In this document: positions 1 to 64,000 of the stretch, one piece after another
Numbering within the stretch: position 1 is the stretch's first letter
Layout of the letters: every line of letters starts with the position of its first letter
Assembly (NCBI GenBank): GCA_022701275.1
Contig: CP031740.1
Coordinates: 4,413,001-4,477,000, forward strand
Source: Microcoleus vaginatus PCC 9802
GTDB lineage: Bacteria; Cyanobacteriota; Cyanobacteriia; Cyanobacteriales; Microcoleaceae
Reading direction: 5' to 3'
Length of the DNA stretch: 64,000 bases
The notes under the pieces: generated by a model
The model's database searches: none
What the model was told of the DNA's origin: nothing
What the model saw: only the letters and a program-made list of their open reading frames with translations
Translations under genes and position numbers: made by a program

Positions 1-256
1 CGGCGATCGCCCCGCTGCTGGGATATAGCGGTATACCTTCGGGAGATACGCCGAGTTTGCCCCTGAGACTGGCATTGTGTTCGTCCACCATGTTCGGCAG
101 CAGCAGCAAGTCAAACAATTGCCCAAACCCAAACAAACCAAAGGTAAACAGCCACAGCAAACCCGTACCAATCTTGCCGTTGTAGAGGCGGTGGAGTCCG
201 AAGGGGCCGAAAAAACAAGCTGCCCATAAAAGGTAACTAACACCTAAATTGCTCAT
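1..256 (-). CDS. TM2 domain membrane protein (partial, C-terminus off window)
   Basis: The reading frame starts at the ATG at 256 on the minus strand and runs 85 codons off the left edge without a stop. The translation has a first hydrophobic helix (near [14 protein letters not shown]), then the turn [17 protein letters not shown] and a second helix ending in [19 protein letters not shown]. The FGxHRxYxGK...GxxQLxDL pattern is the signature of the TM2 domain, a two-helix membrane module. TM2 proteins have no agreed biochemical role. The C-terminus is unseen, so any extra domain cannot be judged. It is divergent from acsF downstream. Confidence 0.8.
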
Positions 257-402
257 TTTCTGACCGTCCTGCCTGGTTATTCTAAGAATTGGAGTCCCTC
301 TATACATTTTGTACTTTCTATGTGGTGTTTAAACAGTTTGACACCAGCAGATATTTGTGGATTGTCCGAAGTTATTGGTTATTTACTACCAATTCCCCAA
401 TT

Positions 403-437
403 CCCCATGCCCCATGCCCCATGCCCCATGCCCCATA
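403..437. repeat. Heptamer tandem repeat (CCCCATG)n
   Basis: Four perfect copies of CCCCATG and a fifth ending in CCCCATA lie between the TM2 gene and acsF. Looser versions flank them to about 451. This is the type of heptanucleotide tandem repeat (STRR) known from filamentous cyanobacteria. Apart from this tract I see no gene in 257-680. Confidence 0.85.
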
Positions 438-680
438 ACCCATACCCATGCCCAGTGAGTAATTTTGCGTAGCAATTCTTAACGCCAGCAACATATTTGC
501 GCGGGCGAGAGCTTGGTAAACTGGAGGGCGTGGAAATTACAGCAGCTTAGACCTAGATTCCACACGGAGCGCCAAAGCAAGCGCGCCGCCAGCGCTGGCC
601 GGACATACACGAGCGCGATCGCCCGCAGTACCCGACAATGGAAACAAGCGAGTAGTTATAAGCAGAAATCCAATAAAAAT

Positions 681-1757
681 ATGGTAGATTCCCTCAAAAA
701 ACCCACTTTTGAAGAACTGCGGCCGGGAGTGAAAGCCCCAGCCAAAGAAACTATTCTCACGCCGAGATTTTACACAACAGACTTTGACGAGATGGCCAAA
801 ATGGACATCTCCGTAAATGAAGCCGAACTAAAAGCAATTATTGAAGAGTTCCGCGTTGACTACAACCGCAACCACTTCGTGCGTGATGCCGAGTTCGAGC
901 AATCTTGGGAACACATCGACGGCGAAAAGCGCCAGTTGTTCATTGAGTTTCTGGAACGCTCTTGCACCGCTGAGTTTTCTGGCTTCTTGCTCTACAAAGA
1001 GTTAGCACGCAAGCTCAAGGACAAAAATCCACTGCTGGCCGAAGGTTTCTTGCTGATGTCCCGCGACGAAGCGCGGCACGCCGGATTCCTCAACAAAGCC
1101 CTGTCCGACTTTAATTTGTCCCTGGATTTGGGTTTCTTGACAAAGAGCCGCAGTTACACATTCTTTAAGCCGAAGTTTATTTTCTACGCGACTTACTTGT
1201 CTGAAAAGATCGGTTATTGGCGCTACATCACGATTTATCAGCACTTAAAAGCGCATCCTGAAGACCAGATTTATCCGATTTTCCGATTCTTTGAAAATTG
1301 GTGCCAAGATGAAAACCGCCACGGAGATTTCTTTGATGCGGTGATGAGAGCTCAGCCTCAGATGTTGAATGATTGGCGCGCTAAGCTTTGGTGCCGTTTC
1401 TTCTTGCTGTCAGTGTTCGCCACAATGTATCTCAATGATATCCAGCGTGCAGGTTTTTATCGATCGCTCGGACTCGATGCTCGCGAATACGACATTGAAG
1501 TCATCAAAAAGACCAACGAAACAGCAGGCCGCGTCTTCCCCGTGATGCTGGACGTGAACAACCCCGAGTTTTATGAACGCCTCGATGTTTGCCTCAAGAA
1601 CAATCAGAAGTTGACCGCCATTGTTGCTTCTAATACTCCGAAATTCTTGCAGTTCTTCCAAAAATTGCCTTTGTATCTGTCGAACGGCTGGCAATTAGTG
1701 AAGCTGTACTTCATGAAAACAATTGAATCACCTTCAGTACAGGGCGCTGTGCGTTAA
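681..1757 (+). CDS. acsF: Magnesium-protoporphyrin IX monomethyl ester (oxidative) cyclase
   Basis: The 358-residue protein is the aerobic cyclase that forms the isocyclic E ring of protochlorophyllide from Mg-protoporphyrin monomethyl ester, using O2 and a di-iron site. Visible di-iron ligands are E98 (TAEF), E130-x-x-H133 (RDEARH) and E211-x-x-H214 (QDENRH). The frame is open upstream to 513, but that extension is Arg-rich, low in homology and covers a HIP1-rich spacer. The ATG at 681 gives the usual AcsF start ([16 protein letters not shown]) and usual length. It is followed by a strong hairpin terminator and converges on the CHAT gene. Cyanobacteria often carry two acsF paralogues. Which one this is cannot be decided here. 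Confidence 0.95.
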
Positions 1758-1783
1758 GTTTTGATTTTTCATCCTCTGTGACG

Positions 1784-1816
1784 GCGGTTCTGCGACAAGC
1801 GGAGCCGCTTTTTTTT
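1784..1816 (+). terminator. Rho-independent terminator after acsF
   Basis: GCGGTTCTGC at 1784-1793 can pair with GCGGAGCCGC at 1799-1808 (two G-U pairs, 5-nt loop). A run of eight T follows directly at 1809-1816. It lies 27 nt after the acsF stop. Confidence 0.85.
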
Positions 1817-1899
1817 GGTATCCAGATTCACCGCAAAAAGTTCTCGCCCGACTTACACTCGTCCGGAATTGGAATTAATGCTGGTTTTTTTCATAAAAT

Positions 1900-4800
1900 T
1901 TATCGCCATTCCCCCTGAAGCGTAAAAGCCGCCCAATAATAAGGAGAACGCCACTCTTCCTGCTTCAACATTTCCAGTTGCGCCGCCCTTAAAGCCGCCG
2001 CTGGCGTTAACCCTTTTTGCAGCATTCCCTGATAAAAACTTGACATTAACGTAGCTGTTCCTTCATCATCCACATTCCACAAACTCACCACAACTCGCTG
2101 AGCCCCGGCATACATAAATCCCCGCGTTAATCCTACCATGCCCTCGCCTTTAATATTCTGTCCCATTCCCGTCTGACAAGCACTTAAAACCACTAAATTT
2201 GCTGACAGTTTCAAGTTGAAAATATCGGTCAGGCGCAAAAAACCATTAACAAGATTGCCCTTGTCATCTACGGTAGACATCACAATTCCTGACAGTTCGG
2301 GATTTTTGCTGTTGGCAAGGCCGTGGGTGGCAAAGTGAACGATTTGATAATTAGCTAAACTGCCGTCGGTAGCATTAGTGCGATTGGCATCAAAATCAAT
2401 CTTTTGACTGCTAGAAGCTGAGGGAAATAAGCTGGATATTGTTTGGGCTTCTTGGCGGGTAAATGCGAGGCGTTCTGGCGGCCATTGCCGATTAGAAGCA
2501 CGAAGCGAGCGATTTAAATCGAGGTTATTTGCTTCTAATTTTTCTGTTGTTGCTTGGGTGATTTTTCCTTTAATTCTTTCATCGTCTGGACTGAAAACAG
2601 GATCGGCTAAAATTGCTAAAGTTCGGCTTGGGGGTTTTCTATCTCCGTAATTTTGCCTGAGAATGGCGAGAGTTGAGGCAGAAGGCAGAGTGATAATTTC
2701 ATGTTCGCTAATTAAGGGAACATTGGTATTTTGTGCCCTGGTTGGGTCAAGAGTTAAAGCTTGAAAAGGGGTATATTGCAACACGCCGTCGGGAACAATT
2801 AACAAGCGTTTATTGCCTAATTGGGCTGCTGCGGGTTGTAAAATCACTTGACCCAGATTTGCACTTGCTTGGGCAACTTGTTGGGGAATATCTCTCTGGA
2901 TTGGGCTAGTTATTGCCTCTAGGAAGTCCTTAGCTGCTGTTTCAATGTCAACCTGTTTTGGTAATTCATAGCTGGTTACTCCGGTTGATGTCACAACCCA
3001 CAAATAACTGCGGTATTTGCCGAGGTAATACTGCAATAAAATTGTGTTTTCATCGAGAATTTGTTTCTGAATTTCTGGCAGCGTTAAAGGTTGGGGTTGG
3101 GTGAGGGCAGCGTAGCGGGGGCTGGCGGTACGAATCAGAGTTTGAAGTTGCTGATATTGTTGCAAAAGTGCGAGGCGCCCAGAGTCGATTTCAGCGATTT
3201 TAGTGGGATTGGGGTTGGGGCTGCTGATTGCTTCGATGCGCTGCTTTTCAATGGCATCAAGTTGCTGTTGCAAGCTCTTTTCTTGTTGCAGTAAATCGGG
3301 GGAAATGCCTTCGCGAATGTTGGCGTTACTTTCTTGCAGAAGTTCGAGGAGACTGCGGGCGCGGGAACGTTCGCTGGCTTCAAAGGCTTTGGTATCATAA
3401 CCAGATCTGGGTTGCGTTTTGTGCAGTTGCATTAACAGGTCAATGTAGAACTGGTAATAGTTTTGTACGGTGGCAAAGTATGAGGTGCGGAGTTCTGGGC
3501 TGGCAATTTTGGTGCGGAGGCTTTCAATAATTTTGATGGAGGCTTCAATGTTAGTGAGGGCTTCAGTGAGATTGCCTTGCTCACGTTTTGCATAAGCTAT
3601 GTTGCTGAGGTTGTTCGCTTCTCCACTGCGATCGCCTACTGCACGACTTAGGGGAAGTGACTGGCTGTAATACTCTAGCGCTTTCTGTTTTTCTCCTAAA
3701 TCTGAGTAGACACTGCCGATGTTGTTGAGGGTGCGAGCTTCCCCACGGCGATCGCCCACAGCCCGAAACAGGGGAAGCGACTGGCTGTAATACTCTAGCG
3801 CTTTCTGTTTTTCTTCCAAATCATCGTAGACACTGCCGATGTTGTTGAGGGTGGTAGCTTCCCCACGGCGATCGCCCACAGCCCGATACAGGGGAAGCGA
3901 CTGACTGTAATACTCTAGCGCTTTCTGTTTTTCTCCCAAATCTAAGTAGACTAAGCCGATATTGTTGAGGGTGGTAGCTTCTCCATTGCGATCGCCTACT
4001 GCTCGATACAGGGGAAGGGACTGGTTGTAATACTCTCTTGCTTTCTGTTTTTCTCCCAAATCTGAGTAGACATTGCCGATGTTGCCGAGGGTGCGAGCTT
4101 CCTGTGGATCGCCTATTGCCCGACTCAGGGGAAGGGACTGACTGAAATACTCTAGCGCTTTCTGTTTTTCTCCCAAATCTGAGTAGACTAAGCCGATATT
4201 GTTGAGCGTGCTAGCTTCCCCACTGCGATCGCCTACTGCTCGATACAGGGGAAGCGACTGGTTGTAATACTCTAGCGCTTTCTGTTTTTCTCCCAAATCT
4301 GAGTAGACACTGCCGATGTTGTTGAGGGTGGCAGTTTCCCCCCTGCGATCGCCTATTGCCCGACTCAGGGCAAGCGACTGGCCCAAATACTCTAGTGCTT
4401 TCTGTTTTTCTCCCAATGCTGAGTAAACCGCGCCGATGCCGATAAGGGTGACAGCTTCTCCATTGCGATCGCCTATTTCCCGACTCAGGGGAAGGGACTG
4501 GCTGTAATACTCTAGCGCTTTCTGTTTTTCTCCTAAATCTGAGTAGACAGTGCCGATGTTGTTGAGGGTGCGAGCTTCCTGTTTGCGATCGCCTATTGCC
4601 CGACTCAGGGGAAGCGACTGGCTGTAATACTCTAGGGATTTCTGTTTTTCTCCCAAATCTGAGTAGACACTGCCGATATTGTTGAGGGTGGTGGCTTCCC
4701 CACCGCGCTCGCCTACTGCTCGAAACAGGGGAAGCGCCTGGCTGTAATACTCTAGGGATTTCTGTTTTTCTCCCAATGCTGAGTAGACAACGCCGATGTT

Positions 4801-5322
4801 TGTGAGGGTGCGAGCTTCCTGTGTGCGATCGCCTATTGCCCGACTCAGGGGAAGGGACTGGCTGTAATACTCTAGGGATTTCTGTTTTTCTCCCAATTCA
4901 TCGTAGACTTTGCCGATGTTGTTGAGGGTAGTAGCTTCCCCACCGCGATCGCCTACTGCCCGAAACAGGGGAAGCGACTGGCTGTAATACTCTAGGGATT
5001 TCTGTTTTTCTCCCAAATCATCGTAGACTCTGCCAAGAACTAGGAGACTAACTGCTTGTGCTGAAGTGTCGCCCGCTTCTCGATACAGCTTTAATGCTTC
5101 TTCAAGCTTAGGGATCGCTTTTCTTAAAGATTCCGCCGTCCCCTGCTGAAACATTTGCACCCCTTCTGTCAAGGCTCTTTCAGCAGCAGCAGCCGGGTTT
5201 CCTCCGGACTGCTGCGATACCCCTTGGCTAATTTTTATAACGCTGGGCGCAGCTACCGCCGGGACTCCTAGCAGGATACTCGCACCTACAGCGATCCCCC
5301 AAACCCACAGCCTGAGATTCAT
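1900..5322 (-). CDS. Secreted TPR-repeat protein with C-terminal CHAT protease domain
   Basis: A start at 5322 gives a signal peptide ([19 protein letters not shown], cleavage near AVAA) and is preceded by GAGCAGG. A start 13 codons upstream at 5361 is also open. The protein of about 1140 residues has three parts: an N-terminal segment to about residue 100, then twelve nearly identical 40-residue TPRs of the [20 protein letters not shown] type plus one degenerate TPR, then a coiled linker and a CHAT domain. The CHAT domain shows the caspase-like dyad: His in HFATHG and Cys in LSACQTG. CHAT proteins are clan CD cysteine peptidases, often in bacterial death or defence modules. In cyanobacteria many are free-standing TPR-CHAT proteins of unknown target. 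No partner gene is adjacent. Confidence 0.93.
3640..5049 (-). repeat. 120-bp tandem repeats encoding the TPR array
   Basis: About twelve consecutive units of 120 bp (40 codons) encode the TPRs. The phase around GAGAAACAGAAA and GAGTATTAC is nearly invariant, and most units carry GCGATCGC at the ...GDR... turn. The unit around 4105-4130 is 117 bp because a codon is missing (GDPQE in place of GDRxxE). Confidence 0.9.
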
Positions 5323-5596
5323 AAACACCTGCTCAAACAAGACCTGGTTAACCGCTATCATAGTCGATCGCAGCTTATCAGGTGCGCTTTCCCTTCCTGC
5401 GTGCCGGTTACATCGGGGGCATATTGTGCCATCCTGTCGCTACCTCTGGCCGCACCCTCCAAGCGCGATCGCCCGCATCGGATTTGCCTCCGCGAACATT
5501 AAAAGTCATAATTGTAATTTTTACGCTATTCTCAACTCAGTATTTTTAAATGAGCGATCACCCTCAAATCTAGCATTTACTATTTACTGCTGTTTT

Positions 5597-7111
5597 ATGA
5601 AAATCAACAAAAAACAATTCAACAGATCTACTTTAGTTTTTTGCTTAGGAATGTTCGCTGTGTTCCTCCTATCCTTAACACTACGCTTTTGGGAACTGGA
5701 GCGATTTAACACCTTAGTCTTTGACGAGGTTTACTACGCTAAATTTGCCAACGATTATCTCACCAAAACTCCCTTTTTCAACGCTCACCCGCCTCTGAGC
5801 CAGTACATAATTGCGATCGGCATTTGGATCGGCACTCACCTTCCCTTCGGCAAAACAGCCGTCAACAGTATGGCTGGCTCCCTGCTTTCCCCTTGGGATT
5901 ACCGCTGGCTGAATGCTCTCACTGGTTCCTTTATTCCGCTAGTGGTGGGAGCCCTGGCTTATCAGCTAGTTCCGCGCCGCACCTTTGCTTTTATTGCTAC
6001 TTTATTGATCGCCTGCGACGGTCTGTTTTTAGTTGAGTCTCGCTACGCGCTGAACAACATTTATCTGGTTTTATTTGGAATTTTAGGTCAGTTATTTATT
6101 TTAAAAGCTGTAGAAGCAGAAGGCAAAAAGCGCTGGATTTGGCTGGTAGTCGCTGGGATAGGTTTCGGCGCATCTGCGGCTATCAAATGGAACGGATTAT
6201 GGTTTCTTTTCGGTACTTATCTAATTTTAATCTGTGCTTGGGCCGTTCGTTTTATCCAGGGTAACAGAGGAAATGAAGAACAAAGCCGCGAGGTAGATTC
6301 ACCTCTAATTCCTGCCGAAAGTCCAGTACAAAAACTGACTAAACTCAATTTTATAGAACTCTGCTTGAGTCTAGCTATTATTCCTATTCTAGTTTACAGC
6401 ATCTCTTGGATTCCTCACCTGCACTTTAATCCAACTCCCAATTTCTGGCAGATGCAAACGGAAATTTTGACTTATCACCAGCGGATTAAAAGCAGCCCAG
6501 ATGTACATCCTTACTGTTCCACGTGGTACAGTTGGCCTTTGATGCTGCGCCCCATAGTTTACTTCTACAAAAGTGCTAGCAGCAATGCCCAACCAGATCC
6601 GGTTTTGCCGCCTTTACCTGAAGGTGCAACTCAGGCAATTTTTGACGTTCACGCAATGGGAAATCCATTGCTTTGGTGGCTGTCAACCTTAGCTTTACTG
6701 CTAGTAATAGGAGTTTTAGTTCACCGGATTTTGGTGTGGCTGCAAACGCGCAGCGAGGCTTCTGTTGACACGATAGAAAATCAGCGGCCGATTTTGTTTC
6801 CACCGACTGCTGAAATGTGGCTGGGGTTATATTTAATAGTTAATTGGGCCGCTAATTTGCTGCCTTGGGTGAAGGTGACTCGCTGCATATTTTTGTACCA
6901 TTATATGGGCTGTTCTGTGTTTGCAGCATTAGCACTTGCTTGGTGGGTTGACAGGTGGCTGCACAGCCCTCAAACTCGACTCCGAGGGATGGGGGTAACA
7001 ATTATTTTTCTGGTTTTGGGTGCTTTTAGTTTTTGGATGCCTATCTATTTGGGGCTGCCTTTGTCGCAAATGGAATGGAAAATTAGGATGTGGCTGGCGT
7101 CTTGGGTTTAA
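5597..7111 (+). CDS. Dolichyl-phosphate-mannose--protein mannosyltransferase family (GT39)
   Basis: The 504-residue polytopic membrane protein has the PMT fingerprint in its first extracytoplasmic loop: DE at residues 43-44 (VFDEVYYAKFA) and HPPL at 64-67. Further features are a DGLFLVESRYALNN-type loop, about ten hydrophobic helices and a C-terminal 4-TM block. Bacterial PMTs O-mannosylate exported proteins using polyprenyl-phosphate-mannose. The ATG at 5597 begins MKINKK followed by the first helix. The frame is open to 5426, but that extension looks like translated spacer. The gene is divergent from the CHAT gene, with about 270 bp between the starts. Substrates are unknown. Confidence 0.9.
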   Translation: MKINKKQFNRSTLVFCLGMFAVFLLSLTLRFWELERFNTLVFDEVYYAKFANDYLTKTPFFNAHPPLSQYIIAIGIWIGTHLPFGKTAVNSMAGSLLSPWDYRWLNALTGSFIPLVVGALAYQLVPRRTFAFIATLLIACDGLFLVESRYALNNIYLVLFGILGQLFILKAVEAEGKKRWIWLVVAGIGFGASAAIKWNGLWFLFGTYLILICAWAVRFIQGNRGNEEQSREVDSPLIPAESPVQKLTKLNFIELCLSLAIIPILVYSISWIPHLHFNPTPNFWQMQTEILTYHQRIKSSPDVHPYCSTWYSWPLMLRPIVYFYKSASSNAQPDPVLPPLPEGATQAIFDVHAMGNPLLWWLSTLALLLVIGVLVHRILVWLQTRSEASVDTIENQRPILFPPTAEMWLGLYLIVNWAANLLPWVKVTRCIFLYHYMGCSVFAALALAWWVDRWLHSPQTRLRGMGVTIIFLVLGAFSFWMPIYLGLPLSQMEWKIRMWLASWV

Positions 7112-7132
7112 GCTAGAAATAATTCTTTTATT

Positions 7133-7196
7133 AACGGGCAAGATGCCCGTTCCACAAGAAAATTAAGTTTTGTGGAACAGGCCGAAAAGCCTGTTC
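7133..7196. repeat. Cluster of three small palindromes (REP-like)
   Basis: Three hairpins lie back to back: AACGGGCA-AGA-TGCCCGTT (7133-7151), CCACAA...TTGTGG (7152-7174) and GAACAGGC...GCCTGTTC (7175-7196). They sit between the converging PMT and trmB genes and could stop transcription from both sides, but there is no clear T-run. The loop style resembles the palindrome inside dnaE at 12599. Confidence 0.7.
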
Positions 7197-7260
7197 CTAA
7201 CCAAGGTGCAAGATGTAAATTATAACATTTATGACAAAGGTGAGTTTGCAAAAGCGAGCA

Positions 7261-7893
7261 TTATTTTTGATAGAGTGCTCGATAAACTGGTTCGCCCCGT
7301 TTCAGAGTAGCAATTTCTCTTTCTGTAGCCACAGGCAGGGGATTTTCTGCTAGCCAGTTGTCGCCGTTTTGACGTTTAAAACTAGGGTGAGATGAAAAGC
7401 GATCGCACATTTCCCTTTCTACTTCCTCAATATCTGACTGGATAAAAACTTCGCCGCCAATTGCCAGATAAGTTGCCAATTCCTTGACTAATTCCTGCTG
7501 CACCACCCGCCGTTTGTGGTGCTTTTTCTTGAACCAGGGATCGGGAAACTGAATGCTAACTCGCTGCAAAATACCGGCGGGTAAAGTTTCTAAAAGTGGT
7601 TTGAGAGAACTATTCGCATTGCAAAACAAATAGTGCAAATTTGTCAAGCCTTTTTCGTCCCGCCAAAGATTCGCCTCCTCTACCAGAGGTTCCCGAATTT
7701 CTAATCCTAGAAAATTCCAGTCTGTTTGGATTTGCGCCATGTGCCACAAAAACCGTCCTCTGCCGCAGCCGATATCTAAATGCAGCGGTAAATTTAAGTC
7801 GGCATAGATTTTAGTCCAATCCGGGGGACTTGCAGATGCTTGATATCTAATTGATAGGGGATTGACGTGTTCCCGCACTCTTACTCTTGCCAA
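7261..7893 (-). CDS. trmB: tRNA (guanine-N7-)-methyltransferase
   Basis: The 210-residue protein methylates G46 of tRNA variable loops with S-adenosylmethionine. The SAM-binding motif is [11 protein letters not shown] (about residues 39-49). The family fingerprint [15 protein letters not shown] starts near residue 115, and an R/K-rich recognition segment follows. The length is normal for bacterial TrmB. It is transcribed in the same direction as Uma2 and csaB, but 159 bp separate it from Uma2, so it probably has its own promoter. Confidence 0.96.
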
Positions 7894-8052
7894 TTTTGCT
7901 GTCTCCTGAATGTATTTTTTAACCGCTAATGAAGGCAGATTAACGTGGATTAACGCAGATAAATATTGATTTTTGCGATGTTGTTCAATACTTTTTAATT
8001 AATGAGCAATCTTAAATTGCAGAGGGACAAATTTCAACTGCTCATTATTGCA

Positions 8053-8763
8053 TTAGGCCTCTGGTTCCATGCCTGCTGCTCTTAATTGTGCAGCTAGTCG
8101 ATCGGCTCGCTGCCGTTCTCTTTCTACCATCTCTGCTCCCCACAATAACATCTCTCCGCTCTCATCCCACCACCGCAACCAATATCCGGTTCTTTCAGCT
8201 TTTGTTCCCTGCCAAACACCCAGAAATAACCCTATTCCTGCAATCCAATAACGACCGTTTAAATCAGGTTGCTGTATTTGATAATCTCCTGATGAATCCA
8301 ACTGGTAGACTTCTAACACTCCAGCGGCTGGCTCAAAAAGTGCATAGATTGGTACTCGCAATACTTGTCTATAAAAAAACCATTTCCCCGGTGGATAAGT
8401 GGGCTTGTTAGAATATTCATCGTAGGAAGTAGCTGACAAGAACTCCATGACGACGGCGGGAATTTCGCCTTCTAAGTTTGGAGTGTAACTGCGGCGAATT
8501 TCTTGACTAGAAAGCGACTGTACGTTGCGAGCATAAAACAAATCGGGAGCTTTGATAACTAGCTTATTATCTAAGGTGGCACAAATCCCCAGATTAGGGG
8601 CAACTAATGTTCCCTCCAAAATTAGCCCCGCGATTTCTAAGATTTCTCGCAAGGCGGCAGCGAGTAAGGGCTGGTCGATATTTTGCAGAGGTTGCTCCTC
8701 TAAAATGAAATCATCTGGTAATTTTTCCCAGGTAATTTTCAAGTCGGTTGTAGTGGCTGTCAC
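8053..8763 (-). CDS. Uma2-family (DUF820) putative restriction-endonuclease-fold protein
   Basis: The 236-residue protein has the PD-(D/E)xK-like layout of the Uma2 family: KAPDLFYAR near residue 74, VVMEFLSATSYDEYSNK near 105-120 and the W/Y-rich block YRQVLRVPIYALFEP. It ends with a charged amphipathic tail (MVERERQRADRLAAQL), common in cyanobacterial Uma2 proteins. These proteins are greatly expanded in cyanobacteria and their function is unproven. The gene follows csaB by 31 bp in the same direction, so co-transcription is likely. Confidence 0.9.
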   Translation of the reverse strand: MTATTTDLKITWEKLPDDFILEEQPLQNIDQPLLAAALREILEIAGLILEGTLVAPNLGICATLDNKLVIKAPDLFYARNVQSLSSQEIRRSYTPNLEGEIPAVVMEFLSATSYDEYSNKPTYPPGKWFFYRQVLRVPIYALFEPAAGVLEVYQLDSSGDYQIQQPDLNGRYWIAGIGLFLGVWQGTKAERTGYWLRWWDESGEMLLWGAEMVERERQRADRLAAQLRAAGMEPEA

Positions 8764-8794
8764 GGTATTTTACCTCTTATTGAGACTGCTATTA

Positions 8795-9838
8795 CTAAGA
8801 CTGCTGGAGCGCGGCTCGCAATACTTCTCGGTGAAAGAGCGATCGCTCTACTATAAATTTTATCCTGTCTGGAGATAAGGCGTCGCCGTTAGCATAGTGT
8901 TCGATCCAGGTTTTGCTAATTAAATAAGGATCGTCTGGCAATTCTGATAATAAGTATCCCGGCATTTCTAACTCTTCCATTAACTGGCTGACTTTCGGAT
9001 CGTAGCTGAGGGCAAAACAGCGACATTCTTCGGATGCTGCCATAATTAAACTGTGGTAACGCATCCCGATCGCCATTTCGACCCCCCGGAACACTCCTTT
9101 CAATTTTCTCGGGTCGTCTAAACTGAGGATGCGGCTCCTTTTGGGCAGGGCTTCGTGCAAATGTTGGGCAATTTCTAAGTCGTGAGACGCTTGAAAAGGC
9201 AGCAGCAAAATTAAGGTGCGAGTTGCTTTTTGAAAGTCAACTAAAGCTTGAGTTAAGATGGACAAACGCGCGGGAGTTAGTGTAGAATGAGAACGCAAAC
9301 AAACAGCAACTCTGGGCGCAGGTAAATCCCACAAACCCGACACGGGAGAATTCTCCAAAGCCCACACGGGATCGGGCGCTAAAGTAAAGGGAATTTGCCA
9401 ATCTGCAAGTAAAGTAGCTGAACCTTTATCCCGCACGCTGACGCCGGTGCATCCAGCAAAACAGCGCTGAGATAACTTGCGAGTCATTTCGCGCTTCAAA
9501 GGCCCAATTCCCTGGGCCCAGGCAACAGTTTTTAAGCCCATCCGCTGCGCTAATCCCATCAAACCCCCATAATAGAAAGGACTCGCAATGCTGGTAGCGT
9601 CTTGGATTAAACTACCGCCGCCCCAAATTAGCGCGTCGGATGTGCGGAGTGCTTCGAGAACTTGGAACGCATTCATGCGATCGCGCGCAGCTACCCCGTA
9701 CCGCTGATTTGTCTCGACAGGATTGCCAGACAGGACGATCGGCGTCACGCCATCTGGTAACATTTGCAGTAGCGATGCCAACAGCGCCTCGTCGCCGCCG
9801 TTGCCTTTACCGTAATAGCCGCACAAAATTGCTCGCAT
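8795..9838 (-). CDS. csaB: Polysaccharide pyruvyl transferase CsaB
   Basis: The 347-residue protein matches the CsaB/polysaccharide pyruvyl transferase family. It opens with MRAILCGYYGKGNGGDEALL, a Rossmann-like start with the family GxGNxGDEA motif. It also contains WGGGSLIQDATS, VCLRSH and the C-terminal GMRYHSLIMAA block. CsaB-type enzymes add pyruvate ketals to cell-wall polysaccharide, which anchors SLH-domain S-layer proteins. It is first in a likely csaB-Uma2 transcript. Confidence 0.94.
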   Translation of the reverse strand: MRAILCGYYGKGNGGDEALLASLLQMLPDGVTPIVLSGNPVETNQRYGVAARDRMNAFQVLEALRTSDALIWGGGSLIQDATSIASPFYYGGLMGLAQRMGLKTVAWAQGIGPLKREMTRKLSQRCFAGCTGVSVRDKGSATLLADWQIPFTLAPDPVWALENSPVSGLWDLPAPRVAVCLRSHSTLTPARLSILTQALVDFQKATRTLILLLPFQASHDLEIAQHLHEALPKRSRILSLDDPRKLKGVFRGVEMAIGMRYHSLIMAASEECRCFALSYDPKVSQLMEELEMPGYLLSELPDDPYLISKTWIEHYANGDALSPDRIKFIVERSLFHREVLRAALQQS

Positions 9839-10141
9839 TTCTACTCTTTTCTTTGTTTGTGATGGGGAATCTAACTATTTTAGATTTTAGATAGGGGATT
9901 TTAGATTTTTTTGAGATGTAAAATTTGATAATACTACTACCCAAAAAAATGCTCCTGTCATCAAGCTTCAAGGCTTTACGTCATCAGTCAGCTCAAATCG
10001 CAAATCTAATAAAATCTCAAATCGCTAATCTCAAATTGTATGACGCATCATACTTTAATATGACAGTTGCGTAAGTCCCGATAGAGAAATCTTTCATCTT
10101 CGTTATCGATAAATCTTTCATCTTCGTTCAGAATACAAAAA
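9839..10141. other. Intergenic region with direct repeats, divergent promoters
   Basis: This 303-bp spacer separates divergent csaB and the DUF2499 gene. It contains short ATTTTAGAT-type tracts (9876-9910, 10000-10035) and an 18-bp direct repeat AAATCTTTCATCTTCGTT at 10087-10104 and 10111-10128 (24-bp period), just upstream of the DUF2499 start. The direct repeat could be an operator. No gene is visible. Confidence 0.5.
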
Positions 10142-10456
10142 ATGCACGCTTTGTCAATTCCCACCTGGATTATTCACGTCTCTAGCGTCGTCGAGTGGAT
10201 TGCCGCCATCTGGTTAATTTGGACTTACGGCGAAGTCACTCAAAACCGAGCTTGGTGGGCCCTTTCCGCCGCAATGCTGCCCGCTCTCGTCAGCGCTATG
10301 TGTGCCTGTACTTGGCACTATTTTGACAACTCTCCCGCCCTAGAATGGATCGTTACCCTGCAAGCGGCGATGACTCTCATTGGCAATTTTACTTTGTGGG
10401 CGGCGGCTTGGTGGATTTGGCGATCGGCTCAGCCAGCAGAGAAAATTAAAGATTAA
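10142..10456 (+). CDS. Ycf49-like DUF2499 membrane protein
   Basis: The 104-residue protein has three hydrophobic stretches. It shows the conserved block SIPTWIIHVSSVVEWIAA, then the AMLPALVSAMCACTWHYFDN motif and a final helix. This matches the DUF2499 family, also called Ycf49-like, found in cyanobacteria and plastids and of unknown function. It is followed 16 bp later by the LprI-like gene on the same strand. The partner family DUF3593 is encoded at 17.3 kb. Confidence 0.9.
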   Translation: MHALSIPTWIIHVSSVVEWIAAIWLIWTYGEVTQNRAWWALSAAMLPALVSAMCACTWHYFDNSPALEWIVTLQAAMTLIGNFTLWAAAWWIWRSAQPAEKIKD

Positions 10457-10472
10457 AAAAAGGAGAAACGAA

Positions 10473-10892
10473 TTGAAAACTAGCACTATTTCGGTAAAAT
10501 TAGCCGCGAGTTTGCTTTTGTTGACAGCCGGATTTTTGCTTCCCACCAAAGCCAGCAACATTCCCGTACAAGTCGCCCAACAGCCTAACTGCAAAAATCC
10601 TCAAACCACGGTAGAGATGAATGTCTGTTCCAGTCAAGAGTTTGAGAGTGCAGACAAAAAGCTCAATCAAGTCTATCAGCAACTGCAAGCAAAAATCAGC
10701 AGTAAACAAAAGCAGAGATTGACGGCGGCACAGCGTACTTGGATAAAATTTCGAGATGAAAATTGTGATTATGCAAAAGGGCAATTTGAAGGCGGTTCGG
10801 TGGCTCCTTCTACCTACGGTTATTGCAGGGCCAGAGTGACGCAAGAACGGATTAAAGATTTGGAAGGTTATTTGAAACAAGCAAATTTGTAA
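10473..10892 (+). CDS. Secreted LprI/DUF1311-family protein
   Basis: No ATG fits. A TTG at 10473 is preceded at good spacing by AGGAG (10461-10465) and gives a 139-residue protein with a signal peptide (basic start, SVKLAASLLLLTAGFLL, cleavage before the SNIPVQV region). The mature part carries the DUF1311/LprI pattern: C-x-N-P-x-T-x-x-E-M-N-x-C, LNxxYQQL, LxxAQRxWIKFRDxxC, and further Cys that probably form disulfides. Family members bind c-type lysozyme inhibitors' targets in some pathogens. The role here is unknown. It is probably co-transcribed with the DUF2499 gene. Confidence 0.88.
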   Translation: MKTSTISVKLAASLLLLTAGFLLPTKASNIPVQVAQQPNCKNPQTTVEMNVCSSQEFESADKKLNQVYQQLQAKISSKQKQRLTAAQRTWIKFRDENCDYAKGQFEGGSVAPSTYGYCRARVTQERIKDLEGYLKQANL

Positions 10893-11081
10893 AAGTTCGA
10901 TCGCGATCGAGAATAATTTACCCATTCAATCATCAATACCGCGACAACCTCATCTTTTGCACTTTTAGAAGCCCCAGCACAAACCAGCTCAAGAGTGATA
11001 TAAAGCTTTGTTTTTTATTTTACGCTTTGCCACGCCAATGGTGTAAAATCTAAATTCTCAAATCTTATATTTTAAATCCCT

Positions 11082-14000
11082 ATGTCCTTCGTTGGTTTGC
11101 ACATTCACAGCGATTATAGCTTACTAGATGGGGCTTCTCAGCTACAACAGCTCGCAGAACGGGCGGTGGAATTGGGGATGCCCGCGATCGCCCTTACAGA
11201 CCACGGGGTGATGTACGGCGCGATCGAGCTAATCAAAGTTTGCCGAAATAAAAATATTAAGCCGATTATTGGCAATGAAATGTATGTCGTCAACGGCGAC
11301 ATTGAAGTAAAAGTTAGAGGTAGAAGAAAATACCATCAAGTTGTTTTAGCTAAAAACACCCAAGGTTATAAAAACCTCGTCAAACTAACCACAATTTCCC
11401 ACTTAAAGGGAATGCCTGAAAGAGGTATTTTTGCCCGACCTTGCATCAACAAGGAGCTGCTAAAACAATACTCTGAAGGTTTAATTGTCACCAGTGCTTG
11501 CTTGGGCGGGGAAGTTCCCCAAATGATTCTCCAAAACAAGCTAGATACTGCCCGTGAAGTAGCCACCTGGTATAAAGAAGTATTTGGGGAAGATTACTAT
11601 ATAGAAATTCAAGACCACGGTTCCCCGGAAGACCGGATTGTTAATGTTGAAATCGTCAAAATTGCCCGTGAACTCAAGATTAAAATAATTGCCACCAATG
11701 ATTCTCACTATATTTCCTGCAACGACGTAGAAGCACACGATGCTTTGCTCTGCATTAACACCAACAAACTGATTGAAGAAGACAAGCGGATGCGCTACAG
11801 CGGCACAGAATATTTGAAGTCCGCAGACGAAATGGCGCAACTGTTTCGAGACCATTTGGACGATGAAACAATCAAAGAGGCGATCGACACCACTTTAGAA
11901 GTCGCAAATAAAGTAAAATCTTACGACATCATGGGGGAATCTCGCATTCCCAACTATCCAATTCCCCCAGAACACACGGCAGACACTTTTGTCGAAGAAA
12001 TATCATGGAAAGGACTGTTAGAACGCCTCAAAGCTAGAAACCGCAATGAAATTCCCGTCGTCTACAAAGAACGGCTGGAATACGAACTAAAAATGATTCA
12101 GCAGATGGGTTTTTCCACCTATTTTTTAGTAGTTTGGGACTACATGAAATATGCCAGGGACAACCACATTCCCGTAGGGCCAGGACGCGGTTCTGCCGCA
12201 GGTTCCCTAGTTGCCTATGTCTTGAAAATTACTAATATTGACCCCGTGCATCACGGACTGCTATTCGAGCGATTTCTCAATCCCGAACGCAAATCCATGC
12301 CAGATATCGATAGCGATTTCTGCATAGAAAGACGGGACGACATGATTAAATACGTTACTGAAAAGTATGGCGAAGAGCGCGTAGCGCAAATTATTACTTT
12401 CAACAGAATGACATCAAAAGCTGTCTTGAAAGATGTTGCCAGAGTGTTAGGCATTCCTTACAAGAAAGCAGACGAAATGGCAAAATTAATTCCCGTCTCG
12501 CGGGGAAAACCGGAAAAACTTAAAGTGATGATTTCCGGTGAAACACCTGCACCGGAATTTAAAGACAACTACGAGAATACAATTTGCATTAATGAAGAAA
12601 CAGGGACAGAAGTCCCTGTTCGTCAGTGGATTGACATGGCAATTCGCATTGAAGGAACCAACAAAACCTATGGCGTTCACGCAGCAGGCGTAGTGATTTC
12701 TTCAGACCCGCTCGATGAAATTGTACCGCTACAAAAGAATAACGAAGGTGCTGTGATTACGCAGTATTATATGGAAGATTTGGAAGCACTAGGTCTTCTA
12801 AAAATGGATTTTTTGGGATTGAAAAATTTGACAACGCTCCAGAAAACTGTTGATTATATTAAGCAAACCCAAAATCTAATTGTCGATCCAGAAATGCTAC
12901 CTTCTGATATAGAGCGCAGAGCTCAAGAGACTTTTGGCCGAATCAAAAAGTTACCGGATGATGTAGATAAAACTTATAAACTTTTAGAAAGAGGAGATTT
13001 AGAAGGTATTTTCCAGTTAGAATCTTCTGGGATGCTGGATGTAGTGAAAAAACTCAAACCTTCCTGTCTGGATGATATTTCTTCTATTTTGGCACTTTAC
13101 CGACCCGGGCCGCTGGATGCAGGTTTGATTCCTCAGTTTATTGACTGCAAGCACGGTAAAACAGTTGAGTACGATCATCCGCTATTAGAGCCGATTTTAA
13201 AAGAGACTTACGGAACGCTTTGTTTTCAAGAGCAAATTATGCGGATGGCTCAAGATTTGGCGGGCTATTCTTTGGGGCAAGCTGACTTGCTGCGACGTGC
13301 AATGGGCAAGAAGAAAGCTGATGAAATGCAGAAGCAAAAAGAAACGTTTATCGACGGGGCAACTAAGAATGGAGTCAGTCAAAGAATTGCTGAGAAACTG
13401 TTCGCGCAGATGCTGCAATTTGCGGAATACTGTTTTAATAAATCCCACTCAATGGCCTATGCGTATATCACGTATCAGACTGCCTATTTAAAGGCGAATT
13501 ATCCTCTAGAATACATGGCTGCACTGCTGACTGCTAACAGGGGCGATCAGGAGAAAGTACAGAAATATATTGCCAATTGTCTCAAGCTGGGTATTGAGGT
13601 TGAGCCGCCGGATATTAATAGCTCTGAACTTACTTTTACACCGCTTCCCAAACAGATGACTGGCTCTGCAAAAGATAAAATTTTGTTTGGGGTTTCGGCG
13701 GTTAAAAATGTGGGTGAGGGAGCAATTGAAAATATTTTGGCGGCGCGGCAGGAAGGGGGTAACTTTACATCGCTGGCTGATTTGTGCGATCGCGTAAATC
13801 TTCATTCTGTGAACCGCCGCGCTTTAGAAGCATTAATTCAATGCGGTGCTTTTGACAAAATTGAAAACAACCGCAATCAATTAGTACACGACCTCGAAGG
13901 GGTGATTAAATGGGCGCAAGAGCGCAAAAGAGACCGAGAAAGCGGCCAAGGTAATCTTTTTGATTTGTTAGGTGCGAATAGCTTTGGCAAGTCAGTCAAT

Positions 14001-14921
14001 ACCTATGAGTCGGCGCCAAGATCTAAAGTGGTAAAAGATTTTGAAAAACAAGAGAAATTGCGTTTAGAAAAAGAACTGCTTGGCTTTTATGTGTCAGAAC
14101 ATCCCCTAAAGTTTCTCATGCAAGTAAACCCAGACCCCGATGTTGTGACTCTCGAACAGTTAGCAGATAAAAAGGGTAAAGTATCAGTTATTGTCATGCT
14201 CAGCGCTATCAAAATGGTAGTGACAAAAAAAGGCGATGCCATGGCAATTTTGCAATTAGAAGATTTGACACATCAAATAAAAGCTGTGGTGTTCCCCAAG
14301 GCTTACGAACAAGTCAAACCTTACATTGTAGAGAATGCTATCTTACAGATTAGTGGAAAAATTGAGAAAGATGGCGAGGAAATTCAGATAATTGTAGACA
14401 CTGCAAAGCCGGTTGAAACAGTACAGGTTACAGAGGAAATCGAGAGGGCGGAATCGGAAATAAACAACTCTTGGCCAGTGGAACCAGTCAACATTGTACG
14501 ATCGACAAAACCTGTGGAAGTTTTAGAAATGGTGATTGTCAAGCTGACACCGCAGCAAGTACAAGACGGGGAAAAACTCAATTCTCTCAAAGCTATTTTA
14601 CAAGAACTTTCCAATCGTGGAGAAGGTGCTAGCGTTTCTGTGGGAGGAATTGTTGTCGGTGAATATTCCTGTCAACCCCTTCGCATTAACCCTCAATTGT
14701 GGGTGCACGATGGCGAGGGAACTGTTAGCCGTCTTAAGTCGGCTGGATTTGATGCTTGGGTTTTTCCTCTAGACAATCGCGGGGATGCTGCGGTGTTTCG
14801 AGAAATGCGATCGCAACTTAATGTACATTCTTGGGCCAGTCGCTTACTTGACACTAACACCGATCGCCTTCACAAGTATGTCAATTATCTCGCCCAACTA
14901 AACAGACGCCCGCCAAACTAA
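11082..14921 (+). CDS. dnaE: DNA polymerase III alpha subunit, uninterrupted
   Basis: The 1279-residue replicative polymerase has a PHP domain from residue 5 ([12 protein letters not shown]), a palm with catalytic acidic residues in PDIDSDF (D408, D410) and in KMDFLG, fingers, helix-hairpin-helix, and an OB-fold near 1040-1110. Many cyanobacteria encode DnaE as two genes joined by a split intein between Tyr and Cys of AEY/CFN. Here that junction ([12 protein letters not shown], Cys784, codon 13431-13433) is continuous and no intein is present. The ATG at 11082 gives the standard [13 protein letters not shown] start. A small palindrome in the coding sequence at 12599 adds about a dozen residues before [13 protein letters not shown]. 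The 3' end overlaps the converging kinase gene by 24 bp. Confidence 0.97.
12599..12620. repeat. Palindrome within dnaE
   Basis: AACAGGGAC, a 4-nt AGAA loop and GTCCCTGTT form a perfect 9-bp hairpin inside the dnaE coding sequence. It encodes EETGTEVPV, at a point where remembered cyanobacterial homologues run directly from EFKDNYEN-like residues into VRQW. Confidence 0.75.
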
Positions 14922-16985
14922 CACTTCGCCGCCATCGCCACCGGTGACTAAAGTTTGACCGTCAGGACTAAAAGCCACCGGATTGCACCCAGCTAGACTG
15001 CACAAACATTCTCCTGTTTCCAGGTTCCAGAGTTTAACCGTACCGTCTCGACTGCCGCTAGCCATAATTTCGCGATCTGGACTAATCGCCACCGAAATCA
15101 CCGCATCCGAATGCCCCCTCAAAGTATTAATCAATTCCCCTGTATCGGCATTCCACAATTTAACAGTAGCGTCGGCACTTCCACTGACAATCATCTTGCC
15201 GTCTTGACTAAATGCGATGGCATAAACCCCATCTGAATGACCGACAAAAGTCCGTACACTCTCCCCAATACCTACAAGCCACATCTTGATAGTTTTGTCA
15301 GCACTGCCGCTGGCAAGCATCATACTTTGAGGGCGAAAACTAACCGATAAAACCTTGTCAGAATGTCCCGAAAGTTTTTGAACTAATGCTCCGTTGCGCT
15401 GGTTCCACAATTTAATACTCTGGTCGCCGCTAGCACTCGCAATCGCTCCAGAGTCGCAACTAAAAGCCACCGAGTACACGGAGCCGTAGCGATGACTGTA
15501 CGGGGAACCAAAATCGCTGTAAAATTCGCGAATCATCGCCTTTTTATCCAGCTTCCACTCAATGACTTTTCTGTCAAAACTGCCGCTAACCATAATTCTC
15601 CCGTCGGGGCTGATTGCCACAGCATTAACCCTGGCGGAATGACCGAAAAAAGTATGGATGAATTCACCTGTTTGCAGGTTCCACAGCTTAATTGTTTTAT
15701 CGTCACTGGCGCTAGCGAGAATATTGCCTTGAGGATTAATAACAACAGCATTAACCGAGTCTGAATGACCGTGGAGAATGCGCTCGCACCGCCAGTTATT
15801 AGACAATAATGTCGGATTGTTAGCGGATGGCGCAACATTAATCTTGTGGGGCGGCGCGACCGAGACGGCAGTGGCTGTATTTGGCTGCGAGTTAGTTACT
15901 GGCGAATTAATAGCTATTTTTGTGGGCGAATTATAACTGATTTGAGAGCGAGGATATTGCCCAAAATTTACCAAGTCTTGCAATACTTCAGCAGCGGATT
16001 GATATCGCTCTCGTACCGAATCTTTGAGCAATTTATTCAAAATAGTTGCTAATTTTTGGCTGACTTTTATGCCTTTTTGCGCCAAGTGCGATCGCCAAAT
16101 CCATTTGCATTCCAAAGCATCGAACAAATCCTTAAGTACCGCCCCAGTTAGCAGGTGAATACAGGTAACGCCCAAACTGTAAAGGTCGCTCGCCGGATAG
16201 GCCTTGCCACTGCGAATTTGTTCGAGCGGCGCATAGCCTGCAGTTCCAGTTATCGTCCCAGTTTGCGCCTCAGAAAGGCCCGTAATGTGCTTAGCAACTC
16301 CAAAATCTACTAGCACAAACTGGCCCCCCCTGGCCTTCCCCTGTACAGCAGGAGATTCAGCCACAATTATCCCTTTCATACCACCAGAAGATTGAGGTAA
16401 ATTTGCCCCTCCTTTTCCTTTACCTGGAGTTGAGGTACTATATCCCGCAGCAGCCCACAAGGTTTGGGGACTTCTCCGCACAATATTTTCCGGCTTAATA
16501 TCTCGATGAATCACCTGCTGCTCGTGAACAAATTGCAAAACAGGCAACAAATTGATCAACAATTCCCAAATCTGTTCCTCGCTAAAAGCTCCCCGCTGCT
16601 GCAACTCCTGAAACAAATTATTTCCCTCGATTAACTCTTCCACAAGATACAGACGTTTGGCTTGTTCAAAAGAAGCCAGCAAACTGGGAATCTGCGGGTG
16701 TTCTCCGAGTTCGTGCAATCGATGAGCTTCTTGTTTGAACAGTGCAGTTGCCTTTTCTAATTCAGCCTTTTCTTGCACTTGGGGGAAAAATTGTTTGATG
16801 GCGCAGGGAGTTTTCAACCTATCTTCATCGACAGCTAAAAAAGTTCTGCCAAATGTTCCTTCGCCGATAGGTTGAAGGGCGCGGTAACGCTCTTTCAGTA
16901 GCAATTTAGAGCCGCACGCCCGACAAAAATTGGTTGAGTCAGCATTCTGCGGCTTTTGGCAATGGGGATTGAGGCAATAGCTCAT
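14898..16985 (-). CDS. Zinc-ribbon Ser/Thr protein kinase with WD40 repeats
   Basis: A start at 16985 ([10 protein letters not shown]) gives 695 residues. An upstream ATG at 17048 adds 21 residues not typical of the family. Order: four-Cys zinc ribbon (C4, C9, C21, C24), kinase domain with GEGTFG at 41-46, K64, HRDIKPEN at 160-167 and DFG at 227-229, a linker, then seven WD40 repeats from about residue 420. This architecture is the cyanobacterial '4-Cys kinase + WD40' type. The HRD-to-DFG distance is about 45 residues longer than normal because of a Gly/Ser-rich insert (about 172-218). All catalytic residues seem present, so activity is likely. The WD40 propeller presumably recruits partners. 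Confidence 0.94.
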
Positions 16986-17310
16986 CTTTTTTCCGGCCTG
17001 GAGATTCCCACCACAGCTAAACTTAGCAACATGGTAGTCTGTTTCCACTCACGCCCAGAGCACCATTCTCGACAATACCTGAGAAACCGGCTTTCTAAAC
17101 CCAAAATCTCGGCTCTCAGGTTGAGCCAGTGCCAAGAAACCAAGGTGATGACACTAGAAGTGCTTGATGTGAGTTTCCATATATTCTAATGCTTTCCTAA
17201 AATTTTGCCGGTTGGCCGCTCACAAACTGGTATGTCAACAGTTAACTGTTAACTACGGCTATTCTGCAGCATTTATGCCGAGAGTAAATACAAAACTGAG
17301 ATGAGATCGG
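16986..17310. other. Intergenic, no gene seen
   Basis: This spacer lies between the kinase start and the DUF3593 gene end. It holds a degenerate GAGAAACCGGCTTTCT element around 17080-17125 and a small AACAGTTAACTGTT palindrome near 17236. No coding signal is convincing on either strand. Confidence 0.5.
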
Positions 17311-17649
17311 CTATTCTCCCCCATCTAAAAGACACTCTGGCTCCTCGCCGCCCTTCTGTGACGATGCTTTGGCTTTAATCACCGCTTCTCTAAAGCCTAA
17401 AACTAATAAAATATTGGCAATTGTTAAGAATACTTCTGCAGAACCGTGCAGCCAATCGACATTTGCTAGCGACTCGTTGTAGGCAACTTTTGCGTAAATT
17501 GCGGCGGGAATAGTCACAGCCACAAAAACGAGAGTGCCGTAAAATCCCATCAGAGCTAAACGGGGTGTTTTTCCCGATCGAGTCAAAAACCAGAGAAATC
17601 CCAAGTAGGGAAATAGAGACAGAACAAATAAACTTTCTTTGGAAATCAT
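17311..17649 (-). CDS. DUF3593 membrane protein
   Basis: The 112-residue protein has three hydrophobic helices, starting MISKESLFVLSLFPYLGFLWFL, with conserved GFYGTLVFVAVTIPAAIYA and LHGSAEVFLTIANILLVLGFR. It ends in a charged tail. This matches DUF3593, a cyanobacterial/plastid family of unknown role that is linked with DUF2499 (at 10142). It stands alone here, with no close same-strand neighbour. Confidence 0.88.
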   Translation of the reverse strand: MISKESLFVLSLFPYLGFLWFLTRSGKTPRLALMGFYGTLVFVAVTIPAAIYAKVAYNESLANVDWLHGSAEVFLTIANILLVLGFREAVIKAKASSQKGGEEPECLLDGGE

Positions 17650-17946
17650 TAGTAATTGGCGAGCGACCAGATACTATGATAAATTAAAAGCTCAAAAATT
17701 AGTGTGAATAATTTTTAACTTTTGATATTTAGTTTTTAATATTTAATTAGACAGATGCACCCGTTTCTATCGAACCGCTATAGAGTCACCCAAGACCATA
17801 GCTCTTAAACTAAGCCGCAGCAGGTCGGCAGTATTCAAAACCCCTCACCGACGCGGAGACAAAACCCGTAACTTTTTCCCTAACACCGTTTTTAGGATAA
17901 CACATTTTTAACCGTGCCAGTCTGTTAATTGCCCCTCTCTCCAAAG
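17650..17946. other. Intergenic, AT-rich, no gene seen
   Basis: This spacer includes an AT-rich stretch (17690-17750) and no convincing open frame. No remnant of the missing C-terminal boxes of the neighbouring ATPase gene can be seen here. Confidence 0.5.
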
Positions 17947-18597
17947 CTACCCAGCAATTAGAAACAGAGACGGTTCCAAAGTTTTCTGTCTGCTAGGCAT
18001 CAAGCAAGCATCGTTGACAACCTCTAAATCCAAGCCGTTATTTCTATCTCCTGCCAGAATTTCCTTCAGCTTAGCATCAAAATCAAAACACGGGCCGCAA
18101 TCCCAAACTTTGAGTTCCAACCGTCCCTTAAATACCCTAATTTCCAGTTGAACAGGAGTTTCTACTGGCAGATTTTTGTGAGCGTGGCGAACTGCATTAG
18201 TGAAACCTTCGGCTAAAGCCAACTGAAAGTTCCACCACACTTCATTGGGGAGCGATATATCTTTCAACTGTTCAAACCACAACAAAACTTGGGTTAAAGC
18301 ATTGACATCTGTGTTGACTTGCAGGCTAATATGTTGAATACAAGTTTCATGCAGATCTTCTTCCTGCTGTTTTTCAGTCTGCCAATCCCAGGTGTTTAAT
18401 AAATTCATTAACCCATCTAAAACGCTAGCTTTTTTTATATTTTGGGAGCGATTGCGATTTTCTACTTCGTAAGTTTTGCTCAGCGACAAACAATTTCGAT
18501 TGTCCAGAGTCCGGGTGTAACTTAGCTCGTCTGCAATCTGCCACATGAGTTTGATCCCCCTGCCGCCTTCTGCAAGTTGATCTATGCTGTTGGACAT
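17947..18597 (-). CDS. RsbW-like anti-sigma ATPase with apparently permuted motifs
   Basis: The 216-residue protein belongs to the GHKL ATP-binding family. The part from residue about 90 carries the usual start (LQVNTDVNALTQVLLWFEQL), the N box (ALAEGFTNAVRHAH, 127-140) and the G1 box (KVWDCGPCFDF, 163-173). The segment that normally follows, the G2/G3 region, instead lies at the extreme N-terminus: AEGGRGIKLMWQIADELSYTR (9-29). After G1 the protein ends in an unrelated tail (NNGLDLEVVNDACLM...). The start at 18597 has GAGGAAA upstream, so it looks expressed. It may be a circular permutation that still folds, or a hybrid left by recombination between tandem paralogues. Proteins of this type bind STAS antagonists or sigma factors. 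Confidence 0.75.
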   Translation of the reverse strand: MSNSIDQLAEGGRGIKLMWQIADELSYTRTLDNRNCLSLSKTYEVENRNRSQNIKKASVLDGLMNLLNTWDWQTEKQQEEDLHETCIQHISLQVNTDVNALTQVLLWFEQLKDISLPNEVWWNFQLALAEGFTNAVRHAHKNLPVETPVQLEIRVFKGRLELKVWDCGPCFDFDAKLKEILAGDRNNGLDLEVVNDACLMPSRQKTLEPSLFLIAG

Positions 18598-19182
18598 CTA
18601 TTTTCCTCGTCTGAAAGTATTAGCTGTACCCAATTTTCCCACCCGCCGAGACACCAGGTATTTTTTTTATACTTGCTTGCTCGGTATTATTTCGGGGATC
18701 ACACAAAAATGCTATCTTTTTTAGAGAAGGCAGCGCATCAGCAATATGTCTTAAGAGTCTAAGCCAATTGGCTTATTTACCTATCGCCTGTACGGAGAAC
18801 GATCGCCCTCGGCAGCAAAACCCAACTGCATCGATTACAAATACTTATCCGTTGTCCGAGTCGGCCACTTGTCGCAGCCGTCGCCAGCTCCAGAATCCCT
18901 GGCATTTAGCGCCTCCGGCCGTTCGCCGTTCGCTGCCACGGAGCCTTGATGTGCGGGCTTTCATCCCCAACGCGTAAGTAATATCCGTGAGCGCGATCGA
19001 ACCTTACACCGTCGAGTCACGTCCATCCACTAGACTAGGACTTACGCAAACAACCCAGTTTCTGCTTAGAATATTGGGTTTGACAGCGAGGAATTAACGA
19101 GGAAACCGGGTTTTTGGTCCCCCGCACGTAAGTCCAGCAGACAAATCGGTGATGAAAGGCAGTTACAGGACTTACCCAGACT
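18598..19182. other. Intergenic, no convincing gene
   Basis: This 585-bp spacer lies between the ATPase start and the pentapeptide gene. A T-tract (18661-18669) precedes the ATPase gene. The rest holds a repeat element at 19035-19139. A 69-codon plus-strand frame at 18768 has no RBS, no recognisable motif and biased composition, so I do not call it. Confidence 0.5.
19035..19139. repeat. Repeat element bounded by inverted GGACTTACG
   Basis: AGGACTTACGCA near 19036 and GCACGTAAGTCC ending near 19137 form inverted ends. The interior carries CCCAGTTTCTG and GAAACCGGGTTTTTGG, which are also partly inverted. A further GGACTTACC follows at 19168. This looks like a non-coding MITE-like element of the kind scattered in Oscillatoriales genomes. 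Related fragments occur near 63375. Confidence 0.6.
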
Positions 19183-19926
19183 ATGACCAAAATCAAACTG
19201 AAAATTCTGACTGCAGCGATAATGCTACTCCCATTTTGCGCCGCACTTCCCTTATCAGCTCAAAATCTATCTCTAGTCAAGCGGCTGCTAGAAACCAGAG
19301 GATGTCCCGGATGCGACTTATTTGGCGCTTCCTTGAGCCGTGCAGATTTGTTTGGCGCTTCCTTGAGCCGCGCCACTCTCAGCAGGGCCGACTTAGTTGA
19401 TGCCGACTTGACTGCCGCTGACTTAATGGAAGCTAATTTAAACAACGCCAACATGAGAAACGCCTTTTTGGCCGACGCCGACCTCAGCAACGCCGACCTG
19501 AGCAGGGCCGACATCAGGGGAGCAAACTTAGAAAATGCAAACCTCAGCGAGAGTTCTCTTCGAGAAGCATCCCTCCAGTTGGCTAATTTAAAATGCAGTA
19601 ATTTGAGCGCCGCTAAACTAAGTAGAACCGACCTGAGAAATGCCGATTTAAGCGGTGCAAATCTCAGCGGTGCCGACCTCCAAGAAGCCGATTTAAGCGG
19701 TGCAAATCTCAGCGGTGCCGACCTTAGATCGGCCGATTTGAGGAATGCGAGATTGAACAAAGCTAATCTCACCGATGCGAATCTCTGTGGAGCCCGGATG
19801 CCCGATCAAAAAACCTCTCGGCGAGGCTGCGAAGTTAAGAAAGAACCAGCGATCAGCACGAACAATTACTGTAATTACTGCTATGCCTTGAATGACTGGT
19901 GGCTCAATGTATTAAGGTTCTACTAA
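19183..19926 (+). CDS. Exported pentapeptide-repeat protein
   Basis: The 247-residue protein starts with a signal peptide (MTKIKLKILTAAIMLLPFCAALPLSAQ). The linker LVKRLLETRGCPGCDL follows, then about 30 tandem pentapeptides of the A(D/N)LSx type up to residue about 205, forming a right-handed quadrilateral beta helix. The tail contains several Cys/Tyr/Asn (NNYCNYCYALNDWW). Such exported pentapeptide proteins are numerous in cyanobacteria and lack a known function. The CPGCDL motif at the repeat entry is shared by many of them. The opposite strand is open across the repeats only because of the repeat composition. Confidence 0.92.
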   Translation: MTKIKLKILTAAIMLLPFCAALPLSAQNLSLVKRLLETRGCPGCDLFGASLSRADLFGASLSRATLSRADLVDADLTAADLMEANLNNANMRNAFLADADLSNADLSRADIRGANLENANLSESSLREASLQLANLKCSNLSAAKLSRTDLRNADLSGANLSGADLQEADLSGANLSGADLRSADLRNARLNKANLTDANLCGARMPDQKTSRRGCEVKKEPAISTNNYCNYCYALNDWWLNVLRFY

Positions 19927-20028
19927 GCAGTATCATCGCCATCACTACTCTGTTTAATATGTACTGTTAGAAGTGCGAGTAGGCGGTACAGATATCCAAC
20001 TTAACCTGTTACCGCCAATAGCTTTTAT

Positions 20029-21015
20029 CTACTTGGAAGAACCTAAAAATTGGCTCAGTATTTGCAAATATTCTGCGCCCCCGATCTGTGCCACATTAGT
20101 GTGACCTCCCTCAGGAACTATGTAAAGCTGTTTCGGCTCCGGTGCTGCCTCAAACATTTTTTTGCTCATTTCCACTGGAACTACATTGTCAGCATTCCCG
20201 TGAATAAAAAGCACGGGCATTTGCAGGCGATCGACTTTTGAAAGAGAATCAAACCGCTGTGTCAGCAAAAAATCGATCGGAAACATCCAAAACAGCCCTT
20301 TTTGGAAATTAACCATCGCCCGCGTCGAAGTAAAAGAACCTTCTACGATTAACCCCGCCGCCTCAGGGTGACGCACGGCTAGATCGATCGCGATCGCCCC
20401 TCCCAAAGAATGACCGTAGATATAAATTTGATTCGGGTTAATCCCCCGCTGTTTCACCAAATAATCCCAAGCAAGTTGAGCATCCTCATAAACCTGAGAT
20501 TCACTCGGAAAATCGCCCTGGCTTTTTCCATAACCACGATAATCCATCACAAATACCGACAAACCTAATCGATGAAATCGATAAGCATGTTCGACATTTG
20601 CTCCCACATTTGAAGCATTGCCGTGCAGGTACAAAACTACCCGCCCTAACCCCCCCTTGTTAAGGGCGGGAACCGCACTGATGGCCCGTTTGTCACTTTG
20701 GGGCGTCGCCAGAAACGACTCCCCCTTTCTCGCTTCACCCTTTGCTAGGGGGGGGCTGGGGGGATTTTCCGAGGCAGGAATCCACCACCCGTGTACGCTG
20801 TCCACCGCGCCTGTTTTAGTTGGAATGGGCAGCCAGACATCTTGATATTTCAACTGAAAATCATCTGGCGTAGTTTCGATCGCCCGCGCGGGAAAAAAGA
20901 TAAACTTACCTTGTGCTACAAATAGGAATACACAAGCAGCAGAATAAGCAACGGCCAAAACTATCCCAAAAGCTATTAGCGCTTTAGACACAAGGAATAC
21001 TAGCAACTTGTTCAT
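20029..21015 (-). CDS. Membrane-anchored alpha/beta hydrolase with in-frame repeat insertion
   Basis: The 328-residue protein has an N-terminal membrane anchor (residues 10-35). It resembles the ABHD13/Bem46-like hydrolases: oxyanion loop LYLHGNASN (128-136), MDYRGYGKS, nucleophile S203 in GHSLGG, acid in HGNADNVVP and His in PEGGHTN. Residues 84-124 (starting NPPSPPLAKG, ending NKGGLGR) do not belong to the fold and are encoded by a palindromic repeat inserted in frame just before strand beta3. The insertion sits at a surface loop, so the enzyme may remain active. Substrate unknown. Confidence 0.9.
   Translation of the reverse strand: MNKLLVFLVSKALIAFGIVLAVAYSAACVFLFVAQGKFIFFPARAIETTPDDFQLKYQDVWLPIPTKTGAVDSVHGWWIPASENPPSPPLAKGEARKGESFLATPQSDKRAISAVPALNKGGLGRVVLYLHGNASNVGANVEHAYRFHRLGLSVFVMDYRGYGKSQGDFPSESQVYEDAQLAWDYLVKQRGINPNQIYIYGHSLGGAIAIDLAVRHPEAAGLIVEGSFTSTRAMVNFQKGLFWMFPIDFLLTQRFDSLSKVDRLQMPVLFIHGNADNVVPVEMSKKMFEAAPEPKQLYIVPEGGHTNVAQIGGAEYLQILSQFLGSSK
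20644..20766. repeat. Palindromic mobile repeat inserted in a coding sequence
   Basis: The 123-bp segment has imperfect terminal inverted repeats: CCCTAACCCCCCCTTGTTAA at the left and CTTTGCTAGGGGGGGGCTGG at the right. It equals exactly 41 codons and keeps the hydrolase frame. C-run/G-run ends with TTAAGGG recall the intergenic element near 63160-63275. Confidence 0.7.
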
Positions 21016-21126
21016 AGATAGAGCACGCGGGAAATTAGAGATCGCTCAAAAGCTAATGGCAAATGATTAATTCAGACAATTAGCCAAGATCGATTACTAA
21101 CTTCCGCCGCCCTATTCCGCCGATTT

Positions 21127-22593
21127 TCAAAAATTAATGAATTCGGGGTGGTGTAAGTGCCAATTTGTAGACTGTTCGTAAGCGTGAGCCACTTGAAACA
21201 ACCGAGATTCTTGCAAAACATTACCAATCAGTTGTATACCCACGGGCAGTCCTTTATCATCAAATCCGCAGGGCAAATTCAAAGCTGGCAAACCAGCCAG
21301 ATTCACGGGAATAGTCATCAAATCTGACAAATACATACTTAGGGGGTCATTGAATTTTTCCCCTGCCTTAAATGCGGTAGTAGGAGCTGTGGGACAGACT
21401 AAAACATCAACTTGAGAAAAAGCTTTTTCAAAGTCTTCTTTAATCAAAGTCCGAACTTTTTGAGCTTTTAGATAATAGGCATCGTAATATCCAGCCGACA
21501 ATACGTAAGTGCCGATCGCAATCCGGCGTTTAACTTCCGCACCGAACCCTTGAGAGCGGGTTTTGGCATACATATCCAAAAGATTATCGGAGTCTGGAGA
21601 CCGGAAACCGTATTTGACTCCATCATATCGCGCCAAATTTGCCGAAGCTTCCGAGGGAGCAATGATGTAGTAAGTGGGCAAACCGTAGCGGAACCGGGGA
21701 CAAGAAATGACTTGAATTTCTGCGCCCAATTGTTGAAATTGCTCGATCGCCTTAGTAACAGCGTCTTTAACCCCCGAGTCCAGCCCTACACCAAAAGTTT
21801 CTTTAATTACACCAATTCTAATCTGACCCTTCGGTCGCAAACTGGGTCTTAAAGCTTGAGCGTAGTCAGGAATTGGGACATTAAGACTCGTGGAATCTCT
21901 CGGATCATAACCGGCGATCGCCCCCAACAAAATCGCTGAATCCTCAACAGTGCGACCAAAGGGCCCGATTTGATCGAGAGAAGAAGCATAGGCGACCAAA
22001 CCGTAGCGAGAAACCAACCCATAAGTCGGTTTCAGACCCACCAAACCGCAAAAAGCAGCAGGTTGGCGGATCGATCCCCCAGTATCAGAACCCAAACTCA
22101 CGACGCATTCTCCAGCCGCTACCGCTGCGGCAGAACCGCCAGAAGACCCTCCGGGCACGCGCTCCAAGTCCCAAGGATTCGCGGTAACTTGATAGGCAGA
22201 AGTTTCTGTCGAGCTCCCCATTGCAAACTCGTCCATATTCGTCTTACCCACAATCACCGCACCGGCTGCTTGGAGTTTGGAGACGACGGTGGCATCGTAG
22301 GGAGGAACAAAATTCTCCAAAATTCGAGAGGCGCAGGTTGTGGGAACGCCCTCGGTACACATATTGTCTTTAACGGCGATCGGGATGCCGGCCAACAGAC
22401 CAATTTGCTCTCCGGCTGCGATTTGGGCATCCACTTTATGGGCCTGTGCCAATGCGCTGTCTGCCGTCACGCACAGAAAGCTTTTCAACTTCGGCTCTAG
22501 CTGGGTAATTCGGTCTAATGTTTCTTGAGTAATTTCCACAGCAGAGCGTTCTTTATTGACCAGTTGTCGGTGCAACTCGCGGATGGATGCCAT
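21127..22593 (-). CDS. gatA: Glutamyl-tRNA(Gln)/aspartyl-tRNA(Asn) amidotransferase subunit A
   Basis: The 488-residue amidase-signature protein releases ammonia from glutamine to convert Glu-tRNA(Gln) (and Asp-tRNA(Asn)) in the GatCAB complex. The Ser-cisSer-Lys triad is visible in PIAVKDNM (Lys), [15 protein letters not shown] and [12 protein letters not shown] (nucleophile Ser). The ATG at 22593 gives the standard [20 protein letters not shown] start. The open frame extends 27 codons upstream with no family similarity. gatB and gatC are not adjacent, as is usual in cyanobacteria. Confidence 0.96.
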
Positions 22594-23693
22594 GCTCGTA
22601 CCTTTATCATTTCTACTTTGAGACAATACAGTTAATATAACTGGCAATTGTACCTGCTTACAGCCCGAAGGCAAAGTCTGCTATTTTTGTGGCGAAAGTT
22701 CGAGCCTCGAAGAGGGTTCCGTAACGCGCGAGCGGTCATTTTATCTACAATAGATTAAATTCCCAAAATCCCACCGGACACAAATAAGCGATCGCGTTTT
22801 TTACCTAATCTTTTAAAAAACCAAGAATGCAACTGTATTACGACTGATGCAAAAAGTGGTTTGACTCGAGATTTATATGAGTAAGGGGTAAGGTGTGCAG
22901 TGCGATCCCTACATAATTAGGTTCTGGCTCCAATAATGTGTAGGCAAGATCCCAATCATTAGGAAATCAGTCATTCCCCATTCTGTAATCTAAATTCTCG
23001 AATATTAGATCCCAGCTTCTCTTCGAGCAACCCACGATTTAGGGTAGAAAAAGATGGCATAAAAAATAAACTAATTCCCGGTCATGACTGCTTTATTCGG
23101 GGGAATATTCAGACAAGACTCAAAATATTTGTTCCCAAGAGATGACCAGTTTTCTAAAATTTTATTTAAAAACGCATATTTCTAAGCATCTAAAGCTGAT
23201 TTTTGAGGTGATTAATTTCCTCCTGAAAATCCAGAAAAAAATGAACTGGGAATAGAAAATCAGGATAATAAAATATTAGAGTATTGCTGCACATACCCTA
23301 ATAATTAGGGTCAGATTGTGAAGAACTCTTTTTTAGTCAAAAATGACTGAAAGTTATCAGTCATCCAAGTGAATTAATAGCCGCTGCGCGATCGTCGAAG
23401 AAAATAGTGAGCAACCTTTTCCCATAAACGCCCATTGTGCCCAGGGTTAAAAAGCCTGTGAGAAATCTGGGGTTCCCAAAAAAGCTCGAAACGCTCACTG
23501 CCAGGCCGAGGTCTCCTGTTGCGCGCCCCTGCAAAAAAACAGCAGTCCTTCCTCAAGTACGACTATCCGCGTGTACCTGCGGTAAAAAAAGCTAGGTATT
23601 TGCCGCCACGATCCCCAGGAAAATAATTTCATCCGGAATTATCCCCAAAACCAAAGATATATGGTAAGAAGTTCCCGATGCCCCGTTGGAGGA
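22594..23693. other. 1.1-kb gene-poor region
   Basis: No convincing gene is visible. The region contains a perfect CCCTAATAATTAGGG palindrome at about 23294-23308. A related TAATTAGGTTCTGG phrase lies near 22915, and GGTAAGGTGTG...CCCTACATA near 22887 is similar to a phrase at 37858-37890. A 60-codon minus-strand frame at 23374-23556 is Arg-rich with no known motif. The stretch may hold decayed mobile DNA next to the IS630-like fragment. Confidence 0.5.
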
Positions 23694-24149
23694 ATGCCAC
23701 CTAAAGCTCACTTAGAATCCCACCTGACGGCAGAGGAACTCAAAATTCGCTACCGGCAGGCACAAAACACCACAGAGTCGCGCCGCTGGCACTTGCTGCT
23801 GTTAGTTTCCAGAAATTGGACTATCAAACAAGCAGCCCAAGTCGTAGGCCTCAACTACGACTACGCCAAAGAAATTGTCCAGCGCTACAACCGAGAAGGG
23901 CCTAACTCTGTGAGAAATCGCAGCGGAGACCGCCAGCCCCCTCCTGCGAAATCCTTGCTGAATCCTGAACAGCAAGAAGAACTGCGACAAGCCCTGCAAG
24001 GCCCTGCCCCCGACGGCGGAGACTGGACAGGCCCCAAAGTAGCTCGCTGGATTGCCGAAAAAATCGGTAGCGATCATGTCTGGCCCCAACGCGGTTGGGA
24101 TTACCTCAAGCGGTTGGGTGCTGACTGGCGACGGCGGCGCAAAAAGTAG
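23694..24149 (+). CDS. Orphan IS630-family N-terminal DNA-binding domain
   Basis: The 151-residue protein matches the helix-turn-helix/winged-helix part of IS630-Tc1 transposases. It has an HTH around WTIKQAAQVVGLNYDYAKEIVQRYN, a linker with VRNRSGD, and a second winged helix in LTGPKVARWIAEKIG-like sequence ending QRGWDYLKRLG. The DDE catalytic half is absent: the frame stops after RRRRKK and no downstream frame continues it. The start at 23694 (MPPKAHLESHLT) is the family start and has GGAGG just upstream, though very close. An in-frame ATG exists at 23661. It may be a decayed transposase or a retained DNA-binding protein. Confidence 0.82.
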   Translation: MPPKAHLESHLTAEELKIRYRQAQNTTESRRWHLLLLVSRNWTIKQAAQVVGLNYDYAKEIVQRYNREGPNSVRNRSGDRQPPPAKSLLNPEQQEELRQALQGPAPDGGDWTGPKVARWIAEKIGSDHVWPQRGWDYLKRLGADWRRRRKK

Positions 24150-24237
24150 ATAGTTCCCAATATTTAAAGGGGGTTGATTGCTTTGGTGCGATCGCTCCCT
24201 TTATCTTGGTTATTTTGCCACATTGGCGCGATTAAAA

Positions 24238-24315
24238 CCCTTTTAGATTTGAGATTTTAGATTTGAGATTTTAGATTTGTTCTTCAATCTAAAATCTCCC
24301 ATCTAAATCTCAAAC
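24238..24315. repeat. ATTTTAGATTTGAG tandem repeats with inverted partner
   Basis: A 14-bp unit (GATTTTAGATTTGA) is repeated about three times, followed after TTCTTC by its inverted form (AATCTAAAATCTCCC...). Together they could form a hairpin between the IS630-like gene and the serine hydrolase gene. Confidence 0.7.
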
Positions 24316-24376
24316 CGTTTGACTGATGTAACAATAGCTGCTTATATTGAATGTGGTGGTGTTGAGGATGTTAAAT

Positions 24377-25678
24377 ATGCTAGATATCAGGTGTTTTTGG
24401 TCGATCGCCAACAAGATGGCGGCAGTAGTAGCCGGCATCGGACTGGTTCAGATGTTAACCATCGCAAGTTCATTCTCTCAATCATCTAACCCGCGTTCCC
24501 TAGACGAACTCTACAAAATTCGCGATCGGCTGATCACCGAATTAGAACAACCCTCTTCTCCCTCCCCAGAACCAACCCTCCTCTCCGGCTTAGTTCCCTT
24601 CGCAGCCAATCCTCAAGAACAACTGCTACAGCAGTTGCAAGCGGTGGAAGCTCAAATATTAGTAGAACAGAGGGCTAAGGACGACTTACAGCAAGCAGTC
24701 CGTTTAGCCAACCGAGCCGTAGAAACTAAACGGCAGCCAAATCAGTCGATCGAATCTTCGCAGCAAACTCAATTTTTCTGGCATCAGGCCCTCAACAACT
24801 TGCAGGAAGTTCCTCAAAATTCATTTTTAGCTTCGCTAACTGCCTCAAAAACTCAAGAATACCGGGAAAATTTAACAGCAGCAACCTTTCAAGTGCAGCA
24901 AGCAAAATCTGATTTTTTGGGTGCGCTGGCGCGGGAAAGCGGTTTGTCGGCTCAAGCTTCGATCGGGGTTTGCAACCTTTCTAGAGAGTGCGTAAACCTC
25001 CGGGGCGATGTGCCTCCTGCCAGTCCGGCCAGCTTAATTAAATTGCCGATTGCTGTCGCCCTGATGCAAAAAGTCGAAAAGGAAAAAATTAGTCTTAACC
25101 AAGAAGTATTCGTCAATCGGGGTAATTTCACCGAAGACGCATCGGCAAAGATTACGTCCAATCGCAATTACCCGCTACAGCTACTGTTAGAAGAAATGAT
25201 CTATCGCAGCAGCAATATCGCCACCAATCAACTAATCGATTATTTGGGTTCGGATTACATCAATCAATTTTTAGATAATCGCGGCTACGAAGTCACCCGC
25301 GTCAACTTCAAATTGATGGGGGCAAAAATTATGCCTTCCAACCCCGGTTCTGGTCGCAACCGCCTGACTGCTAACGAACTCACCGAAATGATGGTGCAAA
25401 TTTACAACGGCGAAACACCCGGTGCTAAACTATTAATAGAAACTCTCAACCGCCAGTACGATCACGCTCTGGGATTTGCTGCATTGGAAGGAACTAAAGC
25501 TCAGTGGTTGGGCGAAAAAACCGGCCAAAATTCCCGGGTACTCGGCACAACTTTAGCGATGAGCGTTGACGACGAGGCCTATGTGATTACTGTGATTGAC
25601 AGCCGCAGCGGCGAGCTACAAATGCGCCAGTCTATTTCTAAAATTGCCGATTACATTGTCCGAAACCCCAGCTTTTAA
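24377..25678 (+). CDS. Exported class A beta-lactamase-like serine hydrolase
   Basis: The ATG at 24377 has GAGG nine bases upstream and gives 433 residues. ATGs at 24347 and 24368 are possible. An N-terminal hydrophobic segment (AAVVAGIGLVQMLTIASS) suggests export. A helical, Gln/Glu-rich region follows to about residue 190, then a penicillin-recognising domain with S219-x-x-K (SLIK), S278-S-N (matching SDN) and K381-T-G. Domain order and spacing fit the class A beta-lactamase family, but the long N-terminal part is unlike a true resistance enzyme. A role in peptidoglycan metabolism is a possible alternative. The gene 55 bp downstream is on the same strand. Confidence 0.88.
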   Translation: MLDIRCFWSIANKMAAVVAGIGLVQMLTIASSFSQSSNPRSLDELYKIRDRLITELEQPSSPSPEPTLLSGLVPFAANPQEQLLQQLQAVEAQILVEQRAKDDLQQAVRLANRAVETKRQPNQSIESSQQTQFFWHQALNNLQEVPQNSFLASLTASKTQEYRENLTAATFQVQQAKSDFLGALARESGLSAQASIGVCNLSRECVNLRGDVPPASPASLIKLPIAVALMQKVEKEKISLNQEVFVNRGNFTEDASAKITSNRNYPLQLLLEEMIYRSSNIATNQLIDYLGSDYINQFLDNRGYEVTRVNFKLMGAKIMPSNPGSGRNRLTANELTEMMVQIYNGETPGAKLLIETLNRQYDHALGFAALEGTKAQWLGEKTGQNSRVLGTTLAMSVDDEAYVITVIDSRSGELQMRQSISKIADYIVRNPSF

Positions 25679-25733
25679 CCGCTGGAATATACAATTTATA
25701 GCGGGGACAACGCACCGCCCAAACAGTTAAAAA

Positions 25734-26570
25734 ATGCCGCATCACAAACTCAGTGTTTCCGTCAAAGGCAAAGGGTTTCCGATTCTCTGCTTGCACGGCC
25801 ATCCAGGTTCCGGCGATTGTATGTCCGTCTTCACAGAACACCTATCACAACGCTTCCAAACGATCGCCCCCGACTTGCGCGGCTACGGCAACAGCCGCAC
25901 CTCAACTTTCTTTGAAATGACCGATCATCTGGTCGATTTAGAAGCACTATTAGACAGATTAGGAGTCGATCGGTGTTTGGTGATCGGATGGTCTTTGGGA
26001 GGGATTTTAGCCCTGGAATTAGCCATGAAATATCCCCAGCGAGTCACCGGTTTGATTCTCCTTGCATCAGCAGCCAAACCGCGAGGAAGTCACCCTCCCA
26101 TCTCTTGGCAAGATAACCTTTACACCGGTTTAGCCGGAATTATCAATTGGGCGATACCCGGTTGGCAGTGGAATATCGATACTTTTGCTAGGCGATCGCT
26201 CTTTCGCTACTTGATACAGCAGCATAACGCCACCCCTTACCGCTACTTAGCACAGGCAGGTACCCCCGCCTACCTCAAGACTTCCAACACGGCTACCAAG
26301 GCGTTAAATACCGCTCTGAGGGCTGGATACGATCGACTGATGCACCTGGGCGACATTCATTGTCCCAGCTTGGTGCTCGCCGGAGAGGGCGATCGGCACA
26401 TCACCTCAGAGTCGAGTTTAGAAACCGCCCGCCACCTGCACGACTGTCAGTGGCACTGCTATCCCAATACAGCCCACTTGTTCCCTTGGGAAATTCCCGA
26501 TCGGGTAGTCGCAGACATTGATCGCTGGATTGAGAGTCACCCCGAAGCAGTTGGCAATTACGAGTGTTGA
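25734..26570 (+). CDS. Alpha/beta hydrolase
   Basis: The 278-residue soluble hydrolase has the canonical fold markers: oxyanion LHGHPGSGD (residues 20-28), APDLRGYGNS, nucleophile elbow GWSLGG (Ser near 85), acid in LAGEGDRHI and His in PNTAHLFPWE. It resembles the large family of non-haem haloperoxidase/esterase-like proteins, and the substrate cannot be predicted. It follows the serine hydrolase by 55 bp, so the two may be co-transcribed. Confidence 0.9.
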   Translation: MPHHKLSVSVKGKGFPILCLHGHPGSGDCMSVFTEHLSQRFQTIAPDLRGYGNSRTSTFFEMTDHLVDLEALLDRLGVDRCLVIGWSLGGILALELAMKYPQRVTGLILLASAAKPRGSHPPISWQDNLYTGLAGIINWAIPGWQWNIDTFARRSLFRYLIQQHNATPYRYLAQAGTPAYLKTSNTATKALNTALRAGYDRLMHLGDIHCPSLVLAGEGDRHITSESSLETARHLHDCQWHCYPNTAHLFPWEIPDRVVADIDRWIESHPEAVGNYEC

Positions 26571-26702
26571 GTTTTGAGTTTGTCACAAGCAATTTATTAC
26601 CCAACACTCAAGAGTTTTGAAGTTACAACAACTCACAACTCAAAACCGCACAGCGTTGCGAGGGAAGCGTAGCCCTCTCAAAACTCAAAATTCCCCCTGC
26701 TT

Positions 26703-26981
26703 CTACTGACCGCTCAAAACCGGCCACAGCCCTCCATCACCAAGCTTTCCCAAATCTTCTGCAACAGTCAAAGTAATTGGTTTGCAGCGCTGAATAGAAA
26801 CACTAACACCTTCTGCCCCTTCATTTTCTATGTCTTCTACATATCCTGCTTTTGCAGCTTCCGCCTCTCCATCGGTTAAGAACGGGCCAAAATAGTAAAT
26901 GCACCGCGGCGCTGAAGTTTTAACTTCAACCCACCAAGCCAATCCGAAAAAGTTGAGCAAGCTAATCAAGAATTCTTTCAT
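26703..26981 (-). CDS. DUF1816 domain protein
   Basis: The 92-residue protein has the cyanobacterial DUF1816 signature: WWVEVKTSAPRCIYYFGPF, DGEAEAAKAGYVEDIENEGA and VSIQRCKPITLTVAEDL. A short hydrophobic start (EFLISLLNFFGLAWW) precedes it. DUF1816 is small, occurs alone or with phycobilisome-related genes and is of unknown function. It converges with the hydrolase gene. The 130 bp between them hold low-complexity AACTCAAAACTC sequence. Confidence 0.9.
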   Translation of the reverse strand: MKEFLISLLNFFGLAWWVEVKTSAPRCIYYFGPFLTDGEAEAAKAGYVEDIENEGAEGVSVSIQRCKPITLTVAEDLGKLGDGGLWPVLSGQ

Positions 26982-27281
26982 CTGCTGTTCTAATGTATTT
27001 GACGGTGTTTTCAGGGTGCTGCGAACACGCCTAGGCTTTTGTTATTTACACACACGTGGCTGACTGCTACCAAGAACCGATCCAAACCTCTTTAAAGCGG
27101 ATATCTAAATAGATTTGTGTCGAATTCCTGTTTGAACGTAGGGGCCAGGCCCCCTCTACTTTCGCCTGAACCAGTAACGACAGTCGATCGGCTACCCTTA
27201 CTTGTTCAGGGTGTGGTGCCACTCCCTTGTGAGTGGCATTCACAATAAACTACTCTGTTGTGTTCTTTTTTTCAACTACCT
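26982..27281. other. Intergenic with hairpin after rlmB
   Basis: No gene. An 8-bp stem TGCCACTC...GAGTGGCA (27217-27238) lies about 45 nt beyond the rlmB stop. A G/C-rich palindrome AGGGGCC-A-GGCCCC sits at 27140-27153. Neither has a T-run on the rlmB strand, so termination by these is uncertain. Confidence 0.5.
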
Positions 27282-28757
27282 TTACGATCCGTGTACGTGA
27301 AACTTTTTGGGCCCGCGCTGACGGTAAATTTCGTATAAAGCCATCCCCGTTGCTACCGAGACATTCAGGCTAGGAGTATTGCCCCTTAAAGGAATTGAAA
27401 CTAATCCGTCACATCCGCGCTGTATCAAAAGGCTCAAACCCTCAGCTTCACCACCTACCACTAAAACAGTGGGCCCAGAGAACTTGACTGTCTCTACAGA
27501 TTGACCGACGCCTGCTGCAGTACCATAAATCCAGAATCCAGCCTCTTTGAGTTCTTCCAGCGCCCGGTTAAGATTGACAACCCTCGCCACGGGCAGGCTT
27601 TCCAATGCCCCTGCTGCCACTTTTCTCACTGCCGAGGTAATCCCAACAGCCCGCCGCTGCGGAATCACCATGCCCTGAGAGCCCAATGCTTCTGCGGTGC
27701 GAATAATCGCCCCTAGATTATGCGGGTCGTTGAGTCCTTCGGCTACCACAATTACTGGATCTTCGCAAGCCGACTTAGCTTTTGCGATCAGTTCGCTCAA
27801 ATCCAGGTATTCGTAGGCTGATACTTGAGCCGCGACGCCTTGGTGGTTTGCCTTGCGCGTGATGTAGTCGAGGCGCAAATCGTCAACTTCATCAATGATG
27901 CTGCCGTTGGTCTTGGCTTCCGTTAGCAAGCTGTGAAAGCGGGGATCGTAGCGCAGGTGGGGGACAACCCAAATCCGGTTGAGGACTTGGTTTGTTTCTA
28001 AAGCTGCTTGCACCGCATGGCGGCCGTAAATCATGTCGTCTGTGTCTGCGTCTGGTTGCACGACTGTATTTGAGGCACTGTCAACAGGGCGAGTGTCTCT
28101 GTCTTTGTCTCTGTCTCTGAAATGGTTGCCCCGGAATTCTTGCGGGCTATTGTCTTTGTCTCTGTCTTTGTAATAATTGCCCCTGGATTCCTGCGGTCTG
28201 CTGTCTCTGTCTCTGTCTCGGAAATTGTTGCGGGCCGGCTGCGGGCTGCTGTCTCTGTCTCTATCTCGGAAATTGTTGCGGGCCGGCTGCGGGCTGCTGT
28301 CTCTGTCTCTATCTCGGAAATTGTTGCGGGCCGGCTGCGGGCTGCTGTCTCTGTCTCTGTCTCGGAAATTGTTGCGGGCCGGCTGCGGGCTGCTGTCTCT
28401 GTCTCTGTCTCGGAAATTGTTGCGGGCCGGCTGCGGGCTGCTGTCTCTGTCTTGGTAATAATTGCCCCGGGATTCCTGCGGGCTGCTGTCTCTGTCTTGG
28501 AAAGTATTATTTCTGCGAATTTCCGGTTGGCTGTCGGAATCGACTCTGCGTTTGAAAATTGCTCTCACGGGCATTTCTCGCGATTGCGGAGCGAAGGTCG
28601 ATCGCTTTTGAGGCGCGTCTACTCCGCGAGTTTCGGGACGGGGCTTGCGTTCAAAGCGGGCAGAGGATGGTTGTGAGTCCTGACGGCGGCCTTCGCTTTT
28701 GAAGGGTTTGCTGTCGGAATTAGATCGCGAGGAGTTTGGTCTGGTAAATTTTCTCAT
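27282..28757 (-). CDS. rlmB: 23S rRNA (guanosine-2'-O-)-methyltransferase RlmB with repetitive N-terminal extension
   Basis: The C-terminal 250 residues form a TrmH-family SPOUT methyltransferase: substrate-binding domain from [14 protein letters not shown], then motif 1 [20 protein letters not shown], motif 2 [10 protein letters not shown] and motif 3 [22 protein letters not shown], which form the SAM trefoil knot. RlmB methylates G2251 of 23S rRNA. Residues 1-240 are a basic, disordered extension with five copies of a 16-residue unit built from [16 protein letters not shown]. The RD/SR-like composition suggests RNA binding. The next gene on this strand upstream is mini-RNase III, the same pairing as in Bacillus. 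Confidence 0.93.
28191..28454 (-). repeat. 48-bp tandem repeats in rlmB
   Basis: Five full 48-bp units begin at 28191, 28239, 28287, 28335 and 28383, with a partial unit from 28431. Diverged units flank them. The copies differ mainly by single bases in the CTGTCTCTGTCTC part (coding strand GAGACAGAGACAG, RDRD). Length is a multiple of three, so copy-number change keeps the frame. Confidence 0.92.
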
Positions 28758-29020
28758 TGGTTTCTTGTGGTCAAAACGTTTTGACTGAAGGCTAATGGAT
28801 TGTAGATTGTAGATTTTAGATTCTTGATTGAGGGAGCAATCTTGGGGCTTTGAGATTTTAGATTTTCTAGGGAGGGAGCAAGGATTTTGCTGTGTTCAAA
28901 TTGCTAGTTAATAACTGATAAATCCTGTTTTGCCGATCGAGATTTTTGCGGTTGTATGTTAGCCGTGCAAGGATGGTTAATTAATCCTTCCCCATTCCCA
29001 ACTCTTAACTGCTTAATCCT

Positions 29021-29467
29021 TTAAGTCTCAAGATCTAAAAGTCCCAGAAGTTCGGTCAATCTTTCGGGATCGGTGAGATACAAATATCCGACCAAGGTTT
29101 CTAAACTGCTGGCTTGTTGGTATATCTCTGGATCTGCTCGCTTAGAACGGCCCGCTGCTGCATTGCGGCCGCGCTTGACAATTGCTAATTCTGTACTGTT
29201 CAAGTAAGGAGAGAGCGATCGCAAGTGACGCGCTTGAGTTTCGGCTCGTACTTGCCCCACCACCAATTCGTGATAAGCTTGCAATTTTTTGGGTGGGACT
29301 AAGTACGAACTGCGAACGTAGAGTTCGTACACTGCATCTCCCAAATATGCCCAGGCTGCGGGCGAAATCCTTTCTATTTCTGCTGGTGTAGCCCTCGCAG
29401 GATGCACTCGATTTAAACTGATATCCGTCAGACTCAGTTTGAGCCCGTCATCTGCGATCGGCGACAT
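29021..29467 (-). CDS. mrnC: Mini-ribonuclease III
   Basis: The 148-residue protein is a stand-alone RNase III catalytic domain without the dsRNA-binding domain. The signature AWAYLGDAVYELYVR (about 38-52) holds the acidic D and E, and the second acidic site is in ASSLETLVGYLYL (about 118-130). Bacillus mini-III matures 23S rRNA ends. It precedes rlmB on the same strand with about 260 bp between, filled with ATTTTAGAT repeats and AT-rich sequence. Confidence 0.93.
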   Translation of the reverse strand: MSPIADDGLKLSLTDISLNRVHPARATPAEIERISPAAWAYLGDAVYELYVRSSYLVPPKKLQAYHELVVGQVRAETQARHLRSLSPYLNSTELAIVKRGRNAAAGRSKRADPEIYQQASSLETLVGYLYLTDPERLTELLGLLDLET

Positions 29468-29865
29468 ACTTTTTTAAATAAAACTTCCGCACAGCTTGGT
29501 TTTTCTAGTCACTTACTTATTTCGTCTTTCGTTACTTCAGCAATTATAGCTTTCACAGGAGTGTTCGTTGTCAGATCACGAAGCGAGATATATAGACAAA
29601 GCTTGGCGCAAAGACGATCGCACTCCTAATCGCACTCCTAAAAAAGGCTTTTTACCAAATCGGGATGCTCTAATTTTTATACCATTTTTCCGCGTGTTTG
29701 CCACACATATTTTACTGCCCCTCCACCGAAACTCTAAGCATCGCGGAGATAGGCGCTGGCGCGTGTCACAGCTTCTGGCTAAATCCGTATTGTCTTACCC
29801 GCAAAAAAATAAAAATTTGCTATCCAGCGTTGAGAACCGGATAGCTAATTTAATCCACTTTGGCG
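29468..29865. other. Intergenic, no convincing gene
   Basis: This spacer separates mini-III and a STAS gene. A 103-codon plus-strand frame starting at 29568 overlaps the STAS stop. It is basic, lacks known motifs and has no clear RBS, so I treat it as non-coding. Confidence 0.5.
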
Positions 29866-30222
29866 TCAAGCATCCTTGACGTTTTTTACCGCCTCATCAA
29901 CCGAAGGCTGCAAAGACAAAAATTTCTCTAAGCGAACCAGTTTAACAGTCTGAGTTACGCGGGGATTTGAGACAATTTGCAATGTCCCCTCCAAGGTTTG
30001 GGCTTTTTTGACAAGTTGCACAAGTGCGCCCAGGCCTGAACTATCCACAAAGTCTATCTGCGACAAGTCCAAAATTACGTGTTTTGGGCTCTCGTCAATA
30101 CATTTGCTTATTACCTTCCGAAAAGTTGCCTCAGAAAAAGCGTCCAGCAGGCCAGTCAGGCGAAATAACTGATAGTTATTCTTGACTTCGCGAGTGCCTC
30201 TGAGGCTAACGGTCAGGGTCAA
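29866..30222 (-). CDS. STAS-domain anti-sigma factor antagonist
   Basis: The 118-residue single STAS domain is of the SpoIIAA/RsbV type. It has the phosphorylatable Ser region FVDSSGLGALVQLVKKA (about residues 56-72), a preceding strand HVILDLSQIDF, and the N-terminal RLTGLLDAFSEATF. In partner switching, the dephosphorylated antagonist captures an RsbW-type kinase, and an RsbU-type phosphatase reactivates it. Both component types occur elsewhere in this window. It appears monocistronic. Confidence 0.92.
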   Translation of the reverse strand: MTLTVSLRGTREVKNNYQLFRLTGLLDAFSEATFRKVISKCIDESPKHVILDLSQIDFVDSSGLGALVQLVKKAQTLEGTLQIVSNPRVTQTVKLVRLEKFLSLQPSVDEAVKNVKDA

Positions 30223-30375
30223 TGACTCAGGAATGACACCCTCCTAGCTAGATATGGCTTAAAGTCGAGGCTTCATTATAGGAGTTTTTTGGTCTTTTGT
30301 CTACACTTTTTTTTGGTCAGTGGTTTTTAGTTTTTTTGAGGCAGCAGTCATTAACGGTTGACTGCTGACTGCTAA

Positions 30376-31533
30376 CTATTTACTGCTGGCTACTTTCTGA
30401 TTGTCTCGCATTGACTGCACGAATCGATCGAATAAATAATCGGCGTCGTGCGGGCCCGGACTGGCTTCTGGGTGGTACTGCACTGAGAAAAGTGGCAGAG
30501 TTTTATGCTTCAATCCGGCTACGGTGCGATCGTTCAAATTGAGATGAGTAATTTCTACTTCGGGGACTAGGGAATCGGGGTTGATGGCAAAACCATGATT
30601 TTGGCTAGTAATTTCTACTTGCTGAGTTAAACCCGCTGGATGATTCAATCCCCGGTGGCCGAACTTAAGTTTAAAAGTTTCTGCACCCAAGGAAAGTCCC
30701 AAAATTTGGTGTCCCATGCAGATGCCGAATACGGGTTTGTCGGACTTTAACAAAGCTTTCGCAGTCGCGATCCCTTCCGTTACCGCCGCCGGATCTCCGG
30801 GGCCGTTGGACAGAAAAATGCCGTCCGGGTTGTATTTGAGGATTTCCTCTGGCGACGTGTCAGCGGGGACAACGATGACCCGACACCCGTAACTCGCCAA
30901 ACGCCGCAGGATGTTGCGCTTGATCCCAAAGTCTAGCGCTACCACCGTCCACATTTCGCCGTTAGCAGGTTTGACTGTAGGACTGAACTCCCAAACCGAG
31001 TCCGTGGCTTCAGACCACTCGTAAACCTCGCGAGTGGTGACTTCCTGGACCAGATTCAGCCCGTCCATGCTGGGGGCATCTTGCACTTGCTCCAAAAGTT
31101 CCGCCTGGTCGAGAATCGTGGTCGAAATGCCACCGTTGATCGCTCCCACCGTGCGAATTTTGCGAGTGAGGGCGCGGGTGTCGATCCCGTAAATTCCGGG
31201 GATATCGTACTGTTTCAGGTAGTCTTGCAGAGATTGCGAGCAGCGCCAGTTGCTGGGGCGGCTGCATACGTTCCGGGCGATCGCACCCCGAATTTGCGGG
31301 CGCGAGGATTCTTCGTCTTCTAGATTTACCCCGGTATTGCCCAATTCTGGATAAGTAAAAGTTACAATTTGACCGCAATAGCTGGGATCGGTCAATACTT
31401 CTTGGTAGCCCGTCATTCCCGTATTAAATACTACTTCGCCAACGACGGTGGCGTCAGCGCCAAACGACCAGCCGCGGTAAGCAGTACCGTCAGCCAGGAC
31501 TAGGAGAGCGGGTTGTGCAGTTGAAAGTGACAT
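30376..31533 (-). CDS. carA: Carbamoyl-phosphate synthase small (glutaminase) subunit
   Basis: The 385-residue protein supplies ammonia to CarB for arginine and pyrimidine synthesis. The N-terminal CPSase-small domain ([35 protein letters not shown]) precedes a class I glutamine amidotransferase domain with Cys in [13 protein letters not shown] (near residue 269) and His-Glu in [21 protein letters not shown] before the ATG at 31533 provides an RBS. carB is not nearby. Confidence 0.97.
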
Positions 31534-31855
31534 GGCATCCTTAATTACTTTCGTTTGGTTTAATTCTTACCACTGCCAGCGATTTGATGCTAGTCGGCAA
31601 TATACAGATATTATTTTAATTTGTGCAAGGGTTCGGCAAAGCAAGGCACCTAGGCCCGAGGCAGAAGCAACAGGTAATCAAAAAGCTGCAACAAGTGCAA
31701 ATTCTCCCACTCCCCACCCTCGGCATCTCCTAGTCTCTCCATCTCCCTCTGGCGCAGCAATTTATCTGCCAGCAGCTTATGAGGGCCGAAAGTCTAAATC
31801 TATACCAAAAGGCAGTTGTCGCTGTTACGATCGAGCTACAGCGTTTAACGAAACT
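31534..31855. other. Intergenic between carA and protease gene
   Basis: The plus-strand frame of the downstream protease is open back to 31532, but this part is Pro/Ser/Thr-rich low-complexity sequence (ACTCCCCACCC, CTCCATCTCCC) and overlaps the carA start codon. I regard it as spacer containing the promoters of both divergent genes. Confidence 0.5.
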
Positions 31856-32500
31856 ATGGCTAGTAAATCTCCCTTGCCTTTACTCTCAAACTTATACAAG
31901 CATCTACTGAACTCTAAAAAACTGTGCAAACCGTTACTGGTTGTAACAACAGCTATTTCTCTGAGCAGTTCAATTTTAATAGGGACTGTTGCCAACTCCT
32001 CGCGAGCAGTGGCTCAAGAAAGTGAGGGATGCTTCATGCGGAGCTCGTCAGGCCGAACCCTCAACCTCAGCCAATCAGTCTGCGGTTTTCTCCCCGAAGC
32101 ATTGAATTCCGCTACTGCGCCCGCAGCGAAGTCTGGAGTATTTCAGGCAAAAATTAAACGCCGAGAGGCTAATATCCCCGTCATAGAAGTCACATTTAAC
32201 GGCAAACAAAAGTTCGAGATGATGGTAGATTCTGGAGCTAGTGGCACAGTAATTACACCAGCAATGGCTAAAGCCTTGGGCGTTGTTCTCCAGGGAACAG
32301 TGCAAGCACAAACTCCGAACGGAGTGGCTACTTTTCCCCTCGGTCGTTTGACTTCTATTGAAGCTGGGGGTCTGGCAGTTAACAATGTAGTTGTCGCAGT
32401 CTCGCCGTCGCTAGATATCGGACTATTGGGTCACGACTTTTTTGGTAATAAAGACATAACGATTAAGCAAGATGTGATTGAATTTCGATCGCGCTCTTAA
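31856..32500 (+). CDS. Exported retropepsin-like aspartic protease
   Basis: A start at 31856 gives 214 residues with a signal/anchor helix (LLVVTTAISLSSSILIGTVANS) and AVAQ cleavage-like site. A Cys-containing linker (GCFMRSS...SVCGFLP) comes next, then a single retropepsin-like domain. Catalytic Asp is D125 in VDSGASGTVITPAMA, with the second hydrophobic-Gly motif in IGLLGHDFFG. Such proteins act as dimers. Homologues are common in cyanobacteria with unknown targets. The stop is directly followed by a GGAAGAA tract. Confidence 0.88.
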   Translation: MASKSPLPLLSNLYKHLLNSKKLCKPLLVVTTAISLSSSILIGTVANSSRAVAQESEGCFMRSSSGRTLNLSQSVCGFLPEALNSATAPAAKSGVFQAKIKRREANIPVIEVTFNGKQKFEMMVDSGASGTVITPAMAKALGVVLQGTVQAQTPNGVATFPLGRLTSIEAGGLAVNNVVVAVSPSLDIGLLGHDFFGNKDITIKQDVIEFRSRS

Positions 32501-32586
32501 ACAGAGGGAAGAAGGAAGAGGGAAGAAGGAAGAAGGAAGAAGGAAGAAGGAAGAAGGAAGAAGGAAGAAGGAAGAAGGAAGAAGGA
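32501..32586 (+). repeat. (GGAAGAA)n heptamer tract after the protease gene
   Basis: About eleven units of GGAAGAA/GGAAGAG follow immediately behind the protease stop codon. The purine-rich strand is the coding strand. Confidence 0.9.
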
Positions 32587-32712
32587 TTTTTTTTACTAAC
32601 CAACAAGAAGACAAGAGAGAAAAAAGTTTCCCAACTTGAAAAAGTATGAATGCAGAAGGCTGAGTTTTAGACGGTTAGAGCGGGAAGATTTGGGTATTCT
32701 AAATTTTTCTTT

Positions 32713-32787
32713 ACTTCTTCCCTCTTCCCTCTTCCCTCTTCCCTCTTCCCTCTTCCTTCTTCCCTCTTCCTTCTTCCTTCTTCCTTC
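32713..32787 (-). repeat. (GGAAGAG)n heptamer tract after trpD
   Basis: About ten units of CTTCCCT/CTTCCTT on the plus strand (GGAAGAG/GGAAGAA on the trpD strand) end at the trpD stop. It is inverted relative to the tract at 32501-32586, so the two could pair across about 130 bp. Confidence 0.9.
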
Positions 32788-33901
32788 ATTTCAAAAACTC
32801 AATCAACTGCTGCAACTTCAACCAAGATTCGCCGCTCAATAAAATGTCCTTAGCCATAGAAACTCCTGCTGCGTGAGAACCCATAGGAATTGCGCCTCCC
32901 ACCTGAAAAGCCAAAGACGCATTCAAAGCTACAACATCCATTTGTGCGGGCGTACCTTTGCCTTGCAAAACGTTCCGCAAAATCTCGGCGTTTTCCTCAA
33001 CATTTCCGCCTTTTAACGAGCCGATCGCACTTGGTGTCAATCCTACCTTTTGGGGGTCTAAAGTAGTCAGTTCCACTTTGCCATCCGACAAAACGGCCAA
33101 ATCAGTCACATCTCCCAACCCCGCCTCGTCCAATTTTTCTCTGCCGTGAGCGACTACAGCTAACTCAGTCCCCAACTCGCCCAAAGCTTGAGCAATAGTT
33201 GATACCAGACTAGGATCGAACACCCCGATTACCTGCCCTGTAGGGCGCATAGGATTGACAAGGGGCCCTAAAAGGTTAAAAACAGTCCTTACCTTCAAAG
33301 TGCGCCGGAGCGACGCTACAGCCTTAAGTGCGGGATGCCACCCAGGCGCAAATAAAAAGGTGATGCCTACTTCGTCTACCGCAGCTTTTACCTTCGCGGC
33401 ATCGGCGTTGAGGTTGACTCCGAGTGCTTCCAACACGTCAGCAGAACCCACTTTGCTCGATGCGGAGCGATTTCCGTGTTTGGCAACTCGAACTTTGCCG
33501 GCGGCGGCCACAAAAGCTACAGCAGTGGAAATGTTAAACGTCGATGCGCCGTCGCCACCTGTGCCGCAAGTATCAATTAATTTGAGATTGGAGATTGGAG
33601 ATTGGGAATTGAAAACGCTCTCCGACTCACCTGCAAGCGACTGAGAACCCAATACCTGAGCCATTCCTACCAATTCTTGGGCAGAGATGCCTTTGGCTTG
33701 GATGGCCGCTAAAATTGCTCCTGAGAGGACGGGGGGAATAGCTTCTGCTAGCCATCCCTGCATCAAGTCGGCTGCTTGGGCGCGTGAGAGAGATTGTCTG
33801 TCTAATAGTTGTTGCAGCAGGGCTGGCCACACAGGAGAATCCGCCGTCTGGGTTGAAGCAGGGGATGACTCTGGCGTTGCTAGGAGAGGAGAATCTGTCA
33901 T
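32786..33901 (-). CDS. trpD: Anthranilate phosphoribosyltransferase
   Basis: The 371-residue enzyme joins anthranilate and PRPP in tryptophan synthesis. Key motifs are [16 protein letters not shown] (PRPP-binding loop), [23 protein letters not shown] (anthranilate/PRPP), the metal motif region [14 protein letters not shown] and [10 protein letters not shown]. The first 30 residues are an extra Ser/Pro-rich leader, and the inserted [15 protein letters not shown] precedes the glycine loop. Other trp genes are not adjacent. It converges with the protease gene. Confidence 0.96.
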
Positions 33902-34775
33902 TTATTAGTTTCTAGTCAAATTTAGCTTGATCGAGCTTTGCGGCCAAACCGAGAATCGATCGGGATTTTACCAGACTTGCCGACCAAATTTTGCGCGCCC
34001 GGGCCCAGATTTTTGCCCAAATGCCAGCACCGCTACAGAATTTTTCCGCCCGCAGCAGCAGAATATGAATTTTTTGATACAACAATTACCCTATTGTTGT
34101 GCCAACTTTACATACAAACCCCAGATCGTACAACTGCCAGCAGTCTGGTGTATTATCTATCAGGAATAATACTTAACAGTAACTCAGAGCAGCCAAAGAC
34201 CGATAAAAGTTTCCGACAGGAGTTGTGGAGAGCAAAAAATTTTAGACATTAGGAGAGCCCCAGATTCATCTGTGGAGTCAATTCTTTAATCTAAAATCTC
34301 AAATCTCCAATCGACTGACAGCAAGGACAGCGAGCGTTTAGCTCTTGCAGGCGGGTTAGTTGCCTCGGGTAAGAGTCGATCATACTCTCACCCAAATCCT
34401 AAAAATAGAGTCTTGCGGTTGTAGAAGTCGCTGCCTTTTATTCTTGTAACAACATCGTTGCTACTAACTTATTTCAGGGTATTCAACTGCTAATATATTC
34501 AGGGAGATTTCAAGGAACGGGTTTTGCTAGAACACCTGCATCGTAGGCACATCAATGTGCCAATGCGAGCGTGACAGCCAGTCAAGCCTCAAATAAATAC
34601 CCGATCAACTAAACTTTCTGCAGCAACCACTAACAACTAACAGCCCGGTAGGACAGATGAATAAACACACTCGTCTCCGGCTGCGACACCATCTTTCAGC
34701 CTAACTAACGGCTCAAATTTAGCAGGCGGTAGACTAAAAATATTCAACTCATACACAAGAGCAGGGTATTCACAA
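33902..34775. other. 0.87-kb intergenic region with repeat and hairpin
   Basis: No convincing gene. It contains a reversed copy of the dispersed 140-bp repeat (34197-34318) and a GGGTAAGAGT...ACTCTCACCC hairpin at 34367-34393. It also holds the upstream region of the histidine kinase gene. Several short plus-strand frames near 33930-34250 have no motif or RBS. Confidence 0.5.
34197..34318 (-). repeat. Dispersed 140-bp repeat, copy C (reverse)
   Basis: On the minus strand this reads CAGTCGATTGGAGATTTGAG..., GACTCCACAGATGAATCTGG, GTCTAAAATTTTTTGCTCTCC and CCTGTCGG. These are the same ordered blocks as at 40300 and 49924. Confidence 0.85.
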
Positions 34776-37769
34776 GTGGGAAATCAAAAAGTAGGAAATA
34801 AAACGCTAGAATGCCTGAATGTCGCGGAGGCACTGCACCAAATGGAAGCAAAATATTATAGTATGTTTGAAAATGCTGTGTCGGGTATTTTTCAAACAAC
34901 CCAATCCGGTCGCTACATCAGCGCTAATCCAGCTTTGGCTCGCATCTACGGATATAATTCCGCCGCAGAATTGATGGGCTGTCTGACTGATATCAGCGAT
35001 CAACTTTACGTCAACCCCGATCGGCGCGATCAATTTGTTTCTGCTTTGCAAGAACAGGGCATCGTATCGGATTTTGAGTCGCAGATTTATCGCCGAGACG
35101 GAACAATAATTTGGATCGCTGAAAATGCGCGGGCTGTCTGCGATGAAGCGGGGAAATTGCTCTACTACGAAGGTTTTGTAGAAGATATCACCCAGCGCAA
35201 GCAAGCAGAATCTGCACTTCGAGAAAGCGAAGAACGCCTGCGCTTAATAATTGAAGGGGTTAAGGATTATGCTATATTTATGTTAGATACTCATGGGTAT
35301 GTAGCTAGCTGGAATTCGGGTGCAGAACGCATTTTTGGATACAGAGCGCAGGAAATAGTCGGCAATAATTCGGAGTGTTTTTTCACGAAAGAAGATCTTG
35401 AAATTGGCAAGCCCCGAGAAAAATTAATCAGGGCAGTGGCAGAAGGTCGATACGAAAATGAAGGCTGGCGGCTTCGCAAAGACGGCTCGCGATTTTGGGC
35501 GAATATTATTGTTACTCCTTTGCGCGATGAAAGGGGAAAGTTGCAGGGCTTTTCTCAAGTAATGCAGGATATTACTGAGCAAAAGCGGGCGGCTGAGGAA
35601 AAGATGCAGTTGATTGCTTCTTTGCAGGCGTCGGAAAAAAAGTTTCGCACTTTGTACGAATCGACGACTGATGCGGTAATGCTGCTAGACGAAGAGGGTT
35701 TTTTGGATTGCAATCCGGCTACTTTAAAGTTATTTGGATGCAGCACTGAATCGGAGTTTTGTGGCAAGCATCCTTCGGAGTTCAGCCCGCCGCTGCAAAC
35801 GGACGGACAAGATTCTATGAGTCTTTATCAAGAGTGCATTAATACCGCTATGCGATCGGGAAATTGCCGTTTTGACTGGCGGCACTGCCGTTTGGATGGT
35901 TCTGAGTTTCCGGCGGAAGTGCTGCTAACTTCTATGGATATCGGCGGCAAAATAGGGCTGCAAGGCGTGGTGCGCGATATCACTTATCGGGTGCAGGCTG
36001 AGGAAGCCCTGAAGCAGGCTAATGAGGTATTGGAATGCCGGGTTAAAGAGCGGACAAGTCAGTTGGAAGAGGCTATTAAAAAGTTGAGTTTATCGGAAGA
36101 AAAGTTTTCTAAAGCTTTTAGATCTAGTCCTGATCCGATGATTATTACTACTTTTACTGAGGGTCGTTTTATTGAAGTTAATGATAGTTTTTTGTCGATG
36201 ACTGGTTACGATTTAGAAGAGACGACCTGGAATACAGTACCGGGGTTAAATATTTGGGTAAGACCTCAAGACAGACTTAATTTTAGGCAACGTTTGCACG
36301 AACAAGGTGTTGTTCGCAATCAGGAATGCGAGTTTCGGATGAAGTCGGGATCGGTGGTGGTGTGTTTGCTGTCTGCAGAGTTGATTAATTTGGACGGCGA
36401 ACTCTGTATGCTAGCGGTGATGACGGATATTACCGATCGCAAACACGCCGAAGAAGCCCTACGGGAAAGCCAGCGGGCTTTGGCGACGCTGATGAGCAAT
36501 TTGCCGGGAATGGCCTACCGTTTTCGCAACGATGCCGATCGCAGTATGGAGTTTGTCAGCGAAGGTTGCTATCAGTTAGCCGGCTATTCTCCTGAAGAAT
36601 TTATCGGCACGCGGCAAATTTCTCTCTCGGAATTGACTCACCCGGACGATCGCGATATTTTGTGGAATGCCGTACAAGTTGCGTTGCAAGAAAATCGACC
36701 CTATCAGCTAAATTACCGAATTACTTCTAAAAATGGGGAATTAAAATGGGTTTGGGAGCAAGGTTTGGGAGTGTTTTCCGACTCGGGAGAGTTGATAGCT
36801 TTGGAAGGCTTAATTACTGATATTTCTGAGCAGAAACGCAGTGAAGAAGCTTTGCGGCGATCGCAAACAGAGTTAACCCAACAAAAACTTCAACTCGAAA
36901 ATACTTTGCACGAATTGCAGCAAACTCAAGCTCAATTGATTCACACTGAGAAAATGTCTACTCTAGGTCAAATGGTAGCGGGTGTCGCTCACGAAATTAA
37001 CAATCCCGTTAGCAGCGTTTGTGGCAATCTCGTTCACGTCGGCCACTACACGGAAGATTTGCTGAATTTGCTCGATATGTACCAGCAGCAGTGCCCGCAG
37101 CCGTCGGCAGCAATTCAAGATAAAATTAAGGATATCGAGCTAGAGTTTCTGCTAGAAGATTTGCCGAAAGCGATGTCTTCGATGCAGGTTGGGGCCGATC
37201 GCATTCGGGAAATCGTGCGATCGCTCAGAAATTTCTCCCGCAAAGACGATTCTCAAATGAGCAAAGTTAACCTGCACGAAGGGATTGAAGGAACGTTGCT
37301 GATTCTGCAAAGCCGCCTGAAAGCCAGAGGCAACTATCCCGAAATTGCGGTAATTAAGGACTATGGAAATTTGCCTCTGGTTGAGTGTTATGCTGGGAAA
37401 ATCAATCAGGTATTTATGAATTTGATCGGAAATGCGATCGACGCGATCGAGGAATACAACGAAGGGCGTTCAGTTGGCGAAGTCAAAGCTAACCGCAGCA
37501 AGATTAAAATTAGGACAGAAGTCCAAAACTCCAATGCTGTAATTAGGATTACTGACAACGGCCCCGGTATGCCAGAAGAAGTTTCCCAGCAGTTATTCGA
37601 GGCTTTTTTTACCACCAAACCCGCCGACAAAGGCACCGGTTTAGGCCTGTCAATTTCCTACAAAGTTGTCCAAGAACACGGTGGCAAACTGAGCTGTGTG
37701 TCTGCACTCGGCCACGGAGCCGAGTTTATCATAGAATTGCCGATCGAACAACCGATCAAACAATCCTAA
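34776..37769 (+). CDS. Multi-PAS sensor histidine kinase
   Basis: This is a 997-residue soluble kinase with a GTG start at 34776 (GCAGGG upstream). Five PAS domains are visible, beginning near residues 27 (MFENAVSGIFQT), 150, 290, 445 and 580. Each of the first ones is followed by a PAC tail of the DITQRKQAE type. A coiled coil (QTELTQQKLQLENTLHEL) follows. The HisKA-like domain carries H739 in VAGVAHEINNP. The GHKL ATPase has N box NLIGNAIDAIEEY, G1 TDNGPGMPEE and G2 GTGLGLSISYKVV. No transmembrane segment or receiver is present, so it probably signals to a separate regulator. The REC proteins at 38-40 kb are candidates, in convergent orientation. Confidence 0.94.
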   Translation: MGNQKVGNKTLECLNVAEALHQMEAKYYSMFENAVSGIFQTTQSGRYISANPALARIYGYNSAAELMGCLTDISDQLYVNPDRRDQFVSALQEQGIVSDFESQIYRRDGTIIWIAENARAVCDEAGKLLYYEGFVEDITQRKQAESALRESEERLRLIIEGVKDYAIFMLDTHGYVASWNSGAERIFGYRAQEIVGNNSECFFTKEDLEIGKPREKLIRAVAEGRYENEGWRLRKDGSRFWANIIVTPLRDERGKLQGFSQVMQDITEQKRAAEEKMQLIASLQASEKKFRTLYESTTDAVMLLDEEGFLDCNPATLKLFGCSTESEFCGKHPSEFSPPLQTDGQDSMSLYQECINTAMRSGNCRFDWRHCRLDGSEFPAEVLLTSMDIGGKIGLQGVVRDITYRVQAEEALKQANEVLECRVKERTSQLEEAIKKLSLSEEKFSKAFRSSPDPMIITTFTEGRFIEVNDSFLSMTGYDLEETTWNTVPGLNIWVRPQDRLNFRQRLHEQGVVRNQECEFRMKSGSVVVCLLSAELINLDGELCMLAVMTDITDRKHAEEALRESQRALATLMSNLPGMAYRFRNDADRSMEFVSEGCYQLAGYSPEEFIGTRQISLSELTHPDDRDILWNAVQVALQENRPYQLNYRITSKNGELKWVWEQGLGVFSDSGELIALEGLITDISEQKRSEEALRRSQTELTQQKLQLENTLHELQQTQAQLIHTEKMSTLGQMVAGVAHEINNPVSSVCGNLVHVGHYTEDLLNLLDMYQQQCPQPSAAIQDKIKDIELEFLLEDLPKAMSSMQVGADRIREIVRSLRNFSRKDDSQMSKVNLHEGIEGTLLILQSRLKARGNYPEIAVIKDYGNLPLVECYAGKINQVFMNLIGNAIDAIEEYNEGRSVGEVKANRSKIKIRTEVQNSNAVIRITDNGPGMPEEVSQQLFEAFFTTKPADKGTGLGLSISYKVVQEHGGKLSCVSALGHGAEFIIELPIEQPIKQS

Positions 37770-37816
37770 AGTGCGATCGGGGCGATCGCATCGGGTTCAC
37801 GAGTCGCGGTTTGTAG

Positions 37817-37834
37817 TGAGGACTAAAGTCCTCA
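37817..37834. repeat. TGAGGACT/AGTCCTCA palindrome
   Basis: A perfect 8-bp stem with a 2-nt loop lies 48 nt after the histidine kinase stop. A similar phrase (TTTGTAGTTAGGATTTCCGTCCT) occurs at 55269-55291. Such GAGGACT hairpins are common small repeats in Oscillatoriales. Confidence 0.65.
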
Positions 37835-37957
37835 TAAAAATCCCTCGGACTAAAGCGGTAAGGTGCGGTGTGCATGGAGCCCTACATATAGAAATTTTGC
37901 ATAAGTTCTGTATTGCTGAAACCCCAGCTTTTATTGCTTCTTGCTGCCATCAGTTAC

Positions 37958-38043
37958 ATCCGTCGAGCGAATCCGTTGCCCAACTTCCTTTCATCCGTTA
38001 AATCCCTTAAATCCGTCGAGCGAATCCGTTGTCCAACTTCCTT
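37958..38043. repeat. 33-bp direct repeat
   Basis: ATCCGTCGAGCGAATCCGTT... occurs at 37958-37990 and again at 38011-38043 with a single difference, 53 bp apart. It lies between the converging histidine kinase and cyclase genes and ends at the cyclase 3' end. Confidence 0.8.
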
Positions 38044-38048
38044 CTTCG

Positions 38049-39818
38049 TTAATTACACCTTTCCCAATAACTTCGAGCCACCTTATCCCCCGGATTTTGT
38101 CGCAAACAATCCGCAAAAAGTCCCGCAGCTTCCCTAAAATTATTCATATTGTACAAAGACAAAGCCTCAGTAAATAGTTGCAGAGTCGCTAACTTCCCCC
38201 CTTTAACTTCCGGCACATCCGCATCAAAAACTTCATAAACAGTCACCCATTCAGACTTACCCTTAACTTGAACTTCATCAATTACCCGAATTGCATAATC
38301 ACCCGGATTTCTCAAGCGATCGAAAGTCTGCTGAGTAATTAATAGCGACACCCCGTAATTCTTCGTCAAACTTTCAATCCGAGAAGCCAAATTAACCGCA
38401 TCGCTAATCACAGTACCGTCCATCCGGTTTTTGCCGCCCACTATACCCAGAATCAAAGAACCAGTATTGATTCCCACCCCAATCTCAACTGGCACATAAC
38501 CCACAGAAGCGCGATCTCGATTGTATTCAGCAAGAGTATGCAGCATGGCAATTCCCGCTTTCACAGCATCATCCGCGCCTTCGCTAAACAAAGCCATAAT
38601 TGCATCGCCAATATATTTATCAATAAACCCCTGATTTTCCACAATCAGCGGTTCCATTCGACTCAGATAAGAATTTATAAATTTGAAATTTTCTGTCGGT
38701 GTCATTTGTTCCGAGAGAGTAGTGAAATCGCGGATGTCAGAAAACAAAACCGACATTTCCAACTCCACCGCTTCTCCCAATTTAATATCAACAATACTGT
38801 CACATCCCAAAAAAGCTAACAACTCTTTGGGTACAAAGCGACTTGTCGCCTCCGCAATTTCTAATTCTGCATCCAGTGAAAGTTCCAAATTGCAATTGAC
38901 CTCAAAGAGATCCTCGATGAACTTTTGGCGTTCTGTTTCAGCTTCTTGGCGTTCCGTGATATCTTGAAGAGTGGTGATAGCATAAACAATATTTCCTTGT
39001 TGATCATAGATGGGAGTAGCGACGATTTCTAGGGGAATAATCTTGTCGCCTTGATGAACTTCTGCATCGTCAGCCGTAGCACTTTCTCCCTTCAACGCGC
39101 GCACGCTGGGCAAATTTTCCGTAGGATAATTTTGATTTGTGCCTGCTTGATAGAGTTGATAAACCTCTGACAATTGCCCGGAACTCGTATCCGGCACAAC
39201 TCCTTTACCAAATATCTCTTTTGCTTTCCGATTGACGTAGTAAGGTTGGCCGTCCGCATCCAGCACACCTACACCAATCGGCATTGCTTCCAAAAACTGT
39301 GTCAAGCGATTTTCGCTTTCATGGAGTTTGGTAATCAGTGCCGTTTGCTGGCTGTTTAACTCGGCTAACTCCTGATTCATTTGCTGAAGTCTGGCGTTTT
39401 GTTGTGCCAGTTGTTTATCTTGAAGATAACTATTTAGCGCTTCTCTAACCGTCAATTTCAAATCTTCCGCTTGCCAAGGTTTGGTAATATAACGATATAA
39501 GTTTGCAGAGTTAATAGCATTGGCGATCGCCCCAAGATCTGCTTGTCCTGTCAGCATAATTTTTATAGTTTTAGGCGAAATTAGATGAGCCTTTTTTAAC
39601 AGCTCATCTCCCTTCATATCAGGCATAATGTGATCGGAAATAATTAAAAGAACTTCATCCCCATCCTCTAGCAATTCTTCAATTAACTCTAATGCCTCTT
39701 GTCCACCTTCAGCAATTTCTATTATATAATCATTGCCAACAGCCTCTTGCAGTTCTGCTTTGAGGCTCCTGAGTACAGTTTTCTCATCATCGACACAGAT
39801 AATTACCTGTTGGCTCAT
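38049..39818 (-). CDS. Response regulator with PAS and class III nucleotide cyclase domain
   Basis: This is a 589-residue protein. The REC domain (1-125) has phospho-acceptor Asp in LIISDHIMPDMKGDE and the RYITKPW end. A coiled linker and a PAS domain (about 165-300, MPIGVGVLDADGQPYYVN) follow. The class III cyclase domain (about 355-530) has metal Asp in VLFSDIRDFTTLSEQ and KYIGDAIMALF (second Asp, and the purine-selecting Lys) and SDAVNLASRIE. A short TPR-like tail follows. Residues fit adenylate rather than guanylate cyclase. Its start overlaps the stop of the upstream REC gene by 4 bp (ATGA), implying translational coupling. Confidence 0.94.
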   Translation of the reverse strand: MSQQVIICVDDEKTVLRSLKAELQEAVGNDYIIEIAEGGQEALELIEELLEDGDEVLLIISDHIMPDMKGDELLKKAHLISPKTIKIMLTGQADLGAIANAINSANLYRYITKPWQAEDLKLTVREALNSYLQDKQLAQQNARLQQMNQELAELNSQQTALITKLHESENRLTQFLEAMPIGVGVLDADGQPYYVNRKAKEIFGKGVVPDTSSGQLSEVYQLYQAGTNQNYPTENLPSVRALKGESATADDAEVHQGDKIIPLEIVATPIYDQQGNIVYAITTLQDITERQEAETERQKFIEDLFEVNCNLELSLDAELEIAEATSRFVPKELLAFLGCDSIVDIKLGEAVELEMSVLFSDIRDFTTLSEQMTPTENFKFINSYLSRMEPLIVENQGFIDKYIGDAIMALFSEGADDAVKAGIAMLHTLAEYNRDRASVGYVPVEIGVGINTGSLILGIVGGKNRMDGTVISDAVNLASRIESLTKNYGVSLLITQQTFDRLRNPGDYAIRVIDEVQVKGKSEWVTVYEVFDADVPEVKGGKLATLQLFTEALSLYNMNNFREAAGLFADCLRQNPGDKVARSYWERCN

Positions 39819-40210
39819 AGCTTAGATAAACCCGATCTAATAGTTTCCAGCAAATCTGATTCTAGCCAAGGTTTAGATAAGCAACGATAAAGGTTAGCCT
39901 GTTTTTTTGCTCGGTCAATTGCTACTTCATCAGCTTGACCAGTCAGCATAATTTTAATAACATGGGGGTAGCTTTGGTGAATGCGAATCAGCAACTCATC
40001 TCCCTTAATCCCAGGCATTAACCAATCACAAATAATCAGAATAACGCTCGTTTCTTCGTCAGAGAGTTCGCTGATTACATCTAAAGCCTCTTCAGCATCT
40101 TCTGCTCCTTCGTAGGTGTAAGCATCCCCAAATTCTGCTGTTAGCTGCGTCCTGAGACTGTCTAATATTATTCTCTCATCGTCAACGCACAAAATAACTG
40201 GTTTAGACAT
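39815..40210 (-). CDS. Single-domain response regulator (REC)
   Basis: The 131-residue CheY-like protein has the acidic pair DDE (residues 10-12), phospho-acceptor Asp in LIICDWLMPGIKGDE, Thr in MLTGQAD and the final YRCLSKPW. It is closely similar to the REC domain of the following cyclase (SKPVILCVDDERIILDSL against SQQVIICVDDEKTVLRSL), which suggests origin by duplication. The genes overlap by ATGA. It probably acts as a phosphate shuttle or sink in the same pathway. Confidence 0.94.
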   Translation of the reverse strand: MSKPVILCVDDERIILDSLRTQLTAEFGDAYTYEGAEDAEEALDVISELSDEETSVILIICDWLMPGIKGDELLIRIHQSYPHVIKIMLTGQADEVAIDRAKKQANLYRCLSKPWLESDLLETIRSGLSKL

Positions 40211-40716
40211 CTATTTTTTCTCCTTTTTAATTATTATTAATAGCAAAAGTAGCAAAAGTAGTAAAGTGTATTAGTAGACCCCATCTTATCTTAAGATATC
40301 AGTCGATTTTAAATTTGAGATTTTAGACTTCGGCGTGAGCGCTCAGTCGAAGGATTTTAGATTGACTCCACAGATGAATCTGGGAGCTTGAACAAGGGTC
40401 TAAAATTTTTGCCTCTCCACGAATCCTGTCGGGGCTTGTATCGGTTTTTGGGCGGGGTTCCAAGTCAACGGCTCGCCGCATCCTCTCCCCCTCCCCCCAG
40501 TCGCCGAAACTAAGAAACTTATATCGGTAGTAGCTTAGCTGAGCATAGCCCATCGTACTACTGTTTTACATCCGTTTCCGGTTCGATCGGAGTTATGGGC
40601 CTCAAAACGCTTTAATTTTTGAAATCCTATCAATGGGGTAGATTGCAGCTTAGGCAGAACCAAGCAAAATCCGATCGGCTTACTACCTTATATAGTTTGC
40701 CAGTTCCTTGACCTGC
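40211..40716. other. 0.5-kb intergenic region with dispersed repeat
   Basis: This lies between the large kinase stop (40717) and the REC start (40210). It contains copy B of the dispersed repeat (40300-40459). No gene is visible. Transcription of the REC-cyclase pair probably starts downstream of this repeat. Confidence 0.5.
40300..40459 (+). repeat. Dispersed 140-bp repeat, copy B
   Basis: CAGTCGATTTTAAATTTGAG, ACTCCACAGATGAATCTGGG, GTCTAAAATTTTTGCC, TCTCCACGAATCCTGTCGGG and ATCGGTTTTTGGG follow in the same order as at 49924. About 25 bp (ACTTCGGCGTGAGCGCTCAG) are inserted in the left part. Confidence 0.88.
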
Positions 40717-43700
40717 TTATACAGCGCTCATTGGCACGAAAACCTTAAATGTAGTTTTGCCCGGAATTGATTCCACTTCAATTTTTCCCTGATGTTTCTC
40801 AACAATCTTCTTGACAATATCTAGTCCCAATCCGCTGCCTTCTCCTGCCAATTTAGTAGTAAAAAACGGGTCAAATATTTTCCCTTTTATCTCTTCTGGT
40901 ATCCCGTGACCGCTGTCGCTAATGCTAATCTTAGCTTGGTCATCTTCAGCCGTTAACTCAATTGTTAGCGTGCCTCGATAATCCATTGCTTGCAAAGCAT
41001 TGTGAATTAAATTCGTCCAAACTTGATTAAGTTCGTCGGGATAGCACAGTATCGGCGGGATTTCGGCATAGTTTTTGATGACCTCCACTCCCTGTTTGAG
41101 GAGATTTTGATACAGGGTTAAGATTGTTTCAATACCTTCTGTAATACTGGCTGCTGTTTTTTCGCCAGACTGTTCGTAGCGGGCATAAGTTTTTAAGGCA
41201 AAAACTACTTTTGATGCTCTGTCTGTGGCTGTGTTGATAGTAGCGATGCCTCTTTTTAATTCGGAAAGTTTGTAGGCGATTTCTAAGAGATGTAAACTAT
41301 CGGATCTTTGCAACAACGGGACAAAGGCATCTATTTCATTATAAACCCCCATGATCACTAGGCGATCGGCTACGGTATCGGCACTATCAATCTCTAATTC
41401 TTCCAGTTTGCTTCTCAAAGCTCTCTTTAATTTGCGTTCTTCTTTTGTTGATAAGCTTGCTTCTTGTTGGAGGGAACGCTGAAGTAAACTCAAGAAATTC
41501 TGTGCTTCTGGTGGGGAGAGAGATTGAAAAAGTGGGGGCAACTGTTCTAAAGTTTGATTCAAGAACTTAGAAACATTTCCTGCCGAGGAGCGAATTGCAC
41601 CCAGGGGAGTGTTAACTTCGTGAGCCACTCCGGCCACAAGTTGTCCTAAAGCCGCCATTTTTTCTGATTGAATCAATCCTTCTTGGGTGGCTTCGAGATT
41701 GCTTAAAACTTGTGATAATTCTTGAGTGCGTTCTTCTACTTTTGCTTCTAAGTTGGTATAGAGTTGGGCATTTTCGATCGAGATGGCAGCTTGCGAGGAC
41801 AAGACTTTTAACAGGGCTACTCTGTCGGGAGTAAAGGCACCTGTTACCAGGTTATTTTCTAAGTAAATTATTGAAATAAGCTGATTCTGTTTGAGCAGAG
41901 GAACGCAGAGGATTGATTTAGCTTTATGGGCCTTTATATAAGTGTCATTAGTAAATTTACCTTCACAAGCAGCATCATTTAAAACAACATCTTTGTGAGT
42001 CCTGCTTACATAATTAATCACTGATAGTGACAGTAAAGAGCTGCTTTGCAATGGGATTGACTCCAATAAATTGATGCTGTCGCAATCCACTGCACCGGAT
42101 GCTTCAATCAGTAGTTTACCATGAGATTCCAACAACAAGTAGCCCACCTGTGCGCCAGCATTCTCCATCATAATTTTCATCAAGTTTCGGAGTAATTTCT
42201 CTAGCACAATTTCACCAGCAATGGCTTGAGAAGCTTTGATAACTGTCGCTAAATCTAAAGCTGTACCCGCTCCTGTAGTAGTGTGAGAAGTGGCGATGCT
42301 CGTGCCTGCGTTTTTACCAATAGTCGCCGCAGATTTAGCCTGTAATTGTGGATATCTTGCTTCTAAATCCTCAACTTTTGCCCTAGCTTGCCAGCGAGTA
42401 TAGCCGTAGTGTGCTCCTTTGAGATAGGTTTGGGCAATCTCCTCCATACCGCTTGCCAGATAAAATTCTGCTGCTAGCTCATAGGCTAAAGCTTCATATT
42501 GAATATATCCGCTGTCTCTTGCTCCTTTAATCGCTCGGTCGTAAAGTTTTGCTGCTTGCCAATTATCTCCCCATACTCGCGCTGTTTCTGCTTCTACTAG
42601 GTCGTATTTATGCTGGAAATTGAACGGGGCAAGCTCTGCCCATTGCTTCATTTGCTCCTGGTTTAATTCGACTCGCTCCAAGTTTTCCATGAATTGGGGA
42701 GAATACTGAGCGAGCAGGGCAAGAGAATAGTAGAAGTTATGCACAGCAACATACATAAATCCCATGAGAGAATCTATGTATTCTGCGGCTGCAATGGCAT
42801 TTTTTACGGCGCCGGCACAGTCTTTGAATAAGTAAGAAAGATTTAGTTTGGCGAGGTAAACCAGACAAAGCAAAGTGCGGTTATTCGTGGCTAGCAAACG
42901 GGGAATTATTTCCTCCTCGTTAAAGCTTTCGCCCAGCAAACGAGATGGGGTGGCAGTTGTTTCCAAAAGATTTAAGGTAACTTGCCGCCAGATATTAGTC
43001 TGGTAGAGAGCATATTCCTGTTTAAGCTTCCATAATTGTTCGCAGGATTGCTGCATTTTTGAGGCGACAGATTCTAGTCCTTCCCCGGTCAAAAATAGGG
43101 TGATACAATAAGCTTTAATACAATAACAGGCGTACTCATTGTCTCCTGTGTCCAGTCCGCTTTTACTTCCATCTAGGAGCAGAGAAAGACTGCTTTTTTC
43201 GGGGTCTTTCCAGTGTTTAACGAAAGAACAAAATAAGTTATAAACTTTCGCTTTTAGTTCTGTAGCATGATATATATTTACTAGCTTCAGTGCCAATTTT
43301 CCGGCGTGATATCCAGTTTCTATGTTGCCTTTTCCCGAACAGATAACAGCATACCCAACATAAGCATAAGCAGCCAAGGCTGAATAACCTTTTTGAATAG
43401 TCAGGTTAACCATTGTCAACATAATTAACACTAAAACTCCGGGTTTCGCAAATAAAGCTGAGGGAGAAATAGACATTAAAATCCGCATGGCTGCTAGTTG
43501 AGCAGCGTCAGTCATTTGCGGGAAGCTTTCTAAGTCCATCAGTGTTGGCAGCTCTACGTTACTATCTTCCCCTGTCGATAGAGAAATTTCCAGCAATTTC
43601 AATGCTTCTAAACCCGTTTCTATAGCTTTAAGTGGCTGATTTTGAGCGGTATAAATTTGCACTTTAAGTTCGTAAGCTTTTACCCTGTCTAGCTGATTTA

Positions 43701-46197
43701 TTGCTCGTTCCAAGATAACTTCAGCTAATGTTTCTGCCTGGTGAAATTTGGTGTTTAAATATTGAGCCTCTACAGTTTCTTGATAGAGATTTAGGGTTAA
43801 GTCATACTGCGTTTGCCAACTTTCTTCGGTTAAGAGGCTTAACCCTGTCTTCAAATATTGAACCGCCGCAGTGTAAGCCGTCGCTGCTTTGGCTTTCTGG
43901 CCGGCTATCAAATTTAGTTGGGCAATTTCGTTTCGCTCTTGTTGATGGGTTAGTAGGGGTTGTACTGCCCTGCTTGCCCCTATCCCAAGATTGAGATGAT
44001 CGACAATTTCAAATATTTTTTTTGATCGTGTTTCGGGCGAACTATTCTTTAGCAACAGGCGACCAATTTGTAAATGGATGGCTTGTTTTTCTGATTCGTC
44101 AATCAAAGAATAAGTTGCTTGTTGGATGCGATCGTGTCCAAATTTATAGTTTTGAATTAACAGTTGAGTATCTAATTCTGAGAAAGTAAAAATCAACTCA
44201 GACTGAATTGCCTCTTTCAGAGCGGAGAAAATTTCAGCGGGCGATCGCTCGCAAATAATTGATAGAGTGCTTAAGTCAAACTCTGCACCTATACAAGCTG
44301 CCAAACGCAATACCTCCTGAGTGGTTGACGGCAATTTGTTGAGTTTGGCAATCATTAATTCTACCACATTGTCAGTAATTGCCCTCGCCTCAATCTGACC
44401 AATATCCCAGTGCCAAGTGCGATCAATAAAATCGAAGCTTAGCAGGTTTTCAGCATATAACGTTTTCAACAATTCACTCACAAAAAAAGGATTACCCCGG
44501 GTTTTTTTCAGGATTAATTCTGCTAAAGAGCGAACCGAAGAACCATCGCATTGTAACGTATCAGCAATCAATTCATTGATATGTTTTTGCGCTAAAGGTA
44601 CAAGGGTAATCTGGTTAACGACAGATACTTGATCAGAGCGAATTGCTTCCAGAGTCACCATCAAGGGATGGGTGGAATTGACTTCGTTGTCTCGATAAGC
44701 TCCAATCAAAAATAGATATTGGGTATCTGCATCCGCCATCATCAGTTGGATTAATTTGAGGGTGGCAGTATCTGCCCACTGCAAATCGTCCAGAAAAATG
44801 ACTAAAGGATGCTTTTTTGAGCAAAATACCCGAATGAAATTGCCACAGATAAGATTAAAGCGATTTTGCGATTCAATTGCGCCTAATTCCGGCAATGCCG
44901 GCTGTTGGCCCACAATCAATGCAACTTCGGGAATTACATCAATAATGATTTGACCGTTAGCACCAAAAGCATCTAATAATTTTTCTCGCCATTGATTAAG
45001 CTGTTCTTCGCTTTCGGTCAATAATTGTCGCACTAATCCCGAGAAAGCACTGACAAGAGCAGAGTAAGGAATATTGCGCTGAAATTGGTCGAACTTTCCC
45101 GCGATAAAATAGCCTCTAGCCTTGGTTATCGGTTTATAAACTTCGGATACCAGTGCTGACTTGCCGATGCCAGAATAACCAGCAACCAGCATTAATTCTT
45201 TACGGGATTGCTGATTATTTTCGGTTTCGCTAACTCGATCGAAGGCTGCTAGTAAATCTGCAACTTCTGCCTCACGTCCGTAAAGTTTCTGGGGAATCTG
45301 GAACTTGTCGCAAATATCTTGACTGCCAAGGGGGAACGATTCTATTTTGCCCTTTGTCTGTAATTGGTTCAAACATTTTTCTAAATCTGCTTTGATTCCG
45401 CAGGCACTTTGATATCGATCCTCGGCTGTTTTTGCCATCAGTTTGAGTGCGATATCAGAAATAATTGGGGGAATTTCTGGATTAACCTGATGCGGCGGTA
45501 CTGGTTGTTTGGCGATGTGGCAATGTACCAACTCCAAAGCATCGTCAGCGGCAAATGGAAGTTGCCCGGTGAGGAGTTCGTAGAAGGTAACGCCCAAAGA
45601 GTAAAAGTCGGTTCGATAATCGAGAGAACGGTTCATCCTTCCAGTTTGTTCTGGAGAAATATAGGCTAATGTACCTTCTAAAATATTGGGGTTTTTTAGG
45701 GTAGGATTTTCACGGGTGAAGACGGTAGCAATGCCAAAATCGATAATTTTGACTTGCCCGGTTTCTGGATTGAGCAGGATATTGGCGGGGTTAATGTCTT
45801 TGTGGATAATTTTGGCACTATGAATTTGAGCCAAAATCTCTGCTGTTTGAATAGCGATGCGGAGGAAGTGCTGTAAAGATGAAATATTTGGCGTTTCTAC
45901 AGGGTTATCCTTCAACATTTCTAAAGAAGTGCCGCCATAATCTTCAAAGATAATGACTAGGGTTCTTTTATACTCATGTAGGCTATAAACTTTGACGAAT
46001 CCTTCTAGATTTTGGAGATTGCAAGTAATTTCGTATTCCTGCTTGTAGCGGGTAAGTTCAGCAGGATCTGGATAATCTTCATCGAGCATTTTGAAGATAA
46101 CAAGTTGATTGTCCTGTTCGCGAATGCCTCGATAAACCGTTGAATTGTGGCTTTCGTAAATTCGCTCTAGAATCTCGTAGCCTTCAATTTTTAACAT
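40717..46197 (-). CDS. Trifunctional Ser/Thr kinase - AAA-type ATPase - GAF - histidine kinase (HstK type)
   Basis: This is an 1826-residue protein. Residues 1-270 form a Ser/Thr kinase domain: VIFKMLDED supplies the Lys, HKDINPANILL is the catalytic loop and IIDFGIAT is the DFG motif. A STAND/AAA-like ATPase follows with Walker A AGYSGIGKSALV near 340 and Walker B LVIFLDDLQWAD. Next is a long helical TPR-like region (about 650-1290), a GAF domain (about 1310-1470) and a coiled coil. The histidine kinase has the phospho-acceptor in VAGVAHEVNTPLGA (near 1522) and ATPase boxes NLIHNALQAMDY, SDSGHGIPEE and GSGLGLDIVKKIV. This matches the HstK family of filamentous cyanobacteria. The glycine loop of the Ser/Thr kinase is atypical (ERIYESHNSTVYRG), as in other HstK proteins. 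Confidence 0.95.
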   Translation of the reverse strand: MLKIEGYEILERIYESHNSTVYRGIREQDNQLVIFKMLDEDYPDPAELTRYKQEYEITCNLQNLEGFVKVYSLHEYKRTLVIIFEDYGGTSLEMLKDNPVETPNISSLQHFLRIAIQTAEILAQIHSAKIIHKDINPANILLNPETGQVKIIDFGIATVFTRENPTLKNPNILEGTLAYISPEQTGRMNRSLDYRTDFYSLGVTFYELLTGQLPFAADDALELVHCHIAKQPVPPHQVNPEIPPIISDIALKLMAKTAEDRYQSACGIKADLEKCLNQLQTKGKIESFPLGSQDICDKFQIPQKLYGREAEVADLLAAFDRVSETENNQQSRKELMLVAGYSGIGKSALVSEVYKPITKARGYFIAGKFDQFQRNIPYSALVSAFSGLVRQLLTESEEQLNQWREKLLDAFGANGQIIIDVIPEVALIVGQQPALPELGAIESQNRFNLICGNFIRVFCSKKHPLVIFLDDLQWADTATLKLIQLMMADADTQYLFLIGAYRDNEVNSTHPLMVTLEAIRSDQVSVVNQITLVPLAQKHINELIADTLQCDGSSVRSLAELILKKTRGNPFFVSELLKTLYAENLLSFDFIDRTWHWDIGQIEARAITDNVVELMIAKLNKLPSTTQEVLRLAACIGAEFDLSTLSIICERSPAEIFSALKEAIQSELIFTFSELDTQLLIQNYKFGHDRIQQATYSLIDESEKQAIHLQIGRLLLKNSSPETRSKKIFEIVDHLNLGIGASRAVQPLLTHQQERNEIAQLNLIAGQKAKAATAYTAAVQYLKTGLSLLTEESWQTQYDLTLNLYQETVEAQYLNTKFHQAETLAEVILERAINQLDRVKAYELKVQIYTAQNQPLKAIETGLEALKLLEISLSTGEDSNVELPTLMDLESFPQMTDAAQLAAMRILMSISPSALFAKPGVLVLIMLTMVNLTIQKGYSALAAYAYVGYAVICSGKGNIETGYHAGKLALKLVNIYHATELKAKVYNLFCSFVKHWKDPEKSSLSLLLDGSKSGLDTGDNEYACYCIKAYCITLFLTGEGLESVASKMQQSCEQLWKLKQEYALYQTNIWRQVTLNLLETTATPSRLLGESFNEEEIIPRLLATNNRTLLCLVYLAKLNLSYLFKDCAGAVKNAIAAAEYIDSLMGFMYVAVHNFYYSLALLAQYSPQFMENLERVELNQEQMKQWAELAPFNFQHKYDLVEAETARVWGDNWQAAKLYDRAIKGARDSGYIQYEALAYELAAEFYLASGMEEIAQTYLKGAHYGYTRWQARAKVEDLEARYPQLQAKSAATIGKNAGTSIATSHTTTGAGTALDLATVIKASQAIAGEIVLEKLLRNLMKIMMENAGAQVGYLLLESHGKLLIEASGAVDCDSINLLESIPLQSSSLLSLSVINYVSRTHKDVVLNDAACEGKFTNDTYIKAHKAKSILCVPLLKQNQLISIIYLENNLVTGAFTPDRVALLKVLSSQAAISIENAQLYTNLEAKVEERTQELSQVLSNLEATQEGLIQSEKMAALGQLVAGVAHEVNTPLGAIRSSAGNVSKFLNQTLEQLPPLFQSLSPPEAQNFLSLLQRSLQQEASLSTKEERKLKRALRSKLEELEIDSADTVADRLVIMGVYNEIDAFVPLLQRSDSLHLLEIAYKLSELKRGIATINTATDRASKVVFALKTYARYEQSGEKTAASITEGIETILTLYQNLLKQGVEVIKNYAEIPPILCYPDELNQVWTNLIHNALQAMDYRGTLTIELTAEDDQAKISISDSGHGIPEEIKGKIFDPFFTTKLAGEGSGLGLDIVKKIVEKHQGKIEVESIPGKTTFKVFVPMSAV

Positions 46198-46322
46198 TTT
46201 GGGTGATTTGGAGAATGTTAATTTTTATGTAAAGTATGGTAATCTGCACCCTCTTGAACAGTCGCTTTTTTTGAGCGGAATTATGTCTATTTAACCTGAC
46301 TTGTATTATTGACTACAACTAG

Positions 46323-47015
46323 CTATCTTCGACAGGGATTAAAAGATTGTCGGTGAAAAGCCGATCGCCCGTAACGTTCCAACCCCAATTTATGTTTAGC
46401 TGTACCATATCCTTTGTTGTTTGTCAAGTCATATTCAGGATACTTAATAGCCATCCGCAGAATTAATTCATCGCGCCAAACTTTCGCCACAATACTAGCA
46501 GCAGCAATCTGAATCGATCGCGCATCACCCTTAATCATCGTCTCTTGCTCGATCGCCAAATTGGGAATCCTTTGATTCCCATCAACCAAACACAAATCCG
46601 GCGTCACCTTCAACTTTAAAATCGCCCGTTTCATCGCCAACAAAGAAGCCTGTAAAATATTGAGGCGATCGATCTCCCGCACCGAAGCCGCACCAATTTG
46701 ACAGTCAACCGCCACAGCCCGGATTTTCACAGCTAACCGACTCCGGGCTGTGGCACTCAACTGCTTGCTGTCGCGCACCCCGCAACTGGCTAATTCATCG
46801 AGAACTTCGTCGGGCAAAATGCAGGCAGCAGCCACCACTGGCCCGAACAAAGCGCCTCGTCCGACTTCATCCACACCTGCAATTACTAGAGTGTTCGAGG
46901 GAGAGGGGGAAAGGGGAAGATGGAAAGATGGAAAGAGAGTAAAAATTTCTACTTCTTCCTTCTTCCCTCTTCCCTCTGACTTCTTCCCTCTTCCCTCGGA
47001 CTTCATATCACTCAT
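46323..47015 (-). CDS. rnhB: Ribonuclease HII with low-complexity N-terminal extension
   Basis: RNase HII removes ribonucleotides and RNA primers from DNA. The catalytic residues are D49-E50 in AGVDEVGRGALFGP and Asp in CLVDGNQRI. KGDARSIQIAAASIVAKVWRD is the family block. The ATG at 47015 overlaps the rne stop (ATGAGTGA), giving 230 residues and translational coupling. Residues 5-40 (KSEGRGKKSEGRGKKEE...) are encoded by a GGAAGAG-type tract and are absent from ordinary RNase HII. The frame is open further upstream inside rne but reads its repeats out of frame. Confidence 0.94.
   Translation of the reverse strand: MSDMKSEGRGKKSEGRGKKEEVEIFTLFPSFHLPLSPSPSNTLVIAGVDEVGRGALFGPVVAAACILPDEVLDELASCGVRDSKQLSATARSRLAVKIRAVAVDCQIGAASVREIDRLNILQASLLAMKRAILKLKVTPDLCLVDGNQRIPNLAIEQETMIKGDARSIQIAAASIVAKVWRDELILRMAIKYPEYDLTNNKGYGTAKHKLGLERYGRSAFHRQSFNPCRR
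46951..46998 (-). repeat. GGAAGAG-type heptamer tract inside rnhB
   Basis: On the plus strand CTTCCTT and CTTCCCT units repeat about six times, with an interrupting CTGACTT. The rnhB coding strand is the purine-rich one. The tract encodes the KSEGRGKK repeat near the N-terminus. Confidence 0.85.
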
Positions 47016-49353
47016 CCACCACGGCTGACGAGCGGCGGCGACGGCGACGGTTGATAGCAGGCTCCTCGGGTTCGCTGGGCTCGCTGGGTTGGCTGGGTTC
47101 GATCGGCTCATGGGATTCGATCGGCTCATTGAGTTCGATGGGCTCATAGGATTCGATCGGCTCATAGGATTCGATCGGCTCATAGGATTCGATCGGCTCA
47201 TGGGATTCGATCGGCTCATAGGATTCGCCCATCACATCGCTGGGTTCCTCTCTCCGATCAAAATCATCAGTTTCGTCTATCGAACTCTGGCCATAAATTT
47301 CAGCCTCATCCTCATCCTCATCCTCAGAAAAAACAGGCTCAACTACCGACCTTTCTGGGTAATAATCTCGTTCCTCAACCTCCTGTACAGGCGCCGCCGC
47401 TTCAAATTCAAATTCGAGCTGCTCGAAAGGCGGCTTGTTCGGGGCCACTCCGGGGAGAGTCACCGAAACGATCGCATTCTTAGGATTTTTCACGCTGCGA
47501 TCAGTAAGCACCAAAGGAGAAACTCCCATCAGAGCATAAACATCCTGCTCCTCCGCCGTCATTTCCACCGAAATCACCTCCGGAGGCTCCACCATCGGCT
47601 TCATCAACTCAGACTTAGCTGGACGCACACGCTCGAAGTCCTCGCGCCTGCCAACAGTCGCCATATTCACCAGCCCGAAGCCCTCCGAAGCCGCCCGGAT
47701 CCCGGGGGGCGCCAGATACTCAGAGCGCGTATCCGCTACAGGCGCGCTCGAAGTATTCGGCAGCCGCAACTTGCTGCGTACCGGTTCCTCTTCCACCGGG
47801 GGGGCAAAAGGCTCTTCACCAATCCGGCGGCGGCGCCGCCGTCTTGTTCCGTTCCCCAAATCCTGATAGCTGGGATGGTTGAGCAAGTCCAAAGGCGAGG
47901 CGTTGCTGCCAGTCTCAAAATCGACACTTTCGCTCTGAGGTTCCCAAGCAGCCCGAGCAGGTTCGGGGGGGCGTTCTTCCCGCACCGGGGCAGGAGTTGC
48001 AGCCGGCACAGGCGTCAAGCTGCGACGTTCCAATCCTTCTGGCAAATTCAACAAAACGCGGTTCGAGGTAGCAACAGTGCGATCGCCCGATTCCCGCACC
48101 GCTGCGGCGAAGTCTTCTTCCCCGGGCAAGTGCACCAGATGACCCAACCCGCTGCAAGTCGGACAACTGTGGCCGAACAACTCGTAAATATTTTGACCTT
48201 GGCGCTTGCGAGTGAGTTCTACCAGTCCCAATTCCGACAGTTGAGCGATTTGCGGCCGAGCTTTGTCAGCTTTGAGAGCTTTATTGAAATGTTCCAGCAC
48301 CTGCAACTGATCGCGACGGGATTCCATGTCAATAAAGTCAACAATAATCACGCCGGCAATATTGCGTAACCGCAGTTGTCTAGCAATTTCCGTTGCTGCT
48401 TCGCAATTTGTCCAGAGTACAGTTTCCCGAGCCGTCGCCGATCGAGTAAACGAGCCAGAGTTGACATCGATCACCGTCAGCGCCTCAGTCGGTTCGATAA
48501 TCACATAACCGCCCGAAGGCAAATCCACCCTTGGTCTGAGGGCTTCTCGAATCGCAGCGTTAACCCGGAAAAATTCTAAAATCGAGGCGCGCTCTCGGTG
48601 GTGGTCAATCAAAACTCCCGCAGGAAGTTTACCGCCGTTCCAGCTCATCAACTGCTGCTTCACCCGCTTAATTCCATTTTGCGAGTCCACCACAATCCGA
48701 TTCACGTCACCGCTGAACATATCTCGCAGCACCCGCTGGATAAAATCGTCATCCCGGTTGAGCAATGCCGGCGCCCGCGAAGTACCGCCTTCGAGTTGAA
48801 CGGCTTCCCACTGTTTTTGGAGGACTTCCAAATCTTCCATGATCGCTTCTTCCGTCATCCCTTCAGCTTCAGTGCGTACCAGCAGCCCCATCCCGGCCGG
48901 TTTCACCAAAATAGCCAGGGCTCTGAGGCGGTTGCGCTCGGCTTCGGACTTGATCCGCCGCGAGAGATTGACTCCCCTGCCGTAGGGCATCAGTACCAAA
49001 TAGCGACCCGGCAGGGTAATGTTGCCTGTCAGCCGGGGGCCTTTGCTGCCCGTCGGTTCTTTCATTACCTGTACCACCACTTTCTGCTGGGGGGTCAGGA
49101 GTTCTGTAATTGCTCCTGCCGAGCGTTTAAGGCGCAGCGGGCCGAGGTCTGTTACGTGCATGAACCCGTTACGTTCTGGGTCGCCAATATTGACGAATGC
49201 CGCATCTATCCCAGGGAGTACATTTTCAACAATTCCCAAGTAAATGTCACTGACTTGGTGGCTGCCTGTGGCTACCACAAGTTCTTGGATTTGATCTTCT
49301 GAAAAGACGGCAGCAATGCGATGCTGCTCTGCTATAACTATCTGCTTTGTCAT
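47008..49353 (-). CDS. rne: Ribonuclease E/G
   Basis: This is a 781-residue endoribonuclease initiating mRNA decay and rRNA/tRNA processing. An S1 domain (about 35-120) precedes a 5'-sensor/RNase H region. The DNase I-like catalytic site is in VIDVNSGS (near 294) and VDFIDM, and the zinc link is CPTCSG (near 396). The C-terminal half is disordered. It holds an Arg-rich patch RRRRRRIGEE, then EPIESY/EPIESH hexapeptide repeats, and ends RRRRRRSSAVVDE. The terminal RRRRRRSSA is the cyanobacterial motif reported to bind PNPase. rnhB overlaps its stop. The upstream leader is unusually long (see 49354-50695). Confidence 0.96.
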   Translation of the reverse strand: MTKQIVIAEQHRIAAVFSEDQIQELVVATGSHQVSDIYLGIVENVLPGIDAAFVNIGDPERNGFMHVTDLGPLRLKRSAGAITELLTPQQKVVVQVMKEPTGSKGPRLTGNITLPGRYLVLMPYGRGVNLSRRIKSEAERNRLRALAILVKPAGMGLLVRTEAEGMTEEAIMEDLEVLQKQWEAVQLEGGTSRAPALLNRDDDFIQRVLRDMFSGDVNRIVVDSQNGIKRVKQQLMSWNGGKLPAGVLIDHHRERASILEFFRVNAAIREALRPRVDLPSGGYVIIEPTEALTVIDVNSGSFTRSATARETVLWTNCEAATEIARQLRLRNIAGVIIVDFIDMESRRDQLQVLEHFNKALKADKARPQIAQLSELGLVELTRKRQGQNIYELFGHSCPTCSGLGHLVHLPGEEDFAAAVRESGDRTVATSNRVLLNLPEGLERRSLTPVPAATPAPVREERPPEPARAAWEPQSESVDFETGSNASPLDLLNHPSYQDLGNGTRRRRRRRIGEEPFAPPVEEEPVRSKLRLPNTSSAPVADTRSEYLAPPGIRAASEGFGLVNMATVGRREDFERVRPAKSELMKPMVEPPEVISVEMTAEEQDVYALMGVSPLVLTDRSVKNPKNAIVSVTLPGVAPNKPPFEQLEFEFEAAAPVQEVEERDYYPERSVVEPVFSEDEDEDEAEIYGQSSIDETDDFDRREEPSDVMGESYEPIESHEPIESYEPIESYEPIESYEPIELNEPIESHEPIEPSQPSEPSEPEEPAINRRRRRRSSAVVDE
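47098..47223 (-). repeat. 18-bp tandem repeats in the rne tail
   Basis: Seven units of 18 bp (plus strand TTCGATCGGCTCATAGGA with variants) start at 47098 and recur every 18 bp. Each encodes a hexapeptide such as EPIESY, EPIESH or EPIELN. Most units contain the palindrome CGATCG. Confidence 0.92.
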
Positions 49354-49481
49354 TCAATTTCCTCACAAAACTGGCAGCAAGTTAGAGACACTTACGCACT
49401 CATAGTGCCTCTGACTTTCACTGTAATTAGTAGTGGCTTGAAGAGTTATTAGCTGTGAGTTGGTGCAGGGTGGAAGAAAAT

Positions 49482-49533
49482 TTAACTGTTGACCGTTCAC
49501 TGTTAACTGTTGACTGTTCACTGTTAACTGTTA
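49482..49533. repeat. TTAACTG/TTGACTG/TTCACTG heptamer repeat
   Basis: Seven-base units alternate in the order TTAACTG, TTGACCG, TTCACTG, giving a 21-bp period repeated about two and a half times. Confidence 0.85.
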
Positions 49534-49577
49534 CAGATAAAGTAGTTAAACCCGCCCTTACAGAGTTATGAGTTATG

Positions 49578-49624
49578 CTCAGCAGATAAATCTGAGAGAT
49601 TGAAATAAGGAGGCTTTTATCGAG
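49578..49624 (+). repeat. Remnant of the dispersed 140-bp repeat
   Basis: CTCAGCAGATAAATCTGAG, AGATTGAA and GGCTTTTATCGAG match, in order, the core and right end of the intact copies at 49924-50348. Confidence 0.55.
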
Positions 49625-49923
49625 TTAGCACTATTGAGATTTGAGTTGAGAATTGCGAAATCAATACTCAAAATTCAACACTTACAACTCTTCCTTTGAA
49701 CTCAGCGAATAAATTCATTGACACCGTACCAATTTCTTAACACACAACTTAACACTACGAACTGATAACTCCGCTTGCGTGGTGGTAGGGGGCTGGTTTT
49801 GAGCGAAAGTAGGTAGGAGTGAAAGCGCCTAGACTTTTGTTGAATTCTTGTGCGTTCGCACTCAACATACCCCAGCTTGGCATTCGACTGCAACCTCCGC
49901 CCCTGCCAAGCCTAAAACCTCGT

Positions 49924-50348
49924 CAGTCGATTTTAGATGTTAAATTTTAGATTTTAGATTTACTCAACAGATGAATCTCGGAGATTGAACTAGAGTCTAA
50001 AATCTAAAATTTTTGGTTCTGCACGAATTAAGTCGGGGGCTTATTTCCGTTTTTTGACGGGCCAGTCGATTTTAGATGTTAAATTTTAGATTTTAGATTT
50101 TAGATTTACTCCACAGATGAATCTGGGAGATTGAACTAAAGTGTAAAATCTAAAATTTTTGGTTCTTCACGACTTAAGTCGGGGGCTTATCTGCGTTGTT
50201 TGACGGGTCAATCGATTTTAGATTTTAGGTTTTAGATTTTAGATTTACTCCACAGATGAATCTGGGAGCTGGAACTTTAATCTAAAATCTAAAACTTTTG
50301 GTTCTCCACGACTTAAGTCGGGGACTTATCTCCGTTTTTTGACCCGTC
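49924..50348 (+). repeat. Three tandem copies of the dispersed 140-bp repeat
   Basis: Units start at 49924, 50063 and 50209 (CAGTCGATTTTAG or CAATCGATTTTAG). Each has a (TTTTAGA)n left part, core CACAGATGAATCT, an inverted AATCTAAAAT segment, TTTTGGTTCT, CACGA(A/C)TTAAGTCGGGG and CGTTTTTTGAC. The first unit is 139 bp and the second 146 bp. The 7-bp difference is exactly one extra TTTTAGA heptamer. Confidence 0.93.
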
Positions 50349-50695
50349 AAAAACATCTATTGTTGAATACCCGCTCTGCGGTTTGAACCGTGAGATTTTT
50401 GAATAAGCCGACCACCGACAACCAGTCGATAGATCGAAATTAATCGCTAAATTTGGTTCAGACCCCGCTCCTGCGGGTTTGGCGCTAGATTTAGCCCGTG
50501 AATGTACAACAAAAAGGCTTGAAGTCTTGAACAGAAGCAATTTGCACCCAGCCCGCGTTGCTGGTTGACGAGGGCGGCGAGCGACTAAAGCGCTCGAGCC
50601 GCCGCGGCTTCCATAACAAGCGATTATAGCGTGAAACGACACATCCCGATCGAGAGCCGAAGGTGAAAGAAATATTCCACCACGGCTTCCCTATC

Positions 50696-53461
50696 TTAAC
50701 CATAACCCAGGATTAGCTGACTACGCTCAACCTGCAGAAGCTGAATTTCCTGCTGGCTGACTTGTTCGAGCATGAAAACAATATGTTCTGGCTTTAGCAA
50801 GTTGCCGTCGCTGCGACAACTCCCGGTAAAGCGCAAGACGGCTCTACCTTCCGATGTAGCACCAGAGGCTCTTGTGCTGCTGTCTGGTTTCTGCTCTACA
50901 AGTTCTAGTTTGTGCAGCCTTTCGCGCAAATTGACATTCTGCGTCTTTCCCGACTTAGTAGTATGCACCCGCCAAAAAGCCTCGGTTTCGGCGATCGTCT
51001 TGACCCAAGCTTCCCAGTTGGCATCAGGAGCCACGGAGACAGGAGCAGCATTTTCCCCGTCTAATTCGCCATTTTCTGTCAACGAGCCTGCCGAGGCCAC
51101 AGTAATTACGTACTCGGCTGCTTCTAACAACTGGTTAGCAGAAGGAGCCTTGAGATCGATCGACTCAACCTTGTAAATCGGAATATTTTCCGGCAGCTTA
51201 GCCGCCAACTTTTCCCGAAAACTCTCAATATCGATCGACTCAGTGAGCTCAAAGTCGGCAATTTCCCCAGTGCTGGTCACACCCAGAGGCAGAGCATTTG
51301 CCAGAGAAATCCGAGGGTTCGGGTGAAACCCGCCGGTAAACGAAATCGGCAAATCGGCTCTGCGGACTACTCGATCGAACAATCGGATCAAATCCAAATG
51401 ACCAACCAAAGCCATATCGCCCACCTTCCCGAACCAAACCCGTAAACGCTGTTTCCGCTCCGTATTCGGGACAAACTCCCCAGCAAACTCAGGAATTGGC
51501 AGCGCTTCCACAACCACATTGTGTCCGAAATCGGTGCCGCAAACCCCGCAGCGCGAACACCCTTCAAAGGAACAGTCGGGAACCGTCGCTGCTTCTAAAG
51601 CCTTTTGCAAGTCAATTTTCAGCCAGTTTTTGTCGATCCCTGTATCTAAGTGATCCCAAGGCAGGGCCTGATCGAGAGAGAGGGAGGGGGACAGGGGGAG
51701 ATCCGGAGAATTGGGAAAATCTTCCTTGATTTCTCTTCCTTCTTCCTTCTTCCTTCTTCCTTCTTCCTTCTCCTCTTCCTTCTCAAAAAGATTCCACTCG
51801 CCGCTTTCGACTTGGCGGTATTTCCAGGTAAGGCCCGATTCATCGATCGCCTGAGTCCAAGCTTTGTAAGCCTGATCCAAGCTTTCCCACCACGCATCCA
51901 TACCCGCGCCAAGTTCCCAAGCGCGGCGGACTACAGCAGCCAAACGTCGATCGCCCCGTCCGACAAAATCCTCCATTGCCGAAATCCGCACATCAGTGTA
52001 ATTCACCTTGACGCCCCGCATCCCGCGAAATTCTCCCTTCAGGAGTTTTTGCTTGCGGGAAAACTCAGCAGTAGAAACCGAGTGCCACTGAAAAGGAGTG
52101 TGAGGCTTAGGCGTAAAATTAGAAATTGTCAAGTTAAAAATCAGTCCCCGGCGGCCATCGAGCCTGCATTCCCTGTGCAGCCAGCGGACTGTTTCGGCGA
52201 TGCCCACAACATCAAAATCTGTTTCTCCGGGCAAACCGATCATAAAATACAGCTTGATTTTATCCCAGCCGCGATCGACCGCAGTTTTGACACCCCGAAG
52301 CAATTCTTCATTCGTCAAACCTTTGTTAACGATGTCGCGCATCCGCTGAGTACCAGCTTCCGGGGCAAAAGTCAAACCGCCTTGTCGCGTACCGCCGAGA
52401 ATGTCGGCAATATTATCGTCAAATCTGTCAACCCGCTGACTGGGTAGAGACAGAGAGATATTTTTATCTTTCAGGCGATTTTTGATTTCCATCCCGACGG
52501 CTGGGAGTGCCAGATAGTCGGAACAACTCAGGGAAAGCAGGGAAAACTCGCTGTGTCCGGTGGCTTGCATCCCCTGTTCGATCGCCTCTACGACTTGCTG
52601 CGGTTCGACATCGCGCGCGGGGCGAGTCAGCATTCCCGGCTGACAGAAGCGACACCCGCGGGTGCATCCCCGGCGGATTTCTACTGTCAGTCTGTCGTGT
52701 ACTGTCTGGACGTAGGGAACCAGGCCGGTCGAATAAGCTGGTATGGGAGTTGCCACGCGGCGCAGAATTCGTTCTGGAACTTGGGGGCGGTTGGGATGAA
52801 CAGAACCGTCGGCCGCCATATCGTAGAATTGCGGGACGTAGACGCCGGGAATTTGCGCTAAATCCAGCAGCAATGCTTCTCGGCTCAAATTATTTGTTTT
52901 GCCTTCTGCCAAAATCAAGCCAATTTCTGGCAGCAACTCTTCTCCATCTCCCAAAGCGATGAAGTCAAAAAAGTCCGCGTAGGGTTCGGGGTTAGAAGTT
53001 GCCGTTTGCCCGCCAGCAAAAATCAGCGGCATTTGACCGTTTTGGCGATTTGTCGCTCTTTCTTGCCAAGTTAGTGGAATGCCGGCTAAATCCAGCATTT
53101 CCAGAATGTTTGTGGCTCCGAGTTCGTAGCTGAGGCTGAAGCCCAGAATATCAAATTCTGTGAGCGATCGCCTTGATTCTACGGCAAACAGGGGAGTTTT
53201 GGTCGATCGCAGTTTTGCGGCCAAGTCGGGCGCGGGCAAATAAGCCCGATCGCACAACTGTCTGGGCCCTGCGTTCAAAATGTTGTAAAGGATGATGTGT
53301 CCCAGATTGGAAGCACCAACTTCATAAACTTCTGGGTAAGTGAGAACCCAGCGCACCAACGCCCCGTCCCAAGGCTTGTGCGTAGCCCCCAATTCGTTTC
53401 CCAGATAACGAGCAGGCTGATTAATGTCTGCTGTAAGTAATTCTTCGACTTTTACTGCCAC
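50696..53461 (-). CDS. B12-binding-type radical SAM protein fused to DUF2344 domain
   Basis: The 921-residue protein matches the TIGR03960 radical SAM family fused to a C-terminal TIGR03936/DUF2344 domain (from about 680, RVWFGKVGDMALVGHLDLIRLF). The radical SAM cluster ligands are C266, C270, C273 (RRGCTRGCRFCQ). An N-terminal cobalamin-binding-like fold precedes it. A CxxC-type set (CSFEGCSRCGVCG) lies near 655. Function is unknown, but the pair usually neighbours RNase E/G genes, as here, which suggests a tRNA or rRNA role. Residues about 557-600 ([15 protein letters not shown]..., then Pro/Ser-rich) derive from a repeat tract inserted in frame. Confidence 0.92.
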   Translation of the reverse strand: MAVKVEELLTADINQPARYLGNELGATHKPWDGALVRWVLTYPEVYEVGASNLGHIILYNILNAGPRQLCDRAYLPAPDLAAKLRSTKTPLFAVESRRSLTEFDILGFSLSYELGATNILEMLDLAGIPLTWQERATNRQNGQMPLIFAGGQTATSNPEPYADFFDFIALGDGEELLPEIGLILAEGKTNNLSREALLLDLAQIPGVYVPQFYDMAADGSVHPNRPQVPERILRRVATPIPAYSTGLVPYVQTVHDRLTVEIRRGCTRGCRFCQPGMLTRPARDVEPQQVVEAIEQGMQATGHSEFSLLSLSCSDYLALPAVGMEIKNRLKDKNISLSLPSQRVDRFDDNIADILGGTRQGGLTFAPEAGTQRMRDIVNKGLTNEELLRGVKTAVDRGWDKIKLYFMIGLPGETDFDVVGIAETVRWLHRECRLDGRRGLIFNLTISNFTPKPHTPFQWHSVSTAEFSRKQKLLKGEFRGMRGVKVNYTDVRISAMEDFVGRGDRRLAAVVRRAWELGAGMDAWWESLDQAYKAWTQAIDESGLTWKYRQVESGEWNLFEKEEEKEEGRRKKEEGREIKEDFPNSPDLPLSPSLSLDQALPWDHLDTGIDKNWLKIDLQKALEAATVPDCSFEGCSRCGVCGTDFGHNVVVEALPIPEFAGEFVPNTERKQRLRVWFGKVGDMALVGHLDLIRLFDRVVRRADLPISFTGGFHPNPRISLANALPLGVTSTGEIADFELTESIDIESFREKLAAKLPENIPIYKVESIDLKAPSANQLLEAAEYVITVASAGSLTENGELDGENAAPVSVAPDANWEAWVKTIAETEAFWRVHTTKSGKTQNVNLRERLHKLELVEQKPDSSTRASGATSEGRAVLRFTGSCRSDGNLLKPEHIVFMLEQVSQQEIQLLQVERSQLILGYG
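51732..51784 (-). repeat. GGAAGAA heptamer tract inside the radical SAM gene
   Basis: About seven CTTCCTT/CTTCCTC units on the plus strand correspond to purine-rich codons for [14 protein letters not shown] on the coding strand. It lies between the radical SAM and DUF2344 halves. Confidence 0.88.
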
Positions 53462-53604
53462 GGCTCGACTCGCTAAATATTTGCGACTCTTAAGCAGCCT
53501 ACCTTAAAATCTGCCAACACGCCAACGACAGTCGTCTGTCTTTTCGGGCATTTAACCGAATTTGCTTTGTTTTGTTGCCTGTTCTCGTCGCCTAGGAGGC
53601 TCTA

Positions 53605-53955
53605 TCAGTGTTGTTTTACGCACGAGTTTTCGGCATCAAAGCTATCGACATTTTCAAATATTTCAAACACTCGATCGAGTTGGCTGAGTTCCAGAATCAT
53701 CCTAATCCCGGGGGATACCGAGCAAAGACTAAACCTGCGGCCCATTTTTTTCGCCTGCTTGAGGCCTGAAACCAATGCCATCAAACCGGCACTGTCAATA
53801 AATGTTATTGCGCCCAAATCTACGAGTACCGCTACCACTCCGGGGGCTGAAATTGCTGTCGTTAGTTGCCGTCCGAATTCTCCGCAGGTGGCTGCATTCA
53901 GGTAGTCTAGGGGTCGAATCACCGTAATTGGTTTATGGGCAAGAAGTGTCTGCAT
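53605..53955 (-). CDS. STAS-domain anti-sigma factor antagonist
   Basis: The 116-residue single STAS domain has the phosphorylation-site region ITFIDSAGLMALVSGLKQA (about 52-70), the N-terminal ITVIRPLDYLNAATCGEF and strand VVAVLVDLGA. It differs clearly from the STAS protein at 29866, so it is a separate paralogue. No kinase or phosphatase gene is adjacent. It follows the divergent or upstream region of the radical SAM gene by about 140 bp. Confidence 0.9.
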   Translation of the reverse strand: MQTLLAHKPITVIRPLDYLNAATCGEFGRQLTTAISAPGVVAVLVDLGAITFIDSAGLMALVSGLKQAKKMGRRFSLCSVSPGIRMILELSQLDRVFEIFENVDSFDAENSCVKQH

Positions 53956-54315
53956 ATGTCAAACCTATGATTGCTACGTATTTTCAACTACTGTGCTGGA
54001 CGGATGTAAGCCTAAACCTACTTGATTACTCTGAGCCTAACTTAATCCGAGGCAAACCGACCAGTTGTTTTCAGTAATTTTACGTAATCTTTATTTATTG
54101 ACTCTTTTTTATGAATTTTTGCGTAAGATTTGGCTAGGAAACGTAAGCTACTATACTATTTTTTATTTATGCCAGCAGGCGCAAGTCTTGGTAACTGTAA
54201 AAATTGCGATCAACTTTGCCCTAGCTGTTAAATAAAACTGAACAATGTAATTAAAATCACTGGTTAGTTCTGATCTAGATCACCTGTTTGCTCGACACTT
54301 CAGAGGAAAATTAAA
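53956..54315. other. Intergenic, AT-rich promoter region
   Basis: This lies between divergent STAS and small-protein genes. It is AT-rich around 54070-54175, and AGAGGAAA at 54302-54309 is the RBS of the downstream gene. Nothing else is recognised. Confidence 0.5.
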
Positions 54316-54537
54316 ATGTACGGAGTTCTCCGACTTACTATGCAAGCAACTCATGCTATCCGTCAACTTGTAGAAAAAGCCCTCTACATTAAGCAGTTGA
54401 CGCCTGACATTGAAAACGAAATCAACTACGAGCTCACCCGTTTGGGATACATCTCGGATATTGATTATGAGGCTTTAGAGTTATTAATGGATGAAATGGA
54501 TGCCGGCCGGGTGCAATTGGTATCTAGCCGTCGATAG
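54316..54537 (+). CDS. Small conserved cyanobacterial protein of unknown function
   Basis: The 73-residue acidic protein (MYGVLRLTMQATHAIRQLV...) has a good RBS (AGAGGAAA, 7 nt before ATG). It consists of two predicted helices separated by an ENEINYELTRLGYIS turn and ends DEMDAGRVQLVSSRR. From memory, near-identical 70-80-residue proteins occur in many cyanobacteria, none with a known role. It stands alone, with no neighbour in operon distance. Confidence 0.8.
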   Translation: MYGVLRLTMQATHAIRQLVEKALYIKQLTPDIENEINYELTRLGYISDIDYEALELLMDEMDAGRVQLVSSRR

Positions 54538-55088
54538 TGGGAAGCGGGCGACCAGCCCACATTCAAGAACCAAAAAATCCTTGCACGGCGGGCAATAGAG
54601 GAGTGTTAGAAGCATTCACGTCGGCCGAATATTTTTTTAATGAAGCATCTCATTGCTGAACTTGATATTTGAGGAAATAGTGTTAGGGGCGATCGTCCCT
54701 GCACCTCTGCTCAAAAGCTAAAAACTTTGACTTATATTAAATTTCTAACTTTTGGGGTATGACAAATTAGGTTAATTTTAACCAAGAGTCATGCTTAATT
54801 AAGCAGCTAATTGCTGAACTTGATATTTGAGCAGAGACTGTTAAGGGCGATCGTCCCTGAACCTCATACAATTTTAGATTTTAGATTTTAGATTTTAGAT
54901 TTTAGATTTTAGAAGTCGGACTACTGATGATTATCAGGGTTTGGAACTTTTCTACAGTTGCATTCTTTTTAGAAACTGTTATCAGTATCAAAAACTACAC
55001 ACTGTGCTCCAAATTAAATTTATAACTTTTGGGACTTGACAAATTATCTCTAAGTCTAATTCATAATAAAAAAAGTTTTTCGGCAGGA
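54538..55088. repeat. Intergenic region with duplicated blocks
   Basis: One block (ATTGCTGAACTTGATATTTG... GGGCGATCGTCCCT) occurs at 54652-54712 and again at 54810-54866. A second block (ATTAAATTT..TAACTTTTGGG..TTGACAAATTA) occurs at 54734-54768 and 55012-55046. An ATTTTAG heptamer run lies at 54871-54912. No gene is visible. Confidence 0.75.
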
Positions 55089-55230
55089 TTAGGACTAAGG
55101 GCAACTGTCACAAATAAAGCTTAAATTTTAAGTAAGTATGTAGTTGCGCTTGTACGCTCTTTCCTAAGCTAATAGCGCACAAGCTCAACTACATATTTTT
55201 GTTTAATCTACGAGTTGGCCTTAGTCCTAA
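55089..55230. mobile_element. MITE-like nested palindrome (142 bp)
   Basis: Terminal inverted repeats TTAGGACTAAGGGCAACT (55089-55106) and AGTTGGCCTTAGTCCTAA (55213-55230) differ at one position. Inside, ATGTAGTTGCGCTTGT (55138-55153) and ACAAGCTCAACTACAT (55179-55194) form a second inverted pair with one mismatch. There is no coding capacity, so any mobility would need a transposase supplied in trans. Confidence 0.7.
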
Positions 55231-55300
55231 GAACTATTATCCGATCGCTCGAATGCAAGGAAAATTGGTTTGTAGTTAGGATTTCCGTCCTCGCGGAGTC

Positions 55301-55339
55301 AATCTAAAATCTAAAATCTAAAATCTAAAATCTAAAATC
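55301..55339 (-). repeat. (ATTTTAG)n heptamer tract at the hybrid kinase 3' end
   Basis: Five and a half units read AATCTAA on the plus strand. The tract overlaps the last codons and stop of the hybrid kinase gene (stop at 55325-55327). Confidence 0.92.
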
Positions 55340-58153
55340 GTTCGATCGCCCCACCAAACTTGCCACCACCGCCACCAACTCAGCAGGCTCGATCGGCTTG
55401 GGCACGTAAATTTGAAAACCTTGCTGCAGTGCCCGTATGCGTTCCTCTACCCTACCAACCGCCGTGAACGCCAACGCCGGAATTTCCCTGTCCACCATCC
55501 GCGATCGCACTTGTTGCAGCAGAGCCTCTCCGTCAAGGGCCTGTATCCCGATATCGATCGCCAACACATCCGGATTCAGCCTTTCAATCGCCTCCACCGC
55601 ACCCTTTTCAGAGCTAGCAGTCTCCACTTGGGCCCCGCAATCTTCGAGCACGGTACAGGCAAAATCCAGGGAATCCGCGTCGAGATCGACCACCAATACC
55701 CGCACTCCAGAAAGATTGCTGTTGACAAAAGAGTCCTTTACAGGGGCTCGCGCCTTGCTTTGAGGAATCGCCAACTCCCCGAGTCCGGCAACAGAAAATC
55801 CGCCGTCGCCAGGAAGCTGTTGAATTGGCAATCTCACTAAAAACCTCGACCCTTTTCCCTTCCCGGCCGATTCGGCTTGCACCGTCCCCCCGTGCATTTC
55901 CACAAAATGCCGCACTAGGGCCAAACCCAAACCCAATCCGTTGTACGATCGCCTTGTAGAGCTGTCAGCTTGGCTGAACCGCTCGAAAACGTGCGGCAAA
56001 AACTCTTCTGAAATCCCTTGTCCCGTGTCGCTAACCTCAATTTCGACACTAGCGGGCGACAAATTTTTACAGCAAGCGGATTCCTCAGGGGCCAAAGTCC
56101 CCTGCATCTTTCGCACCTCCACCTTTACCTGTCCGCCATTGGGAGTAAACTTAATCGCATTCGACAGCAAATTCCAGGCTACCTGCTGCAAGCGACCAGA
56201 ATCGGCAAAAATCCGCCCTGCATTGGGGTCGAAATCCGTCACCATTTCAATATTTTTGGCGGCAATCGCGGGCGCGAGAGTATCGATCGCAGCCTCAACA
56301 GTCGAAACCACATCCACCCACCGCAAATTCAGCGACAGTTTGCCGGTAATAATCTGCGACACGTCCAACAAATCCTCGATCAGAGTTGCCAGCGATCGTG
56401 TATTGCGGTCGATCGTTTCCAGAGCCCGAACAGTTGTTTTTTCGTCAAACTTGCGGTTTCGCAGCAGTTGCGCCCATCCCAGCATCGAATTCAGCGGCGT
56501 CCGCAATTCGTGGGACAAAGTTCCCAGAAACTCGTCTTTAATCCGGTTCGCCCGCGCCAATTCCTGGGCTCGATCTTGCAGTTCTCTTTCCAACTGCTTG
56601 CCAACCGTCAAGTCGAGAATAAAAGCCACAGATTCTTGCCGCTTGTGTGGCAGCAAAACATATCCGATCAACACCGGAATCCGGCTGCCGTCTTTCCTCC
56701 AGAATTCCTTTTCGTAGGGAGTACAAGCCCCTGTTGCTTGTGCCTCTGCAATCCCCTTCTTGTCGAGAGGCCGGTACTCCGGGGGCGTGATGTCAATCCA
56801 GTTTAATTCCCCGCGCTGCAAGTGTTCCCGAGTGTAACCAACTATCCGCAAAAATTCATCGTTTGCCTCGATGATACTGCCATTAACATCCCCGAAGATA
56901 ATTCCTATCAAGTTAGCTTCGGCTAACATTCTCAGCTTTTCTTCGCTAGCTTGGAGTGCCGCTTCTGTTTGCTTGCGATCGGTAACGTCTTGGATGTAAC
57001 CCGACAAACCAGAATCGGAAGGATAAAAACGCATCTTCAACCACTTATTCCATAACGGTATGAATTCTTCATACTCGATTGTTACTTTTTCTGCTAATGC
57101 TTTGCAAGCCATTTGGTAAAACGGTAAATCGACAGCCCAGGGAAATATATCCCAAATTTTTTTACCAATCAGTTCGGCTTTTGGTCTGCCTAACAGCTCA
57201 ATAGCTTGGTGGTTGACATAGGTATACTGCCAATTTAAATCAACAGCAATAAAAGCATCGGTAATGCTTTCGAGAATGTTAGTAATTTGATCATTTGCCA
57301 ATTGCAGCGCTTTAGCAGTTTCTTCTGCTTGCAACCTCGCTGCTTGTTCGCGGGACAAAGCTGCCGCGCGTTCTTGTTCTGCCTGTTTTCGATCGCTAAT
57401 ATCGATGTAAGAACCGATGTAACCTGCAAAAGTGCGATCGGGTCTGTATCTGGGTACGCCTGTACCCAAAACCCAGCGGTATTCCCCGTCATAGCGCCTC
57501 AAACGGCATTCGACCCGATACTCGCTGCCAGCTTTGAAGGCTTTTTGGTAAATATCCAGAGATTCTGACAAGTCATCTGGGTGCAAGTTTTCCATCCAAC
57601 CCGTGCCCATTTCTTGCGCCAAAGTTCTACCGGTAAACTCCAGCCAAACTTTGTTAAAGTAATCGCCAAGTTGGTCAGTGTCCGACATCCAAATCATCAC
57701 CGGCGCCGTATCTGCCATAATCCGAAATCGAGCTTCGCTCTCCTGCTGCTGTGCTTCGGCTTGCTTGCGCTCGTTCCGTTCTTGAACTTCCCGCAGGGCC
57801 CGCTCAATCGACGGCACCAGGCGTATCAAACGGCGTTTGAGAACATAATCAGTAGCGCCGCTTTTCAAAGTTTCGATCGCCACTTCCTCGCCCAAAGTAG
57901 CCGAAACAAAAATAAACGGCACTCCCGGACAAGTAGTATGGGCGATTTCCAGTGCCGCTATCCCGTTAAAACAAGGCAGCATATAATCTGCCAAAATAAT
58001 GTCAAAACTTTGTTTTTCCAGCGCCGTGGCAAAGTCTTCTCGAGTTTCCACACACACCAGAGAAAATTTGAGTCCGCCATCCATTAGATATGCCTCAATC
58101 AGTTCGGCATCTAGGGGACTGTCTTCTACTAAGAGGATACTGAGCGTTTTCAC
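55325..58153 (-). CDS. Hybrid sensor histidine kinase / response regulator
   Basis: This is a 942-residue protein. It has an N-terminal REC (1-125; Asp in ILADYMLP), three PAS domains (about 140-265, 290-405, 410-525) with PAC tails (DISDRKQAEQ), HisKA with H548 in LGTLSHELRTPLNS, and a GHKL ATPase (NLLSNAIKFTPNGG, VSDTGQGISEE, GLGLGLALVRHFV). A C-terminal REC (about 815-935) has Asp in VLAIDIGIQALDGE and conserved Lys in YVPKPIEP. It has no membrane segment. The C-terminus ends NDFRF because a heptamer repeat supplies the last codons. No partner gene is close. Confidence 0.95.
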   Translation of the reverse strand: MKTLSILLVEDSPLDAELIEAYLMDGGLKFSLVCVETREDFATALEKQSFDIILADYMLPCFNGIAALEIAHTTCPGVPFIFVSATLGEEVAIETLKSGATDYVLKRRLIRLVPSIERALREVQERNERKQAEAQQQESEARFRIMADTAPVMIWMSDTDQLGDYFNKVWLEFTGRTLAQEMGTGWMENLHPDDLSESLDIYQKAFKAGSEYRVECRLRRYDGEYRWVLGTGVPRYRPDRTFAGYIGSYIDISDRKQAEQERAAALSREQAARLQAEETAKALQLANDQITNILESITDAFIAVDLNWQYTYVNHQAIELLGRPKAELIGKKIWDIFPWAVDLPFYQMACKALAEKVTIEYEEFIPLWNKWLKMRFYPSDSGLSGYIQDVTDRKQTEAALQASEEKLRMLAEANLIGIIFGDVNGSIIEANDEFLRIVGYTREHLQRGELNWIDITPPEYRPLDKKGIAEAQATGACTPYEKEFWRKDGSRIPVLIGYVLLPHKRQESVAFILDLTVGKQLERELQDRAQELARANRIKDEFLGTLSHELRTPLNSMLGWAQLLRNRKFDEKTTVRALETIDRNTRSLATLIEDLLDVSQIITGKLSLNLRWVDVVSTVEAAIDTLAPAIAAKNIEMVTDFDPNAGRIFADSGRLQQVAWNLLSNAIKFTPNGGQVKVEVRKMQGTLAPEESACCKNLSPASVEIEVSDTGQGISEEFLPHVFERFSQADSSTRRSYNGLGLGLALVRHFVEMHGGTVQAESAGKGKGSRFLVRLPIQQLPGDGGFSVAGLGELAIPQSKARAPVKDSFVNSNLSGVRVLVVDLDADSLDFACTVLEDCGAQVETASSEKGAVEAIERLNPDVLAIDIGIQALDGEALLQQVRSRMVDREIPALAFTAVGRVEERIRALQQGFQIYVPKPIEPAELVAVVASLVGRSNDFRF

Positions 58154-59286
58154 AAAAATTCCTTTTACTTAAATATTAATTATCGGATACAAAATTTGAT
58201 CGGGCTGCGGCTTTCAGTGAAGCCCAAAAAATTCTTGGGTTTTGAATCGCATAAAAAAATGTAAAAATCAATTGGTTTCATGAGTTGAGCATTCATATCT
58301 CAATCCTAACTTCTAATCAAGTCTATTGCTGCTTGCCGCGAGGTGAATCCCCGCTCTGACTTGATTGGCTAGTACGCTTGTTTTTCCTTAACTTTCGTCG
58401 GCTTCCAAGGAATCGGCACCGCTGGAGTCTTGCTTCTATGCAGCAGTTTAGCTATACGCTGTTGAACAAATAGTTTCCCGCTTCTGGCTAGAAACAACTA
58501 GCTATGTAGTAATTTATCTCGCTTGCTACTAACTACTGCTACCTCGTTTGGCAGATTCTTTATTTTGTAGTGATGCCCGAGTTAATTCTATATTGCTTAG
58601 CCACTTCTCTCAAACTCGAATTCGCTTGAATTGTGCCCTTATTTCCTGAATATAGATCGATCCTGTCAAAAAAAGTCAAAGTTGCTGGTCTGTCTGCTTT
58701 ACTTTTTGGCGGATTTGCCTAACATTCAACACTTGCATGGTAGGCAAGTGTTGCCTTGTTGAGCGCTGTCGTCCCTCAAGAATAAGGAATTTTATACTAA
58801 AAAATGTCATACTGCATCTAGCGAAAGATAGATTTTTGGATAGACACTGCACTCAACCTGCATAGATTCGCCTGAATTCGGTACAACGAAGTGCCACCCA
58901 GCCGAAAATCTGAGAAAGCTCGATCGAGCAATTAATTTCCTATACAAATAACAGAAAAATTTCTCTGGACTCGCTAGACTTGCACTCCCAGGCTGCCTCT
59001 GACCGATCGGCTTATTGATTGCACCGACCCAAAGTGTCTTAAAATATACAATACGGTGAGCTGCTGCACAGCCTGCATATATTAAAACCCAGCGCCAACT
59101 TGCAATAATTCTTTAAAATAGAGGTACAGCACCGGCGATCCCTAACTCTTCCCCCTCAGAAAGGGTAGGGTTTAGCAGAATTGAAGACGATCGTCTATGG
59201 TGACTTCCGGTAAAGCCCGTGCAGTTGCTTTAGTCTCAGCTTTATTCAGGTTATTGGCAACCAGTTACGAGGAGATTTGACCCGCC
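58154..59286. other. 1.1-kb intergenic region
   Basis: This lies between the divergent hybrid kinase and DUF502 genes. It has a hairpin AACACTTGC-ATGGTAG-GCAAGTGTT at 58728-58752 and AT-rich stretches. A possible 27-codon upstream ORF (59197-59280) ends six bases before the DUF502 start. No other gene is recognised. Confidence 0.5.
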
Positions 59287-60012
59287 GTGCTCCAACGCAT
59301 CAAACAAGACTTAAAAAACGACCTGATCGCAGGACTATTGGTAGTCATACCCTTAGCTACCACCATCTGGCTGACAATTACCATCGCCAGTTGGGTTATC
59401 AATTTTCTCACCAAAATTCCCAAGCAGATCAACCCTTTTGACGGACTCAACCCGATTTTGGTGAATCTGCTAAATCTCTTAGTAGGCCTGGCTGTACCCC
59501 TGCTAAGCATCTTAGTCATCGGTTTAATGGCCCGCAACATTTTCGGCAAGTGGCTGCTAGACTTTGGCGAACGGCTGTTGCAGGCAATTCCCCTAGCCGG
59601 TTCGGTTTACAAAACCCTCAAACAACTGCTGGGAACCCTCCTCAAATCAAACGACAAATTTCGCCGCGTGGTGTTAGTGGAATATCCCCGGCGGGGAATC
59701 TGGACGTTAGCATTTGTGACCGGTACGATCGAGAGTAACGATATCCCACCTCACCTTTCTGGTGAAACCCCGATCGGCATTTTCATCCCCACCACTCCGA
59801 ACCCCACTACCGGATGGTACGCTATAGTTCCCGAGGCAGATTTAGTCAATTTGTCAATGTCGATCGAAGATGCCTTTAAAGTCATCATCTCTGGCGGCAT
59901 CGTCAACCCCAGCAACTCAGTTTCAGTAACCCCCGAAAAAATCAAGGGCAAAACACTCGAACCCTTGGTATCCGAATCAAGATACCAGGCTGTCCCAGTC
60001 GAAGAAGATTGA
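59287..60012 (+). CDS. DUF502 membrane protein
   Basis: The 241-residue protein starts at GTG 59287. GAGGAG lies a little far upstream, at about 59269. The N-terminal half has two long hydrophobic hairpins (LIAGLLVVIPLATTIWLTITIASWV; LLNLLVGLAVPLLSILVIGLMA). The remaining part is soluble, with conserved GERLLQAIPLAGSVYKTLKQL, PRRGIWTLAFVTG and FIPTTPNPTTGWYAIVPEAD. This is the DUF502 family, broadly conserved in cyanobacteria and plants. Some plant members (LCV/COV1) affect vacuolar trafficking, but the bacterial role is unknown. It precedes nusB. Confidence 0.92.
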   Translation: MLQRIKQDLKNDLIAGLLVVIPLATTIWLTITIASWVINFLTKIPKQINPFDGLNPILVNLLNLLVGLAVPLLSILVIGLMARNIFGKWLLDFGERLLQAIPLAGSVYKTLKQLLGTLLKSNDKFRRVVLVEYPRRGIWTLAFVTGTIESNDIPPHLSGETPIGIFIPTTPNPTTGWYAIVPEADLVNLSMSIEDAFKVIISGGIVNPSNSVSVTPEKIKGKTLEPLVSESRYQAVPVEED

Positions 60013-60076
60013 ATCAGGACATTAATCTGTAGGTCAGCTTTAGAAAGCATCTCAATCAGAATAAAAAGCGTTTTTT

Positions 60077-60138
60077 AGGAGTGCGAGCGGGACGCCCACT
60101 ATATGTATATATGTAGCGGGCGTCCCGCTCGCACTCCT
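60077..60138. repeat. 62-bp near-perfect palindrome
   Basis: AGGAGTGCGAGCGGGACGCC at 60077 and its complement GGCGTCCCGCTCGCACTCCT ending at 60138 form 21 perfect base pairs. The stem then extends with three mismatches into an AT-rich centre (ATATGTATATAT). It lies between DUF502 and nusB, on the same strand, and may be a terminator or a mobile hairpin. Confidence 0.88.
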
Positions 60139-60366
60139 GTAAAAGCAAAACTCAGATGCTCCCCATTTTTAGTGGGTTTCAAACTCTAAACTTTACTTTG
60201 CGAATAACAGATAATATTTGTCCAAAACCTACCCAGAAACAATCGTGACTCAGGGCGGGTTTTTTGCGAGTTTTTCTGCTAAAGTCCAAGTCTATGCTCT
60301 GAACCAGCGCCTAGCAATCTCAAAAATTCCGAAATTCCTAAAGTCCCAATTCCTATCTAACAAACT

Positions 60367-60999
60367 ATGAAAAAAGCCCGCGAAACAGCACGCGAACTCG
60401 CACTCCTCGGCATCAGCCAACTGCCGACTAATCCAGAACTCTTAGAAGCCAAGAAACTGCAAGATGTTCTCCTCGCCGCCATCCGTGCCCTGACAACAGA
60501 AGTTCAAGAAGCCCTAGAAGCAGCAGCATCCGAAGTGCAGCGGAGTAGCGACAAACTGCTTGCCAGCGAAATCCGCGCTGCCGATATACAAAGTGCTAGA
60601 GCAATGGTGCGGGAAGCAGTCGAACTCACCCAAACCGCCATCAACCGTCTCGGTTCAGCAATGGAGTTTCCAGAACAGATCCAGCTAGCCAACCAGCAAG
60701 ATGTCCGCACCTATGCTTTGCAAATCCTGACCAAAGTCAGCGCCAACCGTGTTCAAATTGACGAATTACTCTCAGAAGCCCTTGTAGACTGGCAAATAGA
60801 ACGGTTGGCCCGGATCGATCGAGATATCATGAGAATCGCGATCGCCGAAATGCTATATCTCGCCTTACCCGAACAAGTCAGCGTCAACGAAGCCGTCCAA
60901 CTGGCAAAACGCTACAGCGGTGACGAAGGACATCGCTTCATCAACGGAGTCCTCCGCCGAGTAGTCGATAAAATCAAGGCAGAAGTTGTTAGTCAGTAG
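60367..60999 (+). CDS. nusB: Transcription antitermination factor NusB
   Basis: The 210-residue NusB binds boxA RNA with NusE/S10 in rRNA antitermination complexes. The all-helical fold shows the N-terminal ARELALLGISQL, a cyanobacterial-type insert rich in Ala/Glu (about 25-85), and the conserved C-terminal half: LVDWQIERLARIDRDIMRIAIAEM, VSVNEAVQLAKRYSGDEGHRFINGVLRRV. It is followed by ftsY after 130 bp on the same strand, an order common in cyanobacteria. Confidence 0.95.
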   Translation: MKKARETARELALLGISQLPTNPELLEAKKLQDVLLAAIRALTTEVQEALEAAASEVQRSSDKLLASEIRAADIQSARAMVREAVELTQTAINRLGSAMEFPEQIQLANQQDVRTYALQILTKVSANRVQIDELLSEALVDWQIERLARIDRDIMRIAIAEMLYLALPEQVSVNEAVQLAKRYSGDEGHRFINGVLRRVVDKIKAEVVSQ

Positions 61000-61023
61000 T
61001 CCTTAGTCCTCAGTCAAGAGTCT

Positions 61024-61049
61024 GTAGGGTGCTCTTCGGCGCACCTTAC
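61024..61049. repeat. GTAGGGTGC/GCACCTTAC hairpin
   Basis: A 9-bp stem with one G-U pair and an 8-base loop (TCTTCGGC) lies between nusB and ftsY. Such GTAGGGTGCG...CGCACC hairpins are a common dispersed element in cyanobacterial spacers. Confidence 0.6.
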
Positions 61050-61129
61050 CCAGAGTCATTAGCAATCCACAATCCGCAATCGGCAATCCGCTCTAAACTA
61101 AGGACTAATAACTATCTTCCCAATTTCCT

Positions 61130-62887
61130 ATGGTATTTAATTGGTTTCGTCGCCAGTACAGCGAAAGCAAATCTTCTGAAACAGAGGGAACCCCCAAACA
61201 CCCGCAAGATGAGTCGGCAAAATCCGCACCGGTTGAGCCTCAAACAGATGCAACAGAGCAAAGCTCTCCTGCTGTATCCGAAGATTATCTCAATTGGGCA
61301 AAAGCTGCTTACAAAAATATTCAAAAACAGCAAAAACCCGAAACAGAAGTTTCCGAGACAGCAGGGCCCGAGGTTCCCGCGGCCGAAACAGAAATCGCGA
61401 CAGTTGCGGAAGTTGCAGCACCGGCGACTATTGAAGCAACGGAGCCGAGCGAACTTGAACCAGCACCCACAGCACCAACTGTTGCAGAAGTTACAGAAGT
61501 TGAAGCACCAGCCGCATTTGGAGCTACCGACACGATAGAACTCGATGCAGCTAACCCAGCCGCAATTGCAGAAACTCTGCAACCAACAGCCGGGGCGATC
61601 GACATTGCACCTATTGCTCAAAAATTAGAAGTTACAGCAGAAAATATAGAAATTGCCGAGCCTGCAACGGAGGTTGTAGAAACCGAATCACTCGCATCCG
61701 ACGGCCAAACAGAGGAAGCCCTGCCGTTTTGGGCCAGAGCTCAGGCCGAGCGCATGGAGCGCATCGAACGCCTCAAAGAAACCGCAATTGAAGAACCCGA
61801 CGTAATTGCAGCCGCCGCCGAGAGAGCCGCCATTATCGAAGAAATTCCCGGTTTCGCCTTTGACGAAGGCTTCCTGTGGTCCTCAGAAATCTTAGCCAGT
61901 CAAGGCCGCCGGCCAGACCAAGTATCAGTTGAAGAAATCACTTGGCTGCAAAAACTGCGGAAAGGCTTAGAAAGAACTCGTCGCAGCTTAATTAATCGAC
62001 TAAAGGCGATCGTCGGTCAAGGCCCGCTCAATCAAGACGCGGTAGCCGAAATTGAGACTTTGCTGCTGCAAGCCGATGTCGGAGTCGCAGCCACCGACAT
62101 CATTATTACGCGCCTCCAAGAAAGACTCACACAAGAAGTGCTCCCACCAGAACAGGCTCTAGCCTACCTCAAAACCATCCTGCGGGACATTCTCGACGCT
62201 CCCTGTGCCGAAACCGCCGCAGGCAATCCCGCCTACAGCCTGACATTTGCCCCGGAAAAAGACACTTTTAACATCTGGTTAATCGTAGGAGTCAACGGTG
62301 CGGGCAAAACTACGACGATCGGCAAACTTGCCCATATTGCCCAAAAATCCGGCTACAAAACCCTAATTGCTGCCGCCGACACTTTCCGCGCCGCCGCCGT
62401 CGAACAGGTGAAAGTTTGGGGTTCCCGCAGCGGGGTCGAAATTATTGCCAACCCAGGGAAAAATACCGATCCGGCTGCTGTCGTGTTTGATGCGATCGCC
62501 GCTGCCAGCGCCCGAGGCACAGAACTCCTGATCGTAGACACCGCAGGCCGCCTGCAAAACAAAAAAAATCTGATGGACGAATTAAGTAAAATCCGTCGCA
62601 TTGTAGATAAGAAAGCCCCTGGGGCTACCGTAGAATCTCTACTGGTCTTGGATGCCACACTGGGTCAAAATGGTTTGCGACAGGCAGAAGTGTTCGCAGA
62701 ATCAGCAAAATTAAGCGGAGTAGTATTGACAAAACTCGACGGTTCTGCTAAAGGTGGTGTTGCTCTAGCAGTAGTGCAGCAGCTTGGTCTGCCAATCCGC
62801 TTTATTGGAGTCGGGGAAAGCATCGAAGACTTGCGCCCGTTTTCTAGTTACGAATTTGTGGAAGCCCTACTCGATTTTAGATTTTAG
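61130..62887 (+). CDS. ftsY: Signal recognition particle receptor FtsY
   Basis: This is a 585-residue SRP receptor GTPase for co-translational membrane targeting. An acidic, Ala/Glu/Thr-rich disordered region (about 5-260) is followed by the N domain (WLQKLRKGLERTRRSLINRL) and G domain. G1 is GVNGAGKTTTIGKL (near 389), G2-region is DTFRAAAVEQ, G3 is DTAGRLQNKKNLM and G4 is TKLDGSAKGG. The end GVGESIEDLRPF is standard for FtsY. The last residues are LLDFRF, with the stop inside an ATTTTAG repeat. Ordinary FtsY proteins end a few residues later or differently. Confidence 0.96.
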   Translation: MVFNWFRRQYSESKSSETEGTPKHPQDESAKSAPVEPQTDATEQSSPAVSEDYLNWAKAAYKNIQKQQKPETEVSETAGPEVPAAETEIATVAEVAAPATIEATEPSELEPAPTAPTVAEVTEVEAPAAFGATDTIELDAANPAAIAETLQPTAGAIDIAPIAQKLEVTAENIEIAEPATEVVETESLASDGQTEEALPFWARAQAERMERIERLKETAIEEPDVIAAAAERAAIIEEIPGFAFDEGFLWSSEILASQGRRPDQVSVEEITWLQKLRKGLERTRRSLINRLKAIVGQGPLNQDAVAEIETLLLQADVGVAATDIIITRLQERLTQEVLPPEQALAYLKTILRDILDAPCAETAAGNPAYSLTFAPEKDTFNIWLIVGVNGAGKTTTIGKLAHIAQKSGYKTLIAAADTFRAAAVEQVKVWGSRSGVEIIANPGKNTDPAAVVFDAIAAASARGTELLIVDTAGRLQNKKNLMDELSKIRRIVDKKAPGATVESLLVLDATLGQNGLRQAEVFAESAKLSGVVLTKLDGSAKGGVALAVVQQLGLPIRFIGVGESIEDLRPFSSYEFVEALLDFRF

Positions 62888-62903
62888 ATTTTAGATTTTA
62901 GAT
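62873..62903 (+). repeat. (GATTTTA)n heptamer tract at the ftsY 3' end
   Basis: GATTTTA repeats about four and a half times from the last ftsY codons. The first in-frame TAG within it is the ftsY stop (62885-62887). Confidence 0.93.
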
Positions 62904-63454
62904 TGATCAGGTATCTGTGGTCGTCCCAATTTTTGGAGGCGGATACAGAGGTTCAAAATCTCAAATCCTTAACCTCAAACTACCATCGCAGGACTTGTGC
63001 CGATCGCCACGGGCGGCGAGTGAAAACTAAATACCCCTAGAAACAATACCTTCCCCTGTTCTTGCTGGTTGGGGTTCAAAGCGCCATTAGTGTGTCAAAT
63101 TAAGCTCAAATTTAGTATCAGTCTGCTGTCTGATTGCACAGTCTTCCCGATCCCCTTGGCCCTCCCCTTAAGAAGGGCGACAGCAAATCGTTAAAGTCCC
63201 CATTCTTAAGGGAAGCCGCTGCGGTCTTGGGGCCCCCCAAGTAAAGCAAGCGGCGTGGATTTAGGGGGTTCTAGACTCAGCTATAAACGAGATTGCTTAA
63301 GAATTTCAGAGTTAAGTTGATACGAATGTCCGAGTACCGAACCTACTTGCTCAAACCAAACTACTTGTTCTAAAAAAAACGGGTTTCTGTTCCAGTGACC
63401 CCTAAGTCATCAATCATTCCTCCTCCCTCTAAGATCGAAAATCACAAATTTAAA
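62904..63454. other. Intergenic region with palindromic element
   Basis: No gene. At about 63150-63275 lies a C-run/G-run element (CCCCTTGGCCCTCCCCTTAA, CATTCTTAAGGG, GGGGCCCCCC, TTTAGGGGGTTC) resembling the one inserted in the hydrolase at 20644. A fragment with ACGGGTTTCTG and CCTAAGTC at 63388-63410 recalls the element at 19035. The promoter of the next gene should be here. Confidence 0.55.
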
Positions 63455-64000
63455 ATGACTGCTGTGCCTTTGCCTCGCCCCTCACCTCAACCTGCTGACC
63501 GCCCTCCCGGTCGCAATTCCACCGACGCGACGCCAGTATTTGCCCTCAAAGAACTGGTGGCGCGTTTGCACCGATATCAGCACAACGTTCAAGATATGTT
63601 GGGTTCGCTGGGATTTGCCCTGCGAAGTTTTAACAATCTCAACCAATTTTTGGAGTTGGTGCCTTTGGTGGCGACTCGCGTTACTGACGCCGACGGGGGA
63701 GCTTTAGTGCTGTTCAAACCCAACGGTCAAGTCAGGTTTCAGCAGTTGCATTGTCAGGAAGGACGGCAGTGCCAAGATATGCGAAAAGCGTTGGAAATAG
63801 CCACCAGGCAAGCTACAGCAGGTGCGGGCGCTACTGCTGCATCGTTTTCTGAAACCTCTGGGCAAACTTCTAGTCTAGACCTGCAAGTCGGTCGTTATTT
63901 GGGCCCGGATGTTCATTTGTTTGGGGCGCCAATTTTAGTCAACAATTTGGAACGCGGACGCCTTTATGTTTTTAGCAGTGATCCGCAATATCTCTGGACT
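63455..64000 (+). CDS. RsbU-like PP2C phosphatase, N-terminal part (partial)
   Basis: The frame starts at ATG 63455 and stays open for 182 codons to the window end. The visible portion is a Pro-rich start, the helix ALKELVARLHRYQHNVQDMLGSLGFALRSFNNLNQFLELVPLVA and a GAF-like domain with TDADGGALVLFKPNGQ and HCQEGRQCQDM. From memory, this N-terminus is that of cyanobacterial RsbU-type (SpoIIE/PP2C) Ser/Thr phosphatases encoded downstream of nusB-ftsY. The catalytic domain is beyond the window, so the call rests on N-terminal similarity and order. Confidence 0.75.
   Translation, partial: MTAVPLPRPSPQPADRPPGRNSTDATPVFALKELVARLHRYQHNVQDMLGSLGFALRSFNNLNQFLELVPLVATRVTDADGGALVLFKPNGQVRFQQLHCQEGRQCQDMRKALEIATRQATAGAGATAASFSETSGQTSSLDLQVGRYLGPDVHLFGAPILVNNLERGRLYVFSSDPQYLWT

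Follow-up and report, generated by a model that had tools for sequence, protein, structure and literature searches.

Does the RsbW-like gene on the minus strand of the window (the whole 64,000-nucleotide stretch analysed here, from a genome that consists of a single contig of 6.7 Mb) encode a functional ATPase whose motifs have been rearranged, or is the odd order of those motifs an accident of assembly or decay? The protein of 216 amino acids carries the motif content of the GHKL family, with the N-box Glu and Asn, the G1 Asp-x-Gly and the G2 Gly-x-Gly all present, but these do not run in the order N, G1, G2, as G2 comes first. The initial annotation had placed GGRGIKLMWQIADELSYTR at residues 11-29 and the N and G1 boxes only at 127-173, positions that are correct for the minus-strand open reading frame, although no strand had been given, and had credited the gene with a ribosome-binding site of its own, for which a GAGGAA sequence was found ahead of the ATG (Table 1). 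We put at roughly 0.8 the probability that this gene encodes a GHKL (Bergerat-fold) protein of the RsbW/SpoIIAB type that has undergone circular permutation in nature.

Table 1. Features of the permuted RsbW-like gene and its protein, in window positions.
Feature	Position	Strand	Remarks
Permuted RsbW-like gene	17947..18597	-	216 aa, stop included; coding part 17950-18597
Ribosome-binding-like GAGGAA	18603..18608	-	5 bases upstream of ATG, read from sequence
Displaced G2 block, residues 9-45	18463..18573	-	predicted helix 10-21, strands 24-29 and 35-42; dN/dS 0.00-0.42
G2 motif GGRGIKL, residues 11-17	18547..18567	-	G12 and G14 invariant, 44/44 rows
Linker, residues 46-86	18340..18462	-	mostly low confidence; 47-82 pLDDT <50
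Core, residues 87-180	18058..18339	-	beta1, alpha1, N-box helix, two strands, G1, lid helix; PF13581
N box ALAEGFTNAVRHAH, residues 127-140	18178..18219	-	E130 and N134 invariant, 44/44 rows
G1 box WDCGPCFD, residues 165-172	18082..18105	-	D166 (Asp), G168 (Gly) and F171 (Phe) invariant, 44/44 rows
C-terminal tail, residues 181-216	17950..18057	-	predicted helix to 186, then low-confidence, fast-evolving; second G2 block not detected

The best PDB relatives of the protein in both sequence and fold are the RsbW/SpoIIAB anti-sigma serine kinases (PDB 6m36, 1tid, 1til), which share its N, G1 and G2 motifs. In contrast to these, the 216-aa protein has the G2 block before the N box and its new chain ends fall in the ATP lid. 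A phmmer search of the PDB matched a single distinct sequence, B. subtilis RsbW (6m36_A), in two pieces of swapped order, residues 123-179 aligning to RsbW 38-93 and residues 2-26 to RsbW 100-124, the latter stretch being weak alone (i-Evalue 4.8). As one piece ends at 93 and the other begins at 100, the cut falls between these RsbW residues, in the segment that we take to be the ATP lid. The chain would thus start and end inside the lid, with the post-lid piece (G2 glycines, helix and last two strands) coming first and a linker of approximately 40 residues leading on to where the domain normally begins. Profile annotation masks the permutation, as the Pfam HATPase_c_2 (PF13581) match, which covers residues 97-179 and only profile positions 4-87 of 127, looks just like a truncated domain. 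NCBIfam scores for NF003144, TIGR01924 and TIGR01925 were 38.8 of 145, 38.1 of 155.05 and 13.6 of 135 bits, all far below the curated cut-off; two conventional paralogues (L044 and L045) fail these cut-offs too, so the failure is not specific to the permutation. Three conventional paralogues encoded in the same genome (G000:C1 588525-588926, 4961340-4961744, 5658645-5659079) match both the core and the G2 block, in the conventional order.

The named relatives of the window belong to Microcoleus, Tychonema and other Oscillatoriales, and an orthologue search recovered a full-length match with the permuted order and no internal stop in 27 of the 29 genomes of the genus that were examined (query 1-3 to 215-216). 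The precedence of G2 over N and G1 is therefore genuine and conserved, and its recurrence in one open frame across these genomes excludes chance and bears out the annotators' view that a simple frameshift does not explain the gene. One of the two exceptions, G003, is a genome 74% complete in which the neighbouring DUF3593 gene was likewise not found. In the other, G006, the DUF3593 and pentapeptide-repeat genes lie 293 bases apart around an empty site; as both neighbours are present with nothing RsbW-like detected between them, the gene is cleanly absent there, either lost or never present. An intact conventional gene in related genomes, which had been named as the sign of an assembly error or pseudogene, was found neither in the 23 loci of the 216-aa gene and its orthologues (family A) that were read nor in G006, and a pentapeptide-repeat neighbour was common to 21 of those 23 loci.

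From a scan of genome contigs the best 80 loci were kept, of which L061-L104 were permuted or double-block (a form described below) and the other 36 conventional. The motif pattern assigned 38 of these 44 loci as permuted (the double-block locus L092 included) and the remaining six were checked by alignment or translation. All 44 loci except L104 were aligned with the 216-aa protein, giving alignment A2 of 44 rows. In addition to the residues marked in Table 1, D23, N35, K41 and A135 were invariant in all 44 rows, every one of which matched PF13581. Across 11 orthologues of equal length, each compared with the 216-aa gene (so that all pairs share it) and with few sites per segment, dN/dS was 0.06-0.49 for the core, 0.26-1.29 for the linker (10 of 11 pairs computable, one pair having no synonymous change) and 0.26-2.88 for the tail. 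The moved block is constrained about as much as the core and is under purifying selection. That the gene is a conventional RsbW gene altered by an assembly error or a frameshift, or reduced to a pseudogene, is a negligible prospect. Only the odd order itself and the missing gene in G006 speak for this reading, which is rejected on the order seen in one open frame in the orthologues, the retained pentapeptide-repeat neighbour and the dN/dS of the moved block.

The permuted order is not confined to this gene. A second, paralogous permuted family (family B) of approximately 200 aa, 42-52% identical to the 216-aa protein, was present in 19 of the 29 genomes of the genus, and the order also occurred in four further genera, so that the search for orthologues of the same order, suggested with the initial annotation, returned both. 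Outside the genus it was found in three genomes of one genus (G067, G253, G333), four of another (G031, G054, G102, G119) and G281. Matches to block and core together (query from 11 or earlier to 177 or later) were detected in at least 36 of 388 genomes in the sample of the order (to approximately E 1e-26), among them the double-block case in G127, and in at least seven of 386 genomes in the sample of the phylum, namely six of the genus and G067. The locus left out of the alignment, from Microcoleus vaginatus HSN003, holds two tandem permuted genes (L104, 5905-6579 and 6788-7414, plus strand) before a response regulator gene, one lacking a residue after N134 in the N box and the other with His in place of N134. 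These alterations make it likely that not every permuted copy is active, and the two tandem copies are perhaps decaying or inactive. A match in G198, which began at query residue 28 and ran across two stops, proved on reading to be a conventional gene and was rejected.

The order of the elements in the predicted structure is that of a rotated RsbW domain. AlphaFold2 modelling of the 216-aa protein with alignment A2 gave a mean pLDDT of 69.7 and a pTM of 0.65, with 74 of the 216 residues below pLDDT 50 in three segments (1-8, 47-82 and 187-216). The N-terminal block, whose being left unpaired in a prediction had been named as a further refuting sign, was itself ordered, with ten-residue pLDDT means of 80, 91 and 91 over residues 11-40, compared to 84-95 over residues 91-180. 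After the block elements given in Table 1 the model has a helix in the linker, strand 88-95, helices 98-111 and 118-139, strands 148-156 and 159-166 and helix 173-186. Once rotated, this secondary structure is the conventional RsbW list, as given by the conventional part of the double-block protein (strand 93-100, helices 103-119 and 122-143, strands 152-160 and 163-170, helices 177-186 and 198-206, strands 209-214 and 220-227). The initial annotation had asked of a structure prediction whether residues 9-45 dock after G1 to complete the ATP site. With 74 residues unplaced the ceiling on pTM is approximately 142/216 = 0.66, and it would drop to approximately 0.49 if the 37-residue block also floated; the observed value lies near the former, suggesting a fixed position of the block with respect to the core. 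Together with the pLDDT values and the secondary structure, this suggests docking of the block in the model, and the predicted elements and their confidence agree with an alpha/beta sandwich that includes the block. In Foldseek searches SpoIIAB/RsbW structures came top for both models, with a best E of 0.01 and TMt of 0.38-0.57 (RsbW/SpoIIAB-type rows shown) for the permuted model and a best E of 6e-8 and TMt of 0.72-0.87 for the double-block model. Sequential alignment works for the conventional order of the latter and poorly for the permuted model, a contrast that is not fully controlled given that the double-block model is better ordered (mean pLDDT 81.5 vs 69.7).

RsbW and SpoIIAB assemble into dimers or higher oligomers, and in such an assembly the N-terminal block could complete the ATP site of a neighbouring subunit rather than its own. 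A tetramer of RsbW is reported (PMC7340262), and the linker is long and modelled with low confidence, both of which lend this domain-swapped oligomer some credit. Against it, the block is already ordered in a model of a single chain and a linker of 40 residues allows docking in cis, and we consider the swap distinctly improbable. Under the preferred reading of a circular permutant, the block would dock in cis and rebuild one ATP site, and the protein would bind ATP with its lid cut in two.

In 18 of the 23 family-A loci the DUF3593 gene comes next on the same strand, 53-572 bases further on. In the window the gene is flanked on one side by pentapeptide-repeat, hydrolase and amidase (gatA-like) genes and on the other by a kinase-WD40 gene and dnaE. 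The kinase-WD40 gene (14898-17048, minus strand), two genes from the permuted gene, encodes a serine/threonine kinase fused to WD40 repeats, and clustering recovered it from seven of the 23 loci of family A, some of them ending early. Of the 17 family-B loci, 13 have a response regulator gene next on the same strand (Response_reg and Trans_reg_C domains in the one member scanned), and nine have genes for an ECF sigma factor and a zf-HC2 protein upstream (one member of each scanned).

The genome of the window contains 13 STAS and 16 SpoIIE matches. No STAS or SpoIIE gene was found near either permuted gene in this genome, the nearest STAS gene lying approximately 11 kb from the 216-aa gene, whereas the three conventional paralogues have such neighbours within approximately 2 kb (588525 STAS, 4961340 SpoIIE and 5658645 both). 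Two STAS-domain genes inside the window (29890-30183 and 53641-53937, minus strand) are candidate partners, and a SpoIIE-domain match begins just past the window end (G000:C1:4477316). In a separate locus of G288 (L155, minus strand, 1-1701) one reading frame joins an RsbW-like domain (HATPase_c_2, residues 217-339) to a cellulose-synthase/glycosyltransferase domain (391-530).

This context leaves some room for a GHKL domain that lacks kinase activity and serves as a nucleotide-dependent binding partner, for example of the OmpR-type response regulator of family B. The response regulator gene that follows family B, the lack of STAS and SpoIIE genes nearby in the genome of the window and the altered N boxes of the tandem copies in HSN003 all agree with such a role. 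The response regulator neighbour is missing from family A, however, and the N-box Glu and Asn, the G1 Asp and Gly and the G2 glycines, invariant throughout the alignment, would hardly be needed by a mere binder, which makes this alternative unlikely. PmgA and Slr1861 of Synechocystis are RsbW-like partner-switching kinases reported to have kinase activity in vitro (PMC11863333). They provide a functional model for the 216-aa gene, the likeness being one of description with their conventional order assumed. As a permutant that retains the ATP-site residues, the 216-aa protein would act as a serine kinase or switch on a STAS protein, and its surroundings suggest an orphan RsbW-type kinase whose STAS partner is encoded elsewhere in the genome.

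Duplication followed by loss is a route to natural circular permutation, and a protein with both ends was detected in one relative. In Oscillatoria sp. SIO1A7 (L092:6001-6684, plus strand; the same as L151 of G127) a single open reading frame of 228 aa, counted from the ATG, carries a G2 block at both ends, the two blocks matching at 59% over 27 residues. This double-block form is the sole case among 14 searched genomes of its family and is known from one MAG. It is probably an intermediate of the permutation. In its AlphaFold2 model the C-terminal block was somewhat better ordered than the N-terminal (ten-residue means of 84-96 vs 71-86), as expected if the N-terminal copy is spare.

Conventional proteins were split into two types by their G2-block pattern (50 of 51 sorted, L141 unsorted), and because the types are defined by this pattern the typing of blocks is partly circular. 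HMM comparison showed the N-terminal blocks of 43 of the 44 rows in A2 (L085 was dropped by the pattern) to favour type 1 by 12.0-31.0 bits, compared to leave-one-out values for conventional blocks of +9.9 to +47.8 for type 1 and -50.9 to -1.9 for type 2. The block at the C-terminus of the SIO1A7 protein favoured type 2 by 13.4 bits and clustered with type 2 in a tree of 39 columns (support 92). The permuted cores were ambiguous, at -6.5 to +13.4 bits, with type 1 cores at +8.4 to +29.8 and type 2 cores at -44.6 to -9.3. The permuted rows need two changes on the core tree (92 columns) and three on the block tree (39 columns), trees with near-copies left out, few columns, many unresolved forks and the C-terminal block of SIO1A7 labelled as permuted. 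As the starred branches force only one change, a single origin of the permutation may be compatible with the trees.

These comparisons are consistent with a scheme in which the C-terminal end of a type-1 RsbW paralogue would have been joined to the front of a second, complete RsbW gene. The product would carry one G2 block at either end, the form still seen in SIO1A7, and subsequent loss of the second gene's own C-terminal block would yield the permuted form. The initial annotation had offered a recombinational hybrid as the alternative to a permuted fold, and this holds in part, in that the moved block scores as one type of paralogue and the C-terminal block of the double-block relative as the other. 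With the cores ambiguous, the origin of the linker unsupported and the type pattern of our own making, the fusion scheme as a whole is only partly supported. The N-terminal extension of type 2, which looked suggestive by eye as a source of the linker, scored at most 3.7 bits by HMM.

A remnant of a second G2 block was not detected in the 27 C-terminal tails of at least 30 residues that were scored (shorter tails, mostly of family B, were dropped), while the double-block protein, included as a control, scored 63.5 and 49.6 bits. With the type-2 profile 22 of the 27 tails were reported, at a mean of -1.1 bits compared to -0.9 for shuffles, and the tail of L084 was matched or beaten by just one of 100 of its own shuffles. 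With the type-1 profile most tails were not reported, and L082, L083 and L084 had 4, 5 and 8 of 100. Two conventional genes of Hormoscilla (L105 and L106), whose cores group with the permuted cores (support 83), have a 16-residue stretch resembling the displaced block roughly 70-120 bases before the core. At E 0.001 and 0.02 these were the only two stretches below E 1 among 108 translations, and they could be a decayed N-terminal block, left over in this one genus from a double-block ancestor that was resolved in the opposite direction. Tandem conventional RsbW-like genes in the same frame (L141:574-1245 and 1336-1875, plus strand, in G029) illustrate the kind of layout that could give rise to a fusion.

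A permuted GHKL protein was not found reported in the open-licence literature, to which the search was limited, and circular permutation is well known in other folds. Examples are circularly permuted DNA methyltransferases (PMC7824862, PMC10073500), the permuted GTPase CpgA/YloQ (PMC3517971), permutation in proteases and PP2C (PMC5468089) and an engineered permuted GFP (PMC12918730). The methyltransferases and CpgA/YloQ are likewise natural permutations of a catalytic fold, but of other folds, and unlike them the RsbW-like permutant has a likely intermediate that is still extant. Whether the fusion of a paralogue end and the loss of the original end gave a working kinase with a cut lid and no gating by lid closure, the double-ended form recording the route, is in our judgement an evenly balanced proposition. 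The Bergerat fold is at work in gyrase, Hsp90, MutL, histidine kinases and anti-sigma kinases, and closure of the ATP lid is generally considered central to the action of these proteins. A conserved natural protein with a severed lid would directly test the need for a continuous one, and it would offer an example of circular permutation with steps still legible in living relatives.
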